64,000 nt of DNA from Anaerophaga thermohalophila str. Valhall (GTDB lineage: Bacteria; Bacteroidota; Bacteroidia; Bacteroidales; Marinilabiliaceae). Below the pieces are notes generated by a model. It ran no database searches. It was not told the origin of the DNA and saw only the letters and a list, made by a program, of their open reading frames with translations. This document shows positions 1 to 64,000 of the stretch, piece by piece (position 1 is the first letter of the stretch; each line of letters starts with the position of its first letter). The stretch lies in assembly GCF_000250735.1 (NCBI RefSeq), contig NZ_AHZV01000106.1:1-64000 (forward strand), in the 5' to 3' direction. The translations under genes and the position numbers were made by a program.

Positions 1-61
1 CAGGTTACCTTAATTTTTTTGAATGTAAGATGAATTTTACATGATTTAAAACAACTAATAA

Positions 62-1078
62 ATGCATACAGAATTGATTCGTTTTGGGATCATCGGCTGT
101 GGCCGAATTGCAAATCGTCATGCAAAACATATTGCCAATAACGGCCAATTAGCTGCTACCTGCGACATTGACATTGAAAAGGCAGGAAATCTGGCCGACG
201 AATATGGATGCAAAGCGTGGTCGGACACGGAAAAATTCCTGACAGAGAATAAAGGAAAAATGGATGTGGTGTCGGTCTGCTCACCCAACGGACTGCATGC
301 AGATCATACAATTGCCGCCCTACGGCACGGGTATCACGTGTTGTGCGAAAAACCGATGGCTATTTCTGTTGAGGACTGTGGAAATATGATCAATGAGGCC
401 GAACGCGCCAATCGTCGTCTTTTCATTGTCAAACAGAACCGGTTTAATCCGCCCGTGGAAGCATTAAAAAAAGCGATAGAAGAAAACCGTCTGGGAAAAA
501 TTTTTAACGTGCAGCTCAGTTGTTTCTGGAACCGCAATGAGAATTATTACAAAGAAAGCAACTGGAAGGGGTCTAAAGAAATGGACGGTGGTACGCTCTT
601 TACACAGTTCAGCCATTTCATTGATCTTCTTTACTGGCTCATCGGCGATGTCAAATCAGTTCGCTCGTTTACAAGAAACTTCACCCATCAGAACATCATC
701 GATTTTGAAGACACGGGGGTTGTCGCCATGGAGTTTTACAACGGAGCAATAGGTACAATCAACTACACCGTTAACAGCTATCAGCAAAACATGGAAGGTT
801 CAATTACAGTTTTCGGAGAAAAAGGAACCGTTAAAATTGGCGGTCAATACCTGAATAAGCTGGAATATCAAAACATAAAGGATTTTCGTATCGAAAACCT
901 CGCCGAAAGTTCGCAACCAAACGACTACGGCAACTATCAGGGGTCGATGTCGAATCATGATAAGGTTTACGAAAATCTGGTAAGCGTACTAACTCGCCAG
1001 GGAGTGATCGCCACTAATGGTTTCGAAGGGTTGAAAACTGTAGAAATAATTGATAAAATATATTCTAAAGCGAAATGA
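62..1078 (+). CDS. wbpB: Gfo/Idh/MocA sugar oxidoreductase, WbpB/WlbA-like
   Basis: Predicted NAD-dependent dehydrogenase. The WbpB/WlbA group oxidises C3 of UDP-N-acetyl-glucosaminuronate, the first step towards 2,3-diamino uronic acids of surface glycans. Seen in the protein: a Rossmann loop GIIGCGRIANRH at residues 9-20, the family motif CEKPMA at 95-100 and VKQNRFNP at 123-130, which is typical of the WlbA subgroup. Length (338 aa) is normal for the family. It is followed on the same strand by an acetyltransferase and an aminotransferase, which would catalyse the next two steps. The general family is certain. The exact sugar is inferred from the three-gene set. Confidence 0.8.
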   Translation: MHTELIRFGIIGCGRIANRHAKHIANNGQLAATCDIDIEKAGNLADEYGCKAWSDTEKFLTENKGKMDVVSVCSPNGLHADHTIAALRHGYHVLCEKPMAISVEDCGNMINEAERANRRLFIVKQNRFNPPVEALKKAIEENRLGKIFNVQLSCFWNRNENYYKESNWKGSKEMDGGTLFTQFSHFIDLLYWLIGDVKSVRSFTRNFTHQNIIDFEDTGVVAMEFYNGAIGTINYTVNSYQQNMEGSITVFGEKGTVKIGGQYLNKLEYQNIKDFRIENLAESSQPNDYGNYQGSMSNHDKVYENLVSVLTRQGVIATNGFEGLKTVEIIDKIYSKAK

Positions 1079-1126
1079 TGCCGTCTCCTGTTTTGACTCT
1101 GCCCGTCCAACCAAAAACTGAAGCCA

Positions 1127-1594
1127 ATGACAAAACCAACCGCACTAAAATCCGGAATAAAAGACGTTACCTTTGGCAAAAATGTAAAATACGTAGAACC
1201 GGTTAATTTATACGGCTGTAAAATCGGCGACAATTGCTTTATCGGACCGTTTGTAGAAATACAGAAAGATGTAACCATCGGAGACAAAACCCGCATACAA
1301 TCACATAGTTTCATATGCGAGCTGGTATCAATCGGAAAGAATTGTTTTATCGGTCACGGTGTTATGTTTATCAATGATACTTTTAGTACCGGAGGACCTG
1401 CTAACGGCGATAGAAGGCTCTGGAAGAAAACGACTATCGGCAACAACGTCTCCATCGGTTCCAATGCAACCATTTTACCCGTAAGGATATGTGACAACAC
1501 GGTAATTGGTGCCGGGGCTGTCGTCACTAAAGATATTGAACGGCCGGGGATTTATGCCGGAAATCCCGCTCGTTTTCTTAAATCATCAGAATAA
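1127..1594 (+). CDS. wbpD: Left-handed beta-helix acyltransferase, WbpD/WlbB-like
   Basis: Hexapeptide-repeat acyltransferase of 155 aa. Successive IG-N/D-x-hydrophobic hexads run through almost the whole protein (IGDNCFIGPFVEI, IGKNCFIGHGVMF, IGNNVSIGSNATI), and it ends with the usual YAGNPARFLK tail. In the WbpB/E/D pathway this enzyme N-acetylates the 3-amino group of the UDP-uronic acid. It begins 48 bases after the oxidoreductase and ends 7 bases before the chosen aminotransferase start. FdtC/QdtC-type acetyltransferases of dTDP-sugar pathways have the same fold. The neighbouring Gfo/Idh enzyme favours the UDP-uronate assignment. Confidence 0.75.
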   Translation: MTKPTALKSGIKDVTFGKNVKYVEPVNLYGCKIGDNCFIGPFVEIQKDVTIGDKTRIQSHSFICELVSIGKNCFIGHGVMFINDTFSTGGPANGDRRLWKKTTIGNNVSIGSNATILPVRICDNTVIGAGAVVTKDIERPGIYAGNPARFLKSSE

Positions 1595-1601
1595 ATCAGA
1601 A

Positions 1602-2714
1602 ATGCAAAGAATTTTATTAACCGACCTGCATCGTCAATACGACAGAATAAAAGATGAAATTGATGAGGCCATCGCAAAAGTTCTTGAACAGAAATCATTT
1701 ATTCGTGGCCCGTTTGTGGAACAATTTGAAGAAAATTTTGCCAAAGTCACCCGCATGCCTCATTGTGTGGGTGTAGGAAACGGAACCGATGCGCTTTATA
1801 TTGCACTGAAAACCCTTGGGATTGGCACCGGCGATGAAGTTATTACGGCAGCCAACAGTTTTATCGCCACTTCCGAAGCGATTACCATGACCGGTGCCAG
1901 GGTTGTCTTCGCCGACTGTGATAACTTTTACGGAATTGACCCCGATGAAATCAGAGAAAAAATTTCGTCGCGAACAAAAGCAATTATTCCCGTCCACCTG
2001 TACGGACAGATGGCAGATATGAAAACCATTATGGAAATTGCTGATAAGCACCATCTTTTTGTTGTAGAAGATGCAGCTCAGGCGGTTTTGGCCGGGCTAA
2101 ACGAAACGCCTCCGGGAGGGTTCGGACATTTTGCCACCTTCAGCTTTTTCCCTGGTAAAAACCTTGGCGCCTATGGCGATGCCGGAGCCTTGGTTGCAAA
2201 AGACGAGACGCTTTTCAAGAAAGCAAAAATGTTCGCGAATCACGGACGCACTAATAAATACGAACATGATTTCGAAGGTATTAACAGCCGGATGGACGGC
2301 ATTCAGGGCGCCATACTGAATGTTAAGCTAAAATACCTGCCGGAGTGGACCAAAAAGCGACAGGAGATTGCTATGGAATACTCAAAACAGCTTTCTAATG
2401 TAGAAGAAATTGTTACGCCTCCCATACGTGAAGGTGCCGAACATGTGTTTCACATCTATCCCGTAAGAGTGGATGCAGAATATCGTGACGGTTTGTTGAA
2501 CTATTTGAAAAATGCGGATATTGAAGCCGGAATTCACTACCCCGTAGCGTTGCCAAACCTTAAAGCTTATGAATACCTGGAATACAAAACCGGTGATTTC
2601 CCAAAAGCCACGCAATTTTCGCAGGAGCTAATCAGCCTGCCCTTGTTCCCTGAGTTAACATCAGTCGAAATCGAATTCATAGTGGATAAAATCAAAGAAT
2701 TTTTCAAGGAATAA
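1602..2714 (+). CDS. wbpE: DegT/DnrJ/EryC1/StrS sugar aminotransferase, WbpE-like
   Basis: PLP-dependent sugar aminotransferase of 370 aa, expected to transfer an amino group from glutamate to the 3-keto UDP-uronate made by the oxidoreductase. Visible: the fold-type I signature EDAAQAV (Asp157 would contact the PLP ring nitrogen) and SFFPGKNLGAYGDAGA with the Schiff-base Lys186. The frame stays open further upstream to 1506, inside the acetyltransferase gene, but homologues begin close to MQRILLTDL, so ATG 1602 is chosen. The next gene starts two bases after the stop, so the genes are probably co-transcribed. Confidence 0.8.
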   Translation: MQRILLTDLHRQYDRIKDEIDEAIAKVLEQKSFIRGPFVEQFEENFAKVTRMPHCVGVGNGTDALYIALKTLGIGTGDEVITAANSFIATSEAITMTGARVVFADCDNFYGIDPDEIREKISSRTKAIIPVHLYGQMADMKTIMEIADKHHLFVVEDAAQAVLAGLNETPPGGFGHFATFSFFPGKNLGAYGDAGALVAKDETLFKKAKMFANHGRTNKYEHDFEGINSRMDGIQGAILNVKLKYLPEWTKKRQEIAMEYSKQLSNVEEIVTPPIREGAEHVFHIYPVRVDAEYRDGLLNYLKNADIEAGIHYPVALPNLKAYEYLEYKTGDFPKATQFSQELISLPLFPELTSVEIEFIVDKIKEFFKE

Positions 2715-2716
2715 TA

Positions 2717-3946
2717 ATGGCCATCAGATTTCTGAAAATATCAAGTTATTACCGGGGGTTTCTGAATCATTACTATGGTAAATATCCGGAGGTCAGATCC
2801 CTAAGTTACCGGGAACAATACGACCATCTGATGGGACAGTATTTTGCCTGGTCGGATAATTACGGTCGCCTGTTAGCACAAAAAGGCATGAAGACCATGG
2901 AAGTGGTTGCCAACGCGGAACCGCTTCAAAGAGCCTGGGCACTTGAAAATAATATTTCACCAGACGCATCCGCCGATACCATTTTAGAGGAGCAAATCAA
3001 CTATTTTAAGCCTGAAATTATTTATTTTCAGGATTCTGTAACTTTCAACGGTTCTTTCATTGATACGCTCAAAAAGAAACATCCCCAAATCCGCCTGTGT
3101 ATCGGGAACCTTTGTGCTCCTTTTTCTCCGGCCCAGGTAAATGCCTTTCAGGCTTTTGATTTTTTCACCGTTTGCTCCCCTTTCTTTCATCAACAATTAA
3201 AGAAATATAACATTGACTCGGTAGTTATCCCCCATGCTTTTGACCATCGTATTCTTGACAAAATTGATCAAGACAACCCCTTCCCTGAAGTTCCTTTTGC
3301 TTTCATCGGATCCATCTTTGCCGATGAAGGTTTTCACAGTACACGCCGGCAGGTATTGGAACAACTCATCAATGATGATATTCCCATTGCTTTTTACGGG
3401 AATTTGCCCGACCGAAGCCTTACTGCTTTGATAAAAAGGCAGGCATCTTTTATTGCTGCCCGGACTTTGGACAATTTCGGTTTACACAAACTGACAGATG
3501 CTGTTAAAGTCATCAGAAAGGGTCGAAACCATGAAAAAATGCCGCGCCGGTTGATGCTCTCTAAAAAGCTTTATGACAGCGCCAGACCACCGGTTTTCGG
3601 ACTTGATATGTTCAAAGCTTTGTCACGGGCTAAAATCGGATTTAACATTCACATTGATTGTGCCGGCGATTACGCTGCCAATATGCGCCTTTTTGAAACA
3701 ACCGGAGTAGGAACTTGTCTTGTTACCGATTACAAAAGCAACCTATCAGATTTTTTCAGAATTGACGAAGAAATTGTGACATATAAAACACCGGCCGAAT
3801 GCGTGGAAAAAATAAAATGGTTGATGAATAATCCTGATGAATGCGAAAAAATTGCAAAGAGGGGACAACAGAGAACTTTTCAAACACATTCCTTCGAATC
3901 AAGAATAGAAATATTTCACCAATACCTGATGTCAAAACTCCGCTAA
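2717..3946 (+). CDS. CgeB-like family 1 glycosyltransferase
   Basis: Predicted cytoplasmic glycosyltransferase with a GT-B fold, 409 aa, no signal peptide. The N-terminal half has a Rossmann-like domain (IIYFQDSVTFNGSFID). The C-terminal half has the CgeB/Glyco_trans_1_2 pattern: FGLDMFKALSRAKIGFNIH, then an NMRLFETTGVGT motif, then LVTDYKSNLSDFF and HSFESRIEIF near the end. Such proteins are common in capsule, O-antigen and glycoprotein loci. It follows the WbpE-like gene by two bases, so it probably uses a sugar from this locus. Donor and acceptor cannot be told from sequence. Confidence 0.7.
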   Translation: MAIRFLKISSYYRGFLNHYYGKYPEVRSLSYREQYDHLMGQYFAWSDNYGRLLAQKGMKTMEVVANAEPLQRAWALENNISPDASADTILEEQINYFKPEIIYFQDSVTFNGSFIDTLKKKHPQIRLCIGNLCAPFSPAQVNAFQAFDFFTVCSPFFHQQLKKYNIDSVVIPHAFDHRILDKIDQDNPFPEVPFAFIGSIFADEGFHSTRRQVLEQLINDDIPIAFYGNLPDRSLTALIKRQASFIAARTLDNFGLHKLTDAVKVIRKGRNHEKMPRRLMLSKKLYDSARPPVFGLDMFKALSRAKIGFNIHIDCAGDYAANMRLFETTGVGTCLVTDYKSNLSDFFRIDEEIVTYKTPAECVEKIKWLMNNPDECEKIAKRGQQRTFQTHSFESRIEIFHQYLMSKLR

Positions 3947-4081
3947 ACTTTGGTAAAAATCAAACCACCTGCTATGATGGAACTTATAGAAACAGATATC
4001 CTTTAATTTTGCGTTCTCAGGTGGAATAACAACAGACAATAAAGAATTTTGTAATTTTACCTTTTCAAAAATCTTTACCAC

Positions 4082-5689
4082 ATGAGAAAAGCAGATACTT
4101 CACGGCGCAAGAAGGTCGATTTTCTGGTTATTGGTTCGGGTATTGCAGGACTCAGTTTTGCCCTGAAAGTGGCAGACAAGGGAAAGGTTTGTGTTATCAG
4201 CAAGACCCGGCTGGATGAGACCAATACCTCCTATGCGCAGGGAGGTATCTCTTCAGTAACTTATGCTCCCGATAATTTCGAGAAACACATTGATGATACC
4301 CTCACCGCAGGGGCCGGTATTTGCAACAAAGAGGTAGTACGAAAAGTTGTGGAAGAAGCTCCTAAACAGATAGAAGAACTTATGAAGTGGGGGGTTCATT
4401 TCGACAAGGATGAAACCGGAAAATTTGACCTTCATCGCGAAGGAGGGCACTCCGAGAGCCGGGTATTACACCACAAAGACCAAACCGGCTATGAAATACA
4501 ACGAAGTCTTGTTGAGGCTGTAAAAAAACATCCAAATATTGAAATATTGGAGAACCACTTTGCAGTAGAAATTATTACCCAACATCACCTGGGAGAACTT
4601 GTACACCGTTGGAGGCGAGACATAGAATGTTACGGCGCTTACGTGCTGAACCGGTCAACCAATTCTGTTGAAACCATTCTTTCGAAAGTAACTATGATGG
4701 CCACGGGCGGTGTCGGCAGCGTTTATCAGACCACTACCAACCCGGTCATTGCTACAGGTGACGGAATCGCTATGGTTTACCGTGCCAAAGGTATCGTAGA
4801 AAACATGGAATTTATCCAGTTCCATCCTACCTCTCTTTACAATCCCAAAGAAAGACCTTCCTTCCTCATCACCGAAGCCATGCGTGGTTTTGGAGGTATC
4901 CTGCGTCGTCGCGACGGAAAAAAGTTCATGCACAAATACGACGAGCGTGAATGTCTGGCCCCGCGTGACATCGTGGCGCGTGCTATCGACAATGAACTTA
5001 AAGCCACCGGAGATGATTATGTGTACCTGGATGTGACGCATCAGTCTGCCGACGAAATAAAAAAACACTTTCCGGCCATCTACGATAAGTGTTTGTCACT
5101 GGGTATCGATATTTCAAAAGAATATATTCCGGTAGTTCCGGCTGCTCATTTTTCATGTGGCGGAATTAAGGTAGATATGGAATCGAGAACTTCGATCGCC
5201 CGTTTGTACGCAGCCGGTGAATGCAGTTGCACCGGACTTCACGGCGCCAACCGGCTGGCATCCAATTCTTTGCTCGAAGCCATTGTGTTTGCAGATGCGG
5301 CTGCAAAAAATGCCTCAACTGTTTTTAACAATTATTCGTTCTGTAATGAAGTACCGGAATGGAACGATGAAGGAACCTCGCACCCCGAAGAGATGGTGCT
5401 GATTACCCAAAGTCAGAAAGAACTCGAACAGATCATGAGCTACTATGTAGGCATTGTTCGCTCAAATCTGCGTTTGAAACGCGCGCTGGACCGGCTGGAA
5501 ATATTGTATCACGAAACAGAAGATCTTTATCAGCGTTCAACCGTCTCTCAGCGTCTGTGCGAACTTCGAAACACCATACAGGTTGGTTACCTCATCATCA
5601 AAATGGCCCGACAGAGAAAAGAAAGCCGCGGACTTCATTACAACAGCGATTACCCCGAGACGATTGAGCTCAAGCACAATGATCATTAA
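4082..5689 (+). CDS. nadB: L-aspartate oxidase
   Basis: FAD enzyme that oxidises L-aspartate to iminoaspartate, the first step of de novo NAD synthesis, feeding quinolinate synthase NadA. Seen: dinucleotide-binding GSGIAG at 18-23, NTSYAQGGIS at 48-57, the active-site segment GHSESRVLHH, EFIQFHPTSLY, and a C-terminal three-helix domain (RSNLRLKRALDRLEIL). Length 535 aa is typical. Related SdhA/FrdA flavoproteins share the fold, but the C-terminal domain and NTSYAQGG pattern fit NadB, and a separate SdhA lies in this window. nadA and nadC are not in the window. Confidence 0.93.
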   Translation: MRKADTSRRKKVDFLVIGSGIAGLSFALKVADKGKVCVISKTRLDETNTSYAQGGISSVTYAPDNFEKHIDDTLTAGAGICNKEVVRKVVEEAPKQIEELMKWGVHFDKDETGKFDLHREGGHSESRVLHHKDQTGYEIQRSLVEAVKKHPNIEILENHFAVEIITQHHLGELVHRWRRDIECYGAYVLNRSTNSVETILSKVTMMATGGVGSVYQTTTNPVIATGDGIAMVYRAKGIVENMEFIQFHPTSLYNPKERPSFLITEAMRGFGGILRRRDGKKFMHKYDERECLAPRDIVARAIDNELKATGDDYVYLDVTHQSADEIKKHFPAIYDKCLSLGIDISKEYIPVVPAAHFSCGGIKVDMESRTSIARLYAAGECSCTGLHGANRLASNSLLEAIVFADAAAKNASTVFNNYSFCNEVPEWNDEGTSHPEEMVLITQSQKELEQIMSYYVGIVRSNLRLKRALDRLEILYHETEDLYQRSTVSQRLCELRNTIQVGYLIIKMARQRKESRGLHYNSDYPETIELKHNDH

Positions 5690-5715
5690 AAACCACAACT
5701 TTGTTTGCGATTACT

Positions 5716-5773
5716 GAGTGTGGTATAAAAAGACATATTTTTATCAAAATCAAGACGTTTTAAACCGCACTCA
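5716..5773. repeat. Repeat family B, copy 1, between converging genes
   Basis: Short fold-back unit with ends TGAGTGTGGT and ACCGCACTCA, containing GTATAAAAAGACAT and CAAGACGTTTTAAA. A longer version with the same ends lies at 16411-16540. It fills the gap between nadB and the converging OmpA-like gene and may act as a bidirectional terminator. Confidence 0.6.
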
Positions 5774-6793
5774 TCAATTGTTTTCAAGAATATCCAGAAT
5801 CTGATCGAGCCTGGGTGTTAATATGATTTCGGTTCTGCGATTCTTCCTTTTTCCTTCAGCTGTTTCATTCGAAACCAGAGGGACATACGGTCCACGTCCG
5901 GCAGCAATGACTCTTGAAGGATCAATCTCTGAATTTTCCAGGAGTATCCGGGTAACCGAGGTTGCCCGTTTAACACTCAAATCCCAGTTGTCGAGCAAAA
6001 CACCACTACGATAGGGAACCGGATCGGTATGTCCTTCAATCATAATGTTGATATCCTTATTATCGCCCAAAACCTTTGCTACTTGCCTGATGGCAGAAGC
6101 CCCTTCCGGACTAACCTGATAACTTCCTGAACCAAAGAGTAATTTCTCCTCCATCGAAACATATACTTTACCATTTTTCATGTGTACGTTCAATTGGCTT
6201 TGATCAAATCCGGTCAGTGCATCAGCAATGGCTTTCCTTAGTGCGCGGCTGGCACTGTCTTTCTTTGCAAGTGCCTGTTCAAGTTCGAGAAGGCGCCTGT
6301 TCTGCTCTTCAAGTTCGGTTTGGGCGGCATTAAGCCTTGCAGTGGCATCGTTAAGTTCCTGCTTGCGTTGCTTTAAGTCGCGTTCGGCAGCAATAAGATC
6401 ATCTTCCCTTTGTTGAAGGTCTTCCTGCAGTTTCTGAAGGTATGCAAGAAGCTCTTCAGTATCGCCGGTACCGGTTTGATTGCGTAACTGCGCCAGAAGG
6501 TCGTCGTATTCTTTTCTCAGTTGTTTCAGATGATTACGGTATGTTCGGGCTTCACGCCCTTTTCGGAGCGTATCGGCTGTAAGCTCTGCAACCTGTTTCT
6601 TTAAACGATCGGCCAGTTCCTTTAATTCTTCGGTACGTCCCTGAAGTATTTCATTTTCGCTTCCCAGGCTTTCCACTTTGTCGGAAAGCTGCTTATTGGC
6701 CTCTTCCAGTTCGCGAAACTGGTTCAGAGGTACGCAAGCCATAAAAAAGAAAGCTAAAATAATGCTGTAAAAAAGATATCGGAAAAACTTCAT
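5774..6793 (-). CDS. OmpA/MotB-domain lipoprotein with long coiled coil
   Basis: Envelope protein of 339 aa. The N-terminus is a lipoprotein signal with the lipid-anchor Cys at residue 20 (FFFMAC). Residues about 30-190 form a long Leu/Glu/Lys/Arg heptad-rich coiled coil. Residues about 215-325 are an OmpA-like peptidoglycan-binding domain with IEGHTDPVPYRSG, LSVKRATSVTRIL and KRKNRRTEI. It probably tethers or spans the gap between the outer membrane and the cell wall. It resembles YiaD/Pal-type proteins but has no recognised partner here. A copy of repeat A ends 18 bases before the start codon, so the promoter lies inside or beyond that repeat. Confidence 0.8.
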   Translation of the reverse strand: MKFFRYLFYSIILAFFFMACVPLNQFRELEEANKQLSDKVESLGSENEILQGRTEELKELADRLKKQVAELTADTLRKGREARTYRNHLKQLRKEYDDLLAQLRNQTGTGDTEELLAYLQKLQEDLQQREDDLIAAERDLKQRKQELNDATARLNAAQTELEEQNRRLLELEQALAKKDSASRALRKAIADALTGFDQSQLNVHMKNGKVYVSMEEKLLFGSGSYQVSPEGASAIRQVAKVLGDNKDINIMIEGHTDPVPYRSGVLLDNWDLSVKRATSVTRILLENSEIDPSRVIAAGRGPYVPLVSNETAEGKRKNRRTEIILTPRLDQILDILENN

Positions 6794-6810
6794 AAAATGG
6801 TTGATAATAA

Positions 6811-6980
6811 TTAGTGCTTGTCTATAAACTCATAAAAATTTTTACAAAATGTGTGTCTGTTCAGAAAGTATCATTTACAAGGCTTGCAAAATCCGAAAAT
6901 ACGGAGTTTACTTCATCGTAAATGAGTAATTTTCGGACGAGCGTAACACAGTAAATGGCACTTTATGGACAGACACTAAA
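6811..6980. mobile_element. Repeat family A, copy A1 (MITE-like)
   Basis: 170-bp fold-back element. Its ends are inverted repeats of each other: TAGTGCTTGTCTATAAA at one side and, on the other strand, TAGTGTCTGTCCATAAA. The interior is also largely palindromic (GGCTTGC versus GCGTAACACAG, and TCCGAAAATACGGAG). No coding capacity. Related copies are at 7256-7423, 11766-11932, 32350-32514 and 60132-60242, with fragments at 37679 and 43428. Confidence 0.75.
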
Positions 6981-7008
6981 TTAGTGCTCTTTTACTATAG
7001 TCATATTT

Positions 7009-7123
7009 CAATACGCATTAAATCAATTGTTTACACTTAAAACTATTTGCTTATTAAAATACAGTATATCAAAATTGTACAATTCATCTTACCTCTTATA
7101 TCTAAAAATCTAACGATCTGTAT
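7009..7123. repeat. Repeat family C, degenerate copy
   Basis: Begins CAATACGCATTAAAT and ends with AAAATCTAACGATCTGTATT, the two end types of family C. It also contains AAAATACAGTATATCAAAATTGTAC, shared in part with 9900 and 40620. No reading frame. It lies between repeat copies A1 and A2 in an 844-bp gene-free stretch. Confidence 0.5.
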
Positions 7124-7255
7124 TCCACCCCTTGCCATGCTTGTTTCTTCACAGAAAACGGATGGTTAATGACAATTATTATTCTACAAATATAAAAACC
7201 CTACGCTTCAATCATAGTCAAAATATTAACAATCTTTTATCTTTGTACGATTAAA

Positions 7256-7423
7256 TTGTGTCTGTCAATAAAGTACCATTTGCTGTGTTACGCTCGCCGC
7301 CAAAATACTCATTTACGAAGAGTAAACTGCGTTTTTGGCGGCTTCGCAAGCCTTGCAACTGGCACTTTCTGAACAGACACACATATTGAGAAAATTTTGG
7401 CGAGTTTATAGAAGAGCACTAAA
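7256..7423. mobile_element. Repeat family A, copy A2
   Basis: Same element as A1 but in the opposite orientation, starting TGTCTGTCAATAAAGTACC and ending GTTTATAGAAGAGCACTAA, with the middle GCCGCCAAAATACTC/GTTTTTGGCGGC hairpin. The mirrored orientation of A1 and A2 makes the whole dxs-OmpA intergenic region largely self-complementary. Confidence 0.72.
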
Positions 7424-7443
7424 TACATTATCATTTAACCTGA

Positions 7444-7616
7444 CCTGCTTTATTCATAAATAATCTATTCCAAAGCCCGACTAACTGCGAAATACAATTG
7501 TACTCGAAAAAAATGATTTGAAAATAGTTCGCTATTTACTGCATCATTTTTTCTGCGATTAATTGTATTTCTTGTTATTTGAACTTTTCATTACGATTAT
7601 TTATGAATAACGCAGG
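7444..7616. repeat. Long imperfect palindrome (family H) upstream of dxs
   Basis: The ends CCTGCTTTATTCATAAATAA and, on the other strand, CCTGCGTTATTCATAAATAA are near-perfect inverted repeats. The inner arms GAAATACAATT and AAAAAATGAT also pair, giving a hairpin of about 173 nt. It ends 21 bases before the dxs start. A single end (CCTGCTTTATTCATAAAT) recurs at 42792-42809. Confidence 0.6.
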
Positions 7617-7637
7617 CTAAAATCAAGGGAAACGGGA

Positions 7638-9548
7638 ATGGAAGAGGCCGAAACAGAATTTTTAAAACGAATTAACAGTCCGGAAGATCTGCGAAAAATA
7701 CCTCAGAAAGATCTGATAACGGTTTGTGCAGAACTCCGGGACTTCATCATCGAGTCCGTATCGTGCAATCCCGGTCACTTCGGAGCCAGTCTTGGAGTGG
7801 TAGAGCTTACTGTAGCCCTCCATTACGTTTTTAACACGCCATACGATAAAATTGTCTGGGATGTAGGACATCAGGCCTATGGACATAAAATACTGACCGG
7901 CCGAAGGGATCGTTTTCATACCAACAGGAGATATAAGGGATTAAGCGGATTTCCCAACATTTTCGAAAGTGAATACGATGCATTCGGAGTAGGTCATTCC
8001 TCCACATCCATCTCTGCTGCCCTGGGAATGGCAATTGCGGCACGGAACAAGGGAGAAAACCGCCAAACCGTTGCAGTGATAGGCGATGGTGCAATGACTG
8101 CAGGACTTGCTTTTGAAGGCTTAAACAATCTTGCTACAAGCAAAGCCAATGTGCTGGTTGTTCTCAACGATAATAACATGGCCATTGATCCTAATGTGGG
8201 CGGATTCAGCGAATATCTGGTAGATATTGCCACGAGCCACACCTATAATAAGCTGAGAAAAGAAGTGTTCAAAGCCTTGCAAAAATTCAACATCGGCGGT
8301 CCCCGCTCTCGCGAAATGATCGTTAAGATCAACAACAGTATTAAAACCTTATTGACACGTCAGACCAATATTTTTGAAGGACTCAACATCCGTTATTTCG
8401 GACCTGTTGACGGGCATGATGTTGAAAGACTGGCCAACATACTTAAAGATTTGAAAGAAATAAAAGGCCCTAAGGTATTACATATCATAACAAAAAAGGG
8501 CAAAGGATTTAAGCTGGCTGAAGAAAACCAAACCGCCTGGCACGCCACCGGAGGTAAATTTGATCGACATACCGGGCGTTTTCTTGAAACCGTTTCCAAC
8601 AAGCCCAAACCCCCAAAATTTCAGGATGTTTTTGGCCACACCATTATTGAACTGGCCAGAAAAAATGAAAAGATTGTGGGGATAACTCCAGCCATGCCCA
8701 CCGGCTGCAGCCTGAATCTTATGATGGAACAGATGCCCGACCGCGCGTTTGATGTGGGAATTGCCGAGCAACACGCCGTAACTTTTGCGGCTGGTCTGGC
8801 CATTTCCGGCATGGTACCTTTCTGCAATGTTTACTCCACATTTATGCAAAGAGCATACGACCAGGCCATACATGATGTAGCTCTGCAAAAGCTAAATGTA
8901 GTGTTCTGCCTCGACAGAGGAGGTCTGGTCGGAGCCGACGGGCCGACCCACCACGGGGCTTATGACCTGGCCTATTTCCGGTGTATACCCAACATGATTG
9001 TCTCCTCCCCCATGGATGAATCGGAACTGCGAAACCTTATGTATACCGCCCAGTTACCCGGCACAGGGCCGTTCACAATCCGCTATCCCCGGGGTAGTGG
9101 CAGCCTGATAGACTGGCAAACTCCATTTGAGAAAATTGAAATCGGTACGGGCAGAAAACTGGCCGGAGGCAATGACCTGGCATTTCTGACAATCGGGCCT
9201 GTAGGTGTGAAAGTTGCACGTATCGTTCAGGAACTAAAAAAAGAAGGTATCTCTGCAGGGCACTACGATATGCGTTTTGTAAAACCTTTGGATGAAGCTT
9301 TACTTCATGAAGTGTTCCCCAAATATAAAAGAATCATCACTATAGAAGATGGAACGATAATTGGCGGACTTGGTTCAGCTGTTCTGGAGTTTATGACTGA
9401 AAACGGTTATCAGGCAACGGTAAAACGGTTGGGTATTCCGGACCGGTTTATCGACCAGGGTACCCAAACAGAACTGGCGCGTGATTGCGGCTTTGATATG
9501 GAAAGCATTAGAAATGCTGCCCGGGAAATTATACAAAAAAGGTTTTAA
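7638..9548 (+). CDS. dxs: 1-deoxy-D-xylulose-5-phosphate synthase
   Basis: Thiamine-diphosphate enzyme that condenses pyruvate and glyceraldehyde-3-phosphate, the first step of the MEP isoprenoid pathway. Seen: GHFGASLG near residue 47, [14 protein letters not shown] around 120, the ThDP motif GDGAMT at 149-154 ending in NDNN at 177-180, the central transketolase domain with [15 protein letters not shown] and GADGPTHHG, and a C-terminal domain with ITIEDG. Length 636 aa is normal. ATG 7638 is preceded by GGGAAACGGGA, a plausible ribosome site. It stands alone between repeat-filled gaps. Confidence 0.96.
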
Positions 9549-9557
9549 CCCCACATT

Positions 9558-9950
9558 CAATAGATCGTTAGATTTTTAGATATAAGTAATCGACAGGCAG
9601 AAGTTTGCCAGGCAGAAGGCAGAAGTGTTAAATTCTGCAGATAAGAATTTTACCGTTAGTACCGAAAATTGGCCTGATAAGCAAAAATCCAACTCCGCAA
9701 AACAAATGATTGATATAAAGTGTTTTGTAATTTGAGTTAGATAAAAGATGTAAGATAATTCATCAGTATAAATTATGTATAAGTTATTGGTCTGATGGAA
9801 CTCTCATGCAAGCATTTATACATATTCTTGTTGTGGGAAACCTTGCCATGCTCGTTTCGTACAACCTTGATATACTGTATTTTAACAAGCAACCCTTTTA
9901 GATGCAAACAACTGGTTTGCAACGTTTTGCAAAGGTTTAACGAAGTATTA
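9558..9950. repeat. Long repeat family C, copy C1 (carries element E1)
   Basis: A 393-bp repeat whose near-identical copy lies at 40550-40936 in inverted orientation. Ends: CAATAGATCGTTAGATTTTT and, on the other strand, TAATACTTCGTTAAACCTTT, which are imperfect inverted repeats. It contains the shared block around TTCATCAGTATAAATTATG, TGCCATGCTCGTTTC, and the inserted element E1. It starts 9 bases after the dxs stop and runs to the outer-membrane barrel gene. Confidence 0.8.
9586..9738. mobile_element. Element E, copy E1 (153 bp)
   Basis: 153-bp unit starting GTAATCGACAGGCAGAAG and ending TGTAATTTGAGTT, with no obvious terminal inverted repeats. It is flanked by AGATATAA and AGATAAAA, a 7-of-8 match that looks like a target duplication. 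Copies of the same length lie at 40756-40908 and 58542-58694. The repeat at 22894-22975 resembles an empty site. Confidence 0.72.
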
Positions 9951-9954
9951 ACAT

Positions 9955-11085
9955 TCAAAAGAACCATTTTAACCTTAAGGCTCCCTGAAAATCAGTTGTT
10001 TTTCGGTTACTATCTGTCCGGTTTACAAAGAGATTTAAAAAAGTAGAAAGGTAGAGATTGGGTTTTATTGAATATTCAAAAGAGGGGCCAAAATAAAACG
10101 CTTCTGAGGGCGGAAAAGCCATTAATGAAAGACTTCCGGTAAAAAGCGGTGTAAACGGATATTCGGCAGAAGCAAATATACTATACCGTGATACACTGAG
10201 TCGGCGCACCGAGGCCTGACCGCTGATTAATTCCGTAAAGCCACTTACCTGTTCGGGTAAATTACTACTATACAATCCCTCAACTTGCAATAAAAGAGAA
10301 CTTTTAAACGTGTAATTTGCACCAACAGATGAAATAAATGTTTCGTCTTCATTCTTTTGGTCAGAAAAGAGCAGCGTGTTTTCACCGTAAAATCCTGCAT
10401 CCCCAATATGACCCGACCAACCAATCCCGGCAACCCAGTCTTCATCATTTAAGCGACCACCCAAAAGTTGCCAGTCGTAGCTCCCTGCATTGAATCGGTA
10501 ACGGCCAGCAATGGTTTTGCGATTATTCCGGTCAATTTTTACCACTGCCTCTGCCTGAGAGGCCATTCCGGTATATAACTGAAGTCTCACTCCGTCAATA
10601 CCCGGCCTTTCAGGATAATCGAAGTCGAAAAAAGAATAGGCGTTGAAAATATCATTGGGATTCCAAACCATAGACTGCCCCCAGTTGATTCGTTGACGGC
10701 CGATTCTGAGTTGCAGTTTCCCAAGATAAAAGTCGAGCCACAAACGATCGATGGTCAGATTCAATACCGTCGACTGTCCCGAAGCCAGGTTAAATGACAT
10801 ATCCAGAAAACCCTGATCCTCATCTAAAAGAGCGGAGTACCCGGGAATCTCTTTGACTGTTTTCCCCCATATCAGACGATTCCGGAACTGAGCGACACCA
10901 ATAACAGACGGTGAAAAATCATAACTAAGATTCAACCGGTTATGAACGACACTCTCCCACATCTGCATATCCGGCTGATCCAGATAATACCACACGGGCA
11001 TAGTTCCGACATAACCGTCGGCTTTAATCTGAGACTTAACTTGAAAGCTCAACAATAATAATATGGGAAGGAACAGGTACTTCAT
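9955..11085 (-). CDS. Outer-membrane beta-barrel protein of the Lol-like export block
   Basis: 376-aa predicted outer-membrane barrel. It has an N-terminal signal peptide (MKYLFLPILLLLSFQVKSQ), then many alternating amphipathic beta-strands rich in Tyr, Trp and Gly (for example WLDFYLGKLQLRIGRQRINW), and ends in a strand closing with Phe-Phe as barrel proteins do. It resembles DUF1302-type porin-like barrels, but I cannot name the family with certainty. An upstream in-frame start at 11106 exists, but ATG 11085 puts the signal peptide at the N-terminus. It is last in the same-strand order after the ABC ATPase, separated by about 860 bp of repeats, so co-transcription is uncertain. Confidence 0.65.
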   Translation of the reverse strand: MKYLFLPILLLLSFQVKSQIKADGYVGTMPVWYYLDQPDMQMWESVVHNRLNLSYDFSPSVIGVAQFRNRLIWGKTVKEIPGYSALLDEDQGFLDMSFNLASGQSTVLNLTIDRLWLDFYLGKLQLRIGRQRINWGQSMVWNPNDIFNAYSFFDFDYPERPGIDGVRLQLYTGMASQAEAVVKIDRNNRKTIAGRYRFNAGSYDWQLLGGRLNDEDWVAGIGWSGHIGDAGFYGENTLLFSDQKNEDETFISSVGANYTFKSSLLLQVEGLYSSNLPEQVSGFTELISGQASVRRLSVSRYSIFASAEYPFTPLFTGSLSLMAFPPSEAFYFGPSFEYSIKPNLYLSTFLNLFVNRTDSNRKTTDFQGALRLKWFF

Positions 11086-11187
11086 AAAAAATGATTTATA
11101 TAACAATAGATCGTTAGATTTTTAGATTTAAGATAAATCTTGAGGCACTGATAATTTGCATTTTAAGTCATAAAAACTTTTAAACAT

Positions 11188-11325
11188 ACAATAGTCAGTT
11201 AAAAAAAGCCTAAACGCAGAGACGCAATGATACAAAGTTTTTGTTTTAAGAAAGTTGTGATTTGCGCTATTAGTTGTACAAGCAATTAATTATTAAATAT
11301 TTACAAAAGCTTAACAAAATATTGT
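11188..11325 (+). mobile_element. Repeat family F, copy F1
   Basis: About 138 bp, beginning ACAATAGTCAGTTAAA and ending TTAACAAAATATTGT, with the inner motif GCCTAAACGCAGAGACGCA. The ends are imperfect inverted repeats. It matches 17529-17664 (reverse) and 54597-54736. Just before it, 11104-11135 is a lone end of repeat C. Confidence 0.6.
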
Positions 11326-11369
11326 ATAACCTAAGTTGAGCGATACGAGTTTTACGAAGTATCACTTCA

Positions 11370-11590
11370 CTTAGAGGTTGCTGAAAAAGGCAGCAACCTG
11401 TTTCAAATTTATTTTCCATTGTTCTTTTTGGCATTGCCCCAAAAAGAACCAAAAAAGTCTGGTCCGCTTAAACCTGGCTTCCCGCGAAAGCAAAAATTTC
11501 CGGCCATTGCGCAAGGCCATGAATGTCGCCCATTTTGGCTTCCCGCCATCCGCCGGCCCGGAAAGCGGACAGGCCACCGCGCCTTTTAAA
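11370..11590. repeat. Repeat family G, copy G1
   Basis: Contains the hairpin GGTTGCTGAAAAAGGCAGCAACC, then CTTTTTGGCATTGCCCCAAA and AAAAGTCTGGTCCGC. Similar copies lie at 16146-16345 and, split, at 17471-17710. Small open frames on both strands follow the repeat and are not credible genes. The stretch 11594-11765 to its right holds nothing I recognise. Confidence 0.6.
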
Positions 11591-11765
11591 TAGATAAAAT
11601 CGTTCATTATTACGACATTCTTTTGAATAGAGATATGTTGACAATTAACATTTACAGGTGCAAACATTTTTAAAGATTTGCATGAATAACCTTACACCTT
11701 AAATGGAATTATACGATGTAAATAATTTATTATTAATTATTTAAGTATTATTCAGCAGCCCTACT

Positions 11766-11932
11766 TAATGCGTGTCTATAAACACGCAAAAAATTTTCAC
11801 AATATGTGTGTCTGTTCAGAAAGTGTCGGTTGCAAGGCTTGCGAAGCCGCCAAAAACGGAGTTTACTCTTCGTAAATGAGTATTTTGGCGGCAAGCGTAA
11901 CACAGCAAATGGTACTTTATGGACAGACACTA
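11766..11932. mobile_element. Repeat family A, copy A3
   Basis: Same orientation as A1: TAATGCGTGTCTATAAAC at the left and GGACAGACACTA at the right, with GCCGCCAAAAACGGAG in the middle. It ends 18 bases downstream of the ABC ATPase stop codon and could act as a transcript-end hairpin. Confidence 0.72.
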
Positions 11933-11950
11933 CTTCGAGTTAGCCCCGAT

Positions 11951-12634
11951 TCAGGAGGTCTCATCCGTTTTTATTTTTCCATCCTGCAACGTCACAACCC
12001 GGCGTGCCATCTTAACAACCCTTTCATCATGGGTAGAAAAGATAAAAGTAGTGTTTTCCTTTTGATTAAGCTCCTGCATAATAGCCAACAAGTTTTCTGC
12101 CGAAGCCGAGTCAAGATTGGCAGTAGGTTCATCGGCCAGCACAAATCTGGGACGTGAAGCAAGCGCCCTGGCTACTGCAACACGTTGCTGCTGACCTCCG
12201 GAGAGCTGGCGGGGGCGTATGTCCGCCTTCTCGGGAATGCCAACTGCTTCTAACAGTTCAGCGCTTCTTTTCTTTCGCTCAGATTTGGGTACGCCCTGCA
12301 ATTCGAGGATGAATTCAACATTTTCCCTTGCAGTAAGCACCGGTATAAGGTTATAGGCCTGAAAAATAAAGCCAATATGATGAAGCCGGAATTTAATCTT
12401 CTCGTTTCCCGATAACGCATTGATCTTTGTCTCATCAATAACAACATCTCCTTCGTCAGGATCATCCAATCCTCCAACTATATTAAGAAGAGTTGTTTTT
12501 CCTGATCCCGAAGGACCGACTATAGCGGTAAATTCCCCTTCGTCGAAAGACAAGTCAATGCAATTAAGTGCATGTACCGGAACCTGCTTACTATTATAGG
12601 TTCTGGATATACTATTTAAAGTAATTATTGCCAT
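11951..12634 (-). CDS. ABC transporter ATP-binding protein, LolD/MacB type
   Basis: 227-aa ATPase of the FtsE/LolD/MacB group, which powers extraction or movement of envelope substrates by FtsX-type permeases. Seen: Walker A GPSGSGKTT, the Q-loop in FIFQAYNLIP, the signature LSGGQQQRVAVARAL, Walker B FVLADEPTANLD and the switch FSTHD. A TTG at 12661 would add nine residues, but ATG 12634 starts directly at MAIITLNSISRTY as in the family. It lies 45 bases after the second permease gene, so it is most likely one transcription unit with the permeases and the LolA-like gene. Confidence 0.88.
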   Translation of the reverse strand: MAIITLNSISRTYNSKQVPVHALNCIDLSFDEGEFTAIVGPSGSGKTTLLNIVGGLDDPDEGDVVIDETKINALSGNEKIKFRLHHIGFIFQAYNLIPVLTARENVEFILELQGVPKSERKKRSAELLEAVGIPEKADIRPRQLSGGQQQRVAVARALASRPRFVLADEPTANLDSASAENLLAIMQELNQKENTTFIFSTHDERVVKMARRVVTLQDGKIKTDETS

Positions 12635-12679
12635 AGCTTTATGTTTTTTGTTAATTGACAACCTGTTTCGTATTTTATA

Positions 12680-13891
12680 TTATATGGCCCTGACGGCTTC
12701 CGAAGGCTTCAGTTTCAACGCCTTCCAGGCAGGATAGAGAGAAGCAAGAACACCTGTGGCAACCACCAGTAACGCAATACTTAGAACCAGGGCAGCGTCC
12801 CATTCAAGATAAACTATCGGATTAAATCCCATCTCTGTAAGTCCTGTACTCCAGACTGATAAATCAATGCCGGTAATACTTAAACGCCAGACGGCAATCA
12901 TTCCGAGAAAAATACCCAGTAAGCCGCCGGTAGAGGAAAGCATGACCGTTTCAAGAACGATCATCAGAAAAATACGCCAGCGGGTCATTCCCACCGACAT
13001 CAGCATCCCAATTTCCCGGACACGCTCCAAAACCACCATAAGCATTGTGTTGATGATGCCAAATCCGAGAGCCAGAAGAATAATGATTACAAAAATATAA
13101 AGATAGGTATTGCCCAGTTCGGTCAGATAACCGAGCTCCGGGCTCAACTCTTTCCAGGGCACAACTTCAGTTCCGGGCAGTTCCGCCTGAAGCTCACCGG
13201 CAACATTCATTGCCTGCTCTGCATCATTTAGCCGTATTACAAGCGAATGGCAATTTTGGGAAGAAATACCCAGCAATTCTGAAAGGGTCTCTTTCTTTAC
13301 CCAGACATGACCCTCATCGAAAGCAGTATTGCTTGTCCTGAATATACCTGCTACCCTGAAAGAACCACCTGTAAGTGTACCCTCAACATCCTGAAAGCGA
13401 AGCACCACACGCGATTTCAATTTAAGTTCCAGCTGCTCGGCAAGTTTTTGACCTATTATGATGGGCCGCGAGTAGGGAGAGTCGAACCAGGTTCCTTCAA
13501 CGATCTTTTCGTGAAGATTCAGAACTTGTTTCTCTGCATCAGGATCAACACCGTATGCCACAATTCCTCTTGCAGTCTCGGCCGAAGCGGCCATGCCCCG
13601 AACAATCAACCTTGGAGAAGTGGCCGAGGCAGCAGAATGCTCCAAAACACCTGTCAATTGTCCCGGTTTCATATAGAGCGACACTTCCCGGCTGTTCTGA
13701 TATCCGTCGGGGAAAATCTGTATATGTCCGGTTTCGGTTTCAACGCCGTCGCGCAATCGCTGAACCATCCACCCGTTGATAAAAGTGGATGAGAAAACAC
13801 CGGCAAACATACCAACCAATAAGGCGGCAATAATTATCCAGCTTCGTACCGGGCTTCGCCAAATGTTTCGCCAGGCTATTTTTATCAGCAT
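12680..13891 (-). CDS. FtsX/LolE-type ABC transporter permease (second)
   Basis: 403-aa permease with the layout of LolC/E and MacB: one N-terminal membrane helix (WIIIAALLVGMFAGVF), a periplasmic domain of about 210 residues, then three C-terminal helices (LYIFVIIILLALGFG and two more). It begins IKIAWRNIWRSPVRS, the usual start for this family. It is shorter by 20 aa than the preceding permease and only distantly similar, so the two probably form a heterodimer like LolC and LolE. In the Lol system such permeases extract lipoproteins from the inner membrane. The substrate here is unknown. Confidence 0.83.
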   Translation of the reverse strand: MLIKIAWRNIWRSPVRSWIIIAALLVGMFAGVFSSTFINGWMVQRLRDGVETETGHIQIFPDGYQNSREVSLYMKPGQLTGVLEHSAASATSPRLIVRGMAASAETARGIVAYGVDPDAEKQVLNLHEKIVEGTWFDSPYSRPIIIGQKLAEQLELKLKSRVVLRFQDVEGTLTGGSFRVAGIFRTSNTAFDEGHVWVKKETLSELLGISSQNCHSLVIRLNDAEQAMNVAGELQAELPGTEVVPWKELSPELGYLTELGNTYLYIFVIIILLALGFGIINTMLMVVLERVREIGMLMSVGMTRWRIFLMIVLETVMLSSTGGLLGIFLGMIAVWRLSITGIDLSVWSTGLTEMGFNPIVYLEWDAALVLSIALLVVATGVLASLYPAWKALKLKPSEAVRAI

Positions 13892-13957
13892 AGTATTAAG
13901 TATTAGATAATTACACTTTTACAAATCTCTGCCTGAAGAATTCAGGGGCAATCAACA

Positions 13958-15229
13958 TCAATTCTTCTCCCCAATCACAGGAGAAACCTTGAAAGCTCTG
14001 ACAAAGGGATAAAATGAAACCAGCGTGGTCAGGACAAAGACTACCGCCATCTGTTGAAGAAAAACGCCGACATCCCATGCAAAAAACATGAAAGGCTCAA
14101 AACCAATGTTTTCCATCCATTCTCCGGCCTGACCGGTTATGGGTACCGGATGATGAACAAACCAACTGATGACAGGCAATGTCCCCAAAAATCCGGCCAG
14201 TACACCAAGCAAACCGATCCAAAGAATTTCCATCAATAACATAAATGCCAATTTGTAACGGTACATCCCCACTGCTACCATGACACTGAATTCGGCCCTT
14301 CGTTCGGCCATCATCATCACCACAGTTCCCAATATTCCAAAACCGATGACCAGATACAGTATGAGCTTCATGATTAAAGCGGTTGCCCTGTCGCTCTCGA
14401 TTTGCTGAAGAACTGCGGGAAACATATCCTGCCAGGTTCGCAATGTGAGTTCTTCGTCCAAATTCTTTTTTAGTGCCGGGAGCACTTTGTCTATAGCCTT
14501 CTGGGATATCCCTACCAAAGCAAGTGATGTAATATTGCCAAAGGTTTGAAAAAAGTATTGGGCCTCATCAATGGGTAAATAAACAAGACGACGGTTCAGC
14601 TCAGGATTCGGATGTTTGATTATTCCTACAACCGGATACTGTCCGAATGCACTAACTCCATGATATCCCTGGCTGATCATGACCAGAGTATCACCTACGG
14701 AAAGTCCAAGGTTATCAGCTAAATCAACACCCATCATGGCGCCCTGGTGCTGAAAATAGTTACCGCTTACAACTTTATCAGAAAGCCGGGTCATCCGGTT
14801 CTCCTTTTCAGGGTCGACCCCAAAAACCATAACCCCTTCGGTTTTATTCCCGGAAGAGGCAAGTGCAAAGCTTTCGAGACGGGGGACTACCATTTCGAGT
14901 TCGGGGTATTCCTGAAGTTTTTTTAGAAGAGAATCGCCAGGAACAAATGAATTGTTTATTGTTTGGTGATCGGGATAGTCGTGGTGCTGGATCTGGGCGT
15001 GGCCGGCATAGAAGCGTACCACGTTTTCAATCATTTTCTGGTAAGAGCCCTCCTGCATCGAACCCATGAGCGCGGAAAAGATCACCCCGAAAAAGATGGA
15101 TGACACGGTGATGAGCGTCCGGCGTTTGTTTCGCCATAAATTCCGCCAGGCAATTTTTACAAGTCCTGTAAACCCGCCCGCAGGAGTCTGCCGTAATGAG
15201 TTTTTATATCGTTTAATATTTACAGACAT
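13958..15229 (-). CDS. FtsX/LolC-type ABC transporter permease (first)
   Basis: 423-aa inner-membrane permease. Visible: LVKIAWRNLWRNKRRTLITV followed by the first membrane helix, a large periplasmic domain, and C-terminal helices (LILYLVIGFGILGTVVMM, LLMEILWIGLLGVLAGFL and a third near the end). The domain order is as in LolC/LolE. It lies 38 bases downstream of the LolA-like gene and 66 bases upstream of the second permease, all on the minus strand, which supports one operon making a four-subunit transporter with the ATPase. Confidence 0.83.
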   Translation of the reverse strand: MSVNIKRYKNSLRQTPAGGFTGLVKIAWRNLWRNKRRTLITVSSIFFGVIFSALMGSMQEGSYQKMIENVVRFYAGHAQIQHHDYPDHQTINNSFVPGDSLLKKLQEYPELEMVVPRLESFALASSGNKTEGVMVFGVDPEKENRMTRLSDKVVSGNYFQHQGAMMGVDLADNLGLSVGDTLVMISQGYHGVSAFGQYPVVGIIKHPNPELNRRLVYLPIDEAQYFFQTFGNITSLALVGISQKAIDKVLPALKKNLDEELTLRTWQDMFPAVLQQIESDRATALIMKLILYLVIGFGILGTVVMMMAERRAEFSVMVAVGMYRYKLAFMLLMEILWIGLLGVLAGFLGTLPVISWFVHHPVPITGQAGEWMENIGFEPFMFFAWDVGVFLQQMAVVFVLTTLVSFYPFVRAFKVSPVIGEKN

Positions 15230-15267
15230 GGGCTAATTAAAATAAAGGGTTAAACAAAGAGAAATTT

Positions 15268-16047
15268 TCAGCGCATTTGTTTCATATTTTGAATAGAAAA
15301 GAACCGGTCTTCTATCTCAACGCCAAATTCAATCTCCTGAAATTTCATGATGGTTTTGTGCCCCTCTTTATCAGCCGGGATCATGGTGTAACGGGTAGGA
15401 ATGGTGCGATCGCCAACATCTTCAATCTCGTCCAGAATTTCTTCATTGACCAGTTCTCCGGCCTCATCATAATACTCGTTTCGAAGATTCAGGAATCCGT
15501 CCATGGAAATCCAGCACAATACCTTTCCCCAAACCACCGGGGCATCTTCGTGCGGAACCATTTTGATGACATAACATTCACGCCCCCTATGCATTTCAGA
15601 CCGAAGAAGTTCATGGTCATAATCAGTCACAATGGATGCTGCATTGACCAGGTCGTCGTTGGTGAGGTCGGAGCCCATCCACGATTGCGTCATCATGCTG
15701 GGGGGAATCTTAATCATGCGATCGATGGCAGGAACATAGTTCCACATTTCGCGGTCCCGTTTCAGGAATCTTTGTCCCTTCTCACGCGGGGGATGCGTAA
15801 TGTAAACCAAAGAAAAATCGTCTCCTTTTGCCCAGGTTTTAAACCGAAGCGTACGCGTCCAGGAAGGACGAATGATCTCCATTTCCACTTCCGAATAACT
15901 GCTTTGACCACGCATGAGGTCGTCAGCTTTCTTCACAATATCACGGGCAGAAATCTGTTGGGCAATAGCTTCTGGTAAAATGGCTGTCATTAAAAAGGAT
16001 ATCATCAATCCTCTTAAAAACATCCTTAATTTTTGTCTTTGATGCAT
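15268..16047 (-). CDS. LolA-like outer-membrane lipoprotein-sorting protein
   Basis: 259-aa exported protein. Signal peptide at residues 1-29 ending AIAQQ, then a LolA/LolB-like fold of the PF17131 type (seen as KADDLMRGQSSYSEVEMEI, YITHPPREKGQRFLKRDREM, MWNYVPAIDRMIKIPPSMM, SWMGSDLTNDDLVN). Such proteins are periplasmic carriers for lipids or lipoproteins and are often coded beside an exporter. Being first in line before two FtsX permeases and an ATPase, it is probably the dedicated carrier of that transporter. The cargo is not known. Confidence 0.82.
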   Translation of the reverse strand: MHQRQKLRMFLRGLMISFLMTAILPEAIAQQISARDIVKKADDLMRGQSSYSEVEMEIIRPSWTRTLRFKTWAKGDDFSLVYITHPPREKGQRFLKRDREMWNYVPAIDRMIKIPPSMMTQSWMGSDLTNDDLVNAASIVTDYDHELLRSEMHRGRECYVIKMVPHEDAPVVWGKVLCWISMDGFLNLRNEYYDEAGELVNEEILDEIEDVGDRTIPTRYTMIPADKEGHKTIMKFQEIEFGVEIEDRFFSIQNMKQMR

Positions 16048-16145
16048 AACTTTTGGGTTTTGTTTGTTGTCAATTTGGTATCAATTGATGGCCTGTGTCT
16101 CTTAATACAATAATTCGTTAAACTTTTACAAATAACTGGTAATTA

Positions 16146-16345
16146 GGCTCTGCTGAAAAAGTCAGCAGACCAATTTTTTACTTCTTTATTGAATTTCTTT
16201 TTGGCATTACCCCAAAAAGAAACAAAAAGGTCTGGTCCGTTTAAACCTGTCCGCCCGCATCAGGCTTAATTTCCGGCTGGCCAGCAAGGCCTTGAAGTCG
16301 TCGCCCAATAAGCCTTCTCGCCAACCGCCAGCCCGGAAAACGGGC
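16146..16345. repeat. Repeat family G, copy G2
   Basis: Starts with the hairpin CTCTGCTGAAAAAGTCAGCAGA, followed by TTTTTGGCATTACCCCAAAA and AGGTCTGGTCCG. Just upstream, 16110-16140 resembles one end of repeat C (CAATAATTCGTTAAACTTTT). No gene seen in 16048-16545. Confidence 0.58.
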
Positions 16346-16410
16346 GGCAACACTCTCATATTAAAAACTTTGTGTCATGGCGGCTTCTATGTTGTACACT
16401 TTTAGCAAAT

Positions 16411-16540
16411 TATGAGTGGGGTATAAAAAGACATCTTTTTGTCAAGATCATGGCGTTTTAAATTTTTGCACCGGAGTTAACTCATTGTTAATGAGGATGC
16501 AAAATTTAAAACAACAAAGATGCTTTTTAGACCGCACTCA
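16411..16540. repeat. Repeat family B, copy 2 (long form)
   Basis: Ends ATGAGTGGGGTATAAAAAGA and TTTTTAGACCGCACTCA match copy 1 at 5716-5773. It carries an extra inner palindrome, GTTTTAAATTTTTGCA paired with TGCAAAATTTAAAAC. It ends a few bases before the TetR stop codon and could be its terminator. Confidence 0.58.
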
Positions 16541-16545
16541 AAGTA

Positions 16546-17112
16546 TTATTTTAAAAGACCTTCATAATATCTTATTACACGCTCTTCAATTTTATCGAGC
16601 GGAAAATTTTCCGGGTCGAGAACGTAGTTAATTTCTATTCCGTCAAGCAGGGCATAAAAAAAACGCACTTCGGTTTCCGGGTCACTAAACCCGTGTTCTT
16701 TGAAAAAAGTTTTCATTTTTTCGATGTAAGGACTTATTATTTCCCACAAATCCTTTTCCAGCATTTTTAGAACCTTAGGCTGCGTAATCACCGAAAAATA
16801 GAGTCTTAAAAAATCTCTGTTCTCTACAAGCCATTTCTTACTTTTCCGGATCATTCCAAAAAACTCTTCCACCGTCACTATACCATCATGGTCCGGATCC
16901 ATCATCTCGGCAGTTTCTTCAAGGGTCTCGAAGACCAATGTGCGTAACAATATTTCCTTACTCTCAAAATAGTTGTAAACCGACCCCTTTGCCACTCCTG
17001 AAGCCCTTGCTATTTCATCAATGGTTGAAGTGTGATACCCCTTGTTAGCAAAAATAGCAAGGGCTTCTTTCATAATTCTTTCTCTCTTATCGCCCTTTTT
17101 ATTTTGTCTCAT
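16546..17112 (-). CDS. TetR/AcrR-family regulator with an EF-hand-like loop
   Basis: 188-aa repressor-type protein. Residues 10-55 are the TetR helix-turn-helix (ERIMKEALAIFANKGYHTST, IARASGVAKGSVYNYFESKE). The rest is the all-helical ligand domain. Residues 72-83 (DPDHDGIVTVEE) fit a canonical calcium-binding EF-hand loop: Asp at 1, 3 and 5, Gly at 6, Val at 8 and Glu at 12, followed by FF as in the exiting helix. This is unusual for TetR. A perfect operator-like palindrome lies 71 bases upstream (17184-17205). It lies upstream of the Lol-like export genes on the same strand and is the likely regulator of that block. Confidence 0.85.
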   Translation of the reverse strand: MRQNKKGDKRERIMKEALAIFANKGYHTSTIDEIARASGVAKGSVYNYFESKEILLRTLVFETLEETAEMMDPDHDGIVTVEEFFGMIRKSKKWLVENRDFLRLYFSVITQPKVLKMLEKDLWEIISPYIEKMKTFFKEHGFSDPETEVRFFYALLDGIEINYVLDPENFPLDKIEERVIRYYEGLLK

Positions 17113-17183
17113 CCCTTTATAAAAATTAGCCTGATGGTATTCTCTTAATCGCTATTTGTTTATCTCATGAAAATTAAATCAAG

Positions 17184-17205
17184 TTTGACTGACTGGTCAG
17201 TCAAA
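17184..17205. promoter_or_regulatory. Probable TetR operator
   Basis: TTTGACTGAC-TG-GTCAGTCAAA: two perfect 10-base arms with a 2-base spacer. TGACTGACnnGTCAGTCA is a usual form for TetR/AcrR operators. It lies 72 bases upstream of the TetR start, so autoregulation is the simplest reading. Confidence 0.75.
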
Positions 17206-17274
17206 AGTATTAAGAGTTTTTTCATCCACAAAATATTTTTCTGTTCTTTTTGGTAAAAATTCTGCGAATAGCGA

Positions 17275-17410
17275 CAATAGTCCGTTAAACTTTTGCAACA
17301 TGCTGTAATTCAATTGTTTGAAATCAAAGAGAGTTGTCTGATAAAATGAAGATTTTCAACGATATAAGAATCATCTGGCATCTAAAATCTAAAAATCTAA
17401 CGATTTATTG
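17275..17410. mobile_element. Repeat family C, copy C2 (136 bp)
   Basis: Ends CAATAGTCCGTTAAACTTTT and, on the other strand, CAATAAATCGTTAGATTTTT are imperfect inverted repeats. Same length as the copy at 30236-30371. Interior not conserved with C1. No coding capacity. Confidence 0.6.
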
Positions 17411-17470
17411 TAACGATGAAGCAGGTTAAAAATAGGGGGAATAATCGGTGAAGTTCTCCTGCCTCGAATT

Positions 17471-17710
17471 TACAGGTTGTTGAAAAAGTCAGCAGCCAGT
17501 TTCAAATTTATTTTCCAATGTTCTTTTTAATACTCCGTTAAACTTTTTCAGATATCTGATAATTAATTGTTTACACAAAAAACCGAAAAAACTACAACTC
17601 TCTCATAATAATAACTTTGCCTCATTGCGTCTCTGCATTTAGGCTTTTTTTAACTAACTATTGTCTTCTTGGCATTACCCCAAAAAGAAAATCAAAAATG
17701 GATCTGCTGA
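17471..17710. repeat. Repeat family G, copy G3, split by an F element
   Basis: The left part 17471-17528 ends TTCTTTTT and the right part resumes at 17665 with CTTCTTGGCATTACCCCAAA. In G1 and G2 these sequences are contiguous. The F element at 17529-17664 sits exactly between them, so it inserted after G was in place. Confidence 0.6.
17529..17664 (-). mobile_element. Repeat family F, copy F2, nested in G3
   Basis: Reverse-oriented F: starts AATACTCCGTTAAACTTTTT and ends TTAACTAACTATTGT, with the motif CATTGCGTCTCTGCATTTAG. Ends ACAATAGTTAGTTAAA and AATACTCCGTTAAA are imperfect inverted repeats. Flanks CTTTTT and CTTCTT may be a target duplication. Confidence 0.6.
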
Positions 17711-17750
17711 CTTTTCAAGGAGGCCCTATTTACCGGTCAGCTATTCAGAA

Positions 17751-17787
17751 AAATACCCGGCAACTTAGGGTAAGTTCCCGGGTATTT
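17751..17787 (-). terminator. Rho-independent terminator of the M16 peptidase pair
   Basis: Arms AAATACCCGG (17751-17760) and CCGGGTATTT (17778-17787) form a perfect 10-bp stem. Read on the minus strand, the stem is followed by a T-rich run, directly downstream of the M16 gene that ends at 17824. Confidence 0.75.
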
Positions 17788-17823
17788 CGGTCAAAAAAAG
17801 GAAATGAAAAAAGGATTAACCGA

Positions 17824-19887
17824 TTAATTCACTTCAAAACGGCTGTCTTCAATTCCGGTATTTAACTCAACCGATTGAATCTGAATATCAAAATTTTGCG
17901 GGCCCATTACCTGTTTCATGGTCATTGGGAAAAGAATTCCCTCAACATCTTCATAATCGGCAAAAGTAGTAGAAACAGTTCCTTGCGGAGTTTGTGCCAC
18001 TTCTTTATATTTGAGACCGTCTTCAACGCCATAGAAAACGCTTGATTCAGTTCCTGAGGGTTTTGTAACTACTATCTTATAGGTCTCTTTCCCATCAACG
18101 TTCTCTATACCCTTCATCTTCAGTTTTACACCATCTTTCACATAGGTGAGTTCGGGGAAGATCTTAGCGCTTTCTTTCATTTGAGTTAATGCCTCTCCCT
18201 CAAGGACTTGATCTCCCATAGGCGATTGCATCTTTCCTTTTTCGCCATCAAAAACCTGTTTGGAAACAACATTTCCATTCATGACTGTTTCCTGATAAAG
18301 TTTATCGGGGCGTTTCTGAAACAGGTTAACTTGCAGAGCCATCCCCTGAACTTCCATCTCCATAACCATTTTCAAGTCATCTACCTCGGTCAATGCTTCA
18401 CTTCCTCCGATTGCGTCGATGTACTTTTCTATCACTTCAGAAGCTTTAATGTCGCCGGAAACAGCTTTTTTCTCTACAACATTCCCGTAATAGTCGTATT
18501 GAGTAACTTTCTGCGAGGGGCTGAACTTTTTCATCTTTTCTTCGATGGCAGAAACATTTCCAACGGCAAGAATAACGGCCTGACCGGGTTTCAAATATTT
18601 CAGGGCTGCTTCCCGGACATCATCTTTGGTAACACTTTCTACTTTCTGAAGATAAGTTTCATAATAGTCTTTCGGCAAACCGTATCGTTCGATGTTCAGC
18701 GCAAAACGAGCCACTGTCTGCGGGTCTTCGAGCGATCGGCCGAATTCTCCGGAAATAACATTCTTTACCAGTTGCAGTTCTTCATCAGATACCGGTTCGG
18801 AACGTATTCTTTCCATTTCCTTCAGAATCTCTGTAAGTGCACTGTCGGTGACAGAAGTACGGACCTCGGCTGCTGCGGTGAACCGGCCGACACGTTCGTC
18901 TGATTCCAGGCTGGAGTAGGCGCCATAGGTAAATCCTTTGTCTTCACGAAGGTTCTGAAATAAGCGGGCGTTGAAGGAGCCACCCCCAAGTATCTGGTTC
19001 ATCACCCGTGCTTTTATGGCATCGGGATGTCCGGGTGTAAGCATGGCTTCATGGGTCACCATGACAGTGGACTGATTTGCACCTTCCTTATTGGCAATGG
19101 CAACCTGTGGTTGTTCATAGCAAGCCGGATAAGGAAAAAGATTTTGCGGAACAGAACCTTCTTCCCAGTCGCCAAAATATTTTCTGACCTGCCTTTTCGC
19201 ATCTTTCACCGAAATGTCACCTACAATAACCAAATAAGCTTCATTGGGACGGAAGTAAGACGTATAATAGTTTTTACAAAGTTCCACTGTTACATTGTCG
19301 AGTGTATTTTCTGTCACGATCTCCCCATACGGATCATCTTTCCCGTAAACAAGGGCACCGGCAACATTCTCAGCTATCGCACGTGATTCTTCCTTGTTGG
19401 CCTGAATGGCTGTTTTGTACTGGGTTACCAGTTTATCAAGCTCTTCCTGGGGGAATGTAGGGTTTAACAACACATCTGACATAATTTCCAGCAACAGCTC
19501 ATTGTGTTTCGACAACGACCGTGCGTATATGCCTTTAGAATGAGTCTGAAGTGTAGCACCTATAAAATCAACCGCTTCATCTATTTCTGCCTTGGTACGA
19601 TTGGTGGTTCCGGCACGAAGCAGTTCACCCGCCACCTGAACATAACCAACGGCATTGTCTTCGCGTGGTAAAGTCACATCAAGTGTCAGAGAATAAGATA
19701 CCACAGGTGCTTTATGGTTCTCCACAACAATAACGGTCAGTCCGTTAGACAGGGTAAATGTTTTGTAGTCACCTATTTTAACCTCCGGAGCCGGCCCGGG
19801 TTCGGGAGGTGTAGTCCGGTCAAGCTGCGCACTTACCGTTGAAACCATCAGAAGAAAAAGGACGGCTATTGAAAAATATCGCTTCAT
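17824..19887 (-). CDS. M16 peptidase-like protein lacking the zinc motif, with extra C-terminal domain
   Basis: 687-aa secreted protein with a signal peptide (ending VSTVSAQ). It has two M16 (insulinase/processing-protease) domains over residues about 40-460, but where the HxxEH zinc motif should be it reads GYVQVAGELL, so it has no catalytic zinc site. Such subunits pair with an active partner, here the gene 47 bases upstream. Residues about 485-687 form an additional beta-rich domain (YIDAIGGSEALTEVDDLKMV and YKIVVTKPSG) resembling LolA/DUF4292-like lipoprotein-binding folds. A periplasmic location is likely. The function of the extra domain is unknown. Confidence 0.82.
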   Translation of the reverse strand: MKRYFSIAVLFLLMVSTVSAQLDRTTPPEPGPAPEVKIGDYKTFTLSNGLTVIVVENHKAPVVSYSLTLDVTLPREDNAVGYVQVAGELLRAGTTNRTKAEIDEAVDFIGATLQTHSKGIYARSLSKHNELLLEIMSDVLLNPTFPQEELDKLVTQYKTAIQANKEESRAIAENVAGALVYGKDDPYGEIVTENTLDNVTVELCKNYYTSYFRPNEAYLVIVGDISVKDAKRQVRKYFGDWEEGSVPQNLFPYPACYEQPQVAIANKEGANQSTVMVTHEAMLTPGHPDAIKARVMNQILGGGSFNARLFQNLREDKGFTYGAYSSLESDERVGRFTAAAEVRTSVTDSALTEILKEMERIRSEPVSDEELQLVKNVISGEFGRSLEDPQTVARFALNIERYGLPKDYYETYLQKVESVTKDDVREAALKYLKPGQAVILAVGNVSAIEEKMKKFSPSQKVTQYDYYGNVVEKKAVSGDIKASEVIEKYIDAIGGSEALTEVDDLKMVMEMEVQGMALQVNLFQKRPDKLYQETVMNGNVVSKQVFDGEKGKMQSPMGDQVLEGEALTQMKESAKIFPELTYVKDGVKLKMKGIENVDGKETYKIVVTKPSGTESSVFYGVEDGLKYKEVAQTPQGTVSTTFADYEDVEGILFPMTMKQVMGPQNFDIQIQSVELNTGIEDSRFEVN

Positions 19888-19934
19888 AATACTCAGTATT
19901 TTAAATGGAAAAATTTGGGTTTTTCAGTGTCAGG

Positions 19935-21269
19935 TTAATTTTTCTGACTTTCAGGTAAATAATAAAGAACAACACGATTGTCTTTGGTGTAGTACTTGTT
20001 GGCCACTCTCTTTATATCTTCGCGGGTAACCGACATATATTTATCCAGTTCCGAATTAATCATATCGGTATCGCCGAAATAGGTATAATACCGAGCAAGA
20101 TCGTTGGCAATACCTGCAATTCTGGTTTTGCTGCTGATAATATCGTTCTCAAATTTATTTTTCAGTTTCTGAAACTCCTTTTCATCAATAAGATTGTTCT
20201 TCACCTTTTCAATTTCGGTAATCATGGCCTGTTCCAATTCTTCAATATCTTTTCCCATATTGGGCAGCGCAAATGCGATGCTAACGCTTGGATCGCGAAA
20301 CGGAAGCGGGAAAGAGCTCACCTGCATGGCAATTTGCTGTTCATCGACGAGCGACTTGTAAAGACGCGAACTCTGTCCGTCGGCCAAAAGGGTGCTCAAC
20401 ATCTCCAGGGCGTAATAATCTTCTGTTCCCATGGCAGGTGTACGATAGGCATGAAGTACAAGCGGTATTTGAATGTTGTCGTAAACGGTATCCCGGACTT
20501 CTCCTCCTAACGGCGGTTCAACAACATCGGGACGGTATATCTCTCCTTCGCCGGCAGGAATATCCCCAAAATATTTTTGAACCAACTGCCTGGTTTTTTC
20601 AGGTTCGATATCGCCGGCAATAACCAGAACGGCATTGTCGGGCACGTAAAACTGGTCATAGAACTGCTGAAATTCCTCATCTTTGGCTGCCCTGATATGA
20701 TCGGGATCGCCGATGGTTGTCCAGCGATAAGGATGCTCTTTAAACGCCCTTTTCATTACCTCGATCAGAATTGAACCGTAGGGCCGGTTGTCGTAATTTT
20801 GTTTTTTCTCTTCAATCACAACCTGCTTTTGTGTGGCAATCCCCACGCTGTCGACTTTCGCATGAAGCATCCGTTCAGACTCAAGCCAGAGCCCCATTTC
20901 GAGCTGATTGGAAGGAAGAATTTCGTAATAATAAGTGCGGTCGGCCGATGTATTGGCATTCAACGTTCCGCCCGATTTTTCTACATACCTCGAATATTCT
21001 CCCCGGGGAATATTCTCTGTTCCTTCAAACATCAAGTGTTCAAAGAAGTGTGCAAATCCGGTACGATCGGGTTGTTCATTTTTCGACCCGACATGATACA
21101 TCACGCTCACCGATACAATCGGTGTAGAATGGTCTTCATGGAGAATGACATGCAGGCCGTTGTCAAGGTCATACTCCGTGAATTCGATCTGCCGCTGCTG
21201 GGCAAACATTACACTTCCTGACAGTACCAACGCCAGCAGGAATAATGAGCTTCTTTTCATTTTCTTCAT
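19935..21269 (-). CDS. M16 family zinc metallopeptidase (catalytic subunit)
   Basis: 444-aa exported zinc peptidase. Signal peptide residues 1-24, then HFFEH at 74-78 (inverse zinc motif; the third ligand would be a Glu of IEEKKQN at 152-158) and the family helix LMFEGTENIPRGEY. The C-terminal domain carries the R/Y-type substrate-binding region. It probably cleaves peptides in the periplasm together with the inactive partner coded next. The gene order of active then inactive M16 subunit is common in Bacteroidota and Proteobacteria. Two Met codons are close together (21269 and 21260) and the first is used here. Confidence 0.9.
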   Translation of the reverse strand: MKKMKRSSLFLLALVLSGSVMFAQQRQIEFTEYDLDNGLHVILHEDHSTPIVSVSVMYHVGSKNEQPDRTGFAHFFEHLMFEGTENIPRGEYSRYVEKSGGTLNANTSADRTYYYEILPSNQLEMGLWLESERMLHAKVDSVGIATQKQVVIEEKKQNYDNRPYGSILIEVMKRAFKEHPYRWTTIGDPDHIRAAKDEEFQQFYDQFYVPDNAVLVIAGDIEPEKTRQLVQKYFGDIPAGEGEIYRPDVVEPPLGGEVRDTVYDNIQIPLVLHAYRTPAMGTEDYYALEMLSTLLADGQSSRLYKSLVDEQQIAMQVSSFPLPFRDPSVSIAFALPNMGKDIEELEQAMITEIEKVKNNLIDEKEFQKLKNKFENDIISSKTRIAGIANDLARYYTYFGDTDMINSELDKYMSVTREDIKRVANKYYTKDNRVVLYYLPESQKN

Positions 21270-21598
21270 ACTATAACTTTTTATTGGTTAAGGTGATTGT
21301 AAAAAATTTGATTTATGAGTGGACTCATTTATAGATATTAAAAATAACCTCAATAGATATCACCTGCCACAACACCAATCGTTGCAGCTCCGAAAAAATC
21401 AATAAAATGATTCGGATTATATTGTGTCTGCAGCCATGCAGCACTTTGAAAAAGAAAACCAACAAATACTTCTATCATTTTGAAGAGAATGGTTTTGGGT
21501 TCAAAAAAATGTTAAATCAATTTGCAGGCCAAAAAAGATATTTATCTGACAAACAACAAATTAAATTAAAAGTAAATATTCATTACAGAACATTAAAT

Positions 21599-21640
21599 TG
21601 TACGAAAACGAACAAATAGATGTACTAAAACGAACAAAAA
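21599..21640. promoter_or_regulatory. Direct repeat upstream of a promoter
   Basis: Two copies of TGTACnAAAACGAACAAA spaced 23 bases apart, just upstream of the -7 element at 21657. The spacing of about two helical turns suggests a regulator site. The rest of the gap 21270-21598 holds nothing I recognise. Confidence 0.4.
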
Positions 21641-21656
21641 AAACCACTTTATTTTC

Positions 21657-21665
21657 TAACTTTGC
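21657..21665 (+). promoter_or_regulatory. Bacteroidota-type -7 promoter element
   Basis: TAACTTTGC matches the Bacteroidota -7 consensus TAnnTTTG. It lies 20 bases before the ATG of the lipoprotein gene at 21686. I do not see a clear -33 TTG box. Confidence 0.5.
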
Positions 21666-21685
21666 ACAAATATGTCCGTGAGTTT

Positions 21686-22150
21686 ATGAAACTGATAACT
21701 TATTTATTAATTACCGCATCATTCATCCTGTCAATTGCCGGATGCGAAAACGATGAAGCCTGTCTCTCCAACCAAAATGCTGTTCAGGCAAGTTTGCTTT
21801 CAGCCTGGTGGGAAGAAGACAACGACACCACCCTGACAGAGGTATCCGTGACCGGACTTAATATGGAAGACAGTATTTACCGCAATCAAACTATTTCCGG
21901 GTTATTCTTGCCTCTGAATTATCATACCGATACCACTTCATTTGTCATTTCAGTCAAAACTTTGAAAGATACAATCCATTTTATATACGAGAAAGAACTC
22001 GACTTTATCTCAGGTGAGTGTGGGTATATTTTTTCATTTGACCTGGATACTGTGATACACAGTAAGGCATTTATTGATTCCGTTTCTGTTATTTATCCGA
22101 CTGTACAATATGGTGAAACACTTGAAAATATTAAGCTTTATATTTATTAA
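21686..22150 (+). CDS. Small lipoprotein, DUF6452-like
   Basis: 154-aa predicted lipoprotein. The signal sequence MKLITYLLITASFILSIAGC ends in a lipobox Cys at residue 20. The mature part starts ENDEACL and is followed by beta-rich sequence (SVTGLNMEDSIYRNQTISG, VISVKTLKDTIHFIYEKEL, CGYIFSFDLDTV). This pattern and the next gene fit the DUF6452/DUF6048 pair found in Bacteroidota, though I judge this by eye only. Start chosen at ATG 21686 so the signal peptide is N-terminal. Its end overlaps the next gene by 41 bases. Function unknown. Confidence 0.65.
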   Translation: MKLITYLLITASFILSIAGCENDEACLSNQNAVQASLLSAWWEEDNDTTLTEVSVTGLNMEDSIYRNQTISGLFLPLNYHTDTTSFVISVKTLKDTIHFIYEKELDFISGECGYIFSFDLDTVIHSKAFIDSVSVIYPTVQYGETLENIKLYIY

Positions 22151-22820
22151 CCTTTTTCTTATCTCGTATCAGACTTCTTCAGGGCAGCAACGAGAAAGTA
22201 CAAAGTTAAAAGAGCACCGGGAGCAACCGGGAATGACTCTGGGGGTAAACCTTGAAGGCCCGATTGGCCATTTTTTTGACACAGACAAATCTGCATTTTC
22301 TGTAATTTCGCATTTTAAACTACCGTCCAATTGGTTTATCCGGGCTGAAGCAGGCTTTGAAAACCTTACTTTCTCGGAGGAAAATCAGGAGGAACGCAAT
22401 TATCATTACCAAAGCAACGGATCATTCCTTAAACTGGGAATTTTATACGATTTTTTCGATGTGGATGAGCCCGGAAATAATGACAACATTTTCGTGGGAA
22501 TAAATTACGGCTTTGCCCTTCAGGAGCATGGCAGCAAAAGTTTCATCATTGAGAACAATTACTGGGATGACTATCACGGCTCTTTGAGTAAATATGTCAT
22601 CAACAATCACTGGATTGAATTCCTGGCAGGGCCGCGAACTGAACTGTTAAAAAACTTGTACATGGGCTGGACGCTCAACCTGAGAGTAAAAATAACGGAG
22701 AATAATAGCCGGGTGCTGAAACCATTCTCTATCCCGGGATACGGGAAAGGTGATAACAATATAACTCTGGGCTTTTCGTATTCTCTTGAATATTTTATCC
22801 CCTGGGGCAAAACCCCCTAA
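22110..22820 (+). CDS. Outer-membrane protein, DUF6048-like
   Basis: 236-aa exported protein with a signal peptide (FIFINLFLISYQTSSGQQ), followed by a small beta-barrel pattern: GMTLGVNLEGPIGHFF, WFIRAEAGFENLTF, FVGINYGFALQEHG, WIEFLAGPRTELLKNLYMGW and a last strand ITLGFSYSLEYFIPWG. It is translationally coupled to the preceding lipoprotein gene (41-base overlap), so the two probably act together in the outer membrane. DUF6048 is my best family guess. Confidence 0.65.
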   Translation: MVKHLKILSFIFINLFLISYQTSSGQQRESTKLKEHREQPGMTLGVNLEGPIGHFFDTDKSAFSVISHFKLPSNWFIRAEAGFENLTFSEENQEERNYHYQSNGSFLKLGILYDFFDVDEPGNNDNIFVGINYGFALQEHGSKSFIIENNYWDDYHGSLSKYVINNHWIEFLAGPRTELLKNLYMGWTLNLRVKITENNSRVLKPFSIPGYGKGDNNITLGFSYSLEYFIPWGKTP

Positions 22821-22893
22821 ATCCCCCTATAGGGAGAGTTTTGGACCCCGTCGATATCTGGAAAAGCTTTAGAATTAAGGAACGGTAGGCCAT

Positions 22894-22975
22894 TTCAATA
22901 GATCATTAGATTTTTAGATATAAGATATAAGACAATTCATCAGACCAATAACTTAGACTAATTTTATACTGATGA
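22894..22975 (+). repeat. Repeat C fragment forming the leader of the LOG gene
   Basis: Starts CAATAGATCATTAGATTTTT, continues AGATATAAGATATAAGACAA and ends TTTTATACTGATGAAA, so the repeat runs into the ATG at 22972. The inverted pair TTCATCAG and CTGATGAA brackets the leader. The same leader precedes the gene at 47061. It resembles the site of E1 without the insertion. Confidence 0.55.
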
Positions 22976-23547
22976 AAATTGCCGTTTTTTGTGCATCAAG
23001 TCCAAAGGTTCCGGAAAAATATTTCGAAGCTGCCCGCCGGGTATCAGCAGCCCTTGTAAAAGCCGGTTATGGTATCATCTACGGTGGCGGAGCAGTTGGT
23101 CTAATGGGTGCAGTTGCCGACGAAGCTCTGAAACTTGACGGGTCGATTACCGGCATTATTCCGCGATTTATGGTTGATGTAGAATGGGAACACAAGGATG
23201 TGGAAGACATGATACATGTGGAAACCATGCACAAACGTAAAGAATTGATGGTACATGGAAGTTCAGGCATAGTCGCCCTCCCTGGCGGTACCGGGACTTT
23301 GGAGGAACTTTTCGAAGTATTATCTCTTAAAAAACTGGGACAATATTCCCATCCCATCGTGGTACTTAACACCGATGGTTTCTATGACGGACTGCTGCAA
23401 CAAACCAGGAAAATGGTTGAAGAAAAATTCATGCGCCCTGTACATAACGAAATGTGGAGCATTGTTGACCGTCCCGAAGATGTAGTTCCGGCAATTGAGA
23501 ATGCAAAACCATGGGACAAAAATTCGATTAATTTTGCTGCTGTTTAA
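22972..23547 (+). CDS. LOG-family (TIGR00730) nucleoside monophosphate phosphoribohydrolase
   Basis: 191-aa Rossmann-fold hydrolase of the LONELY GUY/YvdD type, which cleaves the N-glycosidic bond of nucleoside 5-monophosphates. In plants and some bacteria the products are free cytokinins; in most bacteria the physiological substrate is open. Seen: IYGGGAVGLMGAVADEAL and the signature PGGTGTLEELFEVLS. Length is typical. The start codon is the last part of a repeat unit. No partner gene suggests a pathway here. Confidence 0.85.
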   Translation: MKIAVFCASSPKVPEKYFEAARRVSAALVKAGYGIIYGGGAVGLMGAVADEALKLDGSITGIIPRFMVDVEWEHKDVEDMIHVETMHKRKELMVHGSSGIVALPGGTGTLEELFEVLSLKKLGQYSHPIVVLNTDGFYDGLLQQTRKMVEEKFMRPVHNEMWSIVDRPEDVVPAIENAKPWDKNSINFAAV

Positions 23548-23618
23548 TAACAATCATCTTTTTAAAAAGCCGAAACGCAGAGACGCGATGACGCAAAGTT
23601 TTTATTATGAAAATGTTA

Positions 23619-23627
23619 TATTTTTGC
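23619..23627 (+). promoter_or_regulatory. -7 promoter element of the DUF4271-hemD genes
   Basis: TATTTTTGC fits TAnnTTTG and lies 21 bases before the ATG at 23648, the same spacing as at 21657. Just upstream, 23560-23612 is a fragment of repeat F (GCCGAAACGCAGAGACGCGA). Confidence 0.45.
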
Positions 23628-23647
23628 AAATCAATTACTCAAACTGC

Positions 23648-24805
23648 ATGAAGAGAACTTTTCATCCCTCACATACATTAATTGAGCAGCAACAGGACAC
23701 TACATTGAATATCCTTCGTCCTGCCGTTGACGTGCCACAGGAAATCGAGCTCAAAGTGGAACGGCCAAAAATTAAAACCCTGTCAGAAGAAGATTCTATC
23801 CCCGCACCGACTGAACAAGCACAGACCGATGAAATTACAACAGAAGCAACGGAAGAGCTCGAAAAAATTGATGCCCCCTCCGGGCAAGAAAATGATCCGG
23901 ATACTCTCGATTACATCCTTATCTCCGACTGGAAATCCACGGGCTTTAGAAAGCAACTTTGGTCCTCAGCATCCAACGATTCTGTCTGCTTGTTACCTTT
24001 TGTTGGCGAGGCAGGTGACATAATTGATCGCAACGAAGGCGTCGAAATTACCGGAACAAAACCCGACACCAAAGTTTTTAGCAAAAAAAACATTGAGGAG
24101 GCAAAAGAAACTATTCCTTCCGGGGAGGAGAAACTTCCGACATCACAGGCTCACAACAGCGACCTGCTTTCTGTTACATGGTTTATAACAACAATTATTA
24201 TCCTGGTTGCAGTCACCGGTATTGTGCGTTTCAGATGGCAGAAATATCTTTCCAATATTTTCAATGCCATTCTTTTTTCCAATGCTGCCAACAACCTTAA
24301 CACTTCTTCCCTACGCAATGAAAAGCCAGCATCGCTTTTGCTGGGAATTTTGTTTTATACGAATTTCTCTTTGTTTTTATATGAGTTCATTATTTTGACT
24401 GACCGGAGTTTTTTCGGTCTTTCAGGCTGGCAACTCTGGATAACGGTTTTAGGTTTTCTGCTTGTAATTTTTGCCCTGAAAATAATCGTTTACCAGTTTA
24501 TCGGATGGATTTTCAGAATACAGGATCGAACAAAGGAGTATTTATCTCAGTCATCGGTAATGAGCAAAGCTTATGGTGTTATCCTGCTGCCTTTGATTGC
24601 ACTTTTCCCGTTTTTGGAACCCGAAGCACGACATTTTGTTCCGAAAATCGGTTTTGCTGTTTTTATTTTGCTGTATCTAATACAGATAGCAAGGGGTATT
24701 AACGCAAATTTAAGGGATACACTTTCAGGTTATTACATTATTTTGTACCTTTGTGCCCTGGAAATTTTACCCTTGTCAATACTGTATAAGGTGCTGTTTT
24801 ATTGA
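23648..24805 (+). CDS. DUF4271 membrane protein
   Basis: 385-aa protein of unknown role. Residues 1-170 are hydrophilic and rich in Glu, Pro and Thr with no fold I recognise. From about residue 178 there are roughly seven membrane helices (SVTWFITTIIILVAVTGIV first), with the DUF4271 pattern FLYEFIILTDRSFFGLSGW, VYQFIGWIFRIQD and YYIILYLCALEILPLSIL. DUF4271 genes usually precede hemD in Bacteroidota, as here. The open frame extends upstream to 23495, but the promoter at 23619 and the family start favour ATG 23648. Confidence 0.78.
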   Translation: MKRTFHPSHTLIEQQQDTTLNILRPAVDVPQEIELKVERPKIKTLSEEDSIPAPTEQAQTDEITTEATEELEKIDAPSGQENDPDTLDYILISDWKSTGFRKQLWSSASNDSVCLLPFVGEAGDIIDRNEGVEITGTKPDTKVFSKKNIEEAKETIPSGEEKLPTSQAHNSDLLSVTWFITTIIILVAVTGIVRFRWQKYLSNIFNAILFSNAANNLNTSSLRNEKPASLLLGILFYTNFSLFLYEFIILTDRSFFGLSGWQLWITVLGFLLVIFALKIIVYQFIGWIFRIQDRTKEYLSQSSVMSKAYGVILLPLIALFPFLEPEARHFVPKIGFAVFILLYLIQIARGINANLRDTLSGYYIILYLCALEILPLSILYKVLFY

Positions 24806-24854
24806 CCTGGTACTGGAATGGTTTCTGGTTTTGTTGAACTAAAACTTAAGCAAA

Positions 24855-25601
24855 TTGAAGATCAAAAAAATTCTGGTTTCGCAGCCTAAACCGTCAACGC
24901 CAAAATCCCCATATTTCGACCTGTCTGAGAAGAACAATGTGAAGATTGATTTCAGGCCGTTCATTCAGGTGGAAGGGGTATCTTCCAAAGAGTTCAGGCA
25001 ACAGAAGATCAATATTCTCGACCACACCGCGGTGATTTTTACAAGCCGTACGGCCATCGACCATTTTTTTAGAATATGTGAAGAAACCCGCGTGACGGTT
25101 CCCGACGACATGAAATACTTTTGTATTTCGGAAGCCACTGCTTTCTATCTGCAAAAGTATATTGTCTACAGAAAGCGAAAAATCTTCCACTCTACCGGGA
25201 AATTTCCCGATTTGGTGGAAGTGATAAAAAAACACAAACAGGAAAAATTTCTGGTGCCGCTTTCTGACATTCATAAACCTGAAATTCCCAACCTTTTGAC
25301 AAAGGCCAAAGTCAAATTCACCAAAGCCATTCTATACAGGACGGTGAGCAGCGACTTAAGCGATCTGAAAGACATTGATTATGATGTTTTGGTCTTTTTC
25401 AGTCCGTCCGGAATAAAATCGTTATTGCAGAATTTCCCTGATTTCAAACAAAACGATACGCTTATTGCTTCTTTTGGCCCTGCAACCGCCAAGGCCGTTA
25501 AAGAAGCCGGATTACGGCTCGACATCCAGGCACCTATGCCTCAGGCACCATCCATGACGGCAGCTTTGGAGATGTACATCAGGAAGCATAACAAAAAGTA
25601 G
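24855..25601 (+). CDS. hemD: Uroporphyrinogen-III synthase
   Basis: 248-aa cytosolic enzyme expected to close hydroxymethylbilane into uroporphyrinogen III, the branch point to haem and corrinoids. HemD sequences are poorly conserved. The evidence is the two-domain alpha/beta pattern, VIFTSRTAIDHFF near residue 56, VLVFFSPSGIKSLLQNF near 178, IASFGPATAKAVKEAG near 207, and its position after DUF4271. No ATG fits; TTG at 24855 gives the usual N-terminus MKIKKILVSQPKP. Confidence 0.82.
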   Translation: MKIKKILVSQPKPSTPKSPYFDLSEKNNVKIDFRPFIQVEGVSSKEFRQQKINILDHTAVIFTSRTAIDHFFRICEETRVTVPDDMKYFCISEATAFYLQKYIVYRKRKIFHSTGKFPDLVEVIKKHKQEKFLVPLSDIHKPEIPNLLTKAKVKFTKAILYRTVSSDLSDLKDIDYDVLVFFSPSGIKSLLQNFPDFKQNDTLIASFGPATAKAVKEAGLRLDIQAPMPQAPSMTAALEMYIRKHNKK

Positions 25602-25760
25602 TGCATTATAAGTCCCTCATGGGCTCATTTGGAACAAAGCCGGAGCACAAAGAATTGTAATGATTTTTAGTCAGTTGCTCCTTTCCGGCTATTTACTATC
25701 GGCTTTTTACTGCACTATTTTGCAAGGTAGTATCCCTGCTCAAAATAACTAATTTCAGGT

Positions 25761-26177
25761 ATGCATCGATCAGGTTTCACTTTCGGGAAGAACGAAAAGC
25801 TGTGCAGTCGTAAAATCATCGACCGGCTCTTCCTAAAAGGTGAAGCCTTTCTGGTGTATCCGTTGCGTATTCAGTTTTTGTTTACAGAAGTTCCCGGGGA
25901 TGTTCCGGTTCAGGCAATGTTTCAGGTTTCGAAAAAAAGGTTTAAACAGGCTGTAAAACGAAACCTTCTGAAACGCCGTATGCGGGAATCCTATCGCATA
26001 AACAAACCATCCTTCATCCGTGTTTTTCAGGAAAGAAATCTTCAAATTGCAGTTGCCTTTTTGTACATTGCTGAAAAAGAGCTGGACTATCATACCATTG
26101 AAAAAGGAATGAAGAAAGCGCTGTTGCAATTGATTGAAAGAACTGAAGAATATGGAAATACTTCGCAAAATATATAA
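25761..26177 (+). CDS. rnpA: Ribonuclease P protein component
   Basis: 138-aa basic protein that binds RNase P RNA and helps remove the 5' leader of pre-tRNAs. Seen: the N-terminal [20 protein letters not shown] and the RNR-type signature [19 protein letters not shown]. It is followed by yidD with a 26-base overlap, a nearly universal arrangement. The ribosomal protein gene rpmH is not adjacent, which is usual in Bacteroidota. The catalytic RNA gene was not seen in the window. Confidence 0.92.
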
Positions 26178-26403
26178 AGGTTTCAGTAAACTTCTGGTAT
26201 TCATTCTGATCATGCCGGTCAAATTTTACCAATGGGTAATCTCTCCGATGATTGGCCCGTCATGCCGGTATACTCCCACATGTTCGGTTTACTCCATGCA
26301 GGCCTTGAAAAAGCATGGCCCATTCAAAGGGTTGTGGCTGGCAACCAAACGAATTTTGTCGTGCAATCCCTGGGGCGGTAGCGGTTATGATCCGGTGCCA
26401 TAA
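26152..26403 (+). CDS. yidD: Membrane protein insertion efficiency factor YidD
   Basis: 83-aa protein with an N-terminal amphipathic helix ([20 protein letters not shown]) and the family motif [19 protein letters not shown], then [12 protein letters not shown]. It is thought to assist YidC in membrane protein insertion at the inner membrane. ATG 26152 overlaps the end of rnpA by 26 bases, giving translational coupling. An earlier in-frame ATG at 26134 is less likely by family length. Confidence 0.92.
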
Positions 26404-26437
26404 AAATTTCTATCTTTACGCTTAAACAATCGAGCCC

Positions 26438-27715
26438 GTGAAAGTTCTGCACATCAACAAAAGCGACCAGACAGGTGGTGCTGCTTTGGCAGCCGTAAGA
26501 TTGCTTGACGCGCTCAGGGCAAGCGGCACAGATGCTAAGATGCTTGTCTTGCAGGCAGAAGGGGAACATCCCGGCATCACGCCTCTTATTAAGTCCCGCG
26601 CAGGACAAGTTTTCCAACAATTAAAATTCGCAGCAGAAGTATTCTCCTTCATCAGGTATGAGAAAAACCGGGAAAAAAGATTTGCCTTCTCGTCCGGCCG
26701 TTTCGGATATGATGTCAGCCGTCATCCGCTGATCAAAGAAGCCGATATTCTTCACCTTCACTGGATTAACCAGGGATTCTTATCACTTCACGGATTAAAA
26801 AAACTTATACAAACCGGCAAACCGGTTGTCTGGACCTTACACGACACATGGCCTTTTACCGGAGGATGTCATTATCCTGGCAGCTGTGGAGGATTCACAT
26901 CTGCCTGCGGAAACTGTCCCTTGCTCAAAACGCCGGCAGAAAACGATTTATCGGCACACCAGCATGCGCGAAAAGAAAAAATGTATGCCAATGCTGCCAT
27001 CACATTTGTTGGTTGTAGCAATTGGATGAAAGAGATGGCCGATAAAAGTTCGTTGGTTCGCAAGGACCTTAAACATTCGGTTCGTCAGGTTTTTAATCCT
27101 GTTGATGTCAATATTTTCAGTCCGGCAAATAAAGAAGAAGTCCGAAAACAGCTGGGACTGCCGTTAAATAAAAAGCTTGTTCTCTTTGGAGCAGCAAATG
27201 TTTTTGACCCGAGAAAAGGAGCCAACTTGCTGCTTCGCTCCCTGAAAAATCTGAATGCGACACGACCACATCTGCGAAAAGAGATAGAGCTGGTTGCATT
27301 CGGCAAGAACGTTGAAGCATTTCAGTGGCAATCTCCTTTTCTGATCCATACCTTCGACGTTGTAACCGGTCAGGCAAATATGGCCCGTCTTTATCAGGCT
27401 GCCGACGTTTTCGTGCTGCCTTCTATGCAGGATAACCTGCCCAATACCGTGGTAGAATCTCTGGCGTGCGGAACACCGGTTGTTGCTTTCAATATCGGTG
27501 GAGTCCCGGAAATGGTAAAACATCAGCAAAATGGCTTTCTGGCAGCTCCCGACAAGTGGAAAAACCTCGGTGAAGGCATTCTGTATATTCTGGACAATCA
27601 TGATGAGTTAACCTCTAATGCCAGAGAATTTGCAGTGAATAATTTTTCGCCTGAGATAGTGGCCTCAAGATACACAGAAATTTATCACTCGGTACTTAAC
27701 CTGGTCTATTCATAA
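26438..27715 (+). CDS. Family 4 glycosyltransferase
   Basis: 425-aa GT-B glycosyltransferase. Seen: N-terminal acceptor domain starting MKVLHINKSDQTGGAALAAV, LHLHWINQGFLSL, the Cys-rich loop GGCHYPGSCGGF typical of this subgroup, and the donor domain with FVLPSMQDNLPNTVVESLAC and GTPVVAFNIGGVPEM. Such enzymes add hexoses to capsular or O-antigen chains. The start is GTG at 26438, since no ATG fits. A glycosyltransferase of family 2 follows 96 bases later and probably belongs to the same function. Donor and acceptor unknown. Confidence 0.85.
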   Translation: MKVLHINKSDQTGGAALAAVRLLDALRASGTDAKMLVLQAEGEHPGITPLIKSRAGQVFQQLKFAAEVFSFIRYEKNREKRFAFSSGRFGYDVSRHPLIKEADILHLHWINQGFLSLHGLKKLIQTGKPVVWTLHDTWPFTGGCHYPGSCGGFTSACGNCPLLKTPAENDLSAHQHARKEKMYANAAITFVGCSNWMKEMADKSSLVRKDLKHSVRQVFNPVDVNIFSPANKEEVRKQLGLPLNKKLVLFGAANVFDPRKGANLLLRSLKNLNATRPHLRKEIELVAFGKNVEAFQWQSPFLIHTFDVVTGQANMARLYQAADVFVLPSMQDNLPNTVVESLACGTPVVAFNIGGVPEMVKHQQNGFLAAPDKWKNLGEGILYILDNHDELTSNAREFAVNNFSPEIVASRYTEIYHSVLNLVYS

Positions 27716-27811
27716 ACTTTCTGTTGCATGGATGAGTCTGCTCCTGCAATTTCTTGATTCAAAAATCACTAACCGGAAGAAATATCGAGAACAATCTTAA
27801 TATCCAATTTT

Positions 27812-28558
27812 ATGCAACAACCCCGCGTAAGTATCATCACCGTTGTATACAACAGTGTCACCACCATTGAAGACACCATCAAATCTGTCCTGGCACTTAC
27901 CTACTCAAATGTGGAATACATTGTGGTTGACGGTGGCAGTACTGATGGTACCATTGACATAATAAAAAAATACGAACAAAAAATATCGCTTTGGACGAGC
28001 GGTCCGGACGCCGGTCTGTATGATGCCATGAATAAAGGAATGGAAATGAGCTCAGGAGATTATTTCTGGTTCATAAATTCTGGTGACGAACCCGCCTCTC
28101 CCGATGTGCTGAACAAAGTTTTTTCAGGTAGTTCAACCGCAGACGTTTATTATGGCGAAACCATGCTCATTGATGAAGCGGGGAATGAGATAGGATTACG
28201 ACGCCTTTCGCCTCCGGAAATTTTATGCTGGCGCGATTTCAGGCGAGGAATGCTTGTCAGTCATCAATCGTTTATTGCATCCAGAAAAGTGGCCGGGAAA
28301 TACGATTTAAGCTATCGTTTCTCCGCCGACTATGAGTGGTGCCTGCATGCACTTAAGCATGCTTCTGAAATCAGGAATACCCGTCTTATTTTGTCAAAAT
28401 TCAGGGAAGGAGGGATGACCAGGCAAAATATTATTCCGGGATTGAAAGAACGATTCATAATAATGGTCAAAAATTTTGGTTTGTGGTCTACCATTATGGC
28501 ACATTTTGTAATTGTCCCAAAATTTTTCTGGTACTGGATTCGAAACCGCAGGTTTTAG
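27812..28558 (+). CDS. Family 2 glycosyltransferase
   Basis: 248-aa GT-A glycosyltransferase with the family 2 pattern: VSIITVVYNSVTTIEDTI at the N-terminus, YIVVDGGSTDGT near residue 45, SGPDAGLYDAMNKGM near 69, and SGDYFWFINSGDE, where the D-x-D-like metal site lies. The C-terminal part SADYEWCLHALKHA holds the usual ED-like catalytic region. It works on the cytoplasmic side of the membrane on a nucleotide-sugar donor. It pairs with the family 4 enzyme just upstream. Confidence 0.87.
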   Translation: MQQPRVSIITVVYNSVTTIEDTIKSVLALTYSNVEYIVVDGGSTDGTIDIIKKYEQKISLWTSGPDAGLYDAMNKGMEMSSGDYFWFINSGDEPASPDVLNKVFSGSSTADVYYGETMLIDEAGNEIGLRRLSPPEILCWRDFRRGMLVSHQSFIASRKVAGKYDLSYRFSADYEWCLHALKHASEIRNTRLILSKFREGGMTRQNIIPGLKERFIIMVKNFGLWSTIMAHFVIVPKFFWYWIRNRRF

Positions 28559-28570
28559 GCTTTTTCTCTG

Positions 28571-29278
28571 CTACGAAACTTTCCCGTTCTCTTTTTCCGA
28601 CGGACGGTAAATATAAACCACCCCGTACTCAGAAGCTTTCTTTCGCTTTTTTTCGGGTTCCAGACCGGCGAACCGGGCTTCTACTTCGTTCCAGATATTT
28701 ACAATCAGTTTGTCAGCTGTTTCCCTTTCCTCAGCAACTTTTTCCTGCATTTTCTGCGAAGTTTTGACCAGATCCTTGTGGAAATCATAATTTTCCAGAA
28801 ATTTTTCGAAATGCACCTTAACCATCGCGATGGTTGGATTAAAAACACGAGACCCACCTCTCACCATTCTCTCTTCCTCGCCTTTAATAATTTTTCGGCC
28901 CCATTCGATAAGTTGTTGCTCGGTGTTTATTTCGGGAATGGTTCTGTCGTCCTCTGAAAGGCCGTAAAAAGTTCTGGTCTCCGGCTTAAACTCTCCCCTG
29001 GTAATAGACATATTGACGACCTGAAGAAAATGAGAAAGATACATTCTTGCCACCCTGAAGTGTTCGGCCAGCGACTTGCCGAATTTTGCCTGACGGTCTT
29101 TGCTGAACTGGTACTGTTGGATCACTTGTTCATATTGAGGGACAAAAGCTTTCACATCAAAAAGCAATTTCTGGGAAAAAGCGAGGTCCATAGGTGCCAG
29201 CTGCGCACCTTTTTCCTGTGCGGTTTTCAGAGCCCTGAGCCGGGCCTGGTCGGTGTTGGGGAGTCGTCTGTATGGCAT
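28571..29278 (-). CDS. Conserved-looking protein of unknown function
   Basis: 235-aa cytosolic protein with no signal peptide or membrane helix, mostly alpha-helical and charged. It begins MPYRRLPNTDQARLRALKTA and includes FNPTIAMVKVHFEKFLENYDF and YGVVYIYRPSEKE at the end. I recognise no domain and no catalytic motif, but composition and codon use look like a real gene. It stands alone on the minus strand, 12 bases from the converging glycosyltransferase. It could be a structural or nucleic-acid-associated protein; nothing in the sequence decides. Confidence 0.7.
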   Translation of the reverse strand: MPYRRLPNTDQARLRALKTAQEKGAQLAPMDLAFSQKLLFDVKAFVPQYEQVIQQYQFSKDRQAKFGKSLAEHFRVARMYLSHFLQVVNMSITRGEFKPETRTFYGLSEDDRTIPEINTEQQLIEWGRKIIKGEEERMVRGGSRVFNPTIAMVKVHFEKFLENYDFHKDLVKTSQKMQEKVAEERETADKLIVNIWNEVEARFAGLEPEKKRKKASEYGVVYIYRPSEKENGKVS

Positions 29279-29396
29279 GGTCTTATCATTTCATGGGGCA
29301 TGAAGTTAAAAAAAAGTTTAACCATTTACAATGCAAAGAGATAATCCTGTTTCAGACGACAGCAAAAGCCCCCGGAAAATTCGGCTCATATTGCAA

Positions 29397-29435
29397 CAAG
29401 CTGTGACGGGTAACAACATTATCTGTCACAGCTTG
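29397..29435. terminator. Perfect hairpin downstream of sdhB
   Basis: Arms CAAGCTGTGAC (29397-29407) and GTCACAGCTTG (29425-29435), an 11-bp perfect stem with a 17-base loop, 24 bases after the sdhB stop on the minus strand. There is no strong U tract on the minus side, so it may act as an mRNA end stabiliser rather than a classic terminator. Confidence 0.6.
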
Positions 29436-29458
29436 TTTCACCTTTTAAAAACCCGGAG

Positions 29459-30214
29459 TTAGTCCTGTATCCCGGCTTTCAGAAATTCACGATTAAGTCG
29501 CGCAATATTGGCAAGAGAAATACCTTTAGGGCATTCCACTTCACAGGCACCTGTATTGGTACAGTTTCCAAATCCCAGTTCGTCCATTTTTGCCACCATG
29601 TTTTTGGCACGCCGTGCAGCTTCTACACGTCCCTGTGGCAGCAGGGCCAACTGACTTACTTTGGCCGATACAAACAGCATGGCCGAACCGTTCTTACATG
29701 CAGCCACGCAAGCCCCGCACCCGATACATGAGGCGGCATCCATGGCCTCATCAGCATCTTCTTTCGGAATGGGAATGGCATTGGCATCGGGAACGCCTCC
29801 TGTGCTGACTGAGATGTAACCGCCGGCAGCAATAATTTTGTCGAACGCAGTACGATCGACAATCAAATCCTTGATAATTGGAAAGCCTGCCGAACGCCAG
29901 GGTTCCACAGTGATGGTCTCTCCATCCTTAAATTTACGCATGTGCAACTGGCAGGTCGTTACATCATCGTCGGGCCCGTGAGGCCGGCCATTGATATAAA
30001 GCGAGCACATACCACAAATACCTTCCCTGCAGTCGTGGTCAAAGGCAACCGGCTCCTTTCCTTCATTAATCAATTGTTCGTTGAGGATGTCAAGCATCTC
30101 AAGAAAAGAACTATCGGTAGATATGTTATTGAGCTCGTAAGTTTCGAACCGGCCTTTTGCTTTTGGACCGGCCTGACGCCAAACTTTGAGTTTGATATTT
30201 ATTGTTGTTTCCAT
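29459..30214 (-). CDS. sdhB: Succinate dehydrogenase/fumarate reductase iron-sulfur subunit
   Basis: 251-aa subunit carrying electrons between the flavin and the quinone. Cys62, 67, 70 and 88 fit the [2Fe-2S] site ([10 protein letters not shown]). Cys163, 166, 169 and 173 ([11 protein letters not shown]) with Cys218, 224 and 228 fit the [4Fe-4S] and [3Fe-4S] sites. The spacing is of the menaquinone-linked type B enzymes found in Bacteroidota. It is last of the order sdhC, sdhA, sdhB on the minus strand, 172 bases after sdhA with a repeat-C copy between them. Confidence 0.94.
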
Positions 30215-30235
30215 GATGAATTCTTAATTTAATTT

Positions 30236-30371
30236 CAATACTCTGTCAGATTTTTGCAAACAACTTGAAATCAATTGCTTACTAACAAATGCGTATTTTT
30301 ACTAAAGTTCAGATTTTCAGCATTACAGGATTCATTTTACATCTAATATCCAAAAATCTAAAGGCCTGTTG
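30236..30371. mobile_element. Repeat family C, copy C3, inside the sdh operon
   Basis: 136 bp with ends CAATACTCTGTCAGATTTTT and, on the other strand, CAACAGGCCTTTAGATTTTT. It fills the gap between sdhA and sdhB, so it would be transcribed within the operon. Confidence 0.55.
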
Positions 30372-30386
30372 AGATATACATCCCTG

Positions 30387-32327
30387 TTATTTGTAATTAC
30401 GCTGTACCAGTTTCACAACTTCAAAAGTCAGGTCTTCCCTGTGCAGTTCGGGCTCCTGGTCTTCGCCCTTGTATTGCCAGCAGGCGGTATATGTGAACTT
30501 ATCGTCCTGACGAAGCGCTTCACCGTCTTCGGTTTGATATTCTTCACGGAAATGTCCGCCGCACGACTCTTCGCGGTGTAGCGCATCACGGGCCATGAGC
30601 TCTCCTATCTCAATAAAATCGGCCAGCCGGCCTGCCTTCTCCAACTCTGCATTCATATCTTCGGCAGACCCCGGGATACGCACATTGGTCCAGAACTCTT
30701 TTTTAATGGCTTGTATCTTTTCGATGGCCTGCTGCAGTCCTTCTTTGTTACGGGCCATGCCGACAAAGTCCCACATAACCAGTCCCAATTCTTTGTGAAT
30801 ACTATCGACCGAACGTTTACCATTAATGCTCATAATCTTATCCAAACGGTCTTTGGCAGATTTTTCAGCATCTTCAAATTCCCTCTCTTCGGTGGTCATA
30901 CGTGGTGTGGAAATATCATCGGCCAGATAGTTCTGAATGGTATAGGGCAGAACAAAATAACCATCGGCCAGCCCCTGCATAAGCGCCGATGCTCCAAGGC
31001 GGTTGGCTCCGTGATCAGAGAAATTGGCTTCCCCGGCACAGAACAAACCCGGAACGGTGGTCTGCAATTCATAATCTACCCAGATGCCGCCCATGGTATA
31101 ATGAATAGCCGGATAAATCATCATCGGAGTTTCATACGGATTGTCGTCCACAATCTTTTCGTACATCTGGAAAAGATTCCCATAGCGGGCTTCTATGGCA
31201 TCGCGGCCCAAACGGTCGATAGCCGACTGGAAGTCGAGATATACCGCCAGCCCTGTCGGACCTACCCCATAACCTGCATCGCAGCGCTCTTTGGCGGCAC
31301 GTGAAGCTACATCACGCGGCACGAGGTTACCGAATGCAGGGTAACGGCGTTCCAAATAATAGTCGCGGTCTTCTTCCGCAATTTCGGTTGGTTTCAGCTT
31401 GCCGGCACGAATGGCTTCGGCATCCTCCTTTTTCTTTGGTACCCAAATACGACCATCGTTACGCAATGATTCCGACATCAGCGTAAGCTTACTTTGAAAT
31501 TTACCATGAACAGGGATACATGTCGGGTGAATCTGCGCGAAACAGGGATTGGCAAACATGGCGCCTTTTTTGTAAGCTTTCCAGGCTGCCGAGCCGTTAG
31601 ACCCCATGGCATTGGTTGAAAGGAAGAATGTGTTTCCGTAGCCGCCGGTGGCAAGAACAACCGCATGTCCGAAGTGTCGCTCGAGTTTACCGGTCACCAG
31701 GTTGCGTGAAATAATGCCGCGAGCCTTCCCGTCAACGATCACGATCTCCACCATTTCATTCCGTGTATAAAGCTTCACACTGCCGGCATGCACCTGACGC
31801 ATAAGTGCCTGATAAGCTCCCAGCAGAAGTTGCTGACCTGTTTGTCCTTTCGCATAGAAAGTCCGACTCACCTGAGCTCCGCCAAAAGAACGGTTGTCGA
31901 GTAAGCCTCCATACTCACGGGCGAAAGGAACACCTTGTGCCACACACTGGTCAATGATATTGTTGCTAACCTGTGCCAGGCGATAAACATTGGCTTCGCG
32001 GGCCCGATAGTCACCTCCTTTTACAGTATCATAAAACAGGCGGTAGACCGAATCTCCGTCGTTGGGATAGTTTTTCGCGGCGTTAATACCACCTTGTGCG
32101 GCAATGGAGTGCGCACGCCGGGGTGAATCCTGGATGGTGAACACTTTGACATTAAACCCCATCTCACCAAATGATGCAGCTGCTGAGGCTCCGGCCAGAC
32201 CGGTTCCTACAACAATAATATCGAGTTTCCTTTTGTTGGCCGGATTGACCAGTTTTTGGTTGGCTTTATAGTTGTCCCACTTCCGGGCGAGAGGCCCATC
32301 GGGAATTTTTGCATCTAATTTTACCAT
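30387..32327 (-). CDS. sdhA: Succinate dehydrogenase/fumarate reductase flavoprotein subunit
   Basis: 646-aa flavoprotein interconverting succinate and fumarate. Seen: FAD loop [18 protein letters not shown] at 41-58, [18 protein letters not shown] with His73 as the likely covalent FAD site, IHPTCIP and [18 protein letters not shown] in the FAD and capping domains. It belongs to the longer type found with the b558 anchor. It lies between sdhC and sdhB. In this phylum the enzyme may work as fumarate reductase in anaerobic growth or as SDH; the direction cannot be told from sequence. Confidence 0.95.
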
Positions 32328-32349
32328 GATCTTTCAGTATTTTTAATTC

Positions 32350-32514
32350 GTCGCTGTCCATTAAGTACTATCTGCTGCGTTAAGTTTGTCCGAAAATTAC
32401 TTGCCCCGGCATGCCGGGAATCTGTATTTTCGGATTTCACAAGCCTTGCAACCGATATCTTCTGAACAGACACACATCTTGAAAAATTTTTACGAGTTTA
32501 TAGACAAGCACTAA
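32350..32514. mobile_element. Repeat family A, copy A4, supplying the sdhC stop codon
   Basis: Orientation as A2: CGCTGTCCATTAAGTAC to GTTTATAGACAAGCACTAA, with GTCCGAAAATTAC and TCTGTATTTTCGGAT pairing inside. Its end contains the CTA at 32511-32513, which read on the minus strand is the TAG stop of sdhC. Confidence 0.7.
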
Positions 32515-33215
32515 TTAGGCTGATAAAACAAGTATTGAAGAACCGCAATAGAAGAAAAGCCGATTCCTATGATCCAGGCAAAAATATTACCCAGCACGGA
32601 CAGTCTTTTTCTCCATTTCAGGTTGCTGAAGCCGATGGTTTGAAAGGCCGACCAGAAACCGTGTGAAAGATGGATGGCAAGCCCGACAGCCCCAATGACA
32701 TAAACTACCACAATCCAAAGATAACCGAAAGTGGCATTGACCAGAGCATAAGCATTTTCGACTTCTGTCGGAACACCGGCTATGTCCACTGTGGTGTGTT
32801 CAAGCAAGGGATCGCCGGTGAGCTTCATCTTCACCCAGAAATTGGCAATGTGAAGCACCAGGAAAGCAGCAACTGTAATGCCCAGAACGAGCATGTTCTG
32901 AGACGCCCAGGTCACACCAGTGGTCTTTTTCCCTGATGCATAACGGGCCGGCCCGCGAGCTTTACGATTCTCAAGGGTAAGCTTCACCCCGTAGATAATG
33001 TGGACAAGGAACCCAATTGCCAGCAATGGTTCAATAACACGAATTGCCGGATTGGTTGCCATGAAATGTGCACCTGCATTAAACAGGTCGCCACCATCGG
33101 GCACCAGAAGAAGTGAGTTCACAGTAAGGTGAACTATAAGGAACAAAATCAGAAAAAGTCCTGATATGCTCATCAACAACTTTTTCCCAATTGAAGAACC
33201 TAATGTACTACTCAT
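32511..33215 (-). CDS. sdhC: Succinate dehydrogenase cytochrome b558 subunit
   Basis: 234-aa membrane anchor of the single-subunit, two-haem type (B. subtilis/Wolinella-like). Five helices are visible, for example LLMSISGLFLILFLIVHL and LVLGITVAAFLVLHIANF, with haem-ligand-type His residues (IVHLTVN, LVHIIYG, LHIANF, HLSHGFWSAFQTIG). It passes electrons to or from menaquinone in the inner membrane. It is first in the operon. The stop codon lies in the terminal repeat of element A4, so the last residues may differ from close relatives. Confidence 0.93.
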   Translation of the reverse strand: MSSTLGSSIGKKLLMSISGLFLILFLIVHLTVNSLLLVPDGGDLFNAGAHFMATNPAIRVIEPLLAIGFLVHIIYGVKLTLENRKARGPARYASGKKTTGVTWASQNMLVLGITVAAFLVLHIANFWVKMKLTGDPLLEHTTVDIAGVPTEVENAYALVNATFGYLWIVVVYVIGAVGLAIHLSHGFWSAFQTIGFSNLKWRKRLSVLGNIFAWIIGIGFSSIAVLQYLFYQPN

Positions 33216-33276
33216 AAATTCATTAATTTTATTAGTATCTTGTTTGACTAAATTTCCCGTCCGGGAGTTTTGAGCT

Positions 33277-33285
33277 GCAAAGGTA
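33277..33285 (-). promoter_or_regulatory. -7 promoter element of the sdhCAB operon
   Basis: On the minus strand TACCTTTGC, a full match to TAnnTTTG, 61 bases before the sdhC ATG. A -33 box is not evident. Confidence 0.5.
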
Positions 33286-33511
33286 GATGCTACGATTCTT
33301 ATTCGCTAAGAAAATTAAAGAAATTGTTCTTTATTTATAACTAATCTAATTTGCACCTTCAAAAATGCACTTTTTCGAAGCAAATTTTCACAGTTTTGCT
33401 TCCCATTTTAACAATTTTCGCCTTTCATGTTTGTGCTATTACAAAAGTAGGATAAATTGTTGTGTTTTGTTTAAAACGGATGCCTGTTTTACAGCATAAA
33501 ACGAGAGACTA

Positions 33512-33542
33512 TTTCGAAATGTCCCAAAGTTTTATATTTTTG
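33512..33542 (+). promoter_or_regulatory. Probable frr promoter
   Basis: TATTTTTG at 33535-33542 fits the -7 consensus, and TTTC at 33512-33515 is one base off the -33 TTTG at 19-base spacing. It lies 44 bases before the frr start. Confidence 0.4.
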
Positions 33543-33586
33543 TTCACAAATAATCGGAAATCAGACATTAACCAATACATTTTGCC

Positions 33587-34151
33587 ATGGAAGATGATGT
33601 TCAAATACTGCTCGAAAGCACAGAAGAAAACATGCAAAAGGCCATCGATCATCTTGACCGGGAGCTGGGTAAAATACGTGCCGGCAAAGCCAATCCACGT
33701 ATGCTTGACGGTGTAATGGTTGAATACTACGGAACCATGACCCCTCTTCAGCAGGTGGCCAGCATTAACACGCCCGACCCGCGCACCATTGCTATTCAGC
33801 CATGGGAGAAAGGAATGATCCAGCCAATCGAAAAGGCCATTATGAATGCCAATCTTGGACTCAATCCCGACAATAACGGCGATATTGTTCGGATTAACGT
33901 CCCCCCTTTAACTGAAGAACGCAGACAGGATCTGGTTAAACAGGTGAAGAAAGAAGGAGAAGAAGCACGCATCAGCATCCGCAATGCACGACGCGAGACC
34001 AATGATGAACTTAAAAAACTAAAAAAGGAACGGCCTCCCCGAAGACATGGAGAAAGATGCTGAAGACAAAGTTCAGAAACTGACCGACAAGTTCACAAAA
34101 AAGGTCGAAGAAATGCTTGAGAAAAAGGAAAAAGATATTATGACCGTTTAA
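33587..34151 (+). CDS. frr: Ribosome recycling factor, frameshifted by one extra base
   Basis: RRF releases ribosomes from mRNA after termination, together with EF-G. Seen: EDDVQILLESTEENMQKAID at the N-terminus, LGKIRAGKANPRMLDGVMVE and NVPPLTEERRQDLVKQVKKE. In frame the product stops after 158 aa (at 34063) with a non-homologous tail. Removing the C at 34031 restores GLPEDMEKDAEDKVQKLTDK and the family end, stopping at 34151 with about 187 aa, the normal length. The gene is essential, so a sequencing or assembly insertion is more likely than a real mutation. A -1 slip at the nearby A-rich run would not restore the frame. Confidence 0.88.
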
Positions 34152-34172
34152 CCTGCTTAATTGGATTGGGAT

Positions 34173-34229
34173 AAAAAACCGGATATCGGTTGCAAAAAAA
34201 TACTTGCTTCCTGATATCCGGTTTTTTTT
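34173..34229. terminator. Bidirectional terminator between frr and the converging gene
   Basis: AAAAAACCGGATATC (34173-34187) pairs with GATATCCGGTTTTTT starting at 34213, followed by more T residues. It serves frr on the plus strand, and the A-run makes it usable on the minus strand too. Confidence 0.8.
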
Positions 34230-34259
34230 CCGGTCTTGCTATTTCAGCTATTGCCGGGA

Positions 34260-35249
34260 TCAGACTTTCTCGGCGAGCTTTTTCTTAACGTATTCTTCAG
34301 TCTTCTCGATGCGTTTTTTACGCTCTACCTGCATGAGTGTAATCTCATTTTTGTTTTGCTCTTTCATAGCTGTCAAAGTACGTACCATCAGGTTAATGGT
34401 TCCGAGTGCCTGGTTGATCCTTGAAAGCATTTTCTTTGTTTTGGATTCAACGAGCCAGTCCTGCATCATGTCGTCGATCAATCCTTCCACAAACCCGTCT
34501 GCAATTTTATTAAGTATAAGTATATCGCGGTTCGAGAAAAAAGGCACGGCAAGTATAGAAAAACATGACATCAGGCTTTCAGCAGCCGGCATAACTTCAA
34601 AAGCTCTGTCAATACTGCCGGGCTGAATTTTATCATATCGTACCTTGCGGGAGAAAAACATTTCCCAGGAACCCCAGTTCTCTTCCTGCTTCAGATTTTT
34701 AACGGCGCCATAAAGCCGTTGTTGTAACTCTTCTCCAAGCTTGAGTAACATATCAAGAACAGACGAACGGGCTTTCACTTCCCCGGCTTTCTCAACAAAA
34801 TGCAGTAAGGTAGATACTTCCTGGTAATAATACTTGTCCATAGTGGAATCCTTGATATTACGGGCAAGAATGCGTAAACTGCGTGTTTCTCTCTTAGATT
34901 TAACCTCGGGGTTTATTCGTTTCATCTCATCGGAAAATACCCTGATGCTTTCGGGAAAAGACTTCAACAGCAAATACATCTGAATAAAACTACGCCTTTT
35001 CTTATCTTCCTCATTGTCCTGATTCTCAAAAACCACATAGAACAATGACTTTAATCCCGGAATTTGGTCAAGGTCGGTGGAAGATAAATGCGGAAACGAA
35101 AACTTAGAAAAGGCCGTGTTCGTTTTTTTCTGTTTTCTGATTTGTTCTTTTCGGAATTTTTCCAGCGTTTCATAATAATTCTGGAGTGTTTCCTGTCTCA
35201 AAATTTCTCTTTGAGCTTCTGTAATCTGATCTGCAATCCCCTGAAACAT
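34260..35249 (-). CDS. Protein of unknown function, helical
   Basis: 329-aa cytosolic protein without signal peptide or membrane helix. It is nearly all alpha-helical and charged, with a Lys/Glu-rich C-terminus (ERKKRIEKTEEYVKKKLAEK). Notable segments: KSLFYVVFENQDNEEDKKRR, SKRETRSLRILARN and GLIDDMMQDWLVESKTKKML. I recognise no domain. Codon use is like that of the neighbours, so it is probably a real lineage-specific gene. It converges on frr. No neighbour hints at its role. Confidence 0.65.
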   Translation of the reverse strand: MFQGIADQITEAQREILRQETLQNYYETLEKFRKEQIRKQKKTNTAFSKFSFPHLSSTDLDQIPGLKSLFYVVFENQDNEEDKKRRSFIQMYLLLKSFPESIRVFSDEMKRINPEVKSKRETRSLRILARNIKDSTMDKYYYQEVSTLLHFVEKAGEVKARSSVLDMLLKLGEELQQRLYGAVKNLKQEENWGSWEMFFSRKVRYDKIQPGSIDRAFEVMPAAESLMSCFSILAVPFFSNRDILILNKIADGFVEGLIDDMMQDWLVESKTKKMLSRINQALGTINLMVRTLTAMKEQNKNEITLMQVERKKRIEKTEEYVKKKLAEKV

Positions 35250-35709
35250 GATTTTTTAGATTTAAAAAGTTTAAAGCTAATACTCCGGTGAGGGTTATCA
35301 GTTATCGGGGGCGGGCTAATCAATACGAATTACAATTTAACTGTTTATTGATAACGATCATCTTTTTGTTAGGTCAGATTAATGAAATTGTTAGTTTACC
35401 TAACATAATAGTTAGCTGTAATTCTTTTCGGCCTTAAATATAAACAAATAAGCAATTAATCAACTATTTATTTTGATTTTTATTGTTTTTTGGAATAATG
35501 GAGGACATTTTGTGGCCTGAAAAAAGAGGGAATGCTCCAGTAATATCCAAGTGAATTCCTCGATGGTATTTTCGGTAATTTTATTATGCATCGTTAGGTT
35601 TTGCATATCCCTACGAGTTTAAACCGGGCTTCAACGAACGTTTTCCTTTGTTCACTTTCGCCACCAGATTTGTTGGTTAACGAACACAATAAGGTGATTA
35701 CTCCCCGGT
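35250..35709. other. Gene-free stretch, 460 bp
   Basis: AT-rich with no credible reading frame. Only a weak inverted pair TTAGGT/ACCTAA around 35370-35403 was noticed. No recognised repeat family, tRNA or riboswitch. Confidence 0.4.
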
Positions 35710-36738
35710 TCAGATCCTGGCGGCATCAATAAACGCTTTAATATTCTCCGTTGTAACACCCGGGGGCATTCCACCTCCGACAGAAAGCATGAGCCTCGAT
35801 TTATCGGGTGTTTCGTCAAGAAGTTTTTTTACTTCGCGTTTCACATCATCCGGCGTTCCCGAACCCAATACGTCTCGAGGAGGTATATTCCCAAGAATGG
35901 TCATCCTGCCTGCGGAAGCCTCTATAAGGTCTTTTGCTGACATTTGTGTTCCCGGATTAAATAGGTTAATCCCCAGGTCGGGATAATGCTTCACGGACAT
36001 GGAACAATCGGCATCATTATGGAAAAACTTAACACTAACCTGAGCATCATCATAAAGCTCCTTAAAATAGGGGAAACCGAATTCCATAAACTCATCCTCT
36101 CCTACAAATCCGACAATATCGTCGAGCATCAGGATACCATCGATGGTTGGTATGGCCTCGCGCTGCAACTTGTGCCAGGTCTTCAGAAAGTCGGTAACAA
36201 TACGCATCAGTTTATGTACGGCATCAGGCTCCATCATCATCGTTGTCATCAGTTCGGTGGTACCCATCAGGAAGGAAGCGATATTCAGCGGGCCCCGCGA
36301 AACAGAAAAACGAATTCTATGCCCTGCTTTTTCAATATCGGGCCGGCACATCAGCAACCTGTTAAGCATGAAAGGCAGTAATCCGTCTGTTTCAGGATTT
36401 GGAACCTTCAGCTCATCAATGTCAGCAGACGAACGGATGGTTTTTTCGGCAAACGGAAATTCATCTTTCCAGAAAATGCACCTGGCGCCAAAAGCAGATG
36501 GTTCAGTACACATCCCGTATTCACTCCAGAAGCCGGGAAGGAACATCACCTCAGGGAATGTTTCTATAGCTTTAAGATTGGCTTTAAGCCATAGTTCATC
36601 ACTGGTAAAATAATCGAGAATGTTAATGCCATACCAGTTTGGCAACCAGGGCGAATCGATAATAAACCCTATCGGCATTCTGTTCTGTTGTTCTCCTTTT
36701 ACGACAGAAATCAGTTCTGTCCATTGTTTGTCGGTCAT
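35710..36738 (-). CDS. Uroporphyrinogen decarboxylase-family methyltransferase (COG0407)
   Basis: 342-aa TIM-barrel protein of the UroD/MtaA/CmuA superfamily, here next to a corrinoid protein, so more likely a corrinoid methyl carrier transferase than a haem enzyme. Seen: GFIIDSPWLPNWYGIN, RFSVSRGPLNIASFLMGTTE, FFHNDADC with His240, LFNPGTQMSAKDL, and SVGGGMPPGVTTENI. The zinc-ligand motif HxC and the late Cys of MtaA/MtbA are absent (GGG at 321-323), as in the HxD subgroup of unknown substrates. It is divergent from the two corrinoid-linked genes across a 149-bp gap. Confidence 0.78.
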   Translation of the reverse strand: MTDKQWTELISVVKGEQQNRMPIGFIIDSPWLPNWYGINILDYFTSDELWLKANLKAIETFPEVMFLPGFWSEYGMCTEPSAFGARCIFWKDEFPFAEKTIRSSADIDELKVPNPETDGLLPFMLNRLLMCRPDIEKAGHRIRFSVSRGPLNIASFLMGTTELMTTMMMEPDAVHKLMRIVTDFLKTWHKLQREAIPTIDGILMLDDIVGFVGEDEFMEFGFPYFKELYDDAQVSVKFFHNDADCSMSVKHYPDLGINLFNPGTQMSAKDLIEASAGRMTILGNIPPRDVLGSGTPDDVKREVKKLLDETPDKSRLMLSVGGGMPPGVTTENIKAFIDAARI

Positions 36739-36887
36739 AGTAAATGGAAGGTTTGCAGTTTACGGTTCTAAATTTACATAGTATAAAGCATCTTTACAAA
36801 TATATTTTTGTATATTGATGCCGGATAACAGGTGAATATCAAACATTTTTGTGCCAAAATATAAACGTTCACAACCCGAAAACAACT

Positions 36888-37562
36888 ATGGAAAAAGAGG
36901 AATTACTACAAAAAATTCTGCATTGTGTTGAGAATGGAAAAGTAAACAACGCCGCTCCTTATCCTCCGAATATGAAAGGCAAGGATGGTGCCGATGAATG
37001 GACAAAGAAGGCATTGGAAGAAGGCATAGGCCCCGATGAGATACTGAGTGAAGCTCTCATTAAAGCCATGGATGTTGTGGGCAAAAAATTCTCAGAAAAG
37101 AAAATTTTTGTCCCTCAGATGTTGATTTCGGCTAAAGCCATGAATGCTGCCATGGAACATCTCAAACCCTACTTCCAGTCTGGCGCTGTCAAAAAGAAAG
37201 GCTTGTTTATTATAGGAACGGTAGCAGGTGATCTGCACGACATAGGCAAAAATCTTGTAGGCATGATTGTCGAAGGTGCCGGGTGGGAAGTTCTGGATTT
37301 AGGCGTTGATGTCAATTCCCGGAAATTTCTCGATGCCATAGGTTCTCATAAGGATGCCGTTGTCGGCCTTTCGGCATTGCTTACAACCACCATGGCCAAC
37401 ATGAAAACCATAGCACAGGATATCAAGCAACAATACCCGGAAGTCCCTCTGATTATTGGCGGGGCGCCGGTTAATGAAAATTTCAAAACCGAAATCGGCG
37501 CAGACGGGTATGCTCCGGATCCCCAGGGGGCTGTTTCCTATCTCAATTCATTGATTGCCTGA
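36888..37562 (+). CDS. Corrinoid (B12-binding) protein, MtbC/MtaC-like
   Basis: 224-aa carrier with an N-terminal helical B12 cap domain (residues about 1-95) and a C-terminal Rossmann-like B12 domain. The cobalt-ligand motif D-x-H-x-x-G is at 115-120 (DLHDIG), followed by SAL near 162 and IIGGAPVN near 197. Such proteins accept a methyl group from a donor through one methyltransferase and pass it on through another. An in-frame upstream start at 36849 is possible, but ATG 36888 gives the family N-terminus MEKEELLQKIL. Its substrate should be set by the divergent UroD-like enzyme. Confidence 0.88.
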   Translation: MEKEELLQKILHCVENGKVNNAAPYPPNMKGKDGADEWTKKALEEGIGPDEILSEALIKAMDVVGKKFSEKKIFVPQMLISAKAMNAAMEHLKPYFQSGAVKKKGLFIIGTVAGDLHDIGKNLVGMIVEGAGWEVLDLGVDVNSRKFLDAIGSHKDAVVGLSALLTTTMANMKTIAQDIKQQYPEVPLIIGGAPVNENFKTEIGADGYAPDPQGAVSYLNSLIA

Positions 37563-37678
37563 CCCGACTCCCCCGCCGGATTTTAACATAAAAATACGGG
37601 TGCTCTTGAAAGAGGCGTTTCCGTCATGGTATTTGCAAAAAGAGACTTTTCAGGAGCAGACTTAATCATTACATTTAT

Positions 37679-37735
37679 GTGTCTGTTCAGTAAAGTGTCA
37701 TTTACAAGGCTTGCAAAAACAGAAAGCCCCGTTTT
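37679..37735. repeat. Repeat family A, fragment A5
   Basis: GTGTCTGTTCAGTAAAGTGT and CATTTACAAGGCTTGCAAAA match the inner half of repeat A. The terminal part is missing. It lies 30 bases before the start of the next gene. Confidence 0.55.
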
Positions 37736-37764
37736 TAGTTCGAAACCTGAACTTCTGTAAAATC

Positions 37765-38511
37765 ATGAGCGGCAGATATAACATACGCGAAACAGCAGAC
37801 AGGACTCAAAACGGAAGGTCTGTCAGAATACATCCTGACAATTCACTTATTACCATTGACCCCGGGCGGGTATCCGGCATGTTAGAAGTTCCGTCGGGGC
37901 AAATAGAGCCATATCTTGAAGAGCTGATCGTGACACTGATCGACGAATGCCTTTCTGTTGTCTGCCCTTCTGCATGCTTCAGCTGCTTTCAAAGGCCTGA
38001 AATCGATGTTTCGGCAGGAACCATGAAGCTTCAGGGTTACACTTTTTACCTCAACAAGATGGTTGCCTCATGCCTTCAGAAAAGTGAAGAAATATATTGT
38101 TTTATCGGAACGTGCGGGAAAGAAATGGAAAATCTTTCGCGGAAACATCTGCAACAGGGAAACCTTCTCGAAGGCTATATTATAGACATTATAGGCTCCG
38201 AAATGGCCGAATCGGTCGCCGGCATTGCTCACGACACCATAGAAAAGTATGCCAACCGCAGCGGAATGAAAATCTCTAACCGCTACAGTCCGGGCTATTG
38301 CAGATGGCCTGTTTCCGACCAGCAAAAACTATTTGCTCTGATGTCGGGAAACACCTGTGGTGTAAAACTGACAGATTCATCATTGATGCTCCCCATCAAA
38401 TCTGTCAGCGGCATTGTCGGTGCCGGGAAAGAAATGAAAAGAATGGAATACCAATGCTCGAAATGCGATGCTAAGTATTGTCTATTCAGGGATAAATACA
38501 GGAACCATTAA
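37765..38511 (+). CDS. Stand-alone MetH-activation-domain-like protein
   Basis: 248-aa protein resembling the C-terminal activation domain of B12-dependent methionine synthase, which binds S-adenosylmethionine and supports reductive remethylation of the cobalamin. Seen: FIGTCGKEMENLSRKHLQ, GSEMAESVAG, the SAM-site-like RYSPGYCRWPVSDQ (Arg173, Gly177, Tyr178) and LMLPIKSVSGIVGAG. Extra Cys groups are CPSACFSCF near 67-75 and CxxC-x4-C at 231-239, which could hold a metal cluster. It follows the corrinoid protein, so its likely job is reactivation of that carrier. Start ATG 37765 is chosen over one at 37711 inside the repeat fragment. Confidence 0.75.
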   Translation: MSGRYNIRETADRTQNGRSVRIHPDNSLITIDPGRVSGMLEVPSGQIEPYLEELIVTLIDECLSVVCPSACFSCFQRPEIDVSAGTMKLQGYTFYLNKMVASCLQKSEEIYCFIGTCGKEMENLSRKHLQQGNLLEGYIIDIIGSEMAESVAGIAHDTIEKYANRSGMKISNRYSPGYCRWPVSDQQKLFALMSGNTCGVKLTDSSLMLPIKSVSGIVGAGKEMKRMEYQCSKCDAKYCLFRDKYRNH

Positions 38512-38658
38512 GGAAACGCTTTGTCCTACAGGGCAATTAACAGGAGAAAATTTGAAAGTCATAAGGTTCGCTGTTGTAACCCGGTCAAAATAGCCGGCAA
38601 AATTCTGCATAATTAATTCCAATTTTCTAAATTTATAGAATTAAAGAGAAGAACCAAT

Positions 38659-39801
38659 ATGTTACCATCTTTCATTCTTAAAAACGGTCGGATTTTTGAC
38701 GGAAGGTCTTTTCTCTCACCGGGATTTTCTATCGTTGTAAAACCGCCACACATTCTTGGCATAACCACGCATCCTCCTTCACATTTACCATCCATCGATC
38801 TGGAGGGGAAGGTGGTTGCTCCAGGATATATCGATCTCCAGGTTAACGGTGGCGGAGGGAAGTATGCCTCGTTGGACCCATCGGAAAAGTCATTTCGCCA
38901 AATACTGAACACTCATCTGGCACACGGAACCACGTCATTACTCCTGACCATCATAAGTTCCGCTACCGATACGAGGAAAAATGCCATCGAGACCATACGC
39001 AAAATAATGGCAAAGGAGCAATCATTGCTCATGGGCGGACACCTCGAAGGCCCCTTCCTGAACCCTTCTAAAAAAGGGGCCCATCATGAACCATGGCTAC
39101 AACCGGCTACCCCATCATTGTTAAAAGAAATAACCGGCGAAGGACACGAAGTTATTAAAGCCATCACTGTGTCTCCCGAGTTGTTCACCTCAGGAAATCT
39201 GGATGTTCTGATGGAAACCGGGTGGATTTTGTCTGCCGGTCACTCTAATGCATCCTACGAAACAGCAATGTCGTTCTTTGATCATGGAGGACGAATGGCA
39301 ACCCATTTGTATAACACAATGTCGCCCATATCAGGAAGAGAACCGGGGATTATTACCGCTATCTTCGAACATCCAAGTGCACGGGCAGGTGTTATTGCTG
39401 ACGGCCACCATGTGCATCCGGCCGCCATTCGCCTGGCTCACCGCGTCATGGGTGACCGCTTGTTCCTGATATCCGATGCCACTTTTCTGGGACAAAAAGA
39501 CGGCGAGGTTTATTTCGGCCCGACCACTTTCAGGATGAAAAACGGCATTTGCTACAATCAGGAAGGCAAGCTGGCCGGGTCCTCCATTTCAATGGCACAA
39601 GCCGTACAGTATTGTATCAAAGAGGTCGGATTGCCCCAAGCAGAAGCTTTACGCATGGCCTCCTTCACCCCGGCTGCCGTTATGGGGCAAACGCACCGCA
39701 TAGGACGGATAGGCAAAGGTGTCCTTGCCAATATGGTTGTTTTAAACGACGACTGGATGCCTGAAACGGTTTACTATGAAGGAGAAGAAGTTGAAGCTTA
39801 A
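38659..39801 (+). CDS. nagA: N-acetylglucosamine-6-phosphate deacetylase
   Basis: 380-aa metal-dependent amidohydrolase that removes acetate from GlcNAc-6-phosphate in amino sugar catabolism and cell wall recycling. Seen: APGYIDLQVNGGGG, the metal motif GGHLEGPFLNPSKKGAH (Glu130), SAGHSNASYE with His195, THLYNTMSPISGREPG with His216 and SDATFLG carrying the catalytic Asp. Length is normal. It is preceded by a 147-bp gap with AAAGAGAAG near the start. nagB is not in the window. Confidence 0.93.
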   Translation: MLPSFILKNGRIFDGRSFLSPGFSIVVKPPHILGITTHPPSHLPSIDLEGKVVAPGYIDLQVNGGGGKYASLDPSEKSFRQILNTHLAHGTTSLLLTIISSATDTRKNAIETIRKIMAKEQSLLMGGHLEGPFLNPSKKGAHHEPWLQPATPSLLKEITGEGHEVIKAITVSPELFTSGNLDVLMETGWILSAGHSNASYETAMSFFDHGGRMATHLYNTMSPISGREPGIITAIFEHPSARAGVIADGHHVHPAAIRLAHRVMGDRLFLISDATFLGQKDGEVYFGPTTFRMKNGICYNQEGKLAGSSISMAQAVQYCIKEVGLPQAEALRMASFTPAAVMGQTHRIGRIGKGVLANMVVLNDDWMPETVYYEGEEVEA

Positions 39802-39862
39802 TACGGATGACCCGCATTATAATGCCGGTTAAAACAAACCGTGTATCTTGCTGTCCACTTTA

Positions 39863-40444
39863 TCAATCACAGCACTCAGATTTACTTTTTTCTTTAATGA
39901 AATCGTTCTTGTCAACATCAACAATGAGCAAATTGGACGCTTTGTAACTACGTATCCACCCCTCGTAGCGTTCATTTAGGCGTCGCAGGTAATCCAGGCG
40001 TATAGACGATTCGTAAGGACGTCCCCGCATCTCGATTTGCCGCACAAGGGTGGGAACAGAAGCCCGCAGATAGATCAGGAGGTCGGGAGGCGCTATCAAA
40101 CTGCTCATAAGATCAAAAAGTCCGCTATAATTTTCATAATCGCGCGGACTCATAAGCCCCATATCGTACAAATTAGCCGCAAAAATAACCGAATCTTCAT
40201 AAATGGTACGATCCTGGATGACACTTTTATTGCCTTCTCTGATTTTAATGATCTGAGAGAAACGGCTTTTCAGAAAATAGACCTGAAGATTGAACGACCA
40301 TCGCTTCATATCGTTGTAAAAATCGGCCAGGTAAGGATTTTCTTCCACATCTTCGTAATGAACCTCCCAACCGTAATGATTGGCCAGTAATCCGGCCAGA
40401 GTAGTTTTCCCCGATCCGATGTTCCCGGCAATAGCAATATGCAT
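39863..40444 (-). CDS. Deoxynucleoside kinase
   Basis: 193-aa kinase of the dCK/dGK family, phosphorylating deoxynucleosides for dNTP salvage. Seen: P-loop GNIGSGKT at 7-14, YEDVEENPYLADFYND, the DRS-type motif VIQDRTIYEDSVIFA and the lid region RGRPYESSIRLDYLRRL. Single small copies of this family in Bacteroidota usually prefer deoxyadenosine or deoxyguanosine. The substrate here is inferred. It stands alone, converging on nagA. Confidence 0.85.
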   Translation of the reverse strand: MHIAIAGNIGSGKTTLAGLLANHYGWEVHYEDVEENPYLADFYNDMKRWSFNLQVYFLKSRFSQIIKIREGNKSVIQDRTIYEDSVIFAANLYDMGLMSPRDYENYSGLFDLMSSLIAPPDLLIYLRASVPTLVRQIEMRGRPYESSIRLDYLRRLNERYEGWIRSYKASNLLIVDVDKNDFIKEKSKSECCD

Positions 40445-40549
40445 AACAATACCTTTTTACAATAGTCCTTAACTCTTTTGTAGAAAACTCATATTCAACT
40501 CCTTACGATTCAGCGAGTGTTTGTCAGATTATCAGTATTATAGAATTCA

Positions 40550-40936
40550 TAATACTCCGTCAAACTTTTGCAAAACGTTGCAAACCAATTGTTTGCACCT
40601 AAAGAGGTTTATTTGTTAAAATACAGTATATCAAGGTTGTACGAAACGAGCATAGCAAGGTTTCCCACAACAAGAATATGTATAAATGCTTGCATGCGAG
40701 TTCCATCAGACCAATAACTTATACATAATTTATACTGATGAATTATCTTATGCCTAACTTAAATTACAAAACACTCTATATCAATTATTTGTTTTGCGGA
40801 GTTGGATTTTTGCTTATCAGGCCAATTTTCGGTACTAACGGTAAAATTCTTATCTGCAGAATTTAACACTTCTGCCTTCTGCCTGGCAAACTTCTGCCTG
40901 TCGATTACTTATATCTAAAAATCTAACGATCTATTG
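40550..40936. repeat. Long repeat family C, copy C4 (carries element E2), inverted to C1
   Basis: 387 bp, nearly identical to the reverse complement of 9558-9950, including the interior with AAATACAGTATATCAAGG, TTTCCCACAACAAGAATATG and element E2. It fills most of the 521-bp gap between the kinase and the GH3 gene. C1 and C4 bracket 31 kb in inverted orientation. Confidence 0.82.
40756..40908. mobile_element. Element E, copy E2 (153 bp)
   Basis: Reverse orientation of E1, starting AACTTAAATTACAAAACAC and ending CTTCTGCCTGTCGATTAC. Flanks on the element strand are AGATATAA and AGGCATAA, so a target duplication is only partly preserved. Confidence 0.7.
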
Positions 40937-40965
40937 ATTCAGCTTTAATCTTCTTTCCTAAAAAT

Positions 40966-42489
40966 CTAATGATCTATTCTATGATTCAGCTTTAAAAGAT
41001 CATCAAGATAATCGCGATTGTTCGATAGCCGGGGTACCTTATTTTGTCCTCCCAGTTTATTTCTCGACTTCATCCAGTCAAAAAACAGGCCTTCGCGCGC
41101 CACAACAACATCGGGCGGATCAAGGGTAATACTTTTGTAACGCTTGGCTTCATAATCGCTGTTAACATCCTGCAAAGCTTTGTCGAGCACTTCCCTGAAC
41201 TTATCAACAGAATCGGGATACTTCTCAAATTCAATAACCCATTGATGAGCCCCCTTGCTACCTGTGCTCATATATAACGGTCCTGCAGTGTATTCACTGA
41301 CAACTGCGCCCGTGGCTTTACAGGCAGCATCCAGCGCCTTTGTGGCATTATCAATAATAACTTCTTCGCCAAAAGCATTGATGAAATGCCTGGTTCGTCC
41401 CGAAATGATAAATTTAAAAGGGTAGCGATGGGTAAACCGTACCGTATCACCTATCATATACCGCCACAATCCGCCATTTGTTGTTATGATGATTGCATAA
41501 TCCTTGTTGAGTTCCACTTCATCCAGAACCAGTGTTTTGGGATTTTCTTTTCCCAACTCTCCCATCGGCATAAATTCATAGAAAATACCATAATCAAGCA
41601 TCAACAACATCGAAGAAGAAGTCGGATCATCCTGTATCCCGAAAAATCCTTCCGAGGCATTATACGTTTCCATATAATGCATCTCTTCGGAAGGAATTAA
41701 TTCTTTATACTGCTCGCGGTAAGGAGTAAAATTAATCCCCCCGTGGATAAAGAGTTCCAGATTCGGCCATATCTCCAATAAATTTTTTTTGCCCGTGGTC
41801 TTCAGAATATGCTTGATCAAAACCAAAAACCAGGAAGGAACACCTGCGAGAGAAGTTACATTTTCTTCAATTGTAACCTTCGTGATCTTCTTCAACTTTT
41901 CTTCCCACTCCTCCATCAGGGCAACATCGGGCCCCGGCGTTTTGAAAAACTGGGTCCAGAATGGCAGGTTTTCAATCAGTATTGCTGAAAGGTCCCCGTA
42001 ATAAGAATCGTTGCTGAAATTGTTGATCTGATGGCTGCCGCCCAGTGTGAGTGTTTTGCCTGAAAAAACCTGATTTTCCGGATAATTGTCGTTATATATT
42101 GCAAGAACATCTCTTCCGCCACGAAAATGGCATGCTTCCAAAGCAACTTTAGTCACAGGAATAAATTTACTTTTAGATGACGTCGTCCCCGAGGATTTGG
42201 CAAACCAGCGGGTGACGCCCGGCCAAAGCACATCTTTTTCTCCGTTTCGCAAGCGTTCTACATAAGGTTCGAACCCCTCATAACCCTGAACGGGCACTCT
42301 CTCCTGGTATTGATGAATCTTACGGATAGAAGAATAATCGTATTGCCTGCCCCATTCCGTTTCCCGGGCTTCTTCAATCAGGGAGAAGAAGACCGATTCC
42401 TGTACCTCCATAGGTGCTTTCCGGAACAGATCGATCTGCGACAAACGACGGGCATTAAAAAGCCCGACAATACTGGATATAATTGGCAT
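40966..42489 (-). CDS. GH3-family acyl-adenylate/amidosynthetase-like protein
   Basis: 507-aa protein of the GH3 family, ANL-type adenylating enzymes that in plants join amino acids to acyl hormones. The role of bacterial members is largely unknown. Seen: the ATP motif FAKSSGTTSSKSKFIPV, YNASEGFFGIQDD (motif II type) and TNGGLWRYMIGDTVRFT (motif III type). No signal peptide. The last codons (HRID and the TAG stop) lie in a fragment of repeat C, and a 14-base stretch near the end is duplicated at 40935-40948 and 40982-40995, so the C-terminus has been changed by the repeat. Confidence 0.87.
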   Translation of the reverse strand: MPIISSIVGLFNARRLSQIDLFRKAPMEVQESVFFSLIEEARETEWGRQYDYSSIRKIHQYQERVPVQGYEGFEPYVERLRNGEKDVLWPGVTRWFAKSSGTTSSKSKFIPVTKVALEACHFRGGRDVLAIYNDNYPENQVFSGKTLTLGGSHQINNFSNDSYYGDLSAILIENLPFWTQFFKTPGPDVALMEEWEEKLKKITKVTIEENVTSLAGVPSWFLVLIKHILKTTGKKNLLEIWPNLELFIHGGINFTPYREQYKELIPSEEMHYMETYNASEGFFGIQDDPTSSSMLLMLDYGIFYEFMPMGELGKENPKTLVLDEVELNKDYAIIITTNGGLWRYMIGDTVRFTHRYPFKFIISGRTRHFINAFGEEVIIDNATKALDAACKATGAVVSEYTAGPLYMSTGSKGAHQWVIEFEKYPDSVDKFREVLDKALQDVNSDYEAKRYKSITLDPPDVVVAREGLFFDWMKSRNKLGGQNKVPRLSNNRDYLDDLLKLNHRIDH

Positions 42490-42834
42490 TTCTTTATCTT
42501 TTCAAAAATTCACTACTCTAATGTTTACGAGTCCCCGGCTGTTTATTTTCTGTTGTCGTGATATTATTCCATGTATTCAGCCTCAATATTCTTCAAAAAC
42601 CGGCAACCGTTTTATGAGCCGGCCAAACAATGTTATTTTTGCAAAAAGCTGAAAAACAGCCCTCTTTGAGCCGGGAAATGACGATATAAAACTCCCTGCA
42701 ACAAAAAGGGTGGAAAAAATGAGCTTCTTAAAGGTGTACTCATCTATTGTTTTGACCGTAAATATAAATAATTTTGTTCCAACCAATAATTTATCCTGCT
42801 TTATTCATAAATCGTCAGATTTTTAGATAAAACT
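42490..42834. other. Gene-free stretch with ends of repeats H and C
   Basis: 345 bp. At 42792-42809 it has one end of repeat H (CCTGCTTTATTCATAAAT), joined directly to one end of repeat C (ATCGTCAGATTTTTAGAT), which runs up to the cvpA start. A 67-codon frame at 42583-42786 on the minus strand is not convincing. Confidence 0.45.
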
Positions 42835-43362
42835 ATGAGCTATTTCGACATCATTGCCGGTATTCTTCTGATCCTTACTGCCCTGAAAGGTTTAAAAAAC
42901 GGATTTATCAAAGAACTGGCAGGCCTTGCAGCATTAATTCTGGGAATAATTTTAGCAGTTCAGTTTTCTGACGTTACGGCACGTTTCCTTTCCGGGATAT
43001 TTCATTCGCAATACATGGGAATTATTGCCTTTCTGGTTACCTTCGTTATTGTTGTGTTGATTGTTCATCTTATTGCCTCGTTACTGCGAACTCTGATTCA
43101 TGCAATAGCACTTGGACCTTTCGACAGGATCATTGGCCTCGTTTTCGGAATGTTAAAAACAGCTTTCATCATCAGCATTCTTCTTTTGGGACTTAACGCT
43201 TTCGGCCTGGAGGACAAAATTATTACTCCGAAAGAACAGCAACGCTCAAAACTGTATCCCCCGGTAAAGAAGGCTGCTCCACTTATCTTTGACCTCTTTG
43301 AAAGGGACCTTGAAGAATTGTTGAATCCGTCAGAAAACGGACAAAGTCCGGTAACCATTTAA
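42835..43362 (+). CDS. cvpA: CvpA-family membrane protein
   Basis: 175-aa inner-membrane protein with four helices, starting SYFDIIAGILLILTALKGLK, with the family pattern GFIKELAGLAALILGI, IIAFLVTFVIVVLIV and GPFDRIIGLVFGMLKTAFI. CvpA proteins were named for colicin V production and are linked to envelope stability. The exact role is unknown. The C-terminal 45 residues are cytosolic and charged. It stands alone with repeats on both sides. Confidence 0.83.
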   Translation: MSYFDIIAGILLILTALKGLKNGFIKELAGLAALILGIILAVQFSDVTARFLSGIFHSQYMGIIAFLVTFVIVVLIVHLIASLLRTLIHAIALGPFDRIIGLVFGMLKTAFIISILLLGLNAFGLEDKIITPKEQQRSKLYPPVKKAAPLIFDLFERDLEELLNPSENGQSPVTI

Positions 43363-43391
43363 TTCCTCAAGGCATGTTCGTTAATTATTCT

Positions 43392-43400
43392 TATTTTTGC
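43392..43400 (+). promoter_or_regulatory. -7 promoter element upstream of tyrS
   Basis: TATTTTTGC fits TAnnTTTG. It lies 215 bases before tyrS, which would give a long leader containing the repeat A fragment at 43428-43470. Confidence 0.4.
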
Positions 43401-43427
43401 GCCTCTTGAATGAAACAATGTTAACTA

Positions 43428-43470
43428 TTGCGTGTCTATAAACTCGCAAAATTTTTAACAATATGTGTAC
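43428..43470. repeat. Repeat family A, terminal fragment A6
   Basis: ATTGCGTGTCTATAAACTCG followed by CAAAATTTTTAACAATATGT, one end of repeat A only. It lies in the presumed tyrS leader. Confidence 0.55.
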
Positions 43471-43615
43471 AGCAGATCATTAATTTTTTTAATGCTCGAT
43501 GTCGATCAACTAATAAGACATTGCATGCAAAACCTGAAGTGTTGCATTTTAACAACTAAAACGCTTTGATCACGAACATTTGATTTGCATTCTAAAGATT
43601 AACGGATATTGAACC

Positions 43616-44908
43616 ATGAATTTTGTAGAAGAACTCAAGTGGCGGGGAATGATCCACGACATCATGCCCGGTACCGAAGAACAACTGGAGAAAGAGATGA
43701 CCACGGCCTATGTGGGTATAGATCCCACTGCAGACTCGCTGCACATCGGCCATCTTGTTGGTGTTATGATGCTTCGGCATTTTCAGGCTGCCGGTCACAA
43801 ACCAATTGTTTTGCTGGGCGGTGCTACGGGAATGATCGGCGATCCTTCTATGAAATCGCAGGAAAGAAACCTTCTTGATGAAGAAACGCTGCGTCATAAC
43901 CAGAAATGTCTGAAGGAGCAACTCTCCAGGTTTTTGGATTTCGAGACGGGCAAAGAGAACCGGGCCCTGATGGTAAACAATTACGACTGGATGAAAGATT
44001 TCACTTTTCTGGAATTTATTCGCGATGTAGGTAAGCACATCACCGTTAATTACATGATGGCTAAGGACTCCGTGAAAAAACGCCTGGGTAGCGAATCGCG
44101 CGAAGGATTGTCATTTACTGAATTTACCTATCAGCTGGTGCAAGGCTACGATTTCCTCCATCTGTATCAGGCGCATGGTTGTAAATTGCAGATGGGCGGC
44201 TCCGACCAATGGGGAAATATCACCACCGGAACAGAACTCATTCGCAGAAAAACAGGCGGTGAAGCTTTTGCACTGACCTGTCCGCTTATTACCAAAGCCG
44301 ACGGCGGAAAATTCGGAAAAACCGAATCGGGCAACGTCTGGCTCGATCCCGAACGTACAAGCCCATACGCTTTTTACCAGTTCTGGCTCAATACTTCGGA
44401 TGCCGATGCCGAAAAATACATCAAAATATTTACACTGATACCGCGCGACGAAATTGAAGCGCTTATTAAAGAACACAACGAAGCGCCCCACCAGCGAAAA
44501 CTTCAGAAACGGCTCGCCGAAACTGTTACCCGCCTTGTGCATGGCGATGAAGCCCTGCAGATGGCCATTGATGCTTCACAGATACTTTTCGGAAAAAATG
44601 TTACCGACATCTTAAGAAAGCTGGACGAAAGGACACTCTTGTCTGTTTTCGAGGGAGTTCCCACATTCAACATCAACAGAAAGGAACTTGATGCAGGCAT
44701 CGGAATTATTGACCTGGTGGCCGAAAAAACCGAAGTGCTCCCATCGAAAGGTGAAGCACGACGAACCATTAAAGGCGGCGGACTCGGCCTCAACAAAGAA
44801 AAAGTGACAACCGAAGAATTGATCGTTAAAACAACCGACTTGCTGAACGACAAATATCTTTTGATACAGAAAGGCAAGAAAAATTACTTCCTGATAATTG
44901 CAGAATAG
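43616..44908 (+). CDS. tyrS: Tyrosyl-tRNA synthetase
   Basis: 430-aa class I synthetase that charges tRNA-Tyr. Seen: HIGH at 43-46 inside [14 protein letters not shown], the tyrosine-binding region [20 protein letters not shown], the KMSKS-type loop KFGKTESGN, and a C-terminal S4-like RNA-binding domain ([19 protein letters not shown]). Length is normal. The CPBP protease gene follows after 6 bases, so they are probably co-transcribed. Confidence 0.96.
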
Positions 44909-44914
44909 AATACT

Positions 44915-45835
44915 ATGCGGGCAATCTGGAACCATCTCGAAGGATTTGGCAAGCTATTAATGACCATAATGCTGGTTTTTACCAGTTTTATCGGTTTCAC
45001 ATTCCTTGCACTTCTGGCTGCATTGCCTTTTACGGACGGACTTTTTCTCGCGGGCACAGAAGGTATGCCTTTGTCTGTTAATATGCTGCGGTACTTCCAG
45101 ATTGTGCAAAGTTTTTCAGTGTTTATCATTCCTTCGCTACTGGCCGGCCTTTTCTTCTGGGGCCATCTGACACGGGGAATTGGTTTTCGCCGGCCTGCAA
45201 CCGGCCTGCTGCTGATGAGTCTGGCCATAATTGTTTCGTCCCAACCGCTGGTGAGCTACCTGGGAATTTTGAACAACAACATGCAATTGCCGGAGTTTTT
45301 AAGGGGCCTGGAGCTATGGATGAAACAATCGGAAGATAGCGCAACTGACATCATCTACAGTTTTCTGGATACCGACCAGCCGGGGCTCCTGCTGATTAAC
45401 TTTATAATGATTGCCATATTACCGGCGCTCGGCGAAGAGATGCTTTTCAGAGGTGTTTTGCAGCCCGTATTCAGGGAATGGCTAAAGAACAAACACGTTG
45501 CAGTATGGCTAACTGCTTTTCTGTTCAGCGCCATTCATCTTCAGTTCTTTACTTTCCTGCCACGATTTTTCCTCGGACTGGCTTTGGGATATCTCATGCT
45601 CCTTGGGAAAAATCTTTGGTACCCTGTTGCAGGGCATTTTGCGAACAATTTCATGTCGCTGATAATTTTTTATTATTACAGGTGTACCAACCCCGATATC
45701 AACCCGCTCCAACCCGGAACAGAAGATTTAACAACCGACTGGAACTTTGTACTGCCATCCATAGCGCTCCTGGGTTTTCTTTTATGGAAGTTTCACAAAA
45801 TACGCAACGCTCCGGAACAAACCAAAAACTATTGA
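44915..45835 (+). CDS. CPBP-family intramembrane metalloprotease
   Basis: 306-aa membrane protein with about eight helices. The CPBP/Abi motif EExxxR is at 174-179 (GEEMLFRG), with His208 in SAIHLQFFTFLPRF and HFANN at 241-245 as further metal-binding motifs. The family cleaves membrane substrates; bacterial members are involved in bacteriocin immunity or unknown processing. Followed after 23 bases by a methyltransferase. A 16-base tandem duplication (AAAAACTATTGACTAA) at the 3' end repeats the stop region. Confidence 0.83.
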   Translation: MRAIWNHLEGFGKLLMTIMLVFTSFIGFTFLALLAALPFTDGLFLAGTEGMPLSVNMLRYFQIVQSFSVFIIPSLLAGLFFWGHLTRGIGFRRPATGLLLMSLAIIVSSQPLVSYLGILNNNMQLPEFLRGLELWMKQSEDSATDIIYSFLDTDQPGLLLINFIMIAILPALGEEMLFRGVLQPVFREWLKNKHVAVWLTAFLFSAIHLQFFTFLPRFFLGLALGYLMLLGKNLWYPVAGHFANNFMSLIIFYYYRCTNPDINPLQPGTEDLTTDWNFVLPSIALLGFLLWKFHKIRNAPEQTKNY

Positions 45836-45858
45836 CTAAAAACTATTGACTAAATTTT

Positions 45859-46620
45859 ATGCCCTGGAAATACCAAATTGACCACCCCCTTGATTCGCCT
45901 GAAAGAACGCTTGCCCACCGAAAGATTCTAAAAAGCAAGAAGTTCCTACAAAATCTTTACCGGCAGTGGTATTCGCATTTCCTCAAAGAGATCCCGTCTT
46001 TGCCTCCCGGAAAATTACTGGAACTGGGCAGCGGCGGCGGCTTCCTTAAAGAACTGGAACCCCGGGTCATAGCTTCCGATATACAGAAACTGCCAACCAA
46101 CGACATGACCTTTTCGGCCGTGGAAATGCCTTTTGAAGATCAAAGCCTTGCAGCCATTTTCATGATTGATACTCTTCATCACATTCCGGATGCTGCAAAG
46201 TTTTTTACTGAAGCTGAAAGAACTTTAATCCCGGGCGGTATCATAAAGATGATTGAACCCGCCAACACTTTATGGGGTAGATTCATATACAAAAACTTTC
46301 ATCACGAAGCGTTTGATCCCACGGGCGACTGGACACTGCCCGAGAAAGGGCCACTCTCTTCGGCCAACGGGGCTCTTCCATGGATTATTTTTTGCCGCGA
46401 CAGAGAAAAATTTAACGCTTCATACCCTGGCCTGGAAGTACGAGGGATCACCTATACCAATCCATTCCTATATCTTGTGAGCGGTGGCTTCACCTGCAAA
46501 CAAATGCTCCCCGATTTTTTATACCGTGCTGTAGAACTGATCGACCGGATGCTTCCTGTTCTTTCACCCTCAATGTCAATGTTTCAAATAATCACTGTAG
46601 GGAAAAAGATGGTCTGCTAA
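45859..46620 (+). CDS. Class I SAM-dependent methyltransferase
   Basis: 253-aa protein with the Methyltransf_11-type pattern: the SAM loop LLELGSGGGFLKEL near residue 52, an acidic residue in VIASDIQ, MIDTLHHIPDAAKFFTEAER and LIPGGIIKMIEPAN. The N-terminus (MPWKYQIDHPLDSPERTL) and the long C-terminal part with HEAFDPTGDW are of the kind seen in lipid- or sugar-linked methyltransferases, but the substrate is not known. It follows the CPBP gene closely. Confidence 0.8.
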   Translation: MPWKYQIDHPLDSPERTLAHRKILKSKKFLQNLYRQWYSHFLKEIPSLPPGKLLELGSGGGFLKELEPRVIASDIQKLPTNDMTFSAVEMPFEDQSLAAIFMIDTLHHIPDAAKFFTEAERTLIPGGIIKMIEPANTLWGRFIYKNFHHEAFDPTGDWTLPEKGPLSSANGALPWIIFCRDREKFNASYPGLEVRGITYTNPFLYLVSGGFTCKQMLPDFLYRAVELIDRMLPVLSPSMSMFQIITVGKKMVC

Positions 46621-46818
46621 AACAAGTGCCAAACGTAGTGACTTAATGACGCAAGGTTATATTATGAAAAAGACGATCTGTTTCACCCGCCCTGCAAGTA
46701 ATTTATCGCCTGGTAACAGGAGAAAATTTACCGGAATATAAAATAAGTGCCGGGAATTAATAAAAAAACAAAAAATGCACCAACCCGCTTAACAGAAGAA
46801 TAAGATAAAAATATTAAC

Positions 46819-47066
46819 TTGCATACGAGTTTTCCATTAAACCAATAACCTGAACTAAATTCTATTCTCATGAAACGGGCACGGCAAAGGTTGCCACAAT
46901 AAGAACATGTATAAGTTCTTGCATACGAGTTCCATTCAACCTTAAAAATCAAATTTTATACGAATGAAACGAGCATGACAAGGTTTGTCACTAAAGAACA
47001 TGTATAACCTTCAATCATGCGAGTTCCATCAGACCACTAACTTAGACAAATTTTATACTGATGAAA
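46819..47066 (+). repeat. Tandem repeat of family C units reaching into a start codon
   Basis: Two and a half degenerate units of about 96-100 bp, each with TGCATACGAGTT, a block like AAATTTTATAC, then ATGAAACGAGCA and AGAACATGTATAA. In the last unit ATGAAA is the start of the gene at 47061. Before it, 46621-46818 carries only a weak F-like motif (AACGTAGTGACTTAATGACG). Confidence 0.6.
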
Positions 47067-47546
47067 AAATCATTACTCTTTTTATTCCTGTTAATGGGAG
47101 GCATGACACTCTCTTTCAGCCAAACGGCTACCGATTCTATCACAATGAAAAAGGTTTTCGGAGGGTATCAGTTTTATCAGGACAACAACCGATTAAGCAT
47201 GAATAAGCTTGTAAACGCGATGAGGCCTAACGAACAAGCCTTTAAAGAAATAAAATCTGCACAAAGCACTTATGCACTGGCAACAGTAATCGGGGCCGCC
47301 GGCGGATTCATGATTGGTTATCCTATTGGGACCGCCATTGCAGGAGGTGATGCAAACTGGACATTGGCAGGTATTGGTGCCGGGTTAGCAGTAGTATCGA
47401 TTCTCATCACACAAAAATTTAACAAACAGGCAAAACAGGCCATTGATACCTATAATAAAGGGTTGCAATCAAGTTCATTTTGGAACAGGCATCAGTTAAA
47501 TTTAACGATGTCGGAAAACGGTATTGGCCTGACGTTAAAATTTTGA
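47061..47546 (+). CDS. Small exported protein with glycine-rich membrane segment
   Basis: 161-aa protein of unknown function. Signal peptide at residues 1-20 (ending MTLSFSQ), then a short soluble part (KVFGGYQFYQDNNRLSMNKL), two Gly/Ala-rich hydrophobic segments (ATVIGAAGGFMIGYPIGTAI and LAGIGAGLAVVSILIT), and a basic tail. The start codon is part of a family C repeat unit and shares its leader with the LOG gene at 22972. It precedes the macroglobulin gene by 54 bases on the same strand. A connection is possible but unsupported. Confidence 0.65.
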   Translation: MKKSLLFLFLLMGGMTLSFSQTATDSITMKKVFGGYQFYQDNNRLSMNKLVNAMRPNEQAFKEIKSAQSTYALATVIGAAGGFMIGYPIGTAIAGGDANWTLAGIGAGLAVVSILITQKFNKQAKQAIDTYNKGLQSSSFWNRHQLNLTMSENGIGLTLKF

Positions 47547-47600
47547 ATTGCTAAAAATTGAGAAATTAATATCTGAGTCTGCTCCTTAAAATGCCTTGTT

Positions 47601-50600
47601 ATGAAAACTACTTTTTTTCGTGTTGTCTTTTTTCTTACCATCATTTTCTTCTCTGCCTGCGATAGCGACAAAAAGGAAGCTCCCCATTCCCCTTTTCATC
47701 CGGCAATCAGTGCTTTTACCTCTGGGCAGATTTCTGTGAAATCACCCGTGATGGTCGAATTTACATCGCCTGTCAGCCAGGCAGTCCCTGGCCAGAGCAT
47801 AAAAGACGGCATTATTTCTTTTTCTCCATCAATAAAGGGAGAAGCAGTATGGGCAGATGAGCGAACCATTGTTTTTAAGCCTTCAGAACTGCTTCCCTCA
47901 GGCGAAAAATTTAAAAGTGAGATAGCCCTCCAGCGTCTTTTGCCTGATGAAGAGGAGCCTTTTTTCTTTACCTTTCAGACTATTCAGCAGGATGCCTGGT
48001 TAAGCACCGAAAACATAGGACCATTGTCTGTCAGCGACTACAATAAATATCAGGCAACCATAAAAGTGGCATTGGCCGATGTAGCCAATGACGAACTGGT
48101 AGAAACCAATGTAGAAGTTAAATACAACGGTGAAACCCGAGAACCCGAATGGTTCCATTCAAATGGCCGAAACCACATCCTTACTGTTAATGACATAATG
48201 CGTGGAGAAAATGAGGGTATACTATCTGTAACGGTCAAAGAAGGTCCGCTTTCTCCCGGTGAAGAACAAAACCTAAAAGTAAACATCCCTCCGGCAAATA
48301 CATTCAAAATCTTTTCAGCCCGTCTCGAAACCTCACCGCGAAAAGTTATTACCGTTACTTTCAGCGATCCGTTAGACCCGGGACAGGACATATCAGGCCT
48401 TTTCAGGCTTTCGGGACAGGACCTTAACTGGAATATAGACAACAACCTTGTAGAGCTATACCCGGATGAAGACATTACCGGCGAAAAAACGCTTATTATT
48501 TCTGAGGATGTTAAGAATGTATCGGGCCGCAAATTGTCCGGACGCGGCGAATTCACCTTCACCTTCACAAGTGAAAAACCGGCTGTTGAAATCATCGGAG
48601 ACGGAACTGTCATGCCTTATTCAGACGGTTTGTTCATGCCCTTCAGAGCAGTGAGTCTGAATGCAGTAAGAGTCCGTATTATCAAGATATATGAACACAA
48701 CATCGGTCATTTCCTTCAGGTCAATCAACTCAGTGGTGAAAACCAGATTAAACGGGCAGGAAGACTGGTTCACAAGCAACGCATCGAAATAGACACCGAT
48801 CCAACACTCGACCTAAACAAATGGAACACCTTTTCTCTCGATTTATCCCGCTTCATCCAGCCCGATCCGGGAGCCATTTACCGGGTAGAACTGGGCTTTG
48901 AAAAGACGGATGCCATTTATCCCTGTGCAGGTGATGACCAGAGGGATAATTCCGTTCAGGCCGACCATCCCGACCCGGAAGAAGGATTCTGGGATGAAAC
49001 CGACAACTATTACTCCGTTTATCCTTACCACTATAACCCGGATTATCGTTGGAGCGAAAGAGACAACCCCTGCTCCGACTCATATTATACACGCGACCGC
49101 TGGGTGGCACGTAATGTGCTGGCTTCGAATCTCGGACTGTTGGTAAAAGGCGGTACCAATAACGAATTATTGGTGACCGTGAGCGACCTTATTTCATCCG
49201 AACCCCTTGCCAATGTAGGGGTAGAGATTTTTAACCTTCAAATGATTAAAATCGGGGAAGGCACTACCAACAATGAGGGGCAGGCAAGTATAACGGCTGA
49301 CGGAATTCCCTTTTTGCTGATCGCCAGAGATGGAAAGCAAAGAGGATACTTAAGGCTCGATGACGGGCAGGCCCTCGCACTCGACAGGTTCGACGTATCA
49401 GGTGAAACCGTGAATGAAGGTCTGAGAGGATTCATTTTCGGGGAACGCGGGGTCTGGAGACCGGGAGACTCCCTTTTTGTCTCTTTTATGCCCATCGAAA
49501 GCACGCCGGGAACACTTCCCCCCAATCATCCGGTTACGTTCAAGTTAACAGATCCAAGAGGACGTCTTGTTTACAAACAAACCCGGACACATCCCGAAAA
49601 CCGTTTATACACTTTCAGGACGAAAACCGGCAAGGACGCCCCCACCGGCTATTGGCTCGCAAGTGTTCATGTGGGAGGTGTTGTGTTCGAAAAGAATCTT
49701 CGCATTGAAACAATTCGTCCCAACCGTCTGAAAGTGGAGCTTGAAACACCCGGAAAAATTTTGGAATCCGGGCAAATCTATAATTTCAATATCCGCTCCA
49801 ACTGGCTTCACGGATCCCCTGCTTCCAACCTCAAAGCCGATGTAAGACTTAATTTGCAGCCTGCAAAAACCCATTTTGAAGGATATGCCGGCTTTATTTT
49901 TGATGATCCCTCACGGGAAGTGAACGAATCGGAACTGACCATCTATGAAGGAATGTTAGACGAAAAAGGTCTCTCTTCGTTCCGTTACAGAATACCTGAA
50001 TTCGACCTGGTTCCCGGCATGGTTCGGGGAGCATTAAGAACCCGAGTATTTGAAAAAGGGGGCGCTTTTAGTGTCGGAAACGAAACCCTTGCTATATCAC
50101 CCTTCGATGTATATACAGGCATTCGTGCTCCAGAGGGCGATGATCGCGGACTATTATTAACCGACCAAAACCACCGGATAGATGTAGTTACTGTAAACAG
50201 TCAGGGAAATACTGCAGGCAATCAGAAACTACAATATACCGTCTATAAAATAAACTGGCGCTGGTGGTGGGAATCATCAGAAGAAGACCTTGGACGCTAT
50301 ATTGCTTCAAGCAGCCGGAATATTGTCGACTCAGGAACACTGATAACCGGTGATGATGGCTCAGGCAGTTTTGATTTTCGGATAAACAAGCCGGAGTGGG
50401 GACGATACCTGATAAGAGTAATAAATCCTTCGTCGGGGCATTCAACTGCCACCACAGTGAGAGTTGACTGGCCGGGATGGGCACGTGAATCGCGTGGTGG
50501 CGACGGCGCTTCTCACCTTGTATTTTCTGCCGATAAGCAAAAATATGAGGTTGGTGAGGACGTTACCGTCACGTTCCCCTCTTCAGAGCAGGGACGAGCC

Positions 50601-53126
50601 CTTGTCAGTCTTGAGTCGGGAAGCAGCGTGCTGAAGTCGTGGTGGATAGAACCTCAGGCCAAAGAAACAACATTCAGCTTTGAAGCCACACCGGAGATGG
50701 CTCCCAACATTTATATCAGCATAACGCTTATTCAAACATACAGTCAGACTACCAACAATCGCCCCCTGCGTCTTTACGGAATCATTCCGGTAAAAATAGA
50801 AAATCCCGGCACGCGTCTCGAACCGGAAATAAAGACTTCTGAAACCTGGCGCCCCGGGGAAGATGTTGAAATCATAGTCAGCGAGGCCAATAACCGGGAA
50901 ATGGACTATGTATTGGCAGTAGTAGATGAAGGCCTGCTTGATATAACCGGTTTTCAGACACCCGATCCATGGGAGCGCTTCAACGCAAGACAGGCGCTTG
51001 GGGTTAAAACCTGGGATCTTTACGATGAAGTCATCGGTGCATTCGGTGGAAAGATTGAACAGCTTTTCAGCGTTGGAGGAGATGAATCGCTCAAGGGTGA
51101 CAAAGGGCAAAACCGGTTGCAACGCTTCGAGCCCATGGTGAAATTCTTCGGCCCGAACAAATTGAAAAAGAGGGATGAAAACCCGCACCGGTTCAAAGTT
51201 CCTTCTTATACCGGATCTGTTCGTGTTATGGTTATCAGCACCGACGGAAAGGCTACCGGCAGCAATGATGCTACCGTAAAAGTGAAAAAGCCTGTGATGG
51301 CGTGGGCTGCATTGCCTCGTATGTTAGGCCCCGATGAGAAACTGTCCCTTCCGGTTACTGTTTTTGTTTCCGAAGAAAATATTCACGAAGTAACGGTCAC
51401 AATTACAGGTTCTCAACATTATTCCTTCGGAGAAAACAGCAGCAAAACCGTCTCTTTCGATTCACCCGGTGAAAAAACGGTAAGTTTTGAGGTGCATACC
51501 AAATCCCTTACCGGCCAGTCGCAACTGGTAATTGAAGCATCGGGCAACGGGGAAAAAGACCGTCTGACAAAAAACCTGGAAATAAGAATGCCCAATCCAC
51601 CTGTGACACAAACCCGCTTTGCCGTTATTGAGCCCAAAGCAAATCAGACATTGGAATATAACCTGCCGGGTATCCCTGGAACAAATACCATGCAACTGGA
51701 GGTGAGTGCAATTCCTCCGATGGATTTAACCGGGCGACTGAACTTTCTTATTGAATACCCGCACGGATGTATCGAACAGATTACTTCTGGCGGTTTTCCG
51801 CAATTGTATCTCGACAAGATTGTCGACATGACGGGGGAACAACGCAACAGGGTAAGAGAAAATATCACCAGCGTACTTCAACGCTACAGTTCTTACCAGA
51901 CGCCCGAAGGCGGATTTGCTTACTGGCCGGGACAATCACAACCCAGTGACTGGGGCTCCAGTTATGCCGGTCATTTTATGCTCGAAGCAGAGAAACAGGG
52001 CTTTCTGGTGCACCCTTCATTAAAGTCCGGCTGGATTGAATGGCAAAAAGAAAGAGCTTCATCCTGGCTGCCACGCCCCGAAACACAAGCTTATACATCA
52101 GAACAGATGCTTCAGGCTTACAGGCTCTATACCCTTGCACTGGCCGGCGAACCTGTCACTGACGCCATGAACCGGCTGCGTCAGCAGTCGTACCTCATCG
52201 CTCAAACCAGATGGTTACTGGCTTCAGCCTATGCCCTTACGGGTATGCAAAAAGTGGCATCGGAAATAATGAATGAGGCACCTGAGTTGAATTCCACAGA
52301 TGTTCAATACGAAACGTACGGCTCACCCTTGCGCGATAAAGCCATTCTTATTCAGGCACTGAATCTTCTGGGGCGAAAGGAAACTGCCATGCCTTTGGTA
52401 AAAGAAGCAGCTGAGGCGCTTAATTCTGGAAGATGGTATAGTACACAAACAACAGCATGGACACTGATGAGTATTGTTAATTTTGCCGGAAACGGAGCAG
52501 ATGACTCGTCACTGCAATACACTTATTCGGTGAATAACGAAGATAATATTACTGTAGGAACAGACAAACCGGTTTCGCAACGAAGCATCAGCTTTGGTGA
52601 AGCAATGAACGGGCAAATAACAGTTTCCAACGATTCGGGTAAGGAGCTGTTTGCCTCACTGCTGATTCAGGGAATTCCGGGAGGAATTGATTCCACAGCC
52701 TTTTCAGAGAATCTTAAGATTGAACGCAGATTCCTGACCATGGACGATCGCCCTGTTTCACATGAAAATATCCCGCAAGGAACGGACTTCAAATATGTGA
52801 TCAGAGTCAGCAATCCCGGCTCTGCTGGTGACGCGCGAAATCTGGCCCTGACACAAATGATCCCGTCAGGATGGGAAATACGAAACACTCGTCTGGAAGG
52901 TATCCGTTCGTACGATGTTGACCTTCCTGATTATCGTGACATCCGTGATGACAGGGTGCTTTCGTATTTCGATCTGAAAGCCGGCAGAAGCAAACAATTT
53001 GTTGTGGTAGTACACGCTGCATTCCCGGGTGAATATTATCTTCCTCCCGTTGTTTGTGAAGCCATGTATAATCATGCCATCAGGGCCAGAATTCCCGGTG
53101 AAAAAACCATTGTTTCGGCCCCCTAA
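47601..53126 (+). CDS. Alpha-2-macroglobulin-like lipoprotein with thioester
   Basis: 1841-aa bacterial macroglobulin. These periplasmic traps use a reactive thioester to capture proteases that breach the outer membrane. Seen: a lipoprotein signal with lipobox FFSAC near residue 20, MG-type beta domains over the first two thirds (for example RGFIFGERGVWRPGDSLFVS), and the thioester motif CIEQ at 1390-1393 (PHGCIEQITSGGFPQL) followed by the all-helical thioester domain (YQTPEGGFAYWPGQSQPSDW). It is close to the YfhM type. The partner penicillin-binding protein PbpC, often adjacent, is not next to it here. Confidence 0.93.
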   Translation: MKTTFFRVVFFLTIIFFSACDSDKKEAPHSPFHPAISAFTSGQISVKSPVMVEFTSPVSQAVPGQSIKDGIISFSPSIKGEAVWADERTIVFKPSELLPSGEKFKSEIALQRLLPDEEEPFFFTFQTIQQDAWLSTENIGPLSVSDYNKYQATIKVALADVANDELVETNVEVKYNGETREPEWFHSNGRNHILTVNDIMRGENEGILSVTVKEGPLSPGEEQNLKVNIPPANTFKIFSARLETSPRKVITVTFSDPLDPGQDISGLFRLSGQDLNWNIDNNLVELYPDEDITGEKTLIISEDVKNVSGRKLSGRGEFTFTFTSEKPAVEIIGDGTVMPYSDGLFMPFRAVSLNAVRVRIIKIYEHNIGHFLQVNQLSGENQIKRAGRLVHKQRIEIDTDPTLDLNKWNTFSLDLSRFIQPDPGAIYRVELGFEKTDAIYPCAGDDQRDNSVQADHPDPEEGFWDETDNYYSVYPYHYNPDYRWSERDNPCSDSYYTRDRWVARNVLASNLGLLVKGGTNNELLVTVSDLISSEPLANVGVEIFNLQMIKIGEGTTNNEGQASITADGIPFLLIARDGKQRGYLRLDDGQALALDRFDVSGETVNEGLRGFIFGERGVWRPGDSLFVSFMPIESTPGTLPPNHPVTFKLTDPRGRLVYKQTRTHPENRLYTFRTKTGKDAPTGYWLASVHVGGVVFEKNLRIETIRPNRLKVELETPGKILESGQIYNFNIRSNWLHGSPASNLKADVRLNLQPAKTHFEGYAGFIFDDPSREVNESELTIYEGMLDEKGLSSFRYRIPEFDLVPGMVRGALRTRVFEKGGAFSVGNETLAISPFDVYTGIRAPEGDDRGLLLTDQNHRIDVVTVNSQGNTAGNQKLQYTVYKINWRWWWESSEEDLGRYIASSSRNIVDSGTLITGDDGSGSFDFRINKPEWGRYLIRVINPSSGHSTATTVRVDWPGWARESRGGDGASHLVFSADKQKYEVGEDVTVTFPSSEQGRALVSLESGSSVLKSWWIEPQAKETTFSFEATPEMAPNIYISITLIQTYSQTTNNRPLRLYGIIPVKIENPGTRLEPEIKTSETWRPGEDVEIIVSEANNREMDYVLAVVDEGLLDITGFQTPDPWERFNARQALGVKTWDLYDEVIGAFGGKIEQLFSVGGDESLKGDKGQNRLQRFEPMVKFFGPNKLKKRDENPHRFKVPSYTGSVRVMVISTDGKATGSNDATVKVKKPVMAWAALPRMLGPDEKLSLPVTVFVSEENIHEVTVTITGSQHYSFGENSSKTVSFDSPGEKTVSFEVHTKSLTGQSQLVIEASGNGEKDRLTKNLEIRMPNPPVTQTRFAVIEPKANQTLEYNLPGIPGTNTMQLEVSAIPPMDLTGRLNFLIEYPHGCIEQITSGGFPQLYLDKIVDMTGEQRNRVRENITSVLQRYSSYQTPEGGFAYWPGQSQPSDWGSSYAGHFMLEAEKQGFLVHPSLKSGWIEWQKERASSWLPRPETQAYTSEQMLQAYRLYTLALAGEPVTDAMNRLRQQSYLIAQTRWLLASAYALTGMQKVASEIMNEAPELNSTDVQYETYGSPLRDKAILIQALNLLGRKETAMPLVKEAAEALNSGRWYSTQTTAWTLMSIVNFAGNGADDSSLQYTYSVNNEDNITVGTDKPVSQRSISFGEAMNGQITVSNDSGKELFASLLIQGIPGGIDSTAFSENLKIERRFLTMDDRPVSHENIPQGTDFKYVIRVSNPGSAGDARNLALTQMIPSGWEIRNTRLEGIRSYDVDLPDYRDIRDDRVLSYFDLKAGRSKQFVVVVHAAFPGEYYLPPVVCEAMYNHAIRARIPGEKTIVSAP

Positions 53127-53144
53127 ATGTAAAAGAAGGAATTA

Positions 53145-53813
53145 ATGAAGTACATCAATTTCCACACCCATACAGAACCCGAAAATCCTGATACAGAAAT
53201 TGCCATCGTCAGCTGTGTGGCGCCGGAGCCTCTGCAGGAAGGACCTGAGGGCGTATGGTTTTCGTACGGAATCCATCCCTGGTATATTCATGGACAAGAC
53301 ATCGATGCATTATTAAATAAGGTTAAGAAAATTGCTGCAAACCACAAAGTAATTGCGATTGGAGAGGCCGGTCTTGATAAAATCAAGGGGCCTGCCCTGG
53401 GACTTCAGAAGAAAATATTTTGCCAGCAGGTTGACATTTCGGAGGACATAAAAAAACCACTGATCATTCATTCGGTAAAAGCCAATAACGAGATATTGAA
53501 CCTGCATAAAAAAATGACACCGTCCCAGCCCTGGGTGATTCATGGTTTTAGCGGCCATCCACAGGAAATGGAACAATTTGTAAAACAAGGTTTTTATCTT
53601 TCATTCGGCCCGAAAATACTTTACCACCAAAATAATAAAGCGGCAGAATCACTTGAAAGAATCCCTGGGGAAAACTTATTCCTGGAAACCGATCACACCA
53701 ATAAATCCATATCGGGCTTATATATCCGGGGTGCTGAAATAAGGAATACCACAGTTGAAAAACTGGGCAGTAGCATTGAAGAAAATTTTAACCGTTTGTT
53801 CAGATTTGAATGA
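53145..53813 (+). CDS. TatD-like metal-dependent hydrolase
   Basis: 222-aa TIM-barrel hydrolase of the TatD family, shorter than E. coli TatD (260 aa) but of usual length for Bacteroidota. Metal-site segments in order: NFHTHTEPENP, SYGIHPWYIHG, IGEAGLDKIKG, LIIHSVKANNEIL, WVIHGFSGHPQEM and FLETDHTNKS. TatD enzymes are 3'-5' DNases/RNases; this may act on damaged nucleic acid. AAGAAGGA precedes the ATG. It lies 18 bases after the macroglobulin gene and 33 before tcdA. Confidence 0.85.
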   Translation: MKYINFHTHTEPENPDTEIAIVSCVAPEPLQEGPEGVWFSYGIHPWYIHGQDIDALLNKVKKIAANHKVIAIGEAGLDKIKGPALGLQKKIFCQQVDISEDIKKPLIIHSVKANNEILNLHKKMTPSQPWVIHGFSGHPQEMEQFVKQGFYLSFGPKILYHQNNKAAESLERIPGENLFLETDHTNKSISGLYIRGAEIRNTTVEKLGSSIEENFNRLFRFE

Positions 53814-53846
53814 GATAACCCGGGATTTTATTAAAACAGTAGCTTC

Positions 53847-54572
53847 ATGAAGTGGCTTGAGCGCACGGAACTATTAATCGGAAAAGAAAAACTTGAAAAA
53901 CTAAACCGGTCGCATGTGCTGGTCGCCGGACTCGGAGGCGTTGGTTCCTGGTGCGCCGAAATGCTTGCCCGATCCGGAATCGGAGAACTAACCGTTATCG
54001 ACGGTGATGTAGTAAATCCTTCGAACCGAAACCGTCAGTTGCCCGCTGTTATTTCGACCGAAGGAATGTCAAAAACCGATGTGATGGCGGCCCGGCTAAA
54101 AGAAATAAATCCCGATATTGTCCTGCATCCTTTCTGCCATTTTCACACCGGCGACGACTTTGAGGTTTTGATGACACAGCGGTACGACTATGTGGTGGAT
54201 GCCATTGACTCTCTCAGCCCAAAAGTTTTCCTGATTGTTGCTGCCATGAAAAATGGCCGCCGTTTGATCTCTTCCATGGGGGCGGGCGGAAAAATGAACC
54301 CGGAAAAGGTACAGATTACAGACATCAGCAAATCTTATCACTGTAACCTGGCACGTATGGTAAGAAAACGTTTGAGCAAATTCGGCATCAAAAAAGGATT
54401 TGATGTGGTTTTCAGTCCGGAGCCGGTTCACAAATCAGCGATCATACAAACCCGGGGCGAACAAAACAAAAAAACCACTGTGGGTACTATCTCATATATG
54501 CCTGCCATTTTTGGAATGATGGCAGCCTCTAAGGTAATCAGAGAATTGGCAGGGGAAAGAATAAGGGTATAA
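53847..54572 (+). CDS. tcdA: tRNA threonylcarbamoyladenosine dehydratase (ThiF family)
   Basis: 241-aa E1-like enzyme that cyclises t6A37 of tRNA to ct6A using ATP. Seen: the N-terminal WLERTELLIGKEKLEKL, Rossmann loop VAGLGGVGSWCAEMLARSG, the ATP-site segment DGDVVNPSNRNRQLPA (R residues contact ATP) and VVDAIDSLSPK. It ends MPAIFGMMAASKVIREL as in the TcdA/YgdL family. Length is slightly shorter than in E. coli. It shares the strand with the TatD gene. Confidence 0.9.
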   Translation: MKWLERTELLIGKEKLEKLNRSHVLVAGLGGVGSWCAEMLARSGIGELTVIDGDVVNPSNRNRQLPAVISTEGMSKTDVMAARLKEINPDIVLHPFCHFHTGDDFEVLMTQRYDYVVDAIDSLSPKVFLIVAAMKNGRRLISSMGAGGKMNPEKVQITDISKSYHCNLARMVRKRLSKFGIKKGFDVVFSPEPVHKSAIIQTRGEQNKKTTVGTISYMPAIFGMMAASKVIRELAGERIRV

Positions 54573-54596
54573 GTGATTTTTATTGTCTTTATAGTA

Positions 54597-54736
54597 CAAT
54601 AGTCAGTTAAAAAAAGCCTAAATGCAGATACGCAATGACGCAAAGCTTTTATTATGAGAGAGTTGCAGCTTGTGCAATTAATTGTGTAAAAAATTTATTA
54701 CCAGACACCTGTAAAAGTTTCTCGGAGTATTATTGT
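54597..54736 (+). mobile_element. Repeat family F, copy F3
   Basis: 140 bp, starting ACAATAGTCAGTTAAAAAAA and ending TCGGAGTATTATTGT. It ends 17 bases before the ATG of the FMN-binding protein, so the leader and possibly the promoter of that gene come from the repeat. Confidence 0.6.
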
Positions 54737-54753
54737 AAATAACTGTTTTTTCA

Positions 54754-55167
54754 ATGATTTCAAGAATAATGATTGCTGTACTGCTGATGTGCATTTTTTT
54801 TGCATTTGCAGGAAAAAAGGGGTACAAAGATGGTACATTTCAAGGTATATCAAAATCGATTTATACCAATGAACCTTATTATGGCCATTCAACAATAAAA
54901 ATACAGAATGGAGAAATAATTGATGTTGAGTTTGTAATTCGCGATTCGGCAAAACATGTTGAGTTTGATGACGAGTATGAGAAATATTTTGCAGGAAATG
55001 AATTATATATGGATCAATGTCGAAAAAACCGCGTCGGGGTTATTTCATATCCCGATAGTTTGCTGAAATATCAAAATATTGATAAGGTTGATGCAATGAG
55101 TGGTGCTACCTGGTCATGTAATATCTTCAAAGCTTCGGTAAAAGAAGCACTTAAACAAGCCCGATAA
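54754..55167 (+). CDS. Exported FMN-binding domain protein
   Basis: 137-aa protein made of a signal or anchor helix (MISRIMIAVLLMCIFFAFAG) and one FMN_bind domain (YKDGTFQG, STIKIQNGEIIDVEF). DAMSGATW at 113-120 fits the flavinylation motif D-x-x-S-G-A-T, so Thr119 is a likely site for covalent FMN added by ApbE. Such small flavoproteins take part in extracytosolic electron transfer. No ApbE or membrane electron donor is seen in the window. It precedes a TauE/SafE exporter by 109 bases. Confidence 0.83.
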   Translation: MISRIMIAVLLMCIFFAFAGKKGYKDGTFQGISKSIYTNEPYYGHSTIKIQNGEIIDVEFVIRDSAKHVEFDDEYEKYFAGNELYMDQCRKNRVGVISYPDSLLKYQNIDKVDAMSGATWSCNIFKASVKEALKQAR

Positions 55168-55276
55168 AACAGATTACATTTTTTATCACTACATTTCGAT
55201 ATAGCGTGCATTCATAAGGCAAAGACTCACTGTTTTCTCTGTTATCCCTCCCGGTTATTTTTTGTTTCTTTGCAGC

Positions 55277-56041
55277 ATGATTGAATCAATAATAAATCCA
55301 TTAGATACAAGTTGGGGAATTTGGTTGGTAACGTTGGGGAGCGCCTGGCTGGTGGGCGTATCAAAGAGCGGGCTGAAGGGCATTGCTATGGTCACCATTC
55401 CGTTGCTGGCCCACTTTTACGGAGGCATGGCTTCGGCCGGATTACTGGTACCATTTCTGGTTTTTGGCGACATGTTCGCCATCCGTTACTACTACAAAAG
55501 TCTTAAGTGGGAACATATCAAAAAACTTTATCCCTATGCCCTGACAGGGATTGTCCTGGCACTGATTGTCGGCGAAATGATATCGGATAATCAGTTTCGT
55601 AACATCATAGGAATCTCCGTATTGCTTTGTCTGGTACTGATCTTTTATCGCGACTATTCGGGCGGGCCTGACGGATTTACCCGCAAAAGCTGGTTTGCCC
55701 GCACACTTGGCGTTACCGGCGGCTTTGCCACTATGATTGGCAATGCAGCAGGGCCAATCTTTAATTTGTACTTACTCTCTATGCGATTGCCCAAAAAGAG
55801 CTTTATTGCTACCGGGGCTGTCTTTTATATAAGCCTGAATCTGCTAAAAATACCGCTTCACTTTTTTGTGTGGGAATCGATCTCCACGGCGACACTGCAA
55901 TTAAACTTCATAATGTTGCCGGCCGTATGGTTAGGCTCGGTTACCGGCAAATTCCTGGTGCGATTTATCCCGGAAAAAGAATTCAGGATATTCGTGACGA
56001 TTGTTATTGCTTTATCGGCAGTGTTATTGTTTTTTAAATAA
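55277..56041 (+). CDS. TauE/SafE-family sulfite/anion exporter
   Basis: 254-aa inner-membrane protein with about eight helices. Seen: the N-terminal repeat WGIWLVTLGSAWLVGVSKSG with GLKGIAMVTIPLLAHFYGGM, and the C-terminal repeat LGVTGGFATMIGNAAGPIFN, the conserved halves of the TauE/SafE family (export of sulfite, sulfoacetate or other organic anions). ATG 55277 is chosen over an in-frame start 15 bases upstream. It may work with the FMN-binding protein next to it, but substrate is unknown. Confidence 0.87.
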   Translation: MIESIINPLDTSWGIWLVTLGSAWLVGVSKSGLKGIAMVTIPLLAHFYGGMASAGLLVPFLVFGDMFAIRYYYKSLKWEHIKKLYPYALTGIVLALIVGEMISDNQFRNIIGISVLLCLVLIFYRDYSGGPDGFTRKSWFARTLGVTGGFATMIGNAAGPIFNLYLLSMRLPKKSFIATGAVFYISLNLLKIPLHFFVWESISTATLQLNFIMLPAVWLGSVTGKFLVRFIPEKEFRIFVTIVIALSAVLLFFK

Positions 56042-56167
56042 CGGCATTCGTTTTCGAATAACCCCAAAGGGTCAATAACTGCTTTTTGCTTTTCTGACAA
56101 ACTGTCTGATTGTAAAATCTATGACAAGCAGTGCCAGCACGAGGAAGGCAATCATCAATAAAATATC

Positions 56168-56212
56168 CCTTTCCCGGGTCTCTGACAATTGTTTTCAGAT
56201 GCCCGGGAAAGG
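56168..56212. terminator. Perfect hairpin downstream of the exporter gene
   Basis: Arms CCTTTCCCGGG (56168-56178) and CCCGGGAAAGG (56202-56212) are an 11-bp perfect stem with a 23-base loop, without a T-run. It could terminate or protect the exporter transcript. Confidence 0.5.
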
Positions 56213-56433
56213 TATTAGATGTTTTGGGTTACTGTTGATTGAAGCTGCTTATTTGATGAAATCCACCAACCTGGTTCCCTCCGGAAAGAATTACAGGTCC
56301 ATTTAGTCGCAATTGTTGTTTAATTGTTTCACGATTATATCCTGATTGGCTTGCAGATGAATAATTAAAGAGGTTTGTGGGAACAATAAACTCTTGAGCA
56401 AACAGATATTCTCAATCTTTTGCGCCATTCGCT

Positions 56434-56503
56434 ATAACGTTATTGCGTCACTCACAATAGTATTGTTGCGTTGCTCACAATAGCACTGTTGTGTTGCTCT
56501 TTA
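56434..56503. repeat. Short tandem repeat
   Basis: Three degenerate units of 23-28 bases built on TTGCGTTGCTCACAATAGCA. It abuts the presumed 3' end of the group II intron relic. The rest of 56213-56433 holds nothing I recognise. Confidence 0.5.
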
Positions 56504-56850
56504 GAGGCAGCCGCTCCCCAAGAACCGTACGAACCAGTTTATGCATTCATAATTATTATTTTAAGGAATGCATGATTTTCAATTCCCGGCACACGGCTCA
56601 GGCACTTTTAATCCCGAAGTTTCGGGACGGTGAAGCGAGCCCCGACTGTTATTCCTATTTTTGTTATCGTTGACAATAAAAGTTGTAATTTGCCTGCATT
56701 ATTCACGAGGGGTTTAATAGTTTAAGGTGTTCATGAACTCGCAAGCTCGTTTCCCAATGCCTTACAGTTATGGTTTTATCCCTTTCGTCTACCCGAAATG
56801 TATGGGAGAGAGTGCCGGGCTTCCACGTTCCGCTCCATAACAGCTTGTGT
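56495..56850 (-). mobile_element. Decayed group II intron (no reverse transcriptase)
   Basis: On the minus strand there is a domain I-like stretch with GGAGCGGAACGTGGAAGCCC and GGGAAACGAGCTTGCGAG, and 3' of it a domain V-like pair GAGCCGTGTGCCGGGAA and CGTACGGTTCTTGGGGAGC. The two domain V halves are separated by about 50 bases containing another palindrome (ATGCATTC and GAATGCAT), so the ribozyme must be dead. No reverse transcriptase frame is present. Recognition is by remembered group II patterns; a covariance model search would decide. Short plus-strand frames here are shadows. Confidence 0.5.
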
Positions 56851-56876
56851 GAGTAGACAAAACGAGTGGTTGAATA

Positions 56877-56925
56877 TGTTGTGACGCCACGACTGGCGTA
56901 TATAGCTTTGTTGTAGCGCGTTTTA
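56877..56925 (-). repeat. Possible second attC-like end after the GNAT/Xre pair
   Basis: On the minus strand GCGCTACAACAAAGCTATAT is followed by an ACGCCA/TGGCGT hairpin and GTCACAAC, beginning 7 bases after the Xre gene stop. The GCGCTACAAC core mirrors the GCGTTACAAC core at 57988. It looks like a truncated copy of the palindrome at 57988-58125. Speculative. Confidence 0.35.
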
Positions 56926-56927
56926 TC

Positions 56928-57413
56928 TTAGGTCATTAAGTCTTTCAATGAGTAATTATTAAATCGTTTCGTTTTGGTTTTTCTGATTTTTTTGAGTTCG
57001 TTTTTTGCCTGAATTTCAATCCAAAGCATTGGGTCATTATTAAAAATCTTTCCCAAAATGATTGCTAATTCATAATTTATTGGTCTCTCTCCGTTAATTA
57101 ATTTGCTCAAATTAGAAGGATTTATCTCAATGTAATGAGCAAATTTCTTTTGAGGTATTCTTAGTGTTTTCAAGTATTCTTTTAAAAAATCTCCCGGAAG
57201 TTTGAGTTCAGTTTCTTCAGATTCCAGATAATCTTGCATTTGAAATTTGATGGAGAGTAATTCAATTTCTCTTTTTTGCGTTTCTGACCGACTTTTCGCC
57301 TTATTCAACATTATGGCCTGGAAATCTTTAAATTCATCTGTTCCAGTATCCATTTGATTTGTTAGCATTCCGTTAGTTGGCTCTGTGTTATTATCTCGTT
57401 TCATAGCTTTCAT
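56928..57413 (-). CDS. HigA/Xre-type antitoxin-like protein
   Basis: 161-aa protein with a C-terminal helix-turn-helix of the Xre/HigA type (LRIPQKKFAHYIEINPSNLS, then KLINGERPINYELAIILGKI), followed by WIEIQAKNELKK as in HigA. The N-terminal 85 residues are polar and helical and may bind the partner. It overlaps the upstream gene by the ATGA of stop and start, so the two are translationally coupled. It probably represses its own operon and neutralises the GNAT-like protein. AT-rich compared with surrounding housekeeping genes, consistent with transfer. Confidence 0.78.
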   Translation of the reverse strand: MKAMKRDNNTEPTNGMLTNQMDTGTDEFKDFQAIMLNKAKSRSETQKREIELLSIKFQMQDYLESEETELKLPGDFLKEYLKTLRIPQKKFAHYIEINPSNLSKLINGERPINYELAIILGKIFNNDPMLWIEIQAKNELKKIRKTKTKRFNNYSLKDLMT

Positions 57414-57895
57414 TTTCTTTCAAGGTATTCATTTATCAACTTCAGCCCGTTTTCACTATCAATATACATTCTCTGTCCAAGTCCTACTGATGCTCCATAT
57501 TTTTTCGAATACCATTTCATTAGGCTTGTTTTCGACATAAAGGTTAGGAATCCTTTGTAAGCACTTTTCAATTTGAAACTTTCTTTACATGCAAAAGCAA
57601 TCAAGCAACCGGCGACATAATCATATTTCTTATTTTTTCGTCCGATGTTGTGTGGTGCTATTTCTAAAGTGTTCATAATGAGCATATCGTTTTCAATCTT
57701 TAGTTGTAAAGCACCTTCAATGGTTGGATTTAGTCCAATTGTTCTTAAAATGAATATTTTGGAATTATTTTCCTTGGTTAATTCTCTCCAGTTAAAATTC
57801 CATCCATCTTTTTTTAATGGTATTTCATTTGGTTTAGGAACAACAATTTCTGCCTTTACTAATTGGTCGTTTTTTACGTCTAATATGTAAACCAT
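57410..57895 (-). CDS. GNAT-like acetyltransferase, probable toxin
   Basis: 161-aa protein with a GNAT-like pattern in its second half: LIMNTLEIAPHNIG (strand 4), NKKYDYVAGCLIAFACKESF (coenzyme A loop and helix), GFLTFMSKTSLMKWYSKKYG and QRMYIDSENGLKLINEY. The pyrophosphate loop RxxGxG is atypical here. It lies first in a two-gene unit with an Xre-type regulator and overlaps it by four bases. Xre-GNAT pairs have been proposed as type II toxin-antitoxin systems in which the enzyme acetylates aminoacyl-tRNA or another target. The toxin role is inferred, not shown. Confidence 0.65.
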   Translation of the reverse strand: MVYILDVKNDQLVKAEIVVPKPNEIPLKKDGWNFNWRELTKENNSKIFILRTIGLNPTIEGALQLKIENDMLIMNTLEIAPHNIGRKNKKYDYVAGCLIAFACKESFKLKSAYKGFLTFMSKTSLMKWYSKKYGASVGLGQRMYIDSENGLKLINEYLERK

Positions 57896-57987
57896 TTATC
57901 TGTTTTTCTCTTAGTAAAGATAATGAAAGTTGTCGGAAATGTATAATTTAATTTTCAAAATTGTCTGGTAATGTCTTTTTTCTAAAT

Positions 57988-58125
57988 GCGTTACAACGGG
58001 CTCGGCTATGCGTAGTGCGGGATTTCAATGCACTTCACTTTCAGCTTACCGAAAAGTTTGTTTAATGTAATTGCATTCATATCAGCACTTTTGTCCGCAT
58101 TACGTATAGCCATTGTTGGCGGTTC
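57988..58125. repeat. attC-like imperfect palindrome
   Basis: GCGTTACAACGGGCTCGG at the left and CCATTGTTGGCGG at the right enclose arms GGCTATGCGTAGTGCGG (58004-58020) and CCGCATTACGTATAGCC (58095-58111), complementary at 15 of 17 positions. It lies between the beta-lactamase relic and the GNAT/Xre pair and resembles the recombination site of a gene cassette. The exact attC core consensus is only partly met. Confidence 0.5.
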
Positions 58126-58133
58126 GTTGTTTT

Positions 58134-58906
58134 TTATAGTTCTTCAATGTCTTTCAATATCAATTTAGTTATTTCTTTTCTTCCCTTAAAAAAGTTAGGG
58201 TTATTGTCGTTCTCAGATTTCATTAGTCGAGTAGCAAAAAAATAAACATTGTCCTCAGCCTCCACATAACCAACCCACCATCCTATGTCTTGTCAATTTT
58301 TTCTTGTCCAACCCGTTTTATCTCTATAAGTATGTGTTTCAGTTCGTTCGGAAATCATTATCTTCTTTACTTTGTCTGTAGTTGATGCAGAAAATGGCAA
58401 TCGGTTTTCGTAAAGCTTGATTAAAAAGTCTATTTGATATTTCGGGGAAACTGAAAAATCACCATAGTTCCAAAAATCTGTGCCTTTTTCAGTGTAGTTT
58501 TCGTTTCCGTATCGGCATTTTCTGAGAGTTTGCTTTTATCTAACTCAAATCACAAAACACTCTATATCAATCATTTGTTTTGCGGAGTTGGATTTTTGCT
58601 TATCAGGCCAATTTTCGGTACTAACGGTAAAATTCTAATCTGCCGAATTTAACACTTCTGCCTTCTGCCTGGCAAACTTCTGCCTGTCGATTACTTTTAT
58701 CTGCTTCTTCCAATTCTTTTAGCTAATTCTACATAAAACCAAACCGTTGAATTTTTGTAAGCATTTTACAAGTCGGTATCCTTGTTCCAGGCATTTACAA
58801 TAGTTCCAAAATGTGATTTGAGTTCACCATCCCATTTAATAATTTCATTCTCGTCTTGAATCGCCTTGTATTCTATAGCAATAAGGGAATTTAGAATTTT
58901 GCTACA
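58134..58906 (-). pseudogene. Class D (OXA-type) beta-lactamase, interrupted by element E3
   Basis: Read on the minus strand, 58906-58703 gives KILNSLIAIEYKAIQDENEI, WDGELKSHFGTIVNAWNKD and STVWFYVELAKRIG. After element E3, 58533-58134 gives RYGNENYTEKGTDFWNYGD, LPFSASTTDKVKKIM, the KTG box in YRDKTGW and DIGWWVGYVE. These are class D motifs. The start and most of the active-site STFK are missing, three in-frame stops occur (after WNKDTDL, after GRSR, after GWTRKN), and E3 splits the gene. Taking out E3 with one copy of its target duplication aligns both halves at the correct family spacing. Non-functional. Confidence 0.82.
58542..58694. mobile_element. Element E, copy E3 (153 bp) inside the beta-lactamase relic
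   Basis: Same 153-bp unit as E1 and E2, oriented like E2, starting AACTCAAATCACAAAACAC and ending TGCCTGTCGATTAC. It is flanked by the perfect 8-base direct repeat TTTTATCT (58534-58541 and 58695-58702). This is the best evidence in the window that E moves as a discrete unit. Confidence 0.8.
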
Positions 58907-58962
58907 TTGCATTTATTTATTCACCCTTAAAACACATGGCAGATATTGTCGGATAATTGTCA

Positions 58963-58994
58963 TTTGAGACAAGTGTTATCTACAGTAACTTTGT
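58963..58994 (+). promoter_or_regulatory. gapA promoter
   Basis: TTTG at 58963-58966 and TAACTTTGT at 58986-58994, separated by 19 bases, match the Bacteroidota -33 and -7 boxes (TTG, TAnnTTTG). The gapA ATG follows 42 bases later. Confidence 0.65.
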
Positions 58995-59036
58995 ATGGTA
59001 AAAAATAAGAAACATAAATTTTTTAAAAGTTGCATT

Positions 59037-60036
59037 ATGATAAAAGTTGGAATTAATGGATTTGGCAGAATCGGACGCCTGGCTTTCCGCGAAATTACAG
59101 AGAGTGACAAAATGGAAGTGGTTGCCATAAACGATTTAAGTTCTCCTGCAATGCTGGCATACCTGCTTAAATACGATTCTAATCAGGGGACCTTTAAGAA
59201 GAATGTAACTCATAATGATCATGCATTGGTTATTGATGGAAAACCTGTCGCTGCCTATGCCGAACGCGACCCACACAATCTTCCCTGGAAAAAGCACGAT
59301 GTTGATCTGGTACTTGAATGCACCGGTATTTTCAGCACACGAGAGAAGGCATCGGCCCACCTCAAAGCCGGAGACAAAAAAAGTAATTATTTCGGCACCG
59401 TCAGATAAAGATATGAAGACCATAGTTTACAATGTAAACCACCATAAACTTAATTCTTCTGATGAGCTGATCAGCACTGCGTCATGCACGACAAATTGCC
59501 TGGCACCAATGGCTAAGGTTCTGAACGATAACTATGGAATTATCGCCGGGCAGATGACTACCATTCATGCTTATACAAATTCTCAACCCTTGATGGATAC
59601 GCCTGATCCCAAATCGAACTATCGTAAATCGAGGGCTGCAGCCAACAACATTATTCCATATACAACTGGAGCCGCAAAAGCCATCGGGTTGGTTATTCCG
59701 GCCTTAAAGGGGAAGCTCGACGGTTCATCGCAGCGGGTTCCTGTTCACACTGGATCGGTTGTTGAGTTATTTACCATACTCGAAAAAGAGGTTGATGCAG
59801 AAACGATAAATGCGACCATGAAAAAAGCTGCAAATGAATCCTACGGATATACCGAAGATTCAATTGTTTCGACAGATGTGATTGGTATGCATTTCGGATC
59901 GCTTTTCGATGCTACACAAACCAAAGTGGTGACAGCTGACAGCAAACAGTTGGTAAAAACCGTTTCATGGTATGACAATGAAATGTCGTTCGTTTCGCAA
60001 ATGATTCGCACAGCAGCTTATTTTGGCAATTTGTAA
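59037..60036 (+). CDS. gapA: Glyceraldehyde-3-phosphate dehydrogenase, frameshifted by one extra base
   Basis: Glycolytic GAPDH, NAD-dependent. First part: [19 protein letters not shown] and [20 protein letters not shown]. In frame it stops at 59408. Removing the A at 59374 (GGAGACAAA to GGAGCAAA) restores [12 protein letters not shown] and continues to the catalytic [44 protein letters not shown] and the end [20 protein letters not shown], about 332 aa in total. Every active-site part is present, so a sequencing or assembly error is likelier than true loss. No second gapA is seen in the window. Confidence 0.9.
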
Positions 60037-60131
60037 GCGATTGGCAATCCTGCCGGTTAAGGAAATTGTCCGTATTATAGATGGCCATGGTTCCGGAACC
60101 ATGGCCAATACGCATTTTTTTCGGCAGATAA

Positions 60132-60242
60132 TTAGTGTCTGTCCATTAAGTACCATTTGCCGGGTAACGCTTGCAACCGGCACTTTCTGAACAGACACAC
60201 ATATTGTAGAAATTTATGCGAGTTTACAGAAACGCACTAATT
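60132..60242. mobile_element. Repeat family A, short copy A7
   Basis: 110-bp version of repeat A lacking the central hairpin: TTAGTGTCTGTCCATTAAGT at the left and TTTACAGAAACGCACTAATT at the right. Followed at once by the hairpin at 60242-60276. Confidence 0.68.
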
Positions 60243-60276
60243 AGAGGCCGCTGAAAAAGTCAGCAGCCTCTAATTA
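60242..60276. terminator. G-type hairpin after gapA
   Basis: TTAGAGGCCGCTGA and TCAGCAGCCTCTAA pair around an AAAAAG loop, the same hairpin as the first part of repeat G. It lies between gapA and the converging GlxA-type gene and may end both transcripts. Confidence 0.5.
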
Positions 60277-60326
60277 TCTGATTGTTATTCAGTAAACCCT
60301 ACTTATCATGTGCTCCTTAAATATCC

Positions 60327-61316
60327 TCAGGCAACTGTTAAAGCTGTAGAGAAATTTTTTCGATATTCACCGGGAGTTGTTCGCAAATGACGTATAAACA
60401 GGCGTCGCAATCTATCGGCATTCCCAACTCCGCATTCTTCCGATATTTCGTCAATGGATAACCGGGTTTCTTCCAGGCGACGTCTTGCAGTTTCCAAACG
60501 AACCTTTTCGACATATTTTGCCGGGGTAATGCCTGTTTCCTTGAGAAAAACACGTGCAAAGTTTCGCGGACTCATCGATGCTTTCTCAGCCAGTTTTTCA
60601 ACAGTAAGTTCTTCTTCCAGGTGATCGACAATCCAGTCCTGAACAATTTGTATCGGTTCATAATCGACTGTCTGATACATCAGAATATTACTGAATTGAG
60701 ATTGGTTACCGGGACGTTTCAGATAGAGAACCAAAACACGTGCAACCATTACGGCAACGTCGCGCCCAAAATCTTCTTCAACCATCGCCAGTGCAAGGTC
60801 CATTCCGGTAGAGATCCCGGCTGATGTATAGATGTTTTCATCCTTAATGTAAATAGGGTCTTTCTCGACTTTTACTTTGGGGAATTGCTGAGCCAGTTTG
60901 TCACAAATCTGCCAATGCGTAACCGCCCTGCGCCCGTCAAGAAGACCTGCTTCGGCCAGAACAAAGGCTCCGGCACAAATAGACCCGATGCGCCGGATTT
61001 TTTGCACATGTCTCTTAAGCCATGCTGTTAAGGACTGGCATGTTGTTGCATCTAACGAACCTCGGCCGGCAATTAAAACGGTGTCGACTTCGTAGTTTAC
61101 GGATTTAACTCCTCCCTCGCACAAAATTGGAAGTCCGGCATTGGTGTTGACTATCGATGAAGAATCGGCAGATAATACATGAGTTGTATATGATTGTGTG
61201 TCTCCTTTTTTTCTGAGATATTCAGTAGTTTTTGTAAAAACCTCGAGTGGCCCGGCCACGTCGAGGATCGAAGTTGCAGAAGGAGCTATTATTACAATGT
61301 GCCTGGTTGTTTCCAT
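60327..61316 (-). CDS. GlxA-family transcriptional regulator (DJ-1/PfpI + AraC)
   Basis: 329-aa regulator. Residues 1-190 are a DJ-1/PfpI amidase-like domain with the nucleophile elbow GSICAGAFVLAEAG (Cys114). Residues about 215-325 are an AraC/XylS pair of helix-turn-helix motifs (LAEKASMSPRNFARVFLKET, DEISEECGVGNADRLRRLF). In characterised relatives such as GbdR and CdhR the N-terminal domain senses a quaternary amine or amino acid. The inducer here is unknown. No obvious target gene lies next to it. The gene has converging neighbours on both sides. Confidence 0.88.
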   Translation of the reverse strand: METTRHIVIIAPSATSILDVAGPLEVFTKTTEYLRKKGDTQSYTTHVLSADSSSIVNTNAGLPILCEGGVKSVNYEVDTVLIAGRGSLDATTCQSLTAWLKRHVQKIRRIGSICAGAFVLAEAGLLDGRRAVTHWQICDKLAQQFPKVKVEKDPIYIKDENIYTSAGISTGMDLALAMVEEDFGRDVAVMVARVLVLYLKRPGNQSQFSNILMYQTVDYEPIQIVQDWIVDHLEEELTVEKLAEKASMSPRNFARVFLKETGITPAKYVEKVRLETARRRLEETRLSIDEISEECGVGNADRLRRLFIRHLRTTPGEYRKNFSTALTVA

Positions 61317-61684
61317 GACAATTTTTTAGTCAAAGATAACTCCTATTGGCAGAAAATGCAATAAATCTTAAATTCATGCCTCCACATTCCATGCCTGCCT
61401 GTCCCTTGATTCTGATCGAAGGGGAGTTTTGAATTACACCCCGTATTTATAGATTTCTCCATATACATCGGCAATCATTACATAGGGCTCTTCCAGAGTT
61501 GTTCAACTAACAAAAAGCATGTTAATAGAAGAATCCTCAGCTGAGTGGAGAGTTTTGAGTTCTGCAGCTCCTCCGGGTTAACCCCTGAACTCAAAACTCC
61601 CTTACTCATCAGTAATGTATTGCTCCCTGAAGAGGATTGTCGCCAAAAATTCCCAATGCAAGAAGATATTCAATAACCTGCAGG
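61317..61684. other. Gene-free stretch with a coding-like scrap and a hairpin
   Basis: 368 bp. On the minus strand 61434-61502 reads LEEPYVMIADVYGEIYKYGV then stop, which looks like a gene's C-terminus without its body. 61550-61562 and 61587-61599 are perfect 13-base arms (GAGTTTTGAGTTC and its complement), a probable terminator for the gene at 61685-62782. Confidence 0.4.
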
Positions 61685-62782
61685 TTACTCCGGACAATCC
61701 GCTTTCAGCTCCAAAGCCACAGCAATCTCCTTCCAGCCTATTGCAGTGATGCTGCCATCGTTATGTACAGGAAAGAACGCACCGTTTTCGAAGTTTCCGA
61801 ATGAATGCTGTGTTAAGGCCACCCCATCGGTATTCCGTGTGACTTCTCCGGCAAAGCTTCCCATATACTTTAGTGTTTTGCGGTCGAACACGGGAAACCA
61901 ATTGTTCAGGACATCCTGATCGGTTGAAATGTAGTAACCGGATGTATCGGCTTCGCAAGACCATAAAGCTATGCCTTCCGGTTCGTATTTGAAATATTTG
62001 TTTGGGATGACCTCGCCGGTAAATTCACCTTCGGTTGTATAAATTTTAATGTTACGTTGCATCTCATCTTCATCGGCAATCAGAAGGCGGTTAAGAGGAC
62101 GATCAACAAGAATGGATTCTACCTTGTACAAAACGCCGCTGCCTTCTGTTGCCCCAAAAGCCCTGAGATGGTTTACCTGCAGCGCTGTATCGTTCACATT
62201 CAGGACAAAATGGTGCACCCGGTGGTACAGACTATCGACCGGAGGAATGCTTTCGTCGGCCAACTCATAATTGTCTGTTACATAAAGCTCGTATCCTTTT
62301 TCTGTTTTGTCTATGGCAATTCCGTAAGGACGAATGAGCTGTTTCTGACCAAAAAAACCAAGCGAATTTAAGGATGGCAACGCAAATACCTGAAGTCGGT
62401 GATTGTCACGTTCTACAACAACAGCAAAGGAATCGATGACGGCAATTCCATTGGGACGCTTCATTTGTCCGATGCCGGTTCCGGGCTCACCAAATGTTGT
62501 TATTTTTTGCCCGTTTGCAGCATCGAAAACAATAACGGTGTTGCCTTCCTTAGCTGTAGCAAGCAGCCAGTTTTGTCCGTCTTCGCCATGCCAAAGAGCC
62601 GGACTGTCAACATTGTCCGATTCATCACGCTGCGTATGAAAGGCTTCTTTTAAAACCTCTTTTTTATTTTGGTTGACCGATTTTCCCTGCTGAGCAGGTG
62701 ATGAACAATAAACAACACCAAGAATGGAGAGTGCGATTACTGAAATAACTACAATGAATGTTTTAACACCTTTGAATTCCAT
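61685..62782 (-). CDS. 3-phytase-like beta-propeller lipoprotein
   Basis: 365-aa lipoprotein: signal with lipobox GVVYC (Cys26), then a six-bladed propeller of the phytase-like kind. Seen: ESDNVDSPALWHGEDGQNWL, ATAKEGNTVIVFD, RPNGIAVIDSFAVVVERDNH, RPYGIAIDKTEKGYELYVTD, EPEGIALWSCEAD and GSITAIGWKEIA at the end. Calcium-dependent phytases of this fold release phosphate from phytate at the cell surface. Substrate is inferred by fold; many propeller lipoproteins of Bacteroidota have other roles. A TonB-receptor remnant lies upstream on the same strand, so it may once have had an outer-membrane partner. Confidence 0.75.
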   Translation of the reverse strand: MEFKGVKTFIVVISVIALSILGVVYCSSPAQQGKSVNQNKKEVLKEAFHTQRDESDNVDSPALWHGEDGQNWLLATAKEGNTVIVFDAANGQKITTFGEPGTGIGQMKRPNGIAVIDSFAVVVERDNHRLQVFALPSLNSLGFFGQKQLIRPYGIAIDKTEKGYELYVTDNYELADESIPPVDSLYHRVHHFVLNVNDTALQVNHLRAFGATEGSGVLYKVESILVDRPLNRLLIADEDEMQRNIKIYTTEGEFTGEVIPNKYFKYEPEGIALWSCEADTSGYYISTDQDVLNNWFPVFDRKTLKYMGSFAGEVTRNTDGVALTQHSFGNFENGAFFPVHNDGSITAIGWKEIAVALELKADCPE

Positions 62783-63098
62783 AATGAAAGAAATTATTTA
62801 TTAATTTTTCAAATATCCGCTAATAAGCGCGCATCAATAAACTTGAAAAAATTTTTAAAGATTAATCATTTCCAAAACAGCAAATGTTAAGCACAATTAT
62901 CTTATAATCAATATAACCTTAATATTTTGTAAACATCTTAGATTTAATTGGTTATACCTATGAGTTTGTTTTGATAAAATGCCTATTTTCAATGGGATAA
63001 AAATCATCTTATATCTTAAAATCTAATAATCTAACGGTCTATTTATAAAGACTTTGCGTCATTGCGCCTCTGGGTTTAAACTATATTGTGTTTAAAGA
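62783..63098. other. Upstream region of the phytase-like gene
   Basis: AT-rich, no gene. 63012-63045 is one end of repeat C (AAAATCTAATAATCTAACGG) and 63046-63090 a fragment of repeat F (AAGACTTTGCGTCATTGCGC). The promoter of the minus-strand gene should be here but I cannot point to it. Confidence 0.4.
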
Positions 63099-63300
63099 CT
63101 AAAAATTAAATTTAACACCCAAATTTCCCCACCATGAGTAAAACTCCTGCTGTTCAGGTCGTGATGTTGTTCCGTTATAGTACCGTAAAGGCGCATTGGT
63201 TAAATTCATAACCTCGGCAAAAACACTGAACCCGTTCGAAATCTTCTGACTGGCTGAAACATCTAACTGAATACGTTGGTCATTAATGTTTACCATGCAA
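63099..63300 (-). pseudogene. C-terminal remnant of a TonB-dependent receptor
   Basis: The last about 65 codons read QRIQLDVSASQKISNGFSVF, AEVMNLTNAPLRYYNG and EFYSWWGNLGVKFNF, the closing strands of a TonB-dependent outer-membrane receptor with its terminal Phe. Full receptors are 800-1000 aa. Upstream of 63300 the frame goes on to 63383 but with no receptor-like sequence. No other part of the gene is seen, so it is a deletion relic. It ends beside repeat C and F fragments, which may mark the break. Confidence 0.75.
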
Positions 63301-63519
63301 AACAATACTGTGTATCTTACCTGACGGTTAGGAAAGTATAAAGAGAAGGTTATTTTATCAGTTGAACAAAGTAAACCATGCATACCTGCTCAAAAACCAG
63401 AGAAATAACTCCTCCTTACTAATATGCGCCATGCAAACAGCTGACAACAATCATATCCATTTACGGAAAATTCCTTAACTTTAAACCCGCATTATTATCT
63501 CAAAGTAAAGCACATAATC

Positions 63520-64000
63520 ATGAACATAGACTGGTCAAACTTATCATTCAGTTATCTGGATACCGATTACAACGTTCGGTGTTATTATCGTAACGGAAAA
63601 TGGGGCGAATTAGAGGTTTCTTCATCATCTCAAATCAACATTCACATGGCCGCTACTTCCCTCCATTACGGGCAGGAAGCATTTGAAGGGCTGAAAGCCT
63701 ATCGTGGCAAAGATGACAAAATCAGAATTTTCCGTGTTGTGGAGAATGCCCGTCGTATGCTCTCATCATCGAAGGGTATAATGATGGCCGAAGTTCCCGA
63801 AGAACTATTTGTGGAAGCCGTTAAAAAGGTCGTATCGTTGAACAAAAGATTTGTTCCGCCTTATGAGTCGGGCGCATCTCTGTATATCCGTCCGTTGTTG
63901 ATAGGGACAGGCCCCAAGGTTGGTGTTCAGCCTGCCGACGAATACTTATTCCTTGTTTTTGTGACACCGGTAGGCCCTTATTTCAAGGAAGGTTTTAAGC
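63520..64000 (+). CDS. ilvE: Branched-chain amino acid aminotransferase, 5' part
   Basis: Runs off the window after 160 codons. PLP fold-type IV transaminase that makes Val, Leu and Ile from their keto acids. Seen: MNIDWSNLSFSYLDTDYNVR, HMAATSLHYGQEAFEGLKAY (start of the PLP fold), FRVVENARRMLSSSKGIMM, YIRPLLIGTGPKVGVQPAD and VFVTPVGPYF. The N-terminus is that of the longer (about 340-350 aa) bacterial type. The PLP lysine lies beyond the window. Upstream 63390-63519 has no clear promoter. Confidence 0.92.
   Translation, partial: MNIDWSNLSFSYLDTDYNVRCYYRNGKWGELEVSSSSQINIHMAATSLHYGQEAFEGLKAYRGKDDKIRIFRVVENARRMLSSSKGIMMAEVPEELFVEAVKKVVSLNKRFVPPYESGASLYIRPLLIGTGPKVGVQPADEYLFLVFVTPVGPYFKEGFK

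Follow-up and report, generated by a model that had tools for sequence, protein, structure and literature searches.

Which methyl group is handled by three genes that lie between positions 35,710 and 38,511 of a stretch of the Anaerophaga thermohalophila str. Valhall genome? The window analysed (64,000 nucleotides of contig NZ_AHZV01000106.1) encodes there a UroD-family protein (URO), divergent from a corrinoid protein (COR) and a stand-alone MetH-activation-like protein (REA). The genes, their order and their strands, as given in the original prediction, were confirmed. We favour, with moderate confidence, the reading that the trio serves the corrinoid-dependent O-demethylation of the methylated uronic acid found in plant glucuronoxylan. 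The relevant features are:

35710..36738, minus strand: URO, UroD-superfamily methyltransferase (proposed MT-I), 342 aa; PF01208, 127 bits
36013..36021, minus strand: H240-N241-D242 of URO, where thiol methyltransferases have their His-x-Cys zinc ligands
35770..35778, minus strand: G321-G322-G323 of URO; G322 takes the position of the third ligand Cys in MtaA-type enzymes
36739..36887, no strand: 149-bp region separating the divergent URO and COR genes
36888..37562, plus strand: COR, MtgC-like corrinoid protein, 224 aa; B12-binding PF02310 and PF02607
37230..37247, plus strand: DLHDIG of COR (residues 115-120), which we take to be the cobalamin-binding motif
37765..38511, plus strand: REA, proposed SAM-dependent corrinoid reactivator, 248 aa, start ATG at 37765; PF02965
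38275..38310, plus strand: SNRYSPGYCRWP (REA 171-182), counterpart of the MetH motif RxxxGYxxxP, presumably the SAM site
38455..38481, plus strand: CxxCx4C tail of REA (C231-x2-C234-x4-C239), from alignments

URO lacks the thiol-type zinc site

Profile searches placed URO far under the cut-offs of the hemE, MtaA and MtbA models (50.6 bits against 303 for the HemE equivalog TIGR01464, 67 against 235 for TIGR01463), and its low hemE score led us to set aside an assignment as hemE decarboxylase. The AlphaFold model of URO (pLDDT 91.9) had as its top PDB fold match 4ay7, annotated as “methyltransferase from Methanosarcina mazei” (TM 0.82). All 49 aligned URO sequences, that of the window among them, share His240, Asp242, Gly322 and Gly323. 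A 16-row alignment contains 13 UroD-family proteins from outside this group: every one has Cys at the position aligned with Asp242, and at that of Gly322 nine have Cys and four His. URO was thus rightly predicted to be without the zinc-thiol motif: the His-Cys-Cys site of MtaA/MtbA and type 1 Mlps is absent from it (His240, Asp242, Gly322), and we rejected membership of those groups on the basis of these ligands. UroD S-methyltransferases have His-Cys-Cys, with Cys replaced in O-methyltransferases (PMC10418091). By sequence and context, we propose that URO may act as a 4-O-methylglucuronate:corrinoid protein O-methyltransferase. The URO tree has a very long outgroup branch (5 changes per column), which leaves the root unsure.

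COR and REA as partner and putative reactivator

COR adjoins URO, as would be expected of a dedicated corrinoid protein with its MT-I. Its best start is the ATG at 36888, while an upstream TTG at 36849 would give 237 aa; NCBIfam NF047996 scored 184.7 bits on it, under the cut-off of 370. In close relatives (L032, L079 and Bacteroidales loci such as L154, L155, L157 and L158) the gap between URO and COR is occupied by a gene for a homocysteine methyltransferase, SMT.

REA is a PF02965 protein by both profile and fold: it scored 48 bits (cut-off 25), over the C-terminal half of the profile only (110-261 of 273), and matched 1j6r/TM0269 by sequence (E 2.6e-18) and by predicted structure (TMt 0.84). 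The motif equivalent to its presumed SAM site reads RPALGYPACP in the genome's own MetH. The ASKHA domains of RACo (PF14574, PF17651) gave no match in REA, which matches PF02965 alone; at L040, RACo domains lie in the protein next to the REA relative.

The extra Cys clusters of the original prediction fared unequally. The C-terminal CxxCx4C was found in 19/20 REA proteins of the named URO loci, the one miss being cut by a contig end, and is invariant in a 19-row alignment that excludes L154 and L157, both short, the latter with the tail. A further set of relatives gave 16/18, the misses being the same contig-end fragment and a split-MetH-type protein. The N-terminal group (C62, C67, C71, C74) occurs in the window protein only and was rejected as a conserved cluster, while Cys179 is conserved in the 19 aligned rows and absent in L041, L044 and L045. 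The tail may carry an Fe-S cluster that reduces cobalt; from residue 232 onwards it is predicted with low confidence only (pLDDT under 50). Since the split-MetH-type relative L044 also has a C-terminal Cys triad, this feature is not special to the URO-COR-REA system.

URO co-occurs with COR and a homocysteine methyltransferase

Among 393 genomes of the order, 27 encode URO, spanning 11 family groups, and 366 do not. COR is present in 25/27 of the former and 19/366 of the latter (p 2e-25, with genomes and loci not phylogenetically independent in this and the other tests), and the two URO-bearing genomes without COR are MAGs, 80% and 76% complete. REA follows the same pattern (21/27 and 31/366), its absence from 6/27 URO-bearing genomes counting against the proposed reading.

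We further collected 104 URO loci, made up of 24 from the order sample and 80 named loci, the latter being the top 80 from at least 552 confirmed relatives. Four URO sequences are common to both sets, L097 and L098 are near-identical, and SMT in L156, COR in L131 and URO in 12/80 loci were located by tblastn. COR lies within 10 kb of URO in 29/104 loci; 24 of these have REA only, four RACo only, none both and one neither. L192, from Rhizomicrobium electricum DSM 21034, has COR and SMT together with RACo. At the window locus the ATP-dependent RACo-type activator is likewise absent, with REA in its place. SMT was found in 28 of the 29, and the Cys that we take to belong to the zinc site of homocysteine enzymes is kept in 26/26 SMT proteins. 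A module of COR, SMT, REA and URO thus recurs across phyla.

SMT was not found in the window genome, and neither was a pterin methyltransferase outside MetH, which counts against the proposed reading. An HxC-type UroD at contig C351 of this genome (L047) is a candidate for the acceptor side. For the GH67 and SMT searches the URO-negative genomes were the 53 lowest-numbered rather than a random draw; matches in 778- and 823-aa MetH-like frames of two of them (G039, G054) were not counted as SMT.

Gene neighbourhoods point to 4-O-methylglucuronate

4-O-Methylglucuronate (MeGlcA) is a side chain of hardwood xylan and is released by known alpha-glucuronidases of families GH115 and GH67. Genes of these families lie near URO in 14/80 named loci and in 2/24 order-sample loci (leaving out a GH67 match in L084 that covers 16% of the query), all within 7.5 kb, as against 0/35 loci with REA and without URO (14/80 vs 0/35, p 0.005). 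They share the strand of URO in 12 of 16 loci, and the matched stretches are separated by as little as 45 bp (L171, with GH115 directly upstream), 86 bp (L221) and 211 bp (L210). In L185, a Melioribacter-type operon, GH115, COR, SMT, REA and URO follow one another head to tail, each gap being shorter than 100 bp. Genes for GH10, GH8, GH43, GH30-like proteins and UxuA occur near some URO genes. The loci bearing alpha-glucuronidases fall in several tree branches, one of them (L165, GH67 at 5.3 kb) beside the window's clade with support 81.

The association extends to whole genomes: GH115 is encoded in 16/27 genomes with URO and 48/366 without, and genomes with COR and no URO show no enrichment (4/19 vs 44/347, p 0.29). 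The window genome encodes both GH115 and GH67, away from the trio.

Several observations count against MeGlcA. Neither family was found in 66/80 named URO loci (18/80 span under 10 kb), nor in 8/27 URO-bearing genomes; in G147 and G257, GH67 is matched in part or with a stop inside the match. No xylan genes lie beside the window trio. From genomic context as a whole, we infer MeGlcA as the substrate. Rhamnose, amylase and sugar-transport genes near the REA loci L031, L037 and L040 were dropped as substrate hints because these loci have neither URO nor GH115/GH67.

Alternative readings of the locus

URO might instead represent a broader family of sugar-ether O-demethylases, with MeGlcA as one among several substrates and the window protein acting on another O-methyl sugar. 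At 18/104 loci a gene for Gfo/Idh/MocA, DUF6807 or ThuA lies no more than 10 kb from URO, which fits this account and speaks against MeGlcA. These loci belong to branches 47-53% identical to the window URO and also include L078/L161 and L080/L162, whose URO proteins are 70-72% identical to it and adjoin its clade; the substrates of URO relatives in such surroundings may be other methyl ethers. Neither GH115 nor GH67 is within reach in the rows nearest to the window URO (L154-L157, L079). Set against these points, the GH67 of L165 beside the window's clade, the GH115 directly upstream in L171 and the presence of both families in the window genome make this account rather unlikely.

Methoxylated aromatics such as ferulate, released with xylan and demethylated by an enzyme like OdmB or VdmB, seem a still less probable target. 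Known aromatic O-demethylases do belong to the UroD superfamily (PMC13222342; PMC10418091), and because esterases also occur (a PF00756 esterase adjoins URO in L185, and L222 has a similar gene, cluster c41), xylan-bound methoxylated aromatics stay candidates; however, the recurrent neighbours of URO are alpha-glucuronidases, xylanases and UxuA, and GH115 tracks URO genome-wide. The growth tests on methoxylated or methylamine compounds originally suggested would probably miss the substrate, since gene neighbourhoods point to MeGlcA.

It is very improbable that COR and REA are parts of a split methionine synthase with URO as an accessory. The frequent SMT, the remote REA relatives next to MetH-like proteins and an alphaproteobacterial COR-RACo-DUF1638-SMT set (L183) resembling the split MetH of Phaeobacter, which comes with RamA-like and DUF1638 proteins (PMC5764234), would suit such an arrangement. 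Yet the window genome encodes a full-length MetH (1279-aa frame) with its own activation domain (406 bits) and SMT was not found there, while URO nearly always accompanies COR (25/27 genomes). MetH without a PF02965 domain is therefore not the partner of REA here, and REA as a missing domain of this MetH was rejected. REA orthologues beside a MetH lacking its activation domain had been expected to indicate methionine synthesis instead of demethylation; this expectation is borne out in part by the distant relatives L044 and L045 (E 7e-10 and 1e-8), which adjoin a MetH-like protein. It does not refute demethylation, because the genome's own MetH is complete and close relatives sit with COR, SMT and URO. 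The choice between the two functions is probably a false one, as the module may do both. The MeGlcA reading also allows URO to supply the methyl group for a methionine route that does not need folate.

That URO is a decarboxylase or another UroD-fold enzyme unrelated to methyl transfer seems extremely improbable: UroD is a general fold and each of the 20 solved structures that match URO by sequence (E <= 0.001) is a uroporphyrinogen decarboxylase, but the hemE score, a second UroD homologue in the genome with 312 bits on PF01208, the near-obligate tie to COR and the methyltransferase as top fold match all oppose it.

Proposed pathway for MeGlcA demethylation

What the sequences establish for the trio is that the genes are present, what they are homologous to, how they co-occur and are ordered, and which residues and predicted folds they have; all chemical steps of the MeGlcA module, as follows, are inferred. 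GH115 and GH67 alpha-glucuronidases, encoded elsewhere in the genome, would free 4-O-methyl-D-glucuronate, and URO would transfer its O-methyl group to Co(I) on COR, a His/Asp site rather than His/Cys/Cys being plausibly suited to an ether oxygen. The glucuronate left could enter the usual isomerase/UxuB/UxuA route. In most relatives with the module, SMT would pass the methyl group from COR to homocysteine, giving methionine; in genome G147 the acceptor is perhaps tetrahydrofolate. Should Co(I) be oxidised to Co(II), REA would restore COR through SAM-dependent reductive methylation, in the manner of the MetH activation domain. Co-occurrence, conserved gene order, residues and fold support the originally predicted demethylation route with its own SAM-dependent reactivator; the original interpretation as a whole is partly supported, its outline was largely right, and the substrate it called unknown now has a candidate in MeGlcA.

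Among the matches listed in the open-access literature, we found no description of an anaerobic removal of the MeGlcA methyl ether. More tentatively, we suggest a previously unassigned, cross-phylum, cobalamin-dependent O-demethylation of MeGlcA in which the methyl group passes directly to methionine and REA, with a possible Fe-S tail, replaces RACo. If the MeGlcA reading is true, it fills an unassigned step in the anaerobic consumption of wood and straw, the demethylation of xylan's methylated sugar acid. Sugar breakdown from plant cell walls would then feed into the methyl and B12 economy where oxygen is absent, and for this step the xylan degraders concerned would need both B12 and SAM. A large protein group that matches only the general UroD family thereby gains a role open to testing.

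Comparison with known systems

TM0269 (1j6r), in work ascribed to Huang et al. 2007, is reportedly the stand-alone activation protein of Thermotoga maritima MetH. It shares with REA the fold (predicted for REA) and the SAM-site region, the match running to residue 205 of 214 and stopping short of the Cys tail. TM0269 serves MetH, whereas REA is associated with COR and URO and carries the CxxCx4C.

The acetogen aromatic O-demethylases (OdmB/VdmB, MtvB) and CdmB combine a UroD-superfamily MT-I with a corrinoid protein, an MT-II and an ATP-dependent activating enzyme. The URO module likewise pairs a UroD-superfamily MT-I with a separate corrinoid protein, and an ether methyl group is the substrate (the proposed one for URO) in all except CdmB. 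Unlike these enzymes, which act on lignin aromatics (OdmB/VdmB, MtvB) or chloromethane (CdmB), URO stands in a xylan/uronate context. Its usual proposed acceptor is homocysteine, as opposed to tetrahydrofolate in those systems, and a PF02965 protein (24/29 URO-COR loci) takes the place of their RACo.

Type 1 mlp clusters (Kountz and Balskus, PMC10418091) also join UroD homologues, a corrinoid protein and a reactivator. They have two or three Mlps, nearly always His-Cys-Cys, with a Ram/RACE protein, and are proposed for S or Se (PMC10418091), whereas the URO module has an Asp-bearing UroD and REA. Judged by gene content, the REA loci L035 and L038-L040 (UroD-thioredoxin fusion, CobW, RACo) look nearer to type 1 mlp. 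MtgBCD of Ruegeria pomeroyi (PMC12478193) joins demethylation and methionine synthesis on one corrinoid protein, as proposed here, but differs in its donor, glycine betaine, in its aerobic marine hosts and in its methyltransferases (PMC12478193).

Genomic organization of the module

In agreement with the original prediction, the three genes were found in the order and on the strands described.
35710-36738, minus strand: URO, a UroD-family protein of 342 aa (Pfam PF01208)
36888-37562, plus strand: COR, an MtgC-like corrinoid protein of 224 aa (PF02607 and PF02310)
37765-38511, plus strand: REA, a MetH-activation-like protein of 248 aa (C-terminal half of the PF02965 profile)

We propose that URO would move the O-methyl group of 4-O-methylglucuronate to COR, that REA would reactivate COR with SAM, and that the glucuronate left after demethylation would enter the UxuA route. 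URO scored under the cut-off of each of the hemE, MtaA and MtbA NCBIfam models, and the nearest NCBIfam group for COR, also below its cut-off, was the MtgC-type corrinoid proteins. In the window genome (G000; 371 contigs, 99.97% complete), PF02965 has a single further match, to a 1279-aa frame encoding full-length MetH; since this frame carries its own activation domain, REA is ruled out as a missing part of MetH. The same genome contains, at C92:18828-19121, the remains of a UroD-family gene interrupted by two TGA stops. Elsewhere in the window, frr (ribosome recycling factor, 33587-34063) has an apparent frameshift: the frame stops prematurely, with the usual C-terminus continuing in another frame to about 34150. 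Because frr is essential, an assembly or sequencing error is the probable cause.

Co-occurrence of the partners

Among 393 genomes of the order (E ≤ 1e-40 for URO, 1e-15 for REA and 1e-50 for COR), URO was detected in 27, representing 11 family groups, REA in 52 and COR in 44. COR was present in 25/27 URO-positive versus 19/366 URO-negative genomes, and REA in 21/27 versus 31/366; five of the six URO-positive genomes lacking REA (G262, G267, G295, G344, G390 and G415) have COR. URO lies apart from COR or REA in many of these genomes, so their association goes beyond physical proximity. A stand-alone homocysteine methyltransferase (SMT, PF02574) was found in 19/27 URO-positive genomes versus 2/53 URO-negative ones, the latter being those with the lowest handle numbers and not a random draw (4/53 at the search threshold, two in MetH-like frames being left out).

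REA and RACo alternate in the URO module

Scanning named genomes with the URO alignment, we retained the best 80 loci of at least 552 relatives, which by record title belong to Bacteroidota, Ignavibacteria, Verrucomicrobia, Lentisphaerae, KSB1, Alphaproteobacteria and others. The order COR-SMT-REA-URO recurs in Ignavibacteria, Melioribacter, a spirochaete, a Chitinispirillaceae and two Bacteroidetes records; URO is divergent in the Bacteroidales version. With 24 order-sample loci, the set comprised 104 URO loci, 29 of which have COR within 10 kb of URO. SMT accompanies 28 of these 29; 24 contain REA only, four contain only the ATP-dependent corrinoid activating enzyme RACo (L183, L188, L191 and L192, with record titles of Alphaproteobacteria or Rhizomicrobium), none has both and one has neither. 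This exchange, seen in gene content, is the best evidence that REA would do the job of RACo. The either/or rule is limited to the URO module, as five other REA loci carry both, together with UroD-thioredoxin fusions and CobW.

A UroD with a C-terminal thioredoxin domain is encoded at L040:6972-8330, and similarly in L031, L035, L036, L038, L039, L042, L126 and L165 (Pfam-checked in L031 and L040). These genes cluster with COR, CobW, REA and often RACo, and six aligned proteins have Phe-x-Cys instead of His-x-Cys.

Methyl acceptor

The acceptor part of the module varies between loci. In a REA locus of a URO-positive genome (L125:9227-12911, minus strand), a pterin-binding methyltransferase and MTHFR lie between COR and REA in one run; judged by its genes, this version would pass the methyl group to tetrahydrofolate. 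MtaB-type methanol:corrinoid methyltransferase genes occur in or near the URO module at L156:6934-8307 (minus strand), between COR and REA with SMT also present, and at L185:13641-15017 (minus strand); a single corrinoid protein may thus serve both methanol and a sugar ether in such loci. SMT was not found in searches of the window genome, nor was any pterin methyltransferase other than that of MetH. The acceptor there could be MetH itself, an HxC-type UroD on contig C351 (L047), which adjoins galactokinase and galT genes, or some further component.

Association with xylan degradation

Genes near URO encode GH115, GH67, GH10, GH8, GH43, a GH30-like protein, UxuA and SDR oxidoreductases. GH115 and GH67 are alpha-glucuronidases known to target xylan side chains of (4-O-methyl)glucuronate. 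Under a strict rule (more than half of the query covered, E < 1e-60), either lies near URO in 14 of the 80 named loci (best 80 of at least 552) and 2/24 order-sample loci, and near REA in 0/35 loci without URO. In L185, GH115, COR, SMT, REA and URO share one strand with gaps below 100 bp, and in L171 the URO start coincides with the end of the GH115 frame. A fragment in L084 (2772-3107), spanning 16% of the GH67 length at 52% identity, sits 112 bp away from URO, shares its strand and looks like a decayed GH67 gene; a GH67 search of that genome gave no match.

Genome-wide, GH115 occurs in 16/27 URO-positive versus 48/366 URO-negative genomes, GH67 in 13/27 versus 7/53, and either in 19/27 versus 10/53. 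GH115 was not enriched in URO-negative genomes with COR (4/19 versus 44/347), indicating that its presence tracks URO rather than corrinoid systems in general. The window genome encodes GH115 on contig C241 and GH67 on C262, where a SusD-like gene belongs to the GH67 locus. A tree built from 105 URO proteins plus an outgroup sequence implies 10 or more state changes for the loci with xylan or UxuA genes (24/104, looser rule). In this tree L165, which carries GH67, COR and REA, is placed next to the 20-row clade containing the window URO (clade support 97).

Against this substrate, most URO loci have no GH115 or GH67 neighbour, the window trio stands alone with no xylan gene beside it, and both are absent from 8/27 URO-positive genomes. 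Gfo/Idh/MocA, DUF6807 or ThuA genes lie within 10 kb of URO in 18/104 loci, on branches 47-53% identical to the window URO and also in L078/L161 and L080/L162, which are 70-72% identical and next to the window's clade. Such genes share a locus with URO homologues in L078, L080, L083, L085, L089-L096 and L100. These homologues possibly act on other O-methyl sugars, and several such sugars may be substrates across the URO family.

Predicted structures of REA and URO

The proposed likeness of REA to MetH activation domains was borne out by structure prediction, in which the model matched both these domains and TM0269 (TMt 0.84), and REA carries a SAM-site-like motif. Nothing in the TM0269 chain aligns to the Cys tail, which is kept in 19/20 REA proteins of named URO loci; since model confidence is low in this conserved region, an Fe-S cluster there is a possibility only.

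Modelled with a pLDDT of 91.9, URO most resembles 4ay7, a methyltransferase from Methanosarcina mazei (TM 0.82). As predicted, the zinc-thiol motif is missing: His240 and Asp242 occupy the zinc site, and Gly322 stands where thiol enzymes have Cys. CdmB is described as functioning without zinc (PMC13222342), which leaves the presence of a metal in URO uncertain. Kountz and Balskus (PMC10418091) describe His-Cys-Cys in UroD S-methyltransferases, and in the O-methyltransferases carboxylates or non-ligands in place of one or both Cys.
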